A stretch of DNA of 24,461 nucleotides, from IMG/VR virus record IMGVR_UViG_3300015171_000031, positions 1 to 24,461 of that record, one strand, 5' to 3'. The stretch is from a virus. Shown here in pieces: positions 1 through 24,461 of this stretch. The translations under genes were made by a program, and so were the position numbers. The number at the start of each line of letters is the position of its first letter. Position 1 is the first letter of the stretch. The notes below the pieces were generated by a model, which saw only the letters and a list, made by a program, of their open reading frames with translations, was not told the DNA's origin and searched no databases.

Positions 1-71
1 CTTTTTATTTTGTCGTCGCGAATTGCGAATGGGGGGGGTCTCGCCATTTGACCCACCGGGAGGGCCGGAAA

Positions 72-536
72 ATGGCGCCTGGACGTAAGCCGAAGCCGAC
101 GTGGCTCAAGCTGGTGACGGGCAACCCCGGCAAGCGACCGATCAATGCGGATGAGCCGCAGCCAGCGGGCGACATTGCAGAGCCGCCCGACTGGTTTGAA
201 CCGGACCAGCGGATAGAGTGGGCGCGCGCCATCAAGGCGGCGCCGCAGGGTTTGCTGCGCTCGCTCGACGAATCCATGCTCATCGTGTGGGTCTGTGCCA
301 AGGTGGCCCACGCAGACGCCGCGCAGAAGATCAAGACCTACGGCTCGGTGATCAAGTCGGGCGGCCAGGCCCAGCCCTCACCCTACGTGGGGATCATGAA
401 CAAGCAGGCGACCATCATGATGCGGGCCGCTGCGGAAATGGGTTTCTCACCATCCTCGAGGTCGCGTGTCTCGATCAAAGACCAGAAGGGCAAGACCAGC
501 TCGCCGTTCAACGACCTCAAGGAACTCCCAGACTGA
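72..536 (+). CDS. terS: Phage terminase small subunit, P27 family
   Basis: The small terminase recognises the packaging site and recruits the large subunit. The protein (154 aa) opens with the basic stretch APGRKPKPTWLKLVTGNPGK, typical of P27-type small terminases. It ends in SSRSRVSIKD, matching the usual 'PSSRSRV' C-terminal signature of the family. A TTG at 48 lies in frame, but ATG 72 is preferred: a GGAGGG Shine-Dalgarno lies 7 nt upstream of it and the family N-terminus begins there. The gene is immediately followed by terL, which overlaps it by 71 nt in another frame. Family assignment comes from motif recognition, not from a search. Confidence 0.9.
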   Translation: MAPGRKPKPTWLKLVTGNPGKRPINADEPQPAGDIAEPPDWFEPDQRIEWARAIKAAPQGLLRSLDESMLIVWVCAKVAHADAAQKIKTYGSVIKSGGQAQPSPYVGIMNKQATIMMRAAAEMGFSPSSRSRVSIKDQKGKTSSPFNDLKELPD

Positions 537-2214
537 CGATTACATCCTCTCGGCCATCAACTATGCCGAGGATGCGATCGCCGACAAACACGGGGACACC
601 TACGGGAAGAAGATTCGCCTGGCCGCGCGCCGCTTCATGCGCGACCTGAAGGCCTCGCAGACCAAGCGACCGCCCTTCCTGTGGAGTCCGAACCAGGCCA
701 ACAAGGCGTGCAAGTTCCTGCAGCAGCTGCCGCACGTCGAGGGCAGCTGGGAGACCAAGACCTTGAAGCTCGAGCCGTGCGAGTGTTTCCTGGTGGTCCA
801 GCTGTTCGGCTTTCGCCGCCCAGATGGCGCGCGCCGCTTCACGACGGTGCTCTACTGCGTCGCCCGCAAGAACGCCAAGTCGACGCTCGCCGCGGGGATT
901 CTGCTGTACGTGTTCTGCATGGAGCGGGAGAACGGACCCCAGGTGCTGTCGGCCGCCACCACAGGCGACCAGGCGCGCATCGTGTTCAACATCGCCAAGC
1001 GGATGGTGCAGAGCAATTCGGACCTGCAGACCGCTTTCAACCTGGAAGCCTTCGCCAACTCGATCGTGCGCTACGAGGTCGGGGGCATCTTTCGTCCAAT
1101 CAATGCCAAGGCCTCGACCCAGGACGGCTTGAACCCCTCGGCGCTGTGCTTCGATGAGTTGCACGCCCACAAGACCCGCGACCTGTTTGACGTGCTGCGC
1201 TCGGCCGCCGGCGCCCGCTCAGATCCCCTGTTCCTCTACACCACCACCGAAGGGTATGAGACGCCGGGGCCGTGGCCGGAGATTCGCACCTACGCCAACC
1301 AGATCCTCGAGCAGCTGTTCCAGGCCGACCACATGCTGGTGATCGTCTACGCCCTCGACGACGACGACGATGACTTCGACGAATCGAAGTGGATCAAGGC
1401 GAACCCCATGCTCGGGGTGTCGGTCTCGCTCACCAAGATGCAGGAGTACGCGAGCGAGGCCAGATCGCAGCCGGGCGCGCTCTCGGAGTTCCAGATCAAG
1501 CGGCTGAATCGCCAGGCCGCCGCCGCCACGGGCTGGATTGACCTGCGCCGCTGGCGCAAGTGCGGCGGCGAAGTGCCGCTCGACGAGCTGGTCGGCTCGC
1601 CCTGCTGGGCGGGACTCGACCTGGCGAGCACGCGCGACATGAATGCCTGGGCGCTGCTGTGGCTCAAGAACGGGGTGTATTACGCCTCGCTGCGCTACTG
1701 GGTGCCATCGCTCGCCGTAGCCCAGCGGACTGAGCGAAGATCGGTGCCGTATCAGACCTGGGTTTCAGCCGGATTTCTGACGCAAACGGAGGGCGATGTG
1801 GCCGACTATTCGGTGATCAGGCGGGCGGTGATCGAGGATTGGGAGCGCTTCAGCCCCTCGAAAGTGGCGTACGATCCGTGGAACGCGACGCAGCTGGCAC
1901 TCGAATTGACCGAGGCGGGCGTGCCAATGGAGAAGTTTATCCAGGGGCCACGCAGCTACCATCCGGGCATGCAGGCCTGTGAAATGGCCTACATTTCGGG
2001 GAATCTGCGTCACGCCGGGAATCCTATCTTGCTGTGGAACGCTGCCAACTTGGTGCCCCGCTATGACCAGAACCGCAACACCGCACCCGACAAGAAGCGA
2101 TCAGCAGACAAGATCGACGGCATGGCGGCCCTCCTGATGGCCTTCGGGCTGCAGGCGATCGACGAGGGCGAGGGCGACTCGACGGGCTTCTTCGCCGCCC
2201 CAGTGAGGGCATGA
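466..2214 (+). CDS. terL: Phage terminase large subunit (ATPase-nuclease)
   Basis: This is the DNA packaging motor. Visible motifs are a Walker A variant ARKNAKST (residues 133-140), Walker B ALCFDE (D230, E231), a coupling motif TTTEG (259-263), and nuclease acidic residues in GLDLAS (D385), VAYDP (D470) and DKIDG (D551). Length (582 aa with this start) is normal for the HK97/P27-associated group. The start is uncertain. Family-like sequence begins about residue 24 (DDYILSAINYAEDA), but the only canonical in-frame start before it is GTG 466, inside terS; the next candidate, an ATG near 636, would delete conserved sequence. The first 23 residues are Ser/Arg-rich and look non-conserved. The stop overlaps the portal ATG (ATGA). 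Confidence 0.93.
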   Translation: MSRSKTRRARPARRSTTSRNSQTDDYILSAINYAEDAIADKHGDTYGKKIRLAARRFMRDLKASQTKRPPFLWSPNQANKACKFLQQLPHVEGSWETKTLKLEPCECFLVVQLFGFRRPDGARRFTTVLYCVARKNAKSTLAAGILLYVFCMERENGPQVLSAATTGDQARIVFNIAKRMVQSNSDLQTAFNLEAFANSIVRYEVGGIFRPINAKASTQDGLNPSALCFDELHAHKTRDLFDVLRSAAGARSDPLFLYTTTEGYETPGPWPEIRTYANQILEQLFQADHMLVIVYALDDDDDDFDESKWIKANPMLGVSVSLTKMQEYASEARSQPGALSEFQIKRLNRQAAAATGWIDLRRWRKCGGEVPLDELVGSPCWAGLDLASTRDMNAWALLWLKNGVYYASLRYWVPSLAVAQRTERRSVPYQTWVSAGFLTQTEGDVADYSVIRRAVIEDWERFSPSKVAYDPWNATQLALELTEAGVPMEKFIQGPRSYHPGMQACEMAYISGNLRHAGNPILLWNAANLVPRYDQNRNTAPDKKRSADKIDGMAALLMAFGLQAIDEGEGDSTGFFAAPVRA

Positions 2215-3548
2215 TGGAAGTCGCCACCCGCCCAACGCTGCGGACCAAGACGGCGGAGTTCTTCAACAGCTTTTTTGACTACGGCACCGGCTCGTTAGCT
2301 CGCGGCTTCTATCCGGTCGCCGCCGGCGGCCAGGCCCGCCCCCCGATCAACGCCGCGCGCGCCGGTACCGGGACCATCGTCACGCCGAATACCGCGCTCG
2401 CGCTCTCCACCGTGTGGGGCTGCGTGTGGCTGATGGCAAATGCGGTGTCCTCGCTGCCGTTCATCTTGAATCGGCGCAGCGGCGCGAACCTGTCCTACGG
2501 TGCCCCGGCCTTCGACGTGCCGCTCTACACCGTCCTCAACAGCCAACCGAACCAGCAAATGTCTGCCGTGACGTTCTGGAAATTCATCGTCGTCAGCGAG
2601 GAACTCTGGGGCAATGCTTATGCCGTCAAGACGCTCAACAGCCAGAACCAGCTGATCGGCCTCGACCCGATCAGGCCCGAGTACATGGTCCCGTACCGCA
2701 AGGAAATCCCGAACAGGCAGCCGAAGCAGTACGAAATTCGCTATCACTACTACTCGCCGCTCGAGGATATGGACTTCAGCGCCGACCAGATTTTCCATTG
2801 GAAGGACCGGACCGTGGACGGCGTAGTCGGCCTGTCGCGCATCGAGTACGCGCGCCACTCGATGGGCATTGCGCGGGCCGCCGAGGATGCGACCTCGGAG
2901 ACCTTCAAAAACGGGCTGCGGACGGGCGGCTTCATCACCAGCCCGAAGTACCTCAACAAAGACAACCGCGATCAATTGCGTCAGTCGGTGCGCCAGTTCA
3001 CGACCGGCGGCCCGGAATCGGGCGGCATCATGGTCTTGGAAGGGGGCCTCGACTTCAAATCGATCACCATGAATCCCCAGGACGTGCAGCTGCTGGCGAG
3101 CCGTCAATTCAGCGTCGAGGACATTTGCCGCTGGTTCCAGGTGCCCCCGGTGCTGGTCGGACACGCCGCCGCGGGCGTCACCGCCTGGGGTTCGGGCATC
3201 GAGCAGCTGCTGCTCGGCTGGTCGGCCCTCTCGCTGCGCTCGTACCTGCGTGGCATCGAGCAGGAGGTGCAGCGCTCCCTGGTCGCGCCCAAGGACCGGC
3301 CGACCCAGTACCTGACCATCGACCTCGATGACCTGCTGGCCGCAGACTCCTCGGCCCGCTCAGCGCTCTACTCGACGTTCGCCCAGAACGGGGTCATGAC
3401 CCGCAACGAGATACGGGCCAAAGAGGATTTGGGTCCGGTCGAAGGCGGGGACGAACTCACCGTGCAATCGAACCTCATCCCCTTGAGTAAATTGGGTGTC
3501 GCGCCGCCGCCGGCGACGCCCCAACAGCCGAAGGAACCGCCGCCATGA
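2211..3548 (+). CDS. Phage portal protein, HK97 family
   Basis: The portal forms the dodecameric ring at the special capsid vertex through which DNA enters and leaves. The 445 aa length is typical. Recognisable family stretches include ALALSTVWGCVWLMANAVSS near residue 62, WGNAYAVK, the FHWKDRTVDGVVGLSRI region (GxSR-type motif), and RQFSVEDICRWFQVPPVL near residue 300, a hallmark of HK97-type portals. The start ATG 2211 overlaps the terL stop, and the stop overlaps the protease start, consistent with coupled translation. The C-terminus is Pro-rich (about 20 residues), as is common in this family. Confidence 0.93.
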   Translation: MMEVATRPTLRTKTAEFFNSFFDYGTGSLARGFYPVAAGGQARPPINAARAGTGTIVTPNTALALSTVWGCVWLMANAVSSLPFILNRRSGANLSYGAPAFDVPLYTVLNSQPNQQMSAVTFWKFIVVSEELWGNAYAVKTLNSQNQLIGLDPIRPEYMVPYRKEIPNRQPKQYEIRYHYYSPLEDMDFSADQIFHWKDRTVDGVVGLSRIEYARHSMGIARAAEDATSETFKNGLRTGGFITSPKYLNKDNRDQLRQSVRQFTTGGPESGGIMVLEGGLDFKSITMNPQDVQLLASRQFSVEDICRWFQVPPVLVGHAAAGVTAWGSGIEQLLLGWSALSLRSYLRGIEQEVQRSLVAPKDRPTQYLTIDLDDLLAADSSARSALYSTFAQNGVMTRNEIRAKEDLGPVEGGDELTVQSNLIPLSKLGVAPPPATPQQPKEPPP

Positions 3549-4222
3549 AATTGAAACACCGTCAAGTCCCGTTCTCCATCAAGGCCACCAAGGACGATGG
3601 CACGTTTGAGGGCTACGCCTCGGTGTTCGGCAACACCGACGCCTATCGCGACGTGGTGATGCCCGGCGCGTTCGCGCAATCGCTCGCCGACTGGAAGGCC
3701 CAGGACGCCATGCCGCCGGTCCTGTGGCAGCACAGGAGCGATCAGCCGATCGGCTTCACAACCTCGATCGCCGAGGACGGCAAGGGCCTGGCCGTCACAG
3801 GCCAGCTGCTGGTCAAGGACGTGCAGCAGGCGCGCGAGGCCTTCGCGTTCGCCAAGGCCAAGGTGGTGCGCGGCCTCTCCATCGGGTACGACCCGGTCGA
3901 GGAGGAGTACGACGGCAAGACCAACGTCAATCGGGTGATCAAGGTGGACCTGTGGGAGTATTCCTTCGCGACCTTCCCGGGCAACACCGAAGCGACCATC
4001 ACCCAGGTCAAACAATTACTGGCGGGCGGCGATCTGCCCTCGCTTTCCGAGTTCGAGGACTTTCTGCGTGAGGCAGGAAGTTTTTCCCGATCCCAAGCCA
4101 AGGCGATTGCCGGCCACGGTTTGGTGCGATTGCTAGAACAGCGTGATGCTGACAAGAGCAAACCCGACCTCGAGGTCGAGGCGATTTTGGCACTGTTCAA
4201 AGAGCATCCCATCATTCTGTAG
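3545..4222 (+). CDS. Prohead serine protease, HK97 family (peptidase U35-like)
   Basis: This protease is expected to cleave the scaffold-like N-terminus of the capsid protein during head maturation. The 225-aa protein has the family order: FEGYASVFGN near residue 22, DVVMPGAF near 36, catalytic His in WQHRSDQPIG (H63), and catalytic Ser in RGLSIGY (S112), followed by the conserved LWEYSFATFPGN segment. Its start ATG overlaps the portal stop (ATGA). The 70 or so residues after the protease core are more variable. Placement between portal and capsid is the standard HK97 order. Confidence 0.92.
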   Translation: MKLKHRQVPFSIKATKDDGTFEGYASVFGNTDAYRDVVMPGAFAQSLADWKAQDAMPPVLWQHRSDQPIGFTTSIAEDGKGLAVTGQLLVKDVQQAREAFAFAKAKVVRGLSIGYDPVEEEYDGKTNVNRVIKVDLWEYSFATFPGNTEATITQVKQLLAGGDLPSLSEFEDFLREAGSFSRSQAKAIAGHGLVRLLEQRDADKSKPDLEVEAILALFKEHPIIL

Positions 4223-4235
4223 AAGGAAAATTGCA

Positions 4236-5588
4236 ATGAGAAATCGAACCATCCGCCGCATCATCACGCGCGGCGTGATCGATATGGCGACGTCACGCAT
4301 TTTGGAATCCGAGGGCTACCTGTACGAAGGCCCGATGGCGTACGCCGACGCCCCGAGCGGCAAGGCGCTCGAAGACGCGATCAAAGCCGCGCTGGTCGAG
4401 CACGGCGCCAAGGTCAAGCAGGTGATCGACGCGGTGCAGGAGAACGTCAAGACGTTCGGCACCGTGCAGGAAGGCGTCAAGGCGGCGGTCGCCAAGCTGA
4501 ACGAGGACGGCGCGAAGATGATCGCCGACCACGAAAAGCTAAAAGCCGAGAAGATCGCGAACGATGCGCGCCTTTTGGACCTCGAGCAACGGATGCTCGG
4601 TCGCGGCCCAGGCCCAGGCGGCGGCGGGGCGGTGAAGTCTTTGGGCGAGCAGGTCATCGAGTCGGACCAGTGGAAAGAATTCGCCAGGAAGGCAAGTTCG
4701 CTGCGCTGCTCCATGATGCCCTTCAAGGTCAAGAACATCACCACCATCACCGGCGGCGCGGGTGCCTTCCCTGAGTTCCTGCCGACTCCGGTCATTCCGC
4801 CCTTCCAGCCCCTGGCGGTGCGGGATTTGCTCGACCACGGCACTACCGAGACGAACCTGATCGAGTGGGTGAAGGAAACGCTGTTCACGAACCTGGCGGC
4901 GCCGGTCTCGGAAGGCGGCCTGAAGCCGCAGTCGGATATCACCTACGATCGGGTGAGCGTGCCGGTTCGCACCATCGCGCACTGGATCAAGGCCTCGAAA
5001 CAGATCCTGGCGGACTTCAAGCAGCTGATGACGCTCATCGATGGGCGTATGCGGTTCGGCTTGAAGCTGGTCGAGGAGCGGCAGCTGCTGTACGGAGACG
5101 GCACCGGCGATAACCTGCTCGGGTTGATTCCGCAGGCCACGGCCTACACCTCGAGCGCCTTCCACCGGCCCACCGACACCCGCATCGATGTGATCCGTCA
5201 CGCGATGCTGCAGGTGAACTTGGCGTTCTATCCGGCTACAGGCATCGTCATGAGTCCGACCGACTGGCATGACCTCGAGCTGATCAAGGACAACTTCGGC
5301 CGGTACATCATCGCAAGCCCCACGCAATCGACGCCCGGCATGTTGTGGGGTCTGCCGGTCGCGCAGGCCTTTAGCATGGCGCCAGGGGAGTTCCTGGTCG
5401 GTGCGATGAAACTGTGCGCCACCCTGTTCGATCGCGAAGAAGCCCAGTTGCTCGTCAGCAACGAGGATCAGGACAACTTCGTGCGCAACTTGGTGACGGT
5501 GCTGATGGAGGAACGGATCGCGCTCGCGGTGTCACGGCCGGCGGCGCTCGTTCACGGCTTCATCCCGGCGGGCGAGAGCACGCACTAA
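4236..5588 (+). CDS. Major capsid protein, HK97 fold, with N-terminal delta/scaffold domain
   Basis: This is the main head shell subunit (450 aa). Residues about 40-125 are Ala/Lys/Glu-rich and predicted coiled coil, matching the delta (scaffold) domain removed by the upstream protease. A Gly/Pro linker (GRGPGPGGGG) follows, then a typical HK97 capsid domain with AFPEFLPTPVIPP, LIEWVKET and the segment VPVRTIAHWIKASKQILADF. The reading frame is open from 4143, but ATG 4236 is chosen because AGAAGG lies 9 nt upstream and the upstream residues belong to the overlapped protease end. The GVIDMATSRIL part near residue 14 offers an alternative ATG, judged less likely. Confidence 0.92.
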   Translation: MRNRTIRRIITRGVIDMATSRILESEGYLYEGPMAYADAPSGKALEDAIKAALVEHGAKVKQVIDAVQENVKTFGTVQEGVKAAVAKLNEDGAKMIADHEKLKAEKIANDARLLDLEQRMLGRGPGPGGGGAVKSLGEQVIESDQWKEFARKASSLRCSMMPFKVKNITTITGGAGAFPEFLPTPVIPPFQPLAVRDLLDHGTTETNLIEWVKETLFTNLAAPVSEGGLKPQSDITYDRVSVPVRTIAHWIKASKQILADFKQLMTLIDGRMRFGLKLVEERQLLYGDGTGDNLLGLIPQATAYTSSAFHRPTDTRIDVIRHAMLQVNLAFYPATGIVMSPTDWHDLELIKDNFGRYIIASPTQSTPGMLWGLPVAQAFSMAPGEFLVGAMKLCATLFDREEAQLLVSNEDQDNFVRNLVTVLMEERIALAVSRPAALVHGFIPAGESTH

Positions 5589-5653
5589 CAGTTCCTTGCG
5601 AAAAGTCCAGGGCCACCCGCGCAGCAGGCGGGCGCTCTGGCAGGAGATTTTCT

Positions 5654-5977
5654 ATGCCACAGTGCAAAGCGTTGAAGTCATTCCACAGCGATAAGTACGG
5701 CATGATCCGCACCGGGACTCGCTTCTCATCCGAACAGGGCTATGCGCTCGAGCTAGCCACGAAAGGCCTGGTGGAGATCATCAACGCCCCTTTGGAGCCG
5801 GAGCGCAAGCAGGCCTTCACAGCAGCGCCGCTCAGCAAGGGGCCGCAGCCGTTCCCAGGTTTGGCGGACCCGCCGGGCGCTGGCGAGGCGAAACCGTTTG
5901 TGTCATTGCCAGCGGCCCAAGCCTCACAGAAGCCGACTGCACAGCCGTCAAAGCCTTCGGGAAATGCAAAACGATAG
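5654..5977 (+). CDS. Conserved-looking phage protein of unknown function (post-capsid)
   Basis: Not recognised. The 107-aa product has a compact N-terminal part (residues 1-50; ALKSFHSDKYGMIRTGTRF, then YALELATKGLVEII) and a Pro/Ala/Lys-rich tail that is probably disordered. AGGAG lies 7 nt before ATG 5654, so the start is well supported. Small proteins of this style often follow the capsid gene in HK97-like phages and may be head-associated (inference from position only). The last 30 codons overlap, in a different frame, DNA that encodes the conserved N-terminus of the following GPSL-motif protein. A heptamer CCCTTTG at 5788-5794 lies in the right phase for -1 slippage into that frame. Confidence 0.8.
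   Translation: MPQCKALKSFHSDKYGMIRTGTRFSSEQGYALELATKGLVEIINAPLEPERKQAFTAAPLSKGPQPFPGLADPPGAGEAKPFVSLPAAQASQKPTAQPSKPSGNAKR
5788..5794 (+). promoter_or_regulatory. Candidate -1 slippery heptamer (C CCT TTG)
   Basis: In the frame of the 5654-5977 gene the codons read GCC CCT TTG, giving an X XXY YYZ pattern (CCC, TTT, G). A -1 slip here would continue in the frame that encodes the GPSL-motif protein, which is open from 5695 to 6489 and has no canonical start before 6016. No convincing stimulatory hairpin was found just downstream, so the proposal is weak. A sequencing indel or a non-canonical start would explain the same observation. Confidence 0.25.
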
Positions 5978-6015
5978 TCGTCAACACGAGCTTCCGCCTG
6001 GCGCTGTGGGCCGAC

Positions 6016-6489
6016 GTGCTCTATGCGTGTGACGACTCCTGGTGGGGTACGTACTTTCCCGAGGTCGCGCGCGCCTTCCACGGCGAGAAGTGGACCATCA
6101 ACCAGAACGCCCGCGACCGCTTCGACCTGTACTGGATTCTCGGTCTCGACAATGCAGGCCTCTCGCGCGATCCGGGGATCATCCACCAAGGGCAAAACTC
6201 CGGCTATCAGGCCGTGGGCCTCGCCTACCTGTTCGGCGCGGCGCGCATCCTACTGCTCGGCTTTGATTTTGGGCGAAGCTTCGGCAAATCTCACTGGCAC
6301 GGCGACCATCCGCGCGGCCTGGGCAACGGCGGATCGTTTGCGGCGTGGTGCGCCGCCATGAACCTGCTCGCGAAGGACTTGGCCGCCGCGGGCGTCGAGG
6401 TCATCAACTGCAGCCGCATGACCGCGCTCACCTGCTTCCCGAGAATGTCGATCGAGGAGGCCCTGTGCCAGACACCGACACCATCGTGA
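6016..6489 (+). CDS. GPSL-motif protein (DUF115 / MptE-like or sugar-transfer related), start unresolved
   Basis: From GTG 6016 the product is 157 aa, but coding sequence clearly extends upstream. From 5890 the same frame reads ETVCVIASGPSLTEADC and then VVNTSFRLALWADVLYACDD, the N-terminal nucleotide-binding-type 'GPSL' segment of DUF115-like proteins that many phages carry. No ATG, GTG or TTG exists in this frame between the stop at 5692-5694 and 6016, so the true N-terminus must come from a frameshift from the previous gene, a non-canonical start, or a sequence error. Conserved-looking C-terminal parts are YQAVGLAYLFGAARILLLGF and the downstream FGKSHWHGDHP. Neighbours are two glycosyltransferase-like genes, suggesting a role in carbohydrate modification (inference). 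The stop overlaps the next small ORF (TGATG). Confidence 0.75.
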   Translation: MLYACDDSWWGTYFPEVARAFHGEKWTINQNARDRFDLYWILGLDNAGLSRDPGIIHQGQNSGYQAVGLAYLFGAARILLLGFDFGRSFGKSHWHGDHPRGLGNGGSFAAWCAAMNLLAKDLAAAGVEVINCSRMTALTCFPRMSIEEALCQTPTPS

Positions 6490-6605
6490 TGCAGATCGAA
6501 CTCGCGCGCGTGTTCGTGTTCCGCATCTGGCTCGGCCGCGCCCTGCTCAGGCTGTCGATGTGGGTGATCGGCGGGCGGGCGAGCGTGCTCACGTTCCCCG
6601 ACTGA
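6489..6605 (+). CDS. Small 38-aa phage peptide, unknown function
   Basis: The ATG at 6489 overlaps the preceding stop as TGATG, and the stop at 6603-6605 lies one base before the next ATG (6607). The peptide MQIELARVFVFRIWLGRALL and its continuation RLSMWVIGG is rich in hydrophobic and arginine residues. It looks amphipathic, or weakly membrane-associated, rather than a full transmembrane segment. The tight packing on both sides argues that it is translated. A GTG one codon upstream is an alternative start. No function is assigned. Confidence 0.55.
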   Translation: MQIELARVFVFRIWLGRALLRLSMWVIGGRASVLTFPD

Positions 6606-6606
6606 C

Positions 6607-7236
6607 ATGCACATCATTCCTACGCGCGGCCGACCGTCCCTGATGCAGCGCTTCTTCGATGAAGGCCAGCCGCAGGAACCGGGCGTCGTGATCATCGACT
6701 CGGACCAGATCGCGCTCTATGAGCGGTTGCGAATACCGGGGCACTGGGAGCGGCTCACCGTGCCGCCGCTCTTAGGGTTCGTCGCCAAGGCCAATCGCGC
6801 GTTCGCCGCCCACCCAAACGAAGCCTGGTATGCCTGGGGCGGCGATGATGCGGTCGGGCGCACGCCGTCCTGGGACACGCGGCTCGCGCGTCTGGCGAGC
6901 GCAGGCTCGATCGCCTGGGGCAACGACCTGATGCGCGGCGGCTGCACGCACCCGTTCCTACCGGGCGACCTGTGCCGCGCGTTTGGTTGGGTCGCACACC
7001 CGGCCTTCAAGCACCTGTACATTGATCAGATTTGGGAGCACGTCGCGCGCCAGACCGGCATCGCGCGCTATCTGCCGAACGTGATCCAAGAGGCACACCA
7101 CTTTTCAAACAACAAGCTCGCGCGCGACCGGACCTCGTACGAACGGATGGAGACCGCCGACCACGCGACGTTCCTCAAGCTCGACCTGACTGAATTGATG
7201 GACAAGGCCCGCCTGTGCGTATCTTCACGGTCTTGA
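6607..7236 (+). CDS. GT-A-like glycosyltransferase family protein
   Basis: The 209-aa product begins HIIPTRGRPSLMQRFFDEG, the 'PTRGRP' N-terminus often seen in phage GT-A-like proteins. It has an acidic GGDDAVGR motif (D80, D81) after WYAWGG, matching the position of the metal-binding DxD of glycosyltransferase family 2-like folds. Residues about 115-145 (HPFLPGDLCRAFGWVAHP) resemble the acceptor-side region of such proteins. The expected role is transfer of a sugar to phage structural proteins or another acceptor, in the cytoplasm. It sits between a GPSL protein and a second DxD protein. The assignment rests on motifs only; substrate and activity are unknown. Confidence 0.72.
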   Translation: MHIIPTRGRPSLMQRFFDEGQPQEPGVVIIDSDQIALYERLRIPGHWERLTVPPLLGFVAKANRAFAAHPNEAWYAWGGDDAVGRTPSWDTRLARLASAGSIAWGNDLMRGGCTHPFLPGDLCRAFGWVAHPAFKHLYIDQIWEHVARQTGIARYLPNVIQEAHHFSNNKLARDRTSYERMETADHATFLKLDLTELMDKARLCVSSRS

Positions 7237-7847
7237 GGACTGGCGGGGAGTACCTGCCGCTGCATGTCCAGGCGCTCAAGCGCCAGATCGATGAGCACCT
7301 GGCGCAGCACGAGTTCGTGTGCCTATCGGACGTGCCGGTTCCAGGCGTCGAGTGCATTCCGTTGAATTACGACTGGCCGGGGTGGTGGTCGAAGCTCGAG
7401 CTGTTCAGGCCGGACCTGCGCGGCACCATCCTCTTTTTTGACCTGGACACCGTCATCGTCGGGCCGCTCGAGCAGATCGCGGCGGTGACGCGCCTGACGC
7501 TCCTGCGGGACTTCTATCGCGACGGGGCGCCGGGCCACCAGTCCGAGGGCCTGGGCAGCGGCTTGATGTTGCTGCCCGAGGCCGATCGGATGATGCCGTG
7601 GATCGAATGGTCGCGCGATCCCCGCGCAGTCATGGCGCGGTGTCCAGGCGGCGATCAGCGGTTTCTGGAAGGCATCTACTTCCACCGGGCAGACCGCTGG
7701 CAGGACGTCGTCGAGGGCGTCGTCAGCTGGAAAGTCCACAGCCGCCAGGACACCTTGCCGAAGGGGGCCAGGGTCGTCTGTTTCCACGGCCAGCCCCGCC
7801 CCTGGGCAGTGAAGCGCTTTCAAACCCTGTACGCGGCGGCGCCATGA
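7215..7847 (+). CDS. Glycosyltransferase-like protein (GT8-type DxD)
   Basis: This 210-aa protein opens with MRIFTVLRTGGEYLPLHVQA and carries WWSKLELFRPDLRGTILFFD followed by LDTV, giving a clear DxD (D76, D78). That arrangement (WxSKLELF then FFDLDTV) is typical of GT8-like and related sugar transferases found in phages. A GGDQRFLEG motif near residue 154 and VVCFHGQPRPW near the end complete the family-like pattern. GTG 7215 is used, overlapping the previous gene by 22 nt. It probably works with the neighbouring GT-A-like and GPSL proteins. The acceptor is unknown; head or tail proteins are a guess from position. Confidence 0.78.
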   Translation: MRIFTVLRTGGEYLPLHVQALKRQIDEHLAQHEFVCLSDVPVPGVECIPLNYDWPGWWSKLELFRPDLRGTILFFDLDTVIVGPLEQIAAVTRLTLLRDFYRDGAPGHQSEGLGSGLMLLPEADRMMPWIEWSRDPRAVMARCPGGDQRFLEGIYFHRADRWQDVVEGVVSWKVHSRQDTLPKGARVVCFHGQPRPWAVKRFQTLYAAAP

Positions 7848-7939
7848 CGCGGCTGTTCCACGGGGAACGATCGAGGCTATTTACCGGAGGATCGCGCCCG
7901 TTGGCGTATATTCCGGCCAACTGCAGGAGTTCCTCATGA
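7844..7939 (+). CDS. Possible 31-aa micro-ORF bridging to the connector gene
   Basis: ATG 7844 overlaps the preceding stop (ATGA), and its TGA (7937-7939) overlaps the ATG at 7936 of the next gene. The predicted peptide (MTRLFHGERSRLFTGG and on to PANCRSSS) has no recognisable feature. It could simply be a chance frame in the 88-nt gap, which also carries the Shine-Dalgarno AGGAG for the next gene at 7925-7929. It is listed only because both ends show the overlap style used throughout this operon. Confidence 0.2.
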   Translation: MTRLFHGERSRLFTGGSRPLAYIPANCRSSS

Positions 7940-8433
7940 GCAGTCCAGCCCCGCCGCCAGCCTACCTGTCCTACATTTCGCTCACCGAGGCGAAGGAACA
8001 ACTGTCCTTGGACGACGGCCTGACCATCCATGATGCGCGGATCACCCGGCTGATTGGCGCGGCGATAGATTGGACGGAGAACTTCTGCGGGCGCTCGCTC
8101 GGCCAGCTGGTCGAATTGAACAGCCCGGCCGACAGCCCAACGACCCCGCTGCCGGAGCCGACTGACTCGCCGCACTACAGTTCCCCGCCCACCATGTCGG
8201 GCGTCATCGGCGTGCAGGGCTGGTCGGAGGGCTGGACGCTGCAGGATTGGCAGAATTATTACAGCAACAATCCGCTGCTTACGAACTACGCGCGCCCCTT
8301 AAGGCGCGATGTGAAGGAAGCGATCCTGATGCGGGTCGAACTGCTGTTCGATCGCAACACCGACAACTGGGAACTTCTCGACAAGACCATCACCGACATG
8401 CTGATGCCCTACCGGCTCGGGATGGGCGTATGA
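7936..8433 (+). CDS. Head-tail connector protein, HK97 gp6-like
   Basis: This is expected to form the ring beneath the portal that links head to tail. The 165-aa product has the family N-terminus YLSYISLTEAKEQLSLDDG, then DARITRLIGAAIDWTENFCG (gp6/YqbG-type helices). It ends RDVKEAILMRVELLFDRNTD, the usual C-terminal helix. A Pro/Ser-rich insertion of roughly 30 residues (positions 55-85) separates the two parts, and similar loops are common in this family. AGGAG lies 6 nt before ATG 7936. The stop overlaps the next start (ATGA). Confidence 0.85.
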   Translation: MSSPAPPPAYLSYISLTEAKEQLSLDDGLTIHDARITRLIGAAIDWTENFCGRSLGQLVELNSPADSPTTPLPEPTDSPHYSSPPTMSGVIGVQGWSEGWTLQDWQNYYSNNPLLTNYARPLRRDVKEAILMRVELLFDRNTDNWELLDKTITDMLMPYRLGMGV

Positions 8434-8654
8434 GGCCAGGGTGCGGTCTGTGCGGCAAAGTCCGGGCGCATTTGCCGGATGCGATCCGCTCAAGGCTTGA
8501 GGCGCTCGAGGCGCGGATGCACGCCGGGAAAGACTCGGCTATCGTTCTACCAACCAATACCACTGTGACCGTAGCTGGCCGCGCCGATTCGCCACAACAA
8601 TTGCCTGCAGTCCCGCAGGGTGGCGAAACCGGCGCGGATGGGGCGGGCATATGA
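8430..8654 (+). CDS. Small protein with N-terminal CxxC, unknown function
   Basis: The 74-aa product starts MRPGCGLCGKVRAHLPDAIR, with a CGLC pair that could bind metal or form a disulphide, followed by a helical stretch (SRLEALEARM) and a Thr/Ala/Gly-rich tail. Start and stop both overlap neighbours (ATGA at 8430 and at 8651), which supports genuine translation inside the head-tail joining block. I do not recognise a family. It could be a minor head-tail or accessory protein. Confidence 0.6.
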   Translation: MRPGCGLCGKVRAHLPDAIRSRLEALEARMHAGKDSAIVLPTNTTVTVAGRADSPQQLPAVPQGGETGADGAGI

Positions 8655-9064
8655 GACGCCGCGAAATCCGCCCCACCCAGTCGGGGGAGCTGCGCCACGT
8701 CTGCAACATCGAACAGCGGGTCGCGGGCGTGGACTCGACCGGAGCGCCAGGCGTGACGTACGCGCTGTGGGCGGAAAACGTGCGCTTCGCCATCGACGAT
8801 TGGAAACCTTACGAGAACATGCTCGCCCAGGCCGTCGAGCGCACGGTCATCACCCGCATCCGCATCCGCTACCGCCCCGGCATGTCGGGCGTCGCCTCGG
8901 GGACGTTCCGGCTGGTCTACCAGACAAACCCAGGGCGATCGCCGCCGCACTACGAAATTTACGACGTCATGGGCGCTGTTCGCGATATCAACCTGCGGGT
9001 CGAACTGCAGCTGACGTGTTCCTTGCGCGACGCGGCGGGCTTTCGCGTCGGGGCGACGGCGTGA
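8651..9064 (+). CDS. Head closure / head-tail adaptor protein (SPP1 gp16-like)
   Basis: This 137-aa protein should act as the stopper that closes the portal channel and receives the tail. It shows the family features: a short basic start, SGELRHVCNIEQRVAGVDST, YALWAENVRFAIDDWKPYE, and ITRIRIRYRPGMSG, a typical 'R-I-R-Y-R-p-g-i' strand of head-tail adaptors. It ends with the YEIYDVMGAVRDINLRVEL segment. Position after the gp6-like gene and before the gp10-like gene is canonical. It overlaps both neighbours by 4 nt. Confidence 0.85.
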   Translation: MRRREIRPTQSGELRHVCNIEQRVAGVDSTGAPGVTYALWAENVRFAIDDWKPYENMLAQAVERTVITRIRIRYRPGMSGVASGTFRLVYQTNPGRSPPHYEIYDVMGAVRDINLRVELQLTCSLRDAAGFRVGATA

Positions 9065-9501
9065 GCGAAACCCGTTCAAGTCTGGAGGGCGTCGCAGCGC
9101 TCACCAAGCAGCTGAACGAATTGAGTTCGCTCGAGGAGGGCAGGGCCTTGAAGCGGGCGGCGCGGGTGGGCATCAAGCAGACCTTCCTGCGTTCCGAATC
9201 CTTGATCACGGTCGGCACCAGGGCGTTTCGCACCTACCGCGGGCTGCTGGTCGCGCCGGGCTTCGCCAAGGCGAGCTTGCGAATCATCTCCACCATCAAC
9301 CGGGAGAAAAATATCGCCAGCGGCATCTTGGGCGTGCGCAAGGAGGCTTACTACGCGGTGTCGTTCCTGGAACGTGGCACGCGCAAGATGCCAGCCCAGC
9401 CGTGGATTCGCCGCGCGCTCTCGGAGGCGCGCACGCAGTCCGAGGAGGCCTTTCGCGACAGCATCAAGGACGCGGTTGAAAAGGCGGCCAGGAAGACATG
9501 A
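9061..9501 (+). CDS. HK97 gp10-like head-tail / tail completion protein
   Basis: The 146-aa product begins at GTG 9061, whose TGA-overlapping context (GTGA) matches its neighbours. It carries the gp10-type opening LEGVAALTKQLNELSSLEEG and KRAARVGIKQ. The C-terminal AYYAVSFLERGTRKMPAQPW motif is the diagnostic '...vEfGT.kmpaqPfirPA' signature of this family, followed by a charged helix. It belongs to the proteins that complete the tail proximal end and connect to the head closure ring. Confidence 0.85.
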   Translation: MSETRSSLEGVAALTKQLNELSSLEEGRALKRAARVGIKQTFLRSESLITVGTRAFRTYRGLLVAPGFAKASLRIISTINREKNIASGILGVRKEAYYAVSFLERGTRKMPAQPWIRRALSEARTQSEEAFRDSIKDAVEKAARKT

Positions 9502-9890
9502 GGCTCGAAACAGACCTGCGCGCGTTCCTGGTCGCCCAATCGGTCATCACCGACTTGGTGGCACAGAGAATTTTCGGGCTGCTGCGCGAGCCGCAGGCGG
9601 CGCTGCCTTCGATCAACATCCAGCGCCTGCACACGCAGCGCCAGGAGTTGTTTTGCGGGGTCTCGCCGCTCGCGATGGCCGACATGCAGATCGATGCGTA
9701 CGGGATCACCCCCGACGATGCCTGGACGGTAGCGCACGCATTGCGTCTGCTGCTCAAGGATTTCTCGGGCAACATGGGTGCGACCGTGGTCGAGAAAATC
9801 TTTCTCATCAACGAGTTTCCGATGGTGGACCCCGACCCAGGGGTCATTCGAGTGCTTCAGACCTATAACTTCTGGTACGTGGAGGATTGA
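9498..9890 (+). CDS. Tail completion / terminator protein, DUF3168-like
   Basis: The 130-aa product has the DUF3168 pattern: a helical N-terminus (LETDLRAFLVAQSVITDLVA), LPSINIQRLHT, DMQIDAYGITPDDAWTVAHA and a C-terminal strand region ending RVLQTYNFWYVED. Such proteins cap the tail tube end that meets the head (lambda gpU-like role). The ATG overlaps the previous stop (ATGA). The gene stops just before the tail tube gene, as in most HK97-like phages. Confidence 0.82.
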   Translation: MRLETDLRAFLVAQSVITDLVAQRIFGLLREPQAALPSINIQRLHTQRQELFCGVSPLAMADMQIDAYGITPDDAWTVAHALRLLLKDFSGNMGATVVEKIFLINEFPMVDPDPGVIRVLQTYNFWYVED

Positions 9891-9892
9891 CG

Positions 9893-10330
9893 ATGCCAAC
9901 TCCGAATCCCTTGACAACGCCCTTCGTGGGCAAAATCTTCTGGGCCGTGGGCGATGGCGCCTCGCCGGAAGTGTATACGCGCTACTGCGAGGTCGACGCC
10001 ATGAGCGGCATCGGCTCCGCCAACGCGCTGATCGACGTGACCACCTTCTGCTCGAACGGGTTCAAGGAATATATCCCTGGCCTGGCGGACGGCAAGCAGG
10101 TCACGATCGGGGCCAACTACGTGATGGGCGAGGCGGTTCAGGAAAGCCTGATCACCGACGTCGAGAACAAGACGAAGCGTAATTTTGAAGTGCAGATCGA
10201 CGGCGACTCGCCGTTTCGGCTGTTCAAGCTCACGCTCGCCATGCTCGACTGGGAATTGGACCCCCAGGTCGCCAAGCAGAACGTCATCAAGTTCGTGGGC
10301 AAAATCACAGGGCCGATCGTGCGGTCATGA
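9893..10330 (+). CDS. Major tail tube protein
   Basis: The 145-aa product is likely the repeating tail tube subunit. Sequence features are PFVGKIFWAVGDGASPEVYT, EVDAMSGIGSANALIDVTTF, EYIPGLADGKQVTIGANYVM, and a C-terminal half with FEVQIDGDSPFRLFKLTLAM, consistent with the beta-sandwich tube proteins of siphophages. A TTG six bases upstream is in frame, but GGAGG (9881-9885) fits ATG 9893 best. It lies between the completion protein and the tail chaperone, the standard position. Confidence 0.82.
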   Translation: MPTPNPLTTPFVGKIFWAVGDGASPEVYTRYCEVDAMSGIGSANALIDVTTFCSNGFKEYIPGLADGKQVTIGANYVMGEAVQESLITDVENKTKRNFEVQIDGDSPFRLFKLTLAMLDWELDPQVAKQNVIKFVGKITGPIVRS

Positions 10331-10602
10331 GCGGACTGATCGAGAGCACGGTTTCGGTTCGGGGTACGGTGTACACGGTGCGGGAAATCAGCGGGCGGCA
10401 CATGCGCGAGGTCAGGAAGCGCTTGAAGGATTCCCCGGAGACGGTCGAGGCGTATCTAGCCTGGGCCTGCACGGTCGATCCAAAGTTCGCCTCAGAACAG
10501 GCGGCGGCCGACGAATCGCATCTGGTGCTGAAGCTCTTGAGCGAGGAAGCGTTTCGCCTCTCGACGGCGGTGCCGGCCGAAGGCGAAGCAAAAAACGACT
10601 GA
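10327..10602 (+). CDS. Tail assembly chaperone, short form (lambda gpG-like)
   Basis: The 91-aa product (LIESTVSVRGTVYTVREISG, then RHMREVRKRLKDSPETVEAY) matches the short tail assembly chaperones found between tail tube and tape measure genes. The zero-frame stop TGA (10600-10602) lies just past an A AAA AAC heptamer. Most ribosomes should stop here, giving the G-like form; a minority shift to make the longer GT-like form. The start overlaps the tube stop (ATGA). Confidence 0.87.
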   Translation: MSGLIESTVSVRGTVYTVREISGRHMREVRKRLKDSPETVEAYLAWACTVDPKFASEQAAADESHLVLKLLSEEAFRLSTAVPAEGEAKND

Positions 10603-10937
10603 CGCCCGAGCAGCTATTCGAGCATCGGCTCGCGGCACTGCTCGGGCGTTCGTTGCAGGAACTCGACGAACTGCCGGCGCGTGAGCTGGAGCGCTGGGCG
10701 CGGTATTGGACCGAGGAGCCGTGGGGCACGATGCGTGACAACATGCACGCGGGCCTGATCATTTCGGAGCTGCTCAAGCCGCACTTGCCAGAGGGCGTAA
10801 CCATGTCGATCGAACAGTACATGTTGAGGCCGAAGGCCGATCTGGATGAAGCCGCGCGCGCAAGGTTCATCGCGACCTTGAGCGCCGAGGCGGCCCGCTC
10901 GGAACGGGCGGCGCGACGCAAAGTGCGGATGCCATGA
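10327..10937 (+). CDS. Tail assembly chaperone, -1 frameshift product (lambda gpGT-like)
   Basis: After the A AAA AAC heptamer (10590-10596) a -1 shift continues as KKRLTPEQLFEHRLAALLGR and on to AARRKVRMP, stopping at 10935-10937. The fusion would be 203 aa: 90 from the G part and 113 new. The -1 frame has no start codon of its own next to the junction. Its product has the character of the T domain (PEEPWGTMRDN-like segment YWTEEPWGTMRDNMHAGLII). The stop overlaps the tape measure ATG. In lambda and many siphophages this GT form binds the tape measure during tail assembly. The frameshift itself is inferred from the signal, not measured. Confidence 0.88.
10590..10649 (+). promoter_or_regulatory. 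-1 ribosomal frameshift signal: A AAA AAC plus 12-bp stem-loop
   Basis: The slippery heptamer A AAA AAC occupies 10590-10596 in correct phase (codons GCA AAA AAC). Five bases later begins a perfect 12-bp stem: 10602-10613 pairs with 10638-10649, and a G-U pair (10601/10650) could extend it. The 24-nt loop itself contains a smaller hairpin (10619-10623 with 10628-10632). The spacing is what a bacterial -1 stimulatory structure requires. Confidence 0.88.
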
Positions 10938-13489
10938 CCGATCTTGCCAGCCTCGTCGTCCGCATGCAGGCTGACAACAGCCAGTACATCAAGGCGCTCG
11001 ATCAGGCCAACAGCCGACTCCAACACTTCGCGCACCAGCAGGAAGAAGAATTCGATCAGCTGAAAGAGGGGTTTGCCAAACTCGGTGAGACGCTGATCGA
11101 GGCCTTCGCCGTTGAAAAGATTGTCGAGTTCGGGGTCTCGACCATCGAGTCGCTCGCGTCGCTCGATAAAATGTCGCAAAGCGCTGGCATCGCGGTCGAG
11201 GAACTGTCCTCGCTCAGACTCGCGTTCGCCGCCGGCGGTGTCTCGCAGGAGGAAATGGGCGTTGCGCTCAAGAAGCTCAACGTATCGCTCTCCGAAGCCG
11301 CAGGCAGCGCCACCAGCAAGGCGGGCGTCGCCTTTCGCGCCCTCGGGATCGAGGTCAAGAATTCCGATGGCAGCTTAAAGTCGCTCGACAAACTCCTGCC
11401 GGAAATCGCCACCAAGTTCAAGGACTCCGCGGACGGTCCCAACAAGGTTGCCATCGCCGTGGCGCTGATGGGCAAAGCCGGGCAGCAGATGATCCCGGTG
11501 CTGAACGAGGGCGCTGACGGCCTCGACAAAATCAGGAAGTCGGCCGAGGACGCGGGTCTGGTCATCGATGAAAAACTCGCGAAATCAGCCGAGGAGGCGT
11601 CGCGGAAATTTATCATCTTGAAAACGCAGATCGTGGACGGGTTCGGCGCGCAGCTGGCGAGCAGGCTCCTGCCCTCGCTCAACGACTTCGAGGATGCGCT
11701 CTCGAAGGGCGCGGGCAAGATGGAGTTCCTGGGCAACGCGGCCGACGTCGTCGTGGGAATTTTGAAAACGATGGTCGTGGTGCCGACCGTGATCCTCGGG
11801 TCGCTGGCGGCCCTGGGCGATGCGCTGAACGGGATCGGCAAGGCGTTCTATGACCTCGGGACGCTGAACTTTCTGAAAAATGGCTCCGACCTCACGGACG
11901 GGTTGAGTGCCGCCTGGCAGCGGCTCAAGTCGACGTTCGGGTTCGCGCACGACACGGTCATGGCGGGCCTGAAGGATGAGAAAAAAGGCGTCGATGAATT
12001 GGCGGAGGCGGTCAACGAGCACGCGAAGCTGGAACTGCCGAGCATCAAAGGGATCGAGGAGATCGACAAGGCCGATGCCAAACTCAAGGCGTTCTCGGAA
12101 GGCCTCAAGGAACAGGTGCTCGCGTTCGGGTTGGGCGGCGCGGCGGCGGTCAAGTTCAAACTGCAGACGGGTCAGCTCGCCGACGATTTTAAAAATGCGA
12201 GTGCCGAGGGCAAGAAGGCAGCGGCGGCGGCCATCGAATACGCCGTGGCCCTCGAAACCAAAAAAGACACCAAGACGGTCACCAACTACACCGACAACCT
12301 AGTCAAGCAGATCACGGCGCTCGAGGCCGGGTCGCTGGCCCAGGAGAACTACGCCCTGCACTCGGGAGCACTCGGCGAAGCGCTCGACCGGCTCGGCAAG
12401 AAAGGCGACGCCTATCGCGAATCGATCATGAAGGCCAAGGCCATCCTGGTCGATGACCAAGACGCCAAGGCCGTGCAGGCGCTGAGTGATAAATCGGATG
12501 TGCTGGCGGGGCGCTTGAACAAGGCGGCGCTCGCGGCGTTCGACCTGCAGTACCGGCTGCTGAAAACGAACCTGACCGCGGCCGGGGATCAGCAAGGCCT
12601 TGAGCAGCTGGCGACCGAGCGCGCGCACATCGATGCGCTCTCGAAGATCAATGAACTGAATTTGCACGCGGCAGAGATTCAGACAGACCTCGCCACCGCC
12701 GAGTCGAAAATCTCCCTGGCGCGCGCCCAAGGCCAGATCAGCGATATTCAGGCGGGCAATCAGGAAGCCGCCGTGCGCTCGCACGCCATCGATCAGCTCG
12801 ATCAAATCTACGCGCGGGAAAAGGATATTGCGGCGGGCGCGAACGATCCGGCGCTGGTCGATGGGGTGAAGAAATTCGGCGTCCAGATCGACGGCCTCAA
12901 AGTGCAGATGACCCAATTCGACAGCCAGGTCCGCCAGGGCCTCGAGGGCGCGTTCGCCCACAACTTCGCGGACTTGATCAACGGGGCCAAGTCGTTCAAG
13001 CAGGCGATCCTCGGGTTCCTGCAGGATATCGACAAGCAGTTCGTCGACATGATCGCGAAGGACTACGCGCAGAAGCTGTTCGCGGGCGCATCGGGTTCCT
13101 CATCGGGCGGCGCGTTGGGCGGGCTGTCAGGATTGCTCGGCGGCCTCCTGGGCGGCGGCGGTGCGGCGACCTCGGTGGCGGCCACGGGTGCGGGGGCGGT
13201 GGGCGGGGACACCGGAGCGCTCGCCAGCACCATCATCCCGGCGTTCGCTTCGGGCGGCACGTTGGATGCGGGCAAGGTCGGCATGGTCGGAGAGTCCGGC
13301 CCGGAGTATGTCTATTCCGGCTCGCAGAACATGAACGTGGTTCCCGCCGGCGGCGGCAAGCAGGTGAGCGTGACCAACCATTTCACCATCCAGGCTCCTG
13401 GCGGGACGATTAGCCGCGCATCGCAAATGCAGACGGCGGCGGCGGCCGCGCGCTCGCTCTCCCAGGCCAACAGGCGCAACAACACATGA
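10934..13489 (+). CDS. Tail tape measure protein
   Basis: At 851 aa this is the longest of the tail shaft genes and sets tail length; at roughly 0.15 nm per residue a tail of about 130 nm is predicted. N-terminal residues 1-60 (LASLVVRMQADNSQYIKALD) are typical of tape measures, followed by long helical and coiled-coil segments. A hydrophobic stretch near residues 270-300 (VVVGILKTMVVVPTVILGSL) could be membrane-inserting at DNA ejection. The C-terminus has a Gly-rich linker (about 715-770), then KVGMVGESGPEYVY and a 'VVPAGG' motif, the classic tape measure tail end. Start and stop overlap neighbours (ATGA). Confidence 0.93.
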   Translation: MTDLASLVVRMQADNSQYIKALDQANSRLQHFAHQQEEEFDQLKEGFAKLGETLIEAFAVEKIVEFGVSTIESLASLDKMSQSAGIAVEELSSLRLAFAAGGVSQEEMGVALKKLNVSLSEAAGSATSKAGVAFRALGIEVKNSDGSLKSLDKLLPEIATKFKDSADGPNKVAIAVALMGKAGQQMIPVLNEGADGLDKIRKSAEDAGLVIDEKLAKSAEEASRKFIILKTQIVDGFGAQLASRLLPSLNDFEDALSKGAGKMEFLGNAADVVVGILKTMVVVPTVILGSLAALGDALNGIGKAFYDLGTLNFLKNGSDLTDGLSAAWQRLKSTFGFAHDTVMAGLKDEKKGVDELAEAVNEHAKLELPSIKGIEEIDKADAKLKAFSEGLKEQVLAFGLGGAAAVKFKLQTGQLADDFKNASAEGKKAAAAAIEYAVALETKKDTKTVTNYTDNLVKQITALEAGSLAQENYALHSGALGEALDRLGKKGDAYRESIMKAKAILVDDQDAKAVQALSDKSDVLAGRLNKAALAAFDLQYRLLKTNLTAAGDQQGLEQLATERAHIDALSKINELNLHAAEIQTDLATAESKISLARAQGQISDIQAGNQEAAVRSHAIDQLDQIYAREKDIAAGANDPALVDGVKKFGVQIDGLKVQMTQFDSQVRQGLEGAFAHNFADLINGAKSFKQAILGFLQDIDKQFVDMIAKDYAQKLFAGASGSSSGGALGGLSGLLGGLLGGGGAATSVAATGAGAVGGDTGALASTIIPAFASGGTLDAGKVGMVGESGPEYVYSGSQNMNVVPAGGGKQVSVTNHFTIQAPGGTISRASQMQTAAAAARSLSQANRRNNT

Positions 13490-14133
13490 GTACCATCACG
13501 CCGGACCTGGCCGAGACCTTCCCCGCCTGTCCGACCTATGGGTTCATCGCGGAACCTAACTACCTGGTCAAGATCACGGCGCGCGAGGGCGGCTTCGAGC
13601 GGGTGCAGCGGGTGTGGTCGAGGCCGCTGCTCAAGTTCACCGGCGTGCCGTTGGGCGATCAGCCGTTCGAGGACATCGAAGACATTCTCGACTTCTGGCA
13701 CGCGATGGGTGGCATGTCGACGCCGTTTCGGTTTCGCGACTGGACCGACTACAAATCCTGCCGCCTGAAGGCAACCCCGGCCGCGACCGATCAACCGTTG
13801 ATCGCCTCGGGTGACTCGCCGCCCTCCTGGCGCCTGGTCAAGCAGTACGTGACCAAATCGGGCCGCACCATCCAGCAGCGCGAAATCACCAGGCCGATCG
13901 GCTCGACCATCCTCATCGCCAACCAGCTGGGCGCGGTGCAGACCGACTGGACTTTGAACGAAGCCACCGGCCTCCTGGTCGCCGGCGGCAGCTTTGTCGG
14001 CACCCCGCACGGCTGGGGCGGCGAGTTCGATGTGTGGTCACGCTTCGATGCGGTGTTCAATCCGGCGATCAGCGAGCACCAGGTCATGAACGTGACGGTC
14101 CACATTGCGCAGAAGCGCGAGCCGCTCGCGTGA
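13486..14133 (+). CDS. Distal tail protein, DUF2460-like
   Basis: The 215-aa product follows the tape measure, where DUF2460 (GTA rcc01695-like) proteins normally sit. Visible features are FPACPTYGFIAEPNYLVKIT near the N-terminus, WSRPLLKFT, a FWHAMGGMSTPFRFRDWTDY segment diagnostic for DUF2460, and the C-terminal FDVWSRFDAVFN followed by VTVHIAQKREPLA. It likely forms part of the ring at the tail tip. The GTGA overlap at its end starts a 27-residue micro-ORF. Confidence 0.88.
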   Translation: MSTITPDLAETFPACPTYGFIAEPNYLVKITAREGGFERVQRVWSRPLLKFTGVPLGDQPFEDIEDILDFWHAMGGMSTPFRFRDWTDYKSCRLKATPAATDQPLIASGDSPPSWRLVKQYVTKSGRTIQQREITRPIGSTILIANQLGAVQTDWTLNEATGLLVAGGSFVGTPHGWGGEFDVWSRFDAVFNPAISEHQVMNVTVHIAQKREPLA

Positions 14134-14213
14134 CTACGCTGGTGATTTTCGGCGTGCTGTACCTGGCCGCGATCGTCGGCATTGTCATTCGCGGCGTCTG
14201 GTTTCCCAAGTGA
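14130..14213 (+). CDS. 27-aa single-pass membrane micro-protein
   Basis: GTG 14130 overlaps the DUF2460 stop (GTGA), and its own TGA (14211-14213) overlaps the GTG at 14210 of the next gene (GTGA again). The peptide reads TTLVIFGVLYLAAIVGIVIR after the initiator, then GVWFPK: one strong transmembrane helix of about 20 residues with positive charge only near the C-terminus. Overlapping starts at both ends and the clear membrane segment argue that it is translated. Function is unknown; a holin-related, injection-related or superinfection role would be speculation. Confidence 0.5.
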   Translation: MTTLVIFGVLYLAAIVGIVIRGVWFPK

Positions 14214-15133
14214 AGATCATCCCGTCGCTGCTGCTCGCGGACATTAAGCAGCAGTCGACCACGCTCGCGTTCCTCTGGTCGATCACGCTGCTGAACGGCC
14301 GGGTCATTCGCGGCACGGAACACGACCTCGATATCGTGATGCCGACCGGCGCCGGCTGGCCGGACTCCGCGGCCGGGCACTACTTCGCCATCGCCAACGT
14401 GACCGCAGGCGATATCGCGAGCAATTCCGATATGTCGGTCGACAACCTGCAGGTCGACGGCGCGTTCCCGAGTGCGCCCTACACCGAGATCCTCGATATC
14501 ACCGTCGATGAAATCGAGGCGGGCCTGCTCGACATGGCGCCGGTCGCGGTCTACGTCTGCAATTGGGCGGCCCCGGCTCACGGCTGCTTTGAAATCAAAT
14601 CGGGTTTTTTGGGTGCGATCACGAGGGACAGCGACGGCAAGTACGTCACCGAGGTGCGCGGGCTTTCGCAGCTGCTCTCGCAGATCGTCGTCCAGACCTT
14701 CAGCGCCACCTGCAATGTCGTGAAATTCGGGGACGCGCGCTGCAAGTTCAACGTGGCCGCCGTGACCATCACCGGGACCGTCGCGACCGAGACCACGCAC
14801 CAGCTGTTCGCGGTCACGCTGGCGCAGGCCTCGCCGCTGCCCGCCTACAGCTACGTCGGCGGAACACTGACGTTCACGACCGGCCTCAACACGGGATTCG
14901 CGCGGGAAGTGAAGATCGATCCGAATCACAACGCGGGCATCATGCAGGTGTGGGATGACTTCCCCGAGACCATCGCGCCGGGCGACGCCTTCACGCTCTC
15001 GCCGGGCTGCGATCGGCAGCTGCTGACCTGCAAGAACGTCTACCACAACCTGGTCAACATGCGGGCCTACGGCCTGTTCATCCCAGGCACCGATGCGATC
15101 CTCGCCGGTCCTGCGACGGTGGCAGGGCTGTGA
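14210..15133 (+). CDS. Tail tip protein, DUF2163 plus BR0599-type C-terminal domain
   Basis: The 307-aa protein has two recognised parts. The N-terminal DUF2163-like region has SLLLADIKQQSTTLAFLWSI, LNGRVIRGTEHDLDIV, and DITVDEIEAGLLDMAPVAVY. The C-terminal BR0599-like region (after about residue 170) has Cys-containing segments CNVVKFGDARCKFN and GCDRQLLTCKNVYHNLVNMR, ending AYGLFIPGTDAI. It is homologous in type to GTA rcc01696-like baseplate proteins and sits in the same gene order (DUF2460, DUF2163, NlpC/P60, hub). GTG 14210 is chosen from the overlap; the frame is open further upstream, but the extra residues are low complexity. Confidence 0.88.
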   Translation: MKIIPSLLLADIKQQSTTLAFLWSITLLNGRVIRGTEHDLDIVMPTGAGWPDSAAGHYFAIANVTAGDIASNSDMSVDNLQVDGAFPSAPYTEILDITVDEIEAGLLDMAPVAVYVCNWAAPAHGCFEIKSGFLGAITRDSDGKYVTEVRGLSQLLSQIVVQTFSATCNVVKFGDARCKFNVAAVTITGTVATETTHQLFAVTLAQASPLPAYSYVGGTLTFTTGLNTGFAREVKIDPNHNAGIMQVWDDFPETIAPGDAFTLSPGCDRQLLTCKNVYHNLVNMRAYGLFIPGTDAILAGPATVAGL

Positions 15134-15546
15134 TCGCCACCGACCGACTGGTATTCCAGGCACGCCAGTGGGTGGGCGTGCCGTTCCTGCATCAAGGCCG
15201 AACGCGAAACGGCTGCGATTGTTTGGGATTTATTGCAGGCGTCCTGGGCGAGATCGGCTCGACGCTGTTCCTCGAGCACCTGCCGACCAACTACGGGCGC
15301 AATCCGCAGGCGCTGCTCATCGACGGCTTGACGGCGCTGGTCGAGCAGCATGTGCTGCAGGCGGGCGTGCTCCTGCTGATCGAGTGGCCGATGAGTGCCT
15401 TCCCCTCGCACGCGGCGATCTACACCGGCGAGAGCATCGTCCACGCCTATGAGGCGGCGGGCAAAGTCATCGAGACGGGCTATCGCGCGCCCTGGCCGGC
15501 GCGCACGGTGTCCGTCTGGACGCTGCCGGGCGTGACCTATGAGTAA
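15130..15546 (+). CDS. NlpC/P60-family tail peptidase
   Basis: This 138-aa protein likely opens peptidoglycan locally during DNA entry. The papain-like cysteine is in RTRNGCDCLGF (second Cys at the N-terminus of the helix), and the catalytic His is in FPSHAAIYTG, with the family 'W.G.PF.H.G' start seen as QWVGVPFLHQGR. It lies directly between the DUF2163 protein and the tail hub, the usual place for phage NlpC/P60 enzymes. GTG 15130 overlaps the previous stop, and 8 nt at its end overlap the hub gene. Confidence 0.9.
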   Translation: MIATDRLVFQARQWVGVPFLHQGRTRNGCDCLGFIAGVLGEIGSTLFLEHLPTNYGRNPQALLIDGLTALVEQHVLQAGVLLLIEWPMSAFPSHAAIYTGESIVHAYEAAGKVIETGYRAPWPARTVSVWTLPGVTYE

Positions 15547-18500
15547 TCTGGGCCAGGTCGCGCTGATCGTCGTCGGTACCGTCGTCGGCGCGTACGTGGG
15601 CTATCCGCAGCTGGGCTTCGTGCTGGGATCGCTCGCAGGCTCGGCGCTCTTTCCGACCCAGCTGCCGAGCGGCCCGCGCATCACCGATGGGCGCACCACC
15701 ACCGCGACCATCGGCGGGCCGGTCCCGATTGTGTTTGGCACGGCGGACGTCGCGGGCACGGTCATGTGGCTCGCGCCCTATGTCCAGACCTCCAATCACT
15801 CAGGCTCGAAGGGCGGACCACAGCAGACCACCTACCAGTACAACCAGTCGATCGCGATTGGCCTGTGCGAAGGGCCGATCGGCACCGTTCTGCGTATCTG
15901 GGAAAACGGCGCGATCGTGTACGACATTCGGCCGCAGCAGGCGGCGAACGCCGATCTCAATCAGCGGGCCGAAACTGACCTGGCTTACCACAATCGATTG
16001 ACCGTGAGCGGGCGCTATGCCGGGACGTTTACGCTGCACACGGGGACGGAGGATCAACTCGCCGATCCCACCATCGAGGCGGTATTAGGATTCGGCAACG
16101 TGCCGGGCTTCCGCGGCTTGGCGTACATCGTCTATCCGAATCGCCTGCTGCAAACGGCGCAGGGCTGGCGGCATCCGAATTTTCGCTTTGAAGTGTCGAC
16201 TGCGTGCGCCAATGCAACAACATGTGTTGCAAGCTTGCTGCTGCACTTCGATAGTTCGTTCCTAGATAGCTCGACGTTTGCGCACTCGATGAGCCAGTTG
16301 GGCGATGCGGCGGTGAGCGGCGGCGCGCTTATCATTCCGGATACCAGCACCTCGACCGGCGGCAGCATCTATACGCCGATCGTCGCGGGCGATTCGCTCG
16401 ATGTCCTCTCAGGCAGCGATGATTTTACGATCGAATGCACGTTCAAGGTGGCACTCGCAAACGGCACCAACTTTATAATTTGCGACTACGGCAACGATCG
16501 CGTGACGTATGGAGGGACGCATGGCGTAATCATCGAAGCGAGTTGCAGCGGCGTCGGTGTGGGGACTCTGCTAGCCAACCCGACGATCCCGGCGTGGTCG
16601 GCGATTGGAAGCGGATCGCATCCAATCTCCCAAGGTGTTAACTACCACGTTGCTCTCGTCCGCATCGCTGGCGTGACGACCTTGTATTTTCAGGGCAACG
16701 CGGTGGGGACCGCGACGAATTGGAACAGCTACTCGTGTCCATCCCCCTCGTATGTGACTCTCGGATGGACACCGACAATTTCCGGCGGTCTCAATCCGGG
16801 CGAAATTGACGAATTTCGCGTCGTCAAAGGCTGCGGGATCTACACCGCGAACTTTACGCCACCAACAGTACCGCTAGCGTCGGCGATCTCTCTTGGCAAT
16901 TGCTTGGGCGCAACTATCGCGAGCATCATCAGTGCGGTGTGTGCGCGCGCGGGATTGACTCAGGTGGATGCCGCAGATATGGCAACCACCAGCATATTGG
17001 GCTACGCCGTGTCGACCATCACCAGCGCGTCGGCCATCCTCTCGCCGCTGCGCTCGGTCGGATTTTTCGATGCCATCGAGAGCCAGGGGCAGATGAAATT
17101 CAAAGCCCGTGGCAAGGCCGTGGTTGCGACTCTGACGGTGGATGACTTGGGCGCCTTCGAGGAAGTGGGCAACAGTGTGCCGCCGCCCTCGGTTACGGTG
17201 GTGCGGGCGCAGGATGAAGATTTACCGGCGCGCATCCGCTTCAAATACAAGGCGGTCGCGCGCGACTACCAGGACAGCGAACAGGACTCGCCCTTTCGCC
17301 TTGCGACTAAGGCCGTCAATCAAGTCGATATCGCGGTGCCGCTGTGCATGGCCGACCTGCAGGCGGCCCAATGTGCCGAGGTCATATGGGCGGATTCCTG
17401 GGCGGCGCGCACCACCTACCAGATCGCGCTCGATCAATCCTGGCTCGCGCTCGACTGCGGCGATGCCATCGCGGTGCCGATCGACGGGGTGATAGAGCGG
17501 CTGCGGATCGTCTCAGACACCACCGCCGGCGGCGTCTTGAGGAAACTGTCGTGCGTCAAGGATGACTCCGGGGCCTACATCAGCTTCGCCGTGCCGAACG
17601 TCCCGCAGGTGCAACCGCAAGTGCTGTCGTTCGTCGGGCCGACCACCTACGAATTGCTGGACCTGCCAGCGCTTTCAGACGCCGACAATGATCCGGGCTT
17701 CTATGTTGCAGCACAGCGCCAGTCGGGCGGCGGGCAATGGGGCGGGTGCCTGCTGTACCAATCGCTCGACGGCGGCGCGACCTACGCCCAGCTGTTCGCC
17801 GTGACGACCGAGGCCACGATGGGGACGATCAACGCGCCGGTCGGCGCCTCGGAAGCCTATGTGTGGGACAACGCCACCACCATCGTGGTCAACGTGGCAA
17901 ATGCCAGCGTGACCTTCGAGAGCCGCACCGACGATGCTGTGATTGCGGGCGCCAACGCGGCGGCGATGGGCGCGGACGGGCGCTGGGAGATTGTGCAGTT
18001 CGCGACCGCGACCCAGGTAAGCCCCACGCAATGGAACTTGACGCGGCTTCTGCGCGGCCGCCGCGGTACCGAGCATGTCATGGGATCGAGCGTCACCGGG
18101 GATGCCTTCGTGATGGTCTCGACCGGCGACCTGGTGCGCCAGGTGCTCGAGCAAAGCCAGATCGGAACCTCGCTCAAGTACAAGGTGGTCTCGCTCGGCC
18201 TGGCCTACTCGAGCGGCATCGATCAGACCTTCGCCGGCCACGGCCAGGCGCTGGTGCCCTTCTCGCCGATTGACCTCGCGGGCGCGATCGTCAGCGGCGA
18301 TATTCACTTGACCTGGGTGCGGCGCGGGCGGCTGGGCCGCACGCTCATGTCGGGGGTGGATATTCCGCTCTCGGAAGCCACCGAGGCGTATCAGGTGGAT
18401 ATTCTGTCGGGCACCAGCCCGGAGACCGTCAAGCGCACAATCGCCGTCACCACGCAGGCGGCGATCTACACCGCGGCCGACCAGACAACGGACTTCGGGG

Positions 18501-18592
18501 CGCCGGTCACGACCACCCTCACCATCGCGGTTTACCAGATGTCCGCCATCGTCGGCAGGGGCACGCCCGCCATCGCAACGCTCACGCTCTGA
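15539..18592 (+). CDS. Tail hub / host-specificity protein (phage-tail_3, GTA hub-like) with inserted LamG-like domain
   Basis: The 1017-aa product is the central tail-tip protein (gpJ-like role). The N-terminus (SNLGQVALIVVGTVVGAYVG) is a glycine-rich hydrophobic segment, then DGRTTTATIGGPVPIVFGTA. The tail_3 domain is shown by RFKYKAVARDYQDSEQDSPF (near residue 565), and the C-terminal part by WNLTRLLRGRRGTEHVMGSS, a hallmark of GTA-type hubs. Residues about 231-447 form a separate jelly-roll module: LLLHFDSSFLDSS, DFTIECTFKV, NYHVALVRIAGVTTLYFQGN, and a terminal DEFRVVKGCGIYTANFTPPT, the pattern of LamG/concanavalin-like domains. It sits between PNFRFEVSTA and LGNCLGATIA, which would adjoin in an uninserted hub. 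The module probably binds a carbohydrate receptor. Confidence 0.88.
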   Translation: MSNLGQVALIVVGTVVGAYVGYPQLGFVLGSLAGSALFPTQLPSGPRITDGRTTTATIGGPVPIVFGTADVAGTVMWLAPYVQTSNHSGSKGGPQQTTYQYNQSIAIGLCEGPIGTVLRIWENGAIVYDIRPQQAANADLNQRAETDLAYHNRLTVSGRYAGTFTLHTGTEDQLADPTIEAVLGFGNVPGFRGLAYIVYPNRLLQTAQGWRHPNFRFEVSTACANATTCVASLLLHFDSSFLDSSTFAHSMSQLGDAAVSGGALIIPDTSTSTGGSIYTPIVAGDSLDVLSGSDDFTIECTFKVALANGTNFIICDYGNDRVTYGGTHGVIIEASCSGVGVGTLLANPTIPAWSAIGSGSHPISQGVNYHVALVRIAGVTTLYFQGNAVGTATNWNSYSCPSPSYVTLGWTPTISGGLNPGEIDEFRVVKGCGIYTANFTPPTVPLASAISLGNCLGATIASIISAVCARAGLTQVDAADMATTSILGYAVSTITSASAILSPLRSVGFFDAIESQGQMKFKARGKAVVATLTVDDLGAFEEVGNSVPPPSVTVVRAQDEDLPARIRFKYKAVARDYQDSEQDSPFRLATKAVNQVDIAVPLCMADLQAAQCAEVIWADSWAARTTYQIALDQSWLALDCGDAIAVPIDGVIERLRIVSDTTAGGVLRKLSCVKDDSGAYISFAVPNVPQVQPQVLSFVGPTTYELLDLPALSDADNDPGFYVAAQRQSGGGQWGGCLLYQSLDGGATYAQLFAVTTEATMGTINAPVGASEAYVWDNATTIVVNVANASVTFESRTDDAVIAGANAAAMGADGRWEIVQFATATQVSPTQWNLTRLLRGRRGTEHVMGSSVTGDAFVMVSTGDLVRQVLEQSQIGTSLKYKVVSLGLAYSSGIDQTFAGHGQALVPFSPIDLAGAIVSGDIHLTWVRRGRLGRTLMSGVDIPLSEATEAYQVDILSGTSPETVKRTIAVTTQAAIYTAADQTTDFGAPVTTTLTIAVYQMSAIVGRGTPAIATLTL

Positions 18593-18602
18593 AGGAACTT
18601 TT

Positions 18603-19628
18603 ATGCCAGGCCCCAACTTGCTGCTCGAATATCTGACGCCCAGCCAGTCGCAGCCGGAAGTTCCCATCAACGATGCCTGGGACAAGATCGACGCGGCGGT
18701 ACACGCCCTGGCCCTGGGCGAAGCGGGTGAGGGCGGCGGCTCAGTCTCGGTGTCGGATGGCACGACCACAGTCGCGGCGGCCACGGCGATCGACTTCACC
18801 AGCGGGGCGGTGGTCACGAACGTCGGCGGCGCTGCACATGTGGCGATCGCAGGCGGCGGCGGGGGATCCCCGCTTACGGTCCACGATGGCACCACCAGCG
18901 TAGCGAATGTCACCGACCTCTCTTTCGTTGGCGCGACTGTCACCTCCCCGAGCGCGGGCCACGCGGTGGCGACGATCAGCGGCGGCGGGGGTGGGGGCGG
19001 CGCGAGCGGCGTGAACATCACACCAGACACGCATCCCTCAACGCCCACTCCCTACGACGATGAGTTTGAAGTCGGCTCTACGATTGACACGACCGGCGCG
19101 CGCTTCAGCGGCGCGAATCCGTGGACGCTCTACAACAATAGTGGCGTTTGGAACGTCTCAATGGGCTGGCTGCAGGGATCTGCAGGCAACGCGGGTGCGG
19201 TCGCGATTCAAACACTGCCAGCCGGGCCGTGGACGTTTGCCGCGAAACTGAACACCCCTCAGGGTGGCAATCAATTCGGCCTGACGTTGGGAAATCGGAC
19301 GACAGGAAAGGCGTATACGGTTTTTGTCTACGGTTCAGGAGCTGCGTACATTCAACTCGGCAATCTCACTGCCGGTTGGGTGTATTCATTTAATGCCAAT
19401 TTGGTGAGTGGCGGAGCGCCAGCCAACGCTGGCCCTTATTACGTCCAGCTTGTCTACAACGGAACCACGTTGACGGTGAACTACAGCACGACGGCGCTGC
19501 CGGATACGTGGGTTGCATTAGCCACTCGTAACGTCGCGTCAGACTTGGGTGCCGCCGCCCTTGAGATAGGGATTGGACTCAACGGTTACGCTCCATCGGC
19601 CTGTGACTGGTTCAGGCGCACTGCCTAG
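18603..19628 (+). CDS. Tail fibre / receptor-binding-like protein with DGTT repeats and lectin-like end
   Basis: The 341-aa protein begins MPGPNLLLEYLTPSQSQPEV, resembling small tail fibre starts that attach to the hub. Residues about 47-88 and 89-133 are two copies of a repeat with core SDGTTTVAAATAIDFTSGA and a Gly-run spacer; the second reads VHDGTTSVANVTDLSFVGA. From about residue 150 the sequence (YDDEFEVGSTIDTTGARFSG, then NPWTLYNNSGVWNVSMGW) resembles a beta-sandwich carbohydrate-binding domain (DUF1349- or LamG-like). AAGGAA lies just upstream of the ATG. The C-terminal half appears less GC-rich than its neighbours, suggesting it is exchanged between phages. Confidence 0.75.
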   Translation: MPGPNLLLEYLTPSQSQPEVPINDAWDKIDAAVHALALGEAGEGGGSVSVSDGTTTVAAATAIDFTSGAVVTNVGGAAHVAIAGGGGGSPLTVHDGTTSVANVTDLSFVGATVTSPSAGHAVATISGGGGGGGASGVNITPDTHPSTPTPYDDEFEVGSTIDTTGARFSGANPWTLYNNSGVWNVSMGWLQGSAGNAGAVAIQTLPAGPWTFAAKLNTPQGGNQFGLTLGNRTTGKAYTVFVYGSGAAYIQLGNLTAGWVYSFNANLVSGGAPANAGPYYVQLVYNGTTLTVNYSTTALPDTWVALATRNVASDLGAAALEIGIGLNGYAPSACDWFRRTA

Positions 19629-19718
19629 AAAATTCGCGACGCGCATCTGCGACGGCTGGGGCGAACTGCGGCAGAATGCGCGCCGCTTCCCACTTTGTCC
19701 CACGGAGACCCACCGCCC

Positions 19719-19946
19719 ATGCAAACGCCGAAGGAATTTACCGACGCTGTGAGCGCTGTCGAAGTCGCGATTGAACTTCCGGTCATCAACGTCATCGCCG
19801 AACTCGAGCGGGCCGACGCTGGCCCGGCCGCGAAGGCCGAGCGATTGTTCAAGGATTTTCTCCCGCAGATCATCGCCATCACCTTTATCGCCCTGATCCT
19901 AGGCGCCTCGATTGGCGTCGCCATCGGTAAACACGTCGCCCCGTGA
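19719..19946 (+). CDS. Small single-pass membrane protein, holin candidate
   Basis: The 75-aa protein has an N-terminal soluble part (about 45 residues, acidic) and one transmembrane segment, PQIIAITFIALILGASIGVA, near the C-terminus. It directly precedes the endolysin and overlaps it by 4 nt, the usual position of a holin. A TTG 24 nt upstream is in frame, but ATG 19719 is preferred, with GGAGA at about 19704-19708. One TM with a cytoplasmic N-terminus would be a class III-like topology. Assignment as holin is from context. Confidence 0.65.
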   Translation: MQTPKEFTDAVSAVEVAIELPVINVIAELERADAGPAAKAERLFKDFLPQIIAITFIALILGASIGVAIGKHVAP

Positions 19947-20437
19947 ACGCCAACCAGCTGGCGTTCTTCGCGGTCATCAGCCACACGGAGGGCACTGACC
20001 GCGCGGCGGACCCATACCGCGTGTGCTTCGGCTTCAAGCACACCATCATCGACTTGAACTACCACCCGGCCGAGCATCGTCCGCCTGACGGGCTGGTCGA
20101 ATGGAAGGGCGAGCCGCTCGATTTTCTGGGCGGCCAGTACGTGGGTGAAGTTTCGACGGCAGCCGGGCGGTTGCAGATGCGGCTCAAGACCTGGCTCGGT
20201 TGCAAGCAGGTCTTGAGCCTGGGCAACTTCAGCCCGGACGCGCAGCTCGATGCGGGTGTGCTGCTCCTCAAGCAGCGCGGCGCTCTCGCCTTAGTCAATG
20301 CGGGTCTCATCGAGGAGGCCATTATTTGCTGCAAGGACGAATGGGCGAGCTTCCCCGGTGGGCACTCGCACCAGCCAGAGCACACCACCGAATACATGGT
20401 GGATTTCTATCAGCAGTCGGGTGGATCGCTCGCGTGA
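19943..20437 (+). CDS. Endolysin, lambda R-type lytic transglycosylase
   Basis: The 164-aa product aligns by eye with lambda R: FFAVISHTEGTD (E16, corresponding to the catalytic Glu of lambda's SEGTD motif), STAAGRLQM (lambda STGAGRYQL), and LGNFSPDAQLDAGVLLLKQR followed by GALALV. The C-terminal DEWASFPGGHSHQPEH corresponds to lambda WASLPGAGYGQFEH. The enzyme degrades peptidoglycan glycan strands and needs a holin to reach the periplasm; no signal peptide is visible. GTG 19943 overlaps the holin candidate stop. Confidence 0.93.
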   Translation: MNANQLAFFAVISHTEGTDRAADPYRVCFGFKHTIIDLNYHPAEHRPPDGLVEWKGEPLDFLGGQYVGEVSTAAGRLQMRLKTWLGCKQVLSLGNFSPDAQLDAGVLLLKQRGALALVNAGLIEEAIICCKDEWASFPGGHSHQPEHTTEYMVDFYQQSGGSLA

Positions 20438-20736
20438 ACAAGCAGGCCTGGCTCGATGCCGCGGAAGTGTTCGACTCTTGGCGGGTCGTGCCGCGCACTA
20501 TCGTGTTCATCTACCTCGCGCTTCTGGTGTGGCTCACGGTGTATTTCGGTATCAAATATTTCGACGTGCCGCTGGCTGAGCGCACCACGCAGCTGACCGC
20601 TTTCGCCTCGATCCTCATCACCGCAGCCTATGGGGCGTTCGGGTGGATTTATAAAATCTACGTGGCCGGCGGCCGCGACTGGGACGCCGCCGTGCGCCCG
20701 CAGGTCGCTGTCACGCAGATCAACACGGCGACGTGA
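20434..20736 (+). CDS. Two-TM phage membrane protein, holin-like
   Basis: The 100-aa product has two hydrophobic helices: TIVFIYLALLVWLTVYFGIK (about residues 22-43) and LTAFASILITAAYGAFGWIY (about 53-74). The preceding DSWRVVPR motif and the charged end GGRDWD resemble a widespread small phage membrane protein that lies next to endolysins. It could be a second holin, an antiholin or a pinholin. GTG 20434 overlaps the endolysin stop (GTGA). Confidence 0.7.
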   Translation: MNKQAWLDAAEVFDSWRVVPRTIVFIYLALLVWLTVYFGIKYFDVPLAERTTQLTAFASILITAAYGAFGWIYKIYVAGGRDWDAAVRPQVAVTQINTAT

Positions 20737-20740
20737 TACC

Positions 20741-21157
20741 GTGGACCGGAAGGGCAAGCCGTTTCGGTTTTCGAGCGGTGAAATGCGCGCCATGCGCGAG
20801 CGCTGGGACCGCGAGGATGGCGATGACGTGCCGCTCAAGGACTTCGATACCACGCTGACCTCAACGATCGACGGGACCATCAATCAGATGGTCAAGTTCA
20901 AGGGCAAAAGTGTCCTTTCGGTGGAGCGCGACAACCTGCACGACCAGGCGGTTCAGGAACTGCGGGCCGAGATTGTGGCTCTAAGGCAAGCGCACGCAGC
21001 CACGGTGACCACCTTGAACTTGAAGGCATCTAAGCAGGGCTTCATCCGCTTCGAGGCGGCGCTCACCGCCCGGATCGACAAGCGAGTGGACAACATTTTC
21101 AAACTGGTCGGTGTCCTCGGGGCCATACTCGGGGTGCTGATCGCGATCAAGAGGTAA
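20741..21157 (+). CDS. Coiled-coil protein with C-terminal TM, XhlA-like layout, unknown role
   Basis: The 138-aa product starts at GTG 20741. Residues about 45-105 form a Glu/Arg/Ala-rich probable coiled coil (VERDNLHDQAVQELRAEIVA), and a C-terminal hydrophobic helix (FKLVGVLGAILGVLIAIKR) is probably membrane-inserted. This order (soluble coiled coil, then one TM) resembles XhlA-type holin helpers, but sequence identity is not claimed. It is located in the lysis cassette between the two-TM protein and a small cytoplasmic protein. The start lacks an obvious Shine-Dalgarno. Confidence 0.6.
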   Translation: MDRKGKPFRFSSGEMRAMRERWDREDGDDVPLKDFDTTLTSTIDGTINQMVKFKGKSVLSVERDNLHDQAVQELRAEIVALRQAHAATVTTLNLKASKQGFIRFEAALTARIDKRVDNIFKLVGVLGAILGVLIAIKR

Positions 21158-21166
21158 CGCGGGTTC

Positions 21167-21358
21167 ATGACGAAGAAATTCATGGTCGGAGAAGTGATTC
21201 CCCCGCCGCCGGCGACCATCCAACAGCTGATCGACGCCATCGACGCCTATCGCAACCACCTGGATGACTTTGCGCTCACCACGGGCATGAACTTGGAGAC
21301 GTTGCGCGATGCCCTGCAGCGGCGTCTCGATGCCATCAAGGCTGCAGGCCACGAGTGA
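21167..21358 (+). CDS. Small 63-aa protein of unknown function
   Basis: The product (MTKKFMVGEVIPPPPATIQQ and on to AIKAAGHE) has a short Pro-run and then two helices (LIDAIDAYRNHLDDFALTTG and LETLRDALQRRLDAIKAAG), without membrane segments or cysteines. The stop overlaps the Rz start (GTGA), so it belongs to the lysis transcript. No family is recognised; a regulatory or antiholin role would be speculation. Confidence 0.6.
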   Translation: MTKKFMVGEVIPPPPATIQQLIDAIDAYRNHLDDFALTTGMNLETLRDALQRRLDAIKAAGHE

Positions 21359-21864
21359 CGTCGCTCGAGCGCCTGGGCGCGGAGATTCTGGCCGCGGTGC
21401 TGCTCACGGGCGCATTCATCGGGTGGTGGCAGCTGCACAACGACACAGAGCAGAAGATCGGCGCGGAGCACTGCCTCATTTCAACGACCGAGGTCAAGAC
21501 CGAAGTGGCCGAGGATAATTCGGGATTGGTCGCCGCGCACGCCGCGCAGCTCACCCAGGTGGTCGCCGTCTATGAACAAAAGCTCCTCGATTCTGCTGGC
21601 GCTAATGCTGACCTGGCTCGGCGGCTGCACGACAACGGCGTACGTCAAAGCGCCGCTCCCGGTCCCCGATCCGCTGCCTGCGACGGTCCTCCCAACCGAG
21701 GACTACCCGCAGGCGAAAGCCCGGCTGACCCTGGACCTCGCATCACGGCCGACACCGCCGCCGTCCTCGACGCCTGCGATGCCGACCACGCCAAACTGAC
21801 CATCGTCACCAACGCCTACAACGATTGGCGCCAGCGGATGATCGACGCCAACTCAAAACCCTAG
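21355..21864 (+). CDS. Rz: i-spanin (Rz-like)
   Basis: The 169-aa product has an N-terminal membrane anchor (AEILAAVLLTGAFIGWWQ) followed by a periplasmic helical region (HNDTEQKIGAEHC and on to VVAVYEQKLLDSAGANADLA) and a hydrophilic C-terminus. With the nested lipoprotein in the +1 frame this is the usual Rz/Rz1 outer-membrane disruption pair of Gram-negative phages. The start is GTG 21355, overlapping the previous stop. The 3' end overlaps a convergent minus-strand gene by 12 nt. Confidence 0.86.
   Translation: MTSLERLGAEILAAVLLTGAFIGWWQLHNDTEQKIGAEHCLISTTEVKTEVAEDNSGLVAAHAAQLTQVVAVYEQKLLDSAGANADLARRLHDNGVRQSAAPGPRSAACDGPPNRGLPAGESPADPGPRITADTAAVLDACDADHAKLTIVTNAYNDWRQRMIDANSKP
21572..21799 (+). 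CDS. Rz1: o-spanin lipoprotein (Rz1-like), nested in Rz
   Basis: The 75-aa product begins MNKSSSILLALMLTWLGGC: a basic n-region, a hydrophobic h-region and lipobox LGGC with Cys19, so it should be a lipoprotein. The mature part is Pro-rich (VKAPLPVPDPLPATVLPTED), as in Rz1 proteins. It lies wholly inside Rz in the +1 frame. The pair spans the envelope and fuses the membranes at the end of lysis. Confidence 0.87.
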   Translation: MNKSSSILLALMLTWLGGCTTTAYVKAPLPVPDPLPATVLPTEDYPQAKARLTLDLASRPTPPPSSTPAMPTTPN

Positions 21865-22179
21865 AGCCGGCTCGGCACCCTCGTCATCGTCGTCCTCGTC
21901 CTCGAGGTCGATGACGGGCGCAATTGGCTTGCCGAACCGATCGCGCGGCACGCGCCGCTGGTCGAGCGCTTTTCCATAGCAGCGACGGTAGGCCTCACCA
22001 TAGGTCTCGCCGTGGTCATTCGGATACCAGGCGAAACACTTGCCCTCGAGGCGGTGGGTGAGGATGGCGACGCGGATGCGCTCGCGTTTGTCCTCGGCGG
22101 ACAGGGTGCCTGAGAGCACCAGGCCATGCACCGACAGCTGGCGCACGAAGGCCATTTCGGTGTCAGGGTCGTTAACCAT
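21853..22179 (-). CDS. Minus-strand protein of unknown function with acidic C-terminus
   Basis: From ATG 22179 the product is 108 aa; GTG 22188 would add three residues. ATG is preferred because its TGATG overlap with the upstream gene suggests coupling. The sequence (VNDPDTEMAFVRQLSVHGLV, then CFAWYPNDHGETYGEAYRRC) has a conserved-looking aromatic and Cys region. A run of Asp/Glu (DLEDEDDDDEGAEP) forms the end, so the C-terminus is strongly acidic. No family is recognised. It is convergent with Rz and overlaps it by 12 nt. It could be an accessory (moron) or lysogeny-related gene. Confidence 0.65.
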   Translation of the reverse strand: MVNDPDTEMAFVRQLSVHGLVLSGTLSAEDKRERIRVAILTHRLEGKCFAWYPNDHGETYGEAYRRCYGKALDQRRVPRDRFGKPIAPVIDLEDEDDDDEGAEPALGF

Positions 22180-22487
22180 CAGATCCACGTCTCAACGATG
22201 ACCGGATCATCGGCTTCGGCGCGGGCCATGCGGTACAGGCCGGAGGGCAGAAGCTCGCGGATGCCCTCGAGCGATTCGGCCCGCAGATGGTAGGGGAGAG
22301 GCCGGGCGAAGCGGCTGGAATGGGGCCGGGCGATGTAGTGGTCGGGCTGGTCGGAGGGCTTGCAATACACCGTCCAGATCAGCAGGTCGCCCTTGGCGTG
22401 TGCCCCGCGCTGGACCTCGACGGCCTCCTCGGTGTTCAGGAGCAGGGAGGTGTGCCGCTCGCGCGCCTGGTCGTTCCGTGTCGTCAT
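22179..22487 (-). CDS. Minus-strand protein of unknown function
   Basis: The 102-aa product (MTTRNDQARERHTSLLLNTE, then AHAKGDLLIWTVYCKPSDQP) has an exact Shine-Dalgarno (GGAGGGG about 5-7 nt upstream of ATG 22487). It appears globular and slightly basic, with LPYHLRAESLEGIRELLPSG near the C-terminus. Two or more strands around LLIWTVYC are plausible. I do not recognise it. Together with its downstream neighbour it makes a two-gene minus operon. Confidence 0.7.
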   Translation of the reverse strand: MTTRNDQARERHTSLLLNTEEAVEVQRGAHAKGDLLIWTVYCKPSDQPDHYIARPHSSRFARPLPYHLRAESLEGIRELLPSGLYRMARAEADDPVIVETWI

Positions 22488-22523
22488 CCAACCCCTCCAC
22501 GATCCCTGTCCCCGAGGGCGTTA

Positions 22524-22538
22524 TACCACTAGGTGGTA
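22524..22538. promoter_or_regulatory. 15-bp inverted repeat, possible operator/promoter for minus genes
   Basis: The sequence taccac-tag-gtggta is a perfect 6-bp inverted repeat with a 3-nt centre. Read on the minus strand it overlaps a TATAAC hexamer (22520-22525) that could serve as a -10 box for the 22487 gene. No good -35 box was seen at the right distance. The repeat also covers the stop codon of the upstream minus-strand gene. Function as an operator is a guess. Confidence 0.25.
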
Positions 22539-22816
22539 AGCCGACATAGCTGCCGGGCCTTGGCCTTCAGACCCTCGCTGTCCGGGTGCTCGAGCAGCTG
22601 GCCCATCAGATCGCGCAGGTAGCGCAGGTGATGGTCGCAGTGGATGAAGTCGGCCTGGAATTTTCGCATCCCTTCGTAGTCACGTTCGGCGTCGGCGCGC
22701 AGCGCACCCATCTCAGCCTCCACGTCCTCCAGGGCGACGTACCGGCCGTCGACCTCCTGCATGGCGAGGCCGCCGGCGACGGAGAGCCTGTACCGCACGC
22801 GGAAGGTCACGGCCAC
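22529..22816 (-). CDS. Minus-strand helical protein of unknown function
   Basis: The 95-aa product begins at GTG 22816 (AVTFRVRYRLSVAGGLAMQE). It has a central Ala/Glu/Arg-rich helix (YVALEDVEAEMGALRADAER) continuing through RKFQADFIHCDHHLRYLRDL, with a HCDHH cluster near residue 60. That cluster could bind metal, but is not a recognised motif. It precedes the two-gene minus block with a 41-nt gap. No family assignment. Confidence 0.6.
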   Translation of the reverse strand: MAVTFRVRYRLSVAGGLAMQEVDGRYVALEDVEAEMGALRADAERDYEGMRKFQADFIHCDHHLRYLRDLMGQLLEHPDSEGLKAKARQLCRLTT

Positions 22817-22825
22817 GAAAGTGCA

Positions 22826-22855
22826 TCCAGGGAATGCAGATTTGCTTTCCAGGGA
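22826..22855 (+). repeat. Direct repeat TCCAGGGA x2, 22 bp apart
   Basis: Identical octamers occur at 22826-22833 and 22848-22855, about two helical turns apart. The shorter CCAGGG recurs at 23087 and 23186. They could be accessory sites for excisionase or integrase in the P arm, but no family consensus is known to me. Confidence 0.4.
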
Positions 22856-22970
22856 CTTAGGTTCGGTTCCCTGCCTGGTTGGCAGGATGCCGCAGGGATA
22901 GGTAGATTCTGGTCGCCTAGGAAGCCCCAGGCCGGATTTGAGGATTCGGCGGCTAGGGTGGTAGGGGGTA

Positions 22971-23008
22971 TCAGGAGTGCGGGCCTCCTGACGCCTTCTG
23001 CGGAGGCC
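22971..23008 (+). other. Two mutually exclusive hairpins
   Basis: TCAGGAG (22971-22977) can pair with CTCCTGA (22985-22991), while GGCCTCC (22982-22988) can pair with GGAGGCC (23002-23008). The two stems share bases, so only one can form. No U-run follows closely. It may reflect an RNA switch, a DNA structure of the att arm, or chance in GC-rich DNA. Confidence 0.3.
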
Positions 23009-23046
23009 TCATGGGGTGCGGACTCGACAGGCGTTTTTGCGGCTAA

Positions 23047-23055
23047 ATCCACTTT
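23047..23055 (+). repeat. ATCCACTTT arm-type repeat, copy 1 (P side)
   Basis: This 9-mer matches the two copies on the other side of the core exactly. Arm-type sites for tyrosine integrases are short direct repeats flanking the core, so this is a candidate P-arm site. Confidence 0.5.
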
Positions 23056-23092
23056 CCATCCAGAATTTTCTAAGCCGTTGAAAGTACCAGGG

Positions 23093-23124
23093 CTGCCGGG
23101 GGTTCGATTCCCCCCGGCTCCACC
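23093..23124 (+). other. Putative attP core: T-arm and acceptor end of a tmRNA or tRNA
   Basis: GGGGG (23098-23102), TTCGATT loop (23103-23109) and CCCCC (23110-23114) form a perfect T arm. CGGCTCC plus A and CC (23115-23124) looks like an acceptor 3' strand; the final CCA is not completed (T at 23125). The sequence resembles the 3' end of proteobacterial tmRNA or some tRNAs. No matching 5' acceptor, D arm or anticodon arm is present nearby, so this is not a full RNA gene. Phages commonly keep such a 3' fragment to restore the host gene on integration. Confidence 0.7.
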
Positions 23125-23125
23125 T

Positions 23126-23140
23126 TTTCAGCCGCTGAAA
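23126..23140 (+). repeat. TTTCAG-CCG-CTGAAA inverted repeat next to the core
   Basis: A 6-bp perfect inverted repeat with a 3-nt centre sits two bases past the tRNA-like end. Its right half belongs to a near-copy of a 10-mer at 23074-23083 (gccgttgaaa versus gccgctgaaa), 57 bp away on the opposite side of the core. It may be an integrase or accessory factor site. Confidence 0.35.
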
Positions 23141-23174
23141 TCACGATTCCAGACGCCTAAAACCCCCGTTTCCC

Positions 23175-23191
23175 CCCTGGAATCCCCAGGG
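23175..23191. other. Hairpin downstream of integrase (CCCTGG...CCAGGG)
   Basis: A 6-bp GC-rich stem with a 5-nt loop lies about 30 nt past the integrase stop codon. No T-run follows on either strand, so it is a weak terminator candidate, or part of the att architecture. Confidence 0.3.
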
Positions 23192-23195
23192 CTAT

Positions 23196-23215
23196 ATCCA
23201 CTTTTTATCCACTTT
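23196..23215 (+). repeat. ATCCACTTT arm-type repeats, copies 2 and 3 (P' side)
   Basis: Exact copies at 23196-23204 and 23207-23215 are 11 bp apart (one helical turn), just outside the integrase stop codon. With the copy at 23047 they give the asymmetric one-plus-two arrangement often seen for integrase arm sites. Confidence 0.5.
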
Positions 23216-23219
23216 TGGA

Positions 23220-24461
23220 TCAGGCCTCATCCTGTTTTTGGCTCGCCAGCCAGGCCGCGTGAGCCTTCATCCCCGCGTCCCGATTCTGCCCAGGAATGAA
23301 CTTCACGTACTTCTGCATGGTCACCGAGACGTCCCGGTGCCCCATCTGCCGCGAGAGCCAAACGACGTCCTCGCCCCCCATCAGCATCCAGCTTGCGTAG
23401 GTGTGCCGCAGCTGCCTCGGGAACCGATACGGGACTCCTGCCGCCGCACAGGCCGTGGCCCAAAACCGGCGAATCGTCTTGTCGTTCCGATAGGGCTTGT
23501 TCACGGTCGAGGGCCGAAGCCGTCCGGTGTGCGTGACCTCGGCGTCAAGGGTGTTGCCGCCCTGTGCCCCCAGGCCCCGCCGCGCCCGGAAACTGATCGG
23601 CGTGCCGGGGTGCAGGAAAATCTCCCGATGCAGGAGCCGGGTGTGCTGCTTCTGCGCGGCCAGGGCTTCGAGGGCTGCCGGCATCAGCAGGACTTCGCGC
23701 CGGCCGGCGCGGGTCTTGGGAGCCTTTAGGCGTCGGGAAGCTGCCTTGCCGACTGCCGCCTTCGTGATGCAGGCGACGCCGCGGTCAAAATCAATGTCCT
23801 TCCAGGTGAGGGCGACCAGCTCCTCGATGCGCAGGCCCGTCCACACCCAGAACTTGACCATGTTCGCCTGCTCGGCCCGCAGGTGCGGCAAGATCGCCGC
23901 AATCTCCGCATGGCTGAACGGATCGATGACGTTCTCATCCTCGACCAGCCCATCGGGCCGTTTGACCTTCAAGCCCGCGAGCGGATCGGTCTTCAGCAGC
24001 TGCTTCGGACTCACCGCATAGCGCACGGCCTGGCGCAGCGGGGTGAGCAGATTCAAGATGCGCTTGCGGCTGGTGGTCTGCTCGGCCACCCAGGTGTAGA
24101 CCCGGTGGGCCGTCAGCTGCGACAAGGGCAGTTTGCCAAACAGCGGCCGCCAGGTGCGAAGGACGTACTCGGCATAGTCGCCGTAGGTTTCCGGCGTGAG
24201 TTCCTTCGAGACCACCCCGAGCCACTCGGTCAGCAGTTCCCCCACGGTCACGACCTGCGCCGGGTTCGCGGAGAATTTGCGCGCACGTTTGCTTTCGGGG
24301 AAGAAGTGCGCGTAGTCGAAATTGCCCAAGGCGATGGCGTTCTCAACCGCGCCCTTGTGCCGTGCCGCCCAGGCGAGATTTGCCTTGGTCGGCTCGAGCT
24401 TCACGCGCTCCTTGCACTGCTGGCCTTTGAACATGAAGCGGATTTCAATCGACCGCCCGCT
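23220..24461 (-). CDS. int: Tyrosine-type phage integrase, N-terminus cut by window edge
   Basis: The gene runs off the right edge. An ATG at 24434 exists, but in-frame sequence upstream (SGRSIEIRF) continues the Arm-type N-terminal domain (DUF3596-like: FKGQQCKERVKLEPTKANLA, then GNFDYAHFFP), so the true start lies beyond the window. Counting from that ATG, a core-binding domain follows (about 60-150), then the catalytic domain with R202 (TGLRIEEL), K240 (APKTRAGRRE), R343 in QLRHTYASWM, H366 (QMGHRDVS) and nucleophile Y376 (MQKYVKF). The first position of the HxxR box is Arg (RQLR), a variation of the sort seen in this subfamily. The 3' end points at the putative attP core about 95 bp away. 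It catalyses integration and, with an excisionase outside the window, excision. Confidence 0.92.
   Translation of the reverse strand, partial: SGRSIEIRFMFKGQQCKERVKLEPTKANLAWAARHKGAVENAIALGNFDYAHFFPESKRARKFSANPAQVVTVGELLTEWLGVVSKELTPETYGDYAEYVLRTWRPLFGKLPLSQLTAHRVYTWVAEQTTSRKRILNLLTPLRQAVRYAVSPKQLLKTDPLAGLKVKRPDGLVEDENVIDPFSHAEIAAILPHLRAEQANMVKFWVWTGLRIEELVALTWKDIDFDRGVACITKAAVGKAASRRLKAPKTRAGRREVLLMPAALEALAAQKQHTRLLHREIFLHPGTPISFRARRGLGAQGGNTLDAEVTHTGRLRPSTVNKPYRNDKTIRRFWATACAAAGVPYRFPRQLRHTYASWMLMGGEDVVWLSRQMGHRDVSVTMQKYVKFIPGQNRDAGMKAHAAWLASQKQDEA

Follow-up and report, generated by a model that had tools for sequence, protein, structure and literature searches.

Programmed frameshifting in the structural genes of tailed phages is already known. 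In the G/GT tail-assembly-chaperone genes of lambda, HK97 and most tailed phages, ribosomes slip by −1 shortly before the small gene ends, at a heptamer of the form X_XXY_YYZ (PMC5009743, PMC3483164), and in gene 10 of T3 and T7, in Listeria phages A118, A500 and PSA and in Lactobacillus phage A2, frameshifting gives a fraction of the head protein a C-terminal domain (PMC5009743). Lambda gpFI binds the major capsid protein and head lattice and aids terminase docking (PMC4856287, PMC7889075, PMC3224144), and for TP901-1 a −1 frameshift joining the coat protein to a gpFI-like protein has been suggested, although Western blotting did not show such a fusion (PMC4493119).

Here we analyze a virus record from IMG/VR (IMGVR_UViG_3300015171_000031, positions 1 to 24,461; the whole stretch of 24,461 nucleotides is hereafter the window), in which the small gene that directly follows the major capsid gene overlaps a longer frame with a GPSL motif and no start codon of its own. 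Comparison of this locus with its relatives indicates that the two very probably form a single programmed −1 ribosomal frameshifting unit, with an adaptor as one product and an adaptor-enzyme fusion as the other. We found no published report of such an adaptor-GPSL frameshift in the open-access literature.

Organization of the locus

The GPSL frame, on the plus strand, is open from 5695 to a stop that ends at 6489, and encodes ETVCVIASGPSLTEADC from 5890. Re-reading of this frame bore out the initial annotation: the earliest ATG, GTG or TTG is GTG 6016, which lies 3′ of the GPSL motif, and ATT 5905 and CTG 5998 are in frame. The small post-capsid gene, with its ATG at 5654 and AGGAG upstream, overlaps the GPSL frame such that a −1 slip from it enters that frame, and the annotated C_CCT_TTG is indeed in phase; no other in-phase X_XXY_YYZ occurs from 5695 up to the motif, a second one in the small gene, G_GGA_AAT at 5959, being located 3′ of the motif. 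The Shine-Dalgarno-like GGTGGAG ahead of the heptamer doubles as coding sequence for a conserved LVE. An Rfam scan of the window gave no match.

Table 1 Features of the head-module overlap and its surroundings in the window.
Feature	Coordinates	Strand	Remarks
Major capsid protein gene	4143..5588	+	longest possible start; HK97-type; PF05065 5e-44; PHROG 10 major head protein 8e-63
Small post-capsid gene, zero frame	5654..5977	+	107 aa; gpFI-C-like domain at about residues 1-44 (predicted); basic Pro/Ala/Ser-rich tail
GGTGGAG, Shine-Dalgarno-like	5770..5776	+	11 nt 5′ of the heptamer; from sequence; possible stimulator, weak
C_CCT_TTG, best −1 slip-site candidate	5788..5794	+	in phase; sole heptamer 5′ of the motif; counterpart in L005
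−1 frame: linker, then Maf/GT42-like domain (PHROG 4603 'alpha-2,3-sialyltransferase')	5794..6489	+	without own start codon
C_CCA_GGT, weaker alternative slip site	5854..5860	+	aligns with G_GGA_AAA of L003/L004
Possible stem, arms 5878-5886 (CGCTGGCGA) and 5906-5914 (TTGCCAGCG)	5878..5914	+	9 bp

Start codons in relatives

Relatives were gathered by tblastn and by back-translated searches and comprised phage D3 and other phages, 54 and 80 viral contigs, and 24 bacterial contigs; nearer relatives were also sought through the small protein or the slip-site DNA, which recovered only the contig of locus L003. The GPSL domain was located by profile in 164 loci, and clustering at 70% identity gave 102 clusters, 100 of which were used. 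In class A (55 clusters), an ORF in the frame one base ahead traverses the start of the domain, and wherever this upstream ORF was read, it is a small post-capsid-type gene; in class B (45 clusters), there is no such ORF.

Absence of a start codon, which the initial annotation had suggested should be sought among relatives, is a conserved trait of the overlap: 49 of the 55 class A loci lack one in the 30 codons next to the domain, 42 of them throughout the open frame. Relatives with a normal start, which had been named as evidence against the reading, do exist, with six class A loci among them, but such starts are typical only where the overlap is absent (42 of 45 class B loci have one near the domain). 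The start-less exceptions in class B (L052, L068 and L071) resemble class A apart from a shortened overlap or the edge of a contig; with these three moved to class A, a post hoc reassignment made when the data had already been seen, start-less loci number 51/57 vs. 0/42 (99 loci in the tree). Five loci (L015, L040, L043, L044 and L051) have only 5 to 11 open GPSL-frame codons 5′ of the domain and are still start-less, so that a slip there would be confined to a short stretch. The earlier impression that a Pro/Ala/Ser-rich tail overlapping the GPSL frame recurs in other phages was correct.

On the tree of the GPSL domain, at least 19 switches between the two architectures are required, of which 8 are imposed by well-supported branches; the overlap class has been gained or lost repeatedly. 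Six independent pairs could be taken on supported branches; in 4.8 of them the start codon is lost in step with the architecture, and in none does the association run the other way (p = 0.06; p = 0.05 is unreachable with so few pairs), and presence of the heptamer shows no clear tracking of the architecture.

Some loci depart from the common layout. In L019, L020 and L022-L024, a different gene precedes the GPSL domain, which overlaps that gene briefly and starts with GTG (VSDWVVIASGPSL); the domain thus moves around the head module as a standalone gene. P1 pmgO (L057) and PAJU2 ORF010 (L058) have the same domain, placed elsewhere and with ordinary start codons; a CRISPRi screen scored pmgO as non-essential, and pmgN, which overlaps it, as essential (PMC10695390). 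The PAJU2 and Eowyn records label the GPSL-domain protein 'structural'.

In-phase slip sites

In class A, an in-phase X_XXY_YYZ heptamer with YYY = AAA or TTT was identified in 32 of the 55 loci, compared to 2 and 3 loci for the other phases in the same windows, and 500 shuffles of the upstream codons yielded 3.9 ± 1.8 loci with a heptamer (maximum 9). The commonest are G_GGA_AAA, C_CCT_TTG, G_GGA_AAC, A_AAA_AAG and C_CCA_AAG. CCCTTTG, which the initial annotation had proposed to look for in relatives, is among these. Among the 23 heptamer-less class A loci, 18 have an in-phase shifty tetramer between codons −19 and −11 (other phases, 5 and 5; shuffles, 7.8 ± 2.1; class B, 6/45), in a comparison devised after these loci had been inspected; the tetramer set (C_CCY, T_TTY and A_AAR) consists of motifs measured as shifty in E. 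coli, with strengths taken from PMC4066793. No perfect heptamer of any kind is present in 15 of the 55 class A loci.

The genome-wide background of in-phase heptamers with YYY = AAA or TTT is about 7 per 5,576 codons, that is, about 0.08 expected in 65 codons. C_CCT_TTG in this window, taken alone, could be due to chance; the slip-site pattern of the family is far beyond chance.

Candidate slip site in this window

C_CCT_TTG is listed as shifty in E. coli (PMC4066793). EPxRxQxFxxAP is conserved in the zero frame of the near relatives, and in most of them an A-rich site follows directly; in L003 and L004, the candidate site, G_GGA_AAA, is located slightly later. The window and L005 both lack the A-rich site and share C_CCT_TT(G/A) at codon 46 (C_CCT_TTA in L005), which makes 5788-5794 the best candidate. 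Given that frameshifting happens, this heptamer is probably the site used here, although the identity of the site in this phage is less certain than the frameshift mechanism.

A slip nearer the domain, at C_CCA_GGT (5854) or C_CCG_CCG (5869), would fit the alignment of the first of these with the G_GGA_AAA of the nearest kin (Table 1), the 9-bp stem behind them and the conservation of the zero frame past 5794. We consider such a site possible but rather unlikely, because C_CCA and C_CCG shift poorly in E. coli (PMC4066793) and because L005, which likewise lacks the A-rich site, has C_CCT_TTA at codon 46; conservation of the zero frame past 5794 is, moreover, compatible with a slip at C_CCT_TTG, given that most ribosomes stay in the zero frame. 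The stem resembles stems close behind the slip site in several relatives (11 bp in L119, 15 bp in L128) and is too distant from 5794 to act there, and the sequence behind the heptamer of the window shows no fold of unusual stability (z = −0.15). Stems occur in a subset of class A, with a modest difference from class B (p = 0.01-0.03, without G+C correction), a comparison that carries no weight in our conclusions.

Frame of constraint and origin of the GPSL product

When relatives are compared two by two, the differences that fall in codons −30 to −20 before GPSL peak at the third position of the zero frame (46%), and from codon −14 onward they peak at the third position of the GPSL frame (46-49%; 52% beyond the overlap). 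Thus, the reading frame changes between about −30 and −14 on average, a result for the pooled relatives rather than for the window alone.

The segment translated in the GPSL frame as GRWxGxTVVCIASGPSL is conserved, and this bears on whether the GPSL protein has a non-canonical start of its own (ATT/ATC in 'CIAS', or CTG 5998), perhaps coupled to the upstream gene. Most loci do have an Ile codon ATT/ATC at that place, as would be expected anyway from a residue of the conserved motif. Initiation at the Ile codon is disfavoured because GRWxGxTV, located 5′ of it, is conserved in the GPSL frame; L051 has no ATT, ATC, ATA or CTG there, a start at CTG 5998 would remove the GPSL motif, and the in-phase slip sites would be left unexplained. 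The rare start (ATT 5905 or CTG 5998) that the initial annotation had listed as an option is, accordingly, improbable.

Transcriptional slippage in place of ribosomal frameshifting would suit the A runs found at the site in L008, L009, L010 and L044, and is conceivable for such sites only, because C_CCT_TTG, G_GGA_AAA, G_GGA_AAC and C_CCA_AAG, which are not long homopolymers, occupy the same place in other loci; as an account of this locus it is very improbable.

Least credible of all is that sequencing or assembly introduced an indel into this contig, or that the gene has decayed: the virus record is metagenome-derived, and a near-identical copy was sought as a check and none was found, but the same start-less overlap is conserved in dozens of diverged, independent loci, including isolate genomes (D3 and relatives), which excludes an indel or pseudogene as the general cause. 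In one other contig, that of L050, the small gene is in another frame relative to the GPSL frame although the locus is close to L043 and L047, which suggests an indel there.

Predicted folds of the two domains

The small domain was modeled with a pLDDT of 87.5. Its profile matches the lambda gpFI C-terminal family remotely (probability 93, E = 2.7e-7, 29 columns), and the model superposes on 2lsm with Z = 5.7 (1.4 Å over 43 residues, 28% identity), a score that GINS and L9 domains tie. Preference for gpFI over GINS and L9 comes from the position of the gene directly after the major capsid gene, so that the assignment is partly contextual; the small protein is probably a gpFI-like, head- or capsid-binding adaptor.

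The model of the GPSL domain (pLDDT 94.8) matches Maf glycosyltransferase 5mu5 (Z = 17.2 over 190 residues), MptE 8sd5 (Z = 12.5) and CstII 1ro8 (Z = 12.0), and indicates a Maf/GT42 sialyltransferase fold, with sugar-transferase activity putative. PF01973 gives a weak match in 58 of 67 members (for the protein of the window, 29.6 bits, under the gathering cut-off of 34.6), and the GPS motif, N47 and H150 are conserved. Two glycosyltransferase-like genes (6607-7236 and 7215-7847; PHROG 14945 and 1962) separate the GPSL gene from that of the head-tail connector, at 7936, and form a sugar-enzyme cluster inside the head module.

Proposed mechanism and implications

The initial annotation had included among its options a frameshift fusion of the GPSL protein to the small post-capsid protein, and this option is strongly supported by the recurrent start-less overlap and the in-phase heptamers. 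In the proposed −1 frameshifting, most ribosomes would read 5654-5977 and produce the 107-aa protein, in which a basic tail follows a gpFI-C-like domain that probably binds the capsid, and some would move back by one base, with C_CCT_TTG (5788-5794) as the most likely place, and read on to 6489. The slip product would be a 278-aa fusion (29.8 kDa) of the N-terminal adaptor domain with the Maf/GT42 (sialyltransferase-like) domain. The slip would fix the ratio of adaptor to adaptor-enzyme, and the fusion would probably carry the enzyme-like domain to the prohead lattice, with a possible transferase activity, perhaps exerted together with the glycosyltransferase-like genes at 6607-7847.

The same overlap is present in Pseudomonas phage D3, between orf6.5 and orf7, with C_CCA_AAG at 5837-5843 and a predicted fusion of 239 aa (26.5 kDa). 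There, orf7 is annotated as a separate gene from 5951, 3′ of the motif; in close relatives of D3 its start is placed further in or the gene is unannotated, and none of six D3-like records has a joined gene. The frameshift arrangement would explain why, in the D3-like phages inspected, the 'alpha-2,3-sialyltransferase' gene has inconsistent and truncated starts or is missed, with the most conserved motif cut off. Term searches of the D3 capsid paper (PMC12749128) turned up no reference to these genes. D3 is a laboratory phage whose capsid structures are known, and the role of this unstudied, enzyme-like phage family, apparently tied to the capsid, is testable in that phage, as is the logic of adaptor vs. 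adaptor-enzyme.

More speculatively, the frameshift might be a widespread, unannotated feature of head modules by which a small amount of a sugar-transferase-like domain reaches the prohead, attached to a gpFI-like adaptor. Phages with this arrangement would then modify their own capsid, or a packaging partner, at a fixed ratio, perhaps by glycosylation, and phages with the domain elsewhere would make it as a free protein; we regard this broader picture as tentative, and somewhat doubtful as a whole.

Comparison with known systems

The GPSL domain has the fold of the Maf flagellin glycosyltransferase, the GT42 sialyltransferase CstII and MptE, and shares the GPSL motif; unlike them, it is minimal and single, is borne on the putative capsid-adaptor domain and scores below the Pfam gathering threshold. 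The small gene resembles that of lambda gpFI, a DNA packaging chaperone, in directly following the capsid gene, and here the gpFI-C-like domain is N-terminal, without the N-terminal half of gpFI. To our knowledge, no frameshift occurs in lambda FI.

The window also contains a likely tail-assembly-chaperone frameshift pair located before the tape measure gene (10934-13489), namely 10327-10602 and an overlapping −1 frame to 10937, with A_AAA_AAC (10590-10596) in phase just 5′ of the zero-frame stop; the 91-aa protein of 10327-10602 has no family match. The GPSL locus shares with G/GT a minor extended product, here predicted, from an overlapping start-less frame. Unlike G/GT, which precedes the tape measure gene, it is in the head module directly after the capsid gene, its domains are unrelated, and the extension is a whole enzyme-like domain. 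With the present locus, the head module of tailed phages would gain a programmed frameshift of broad conservation, alongside that of the tail chaperones. It differs also from the frameshifts of T3/T7, A118/A500/PSA and A2, in which it is the major coat protein that is lengthened, often by an Ig-like domain, whereas here a separate small post-capsid protein would be extended with a GT42-like domain.
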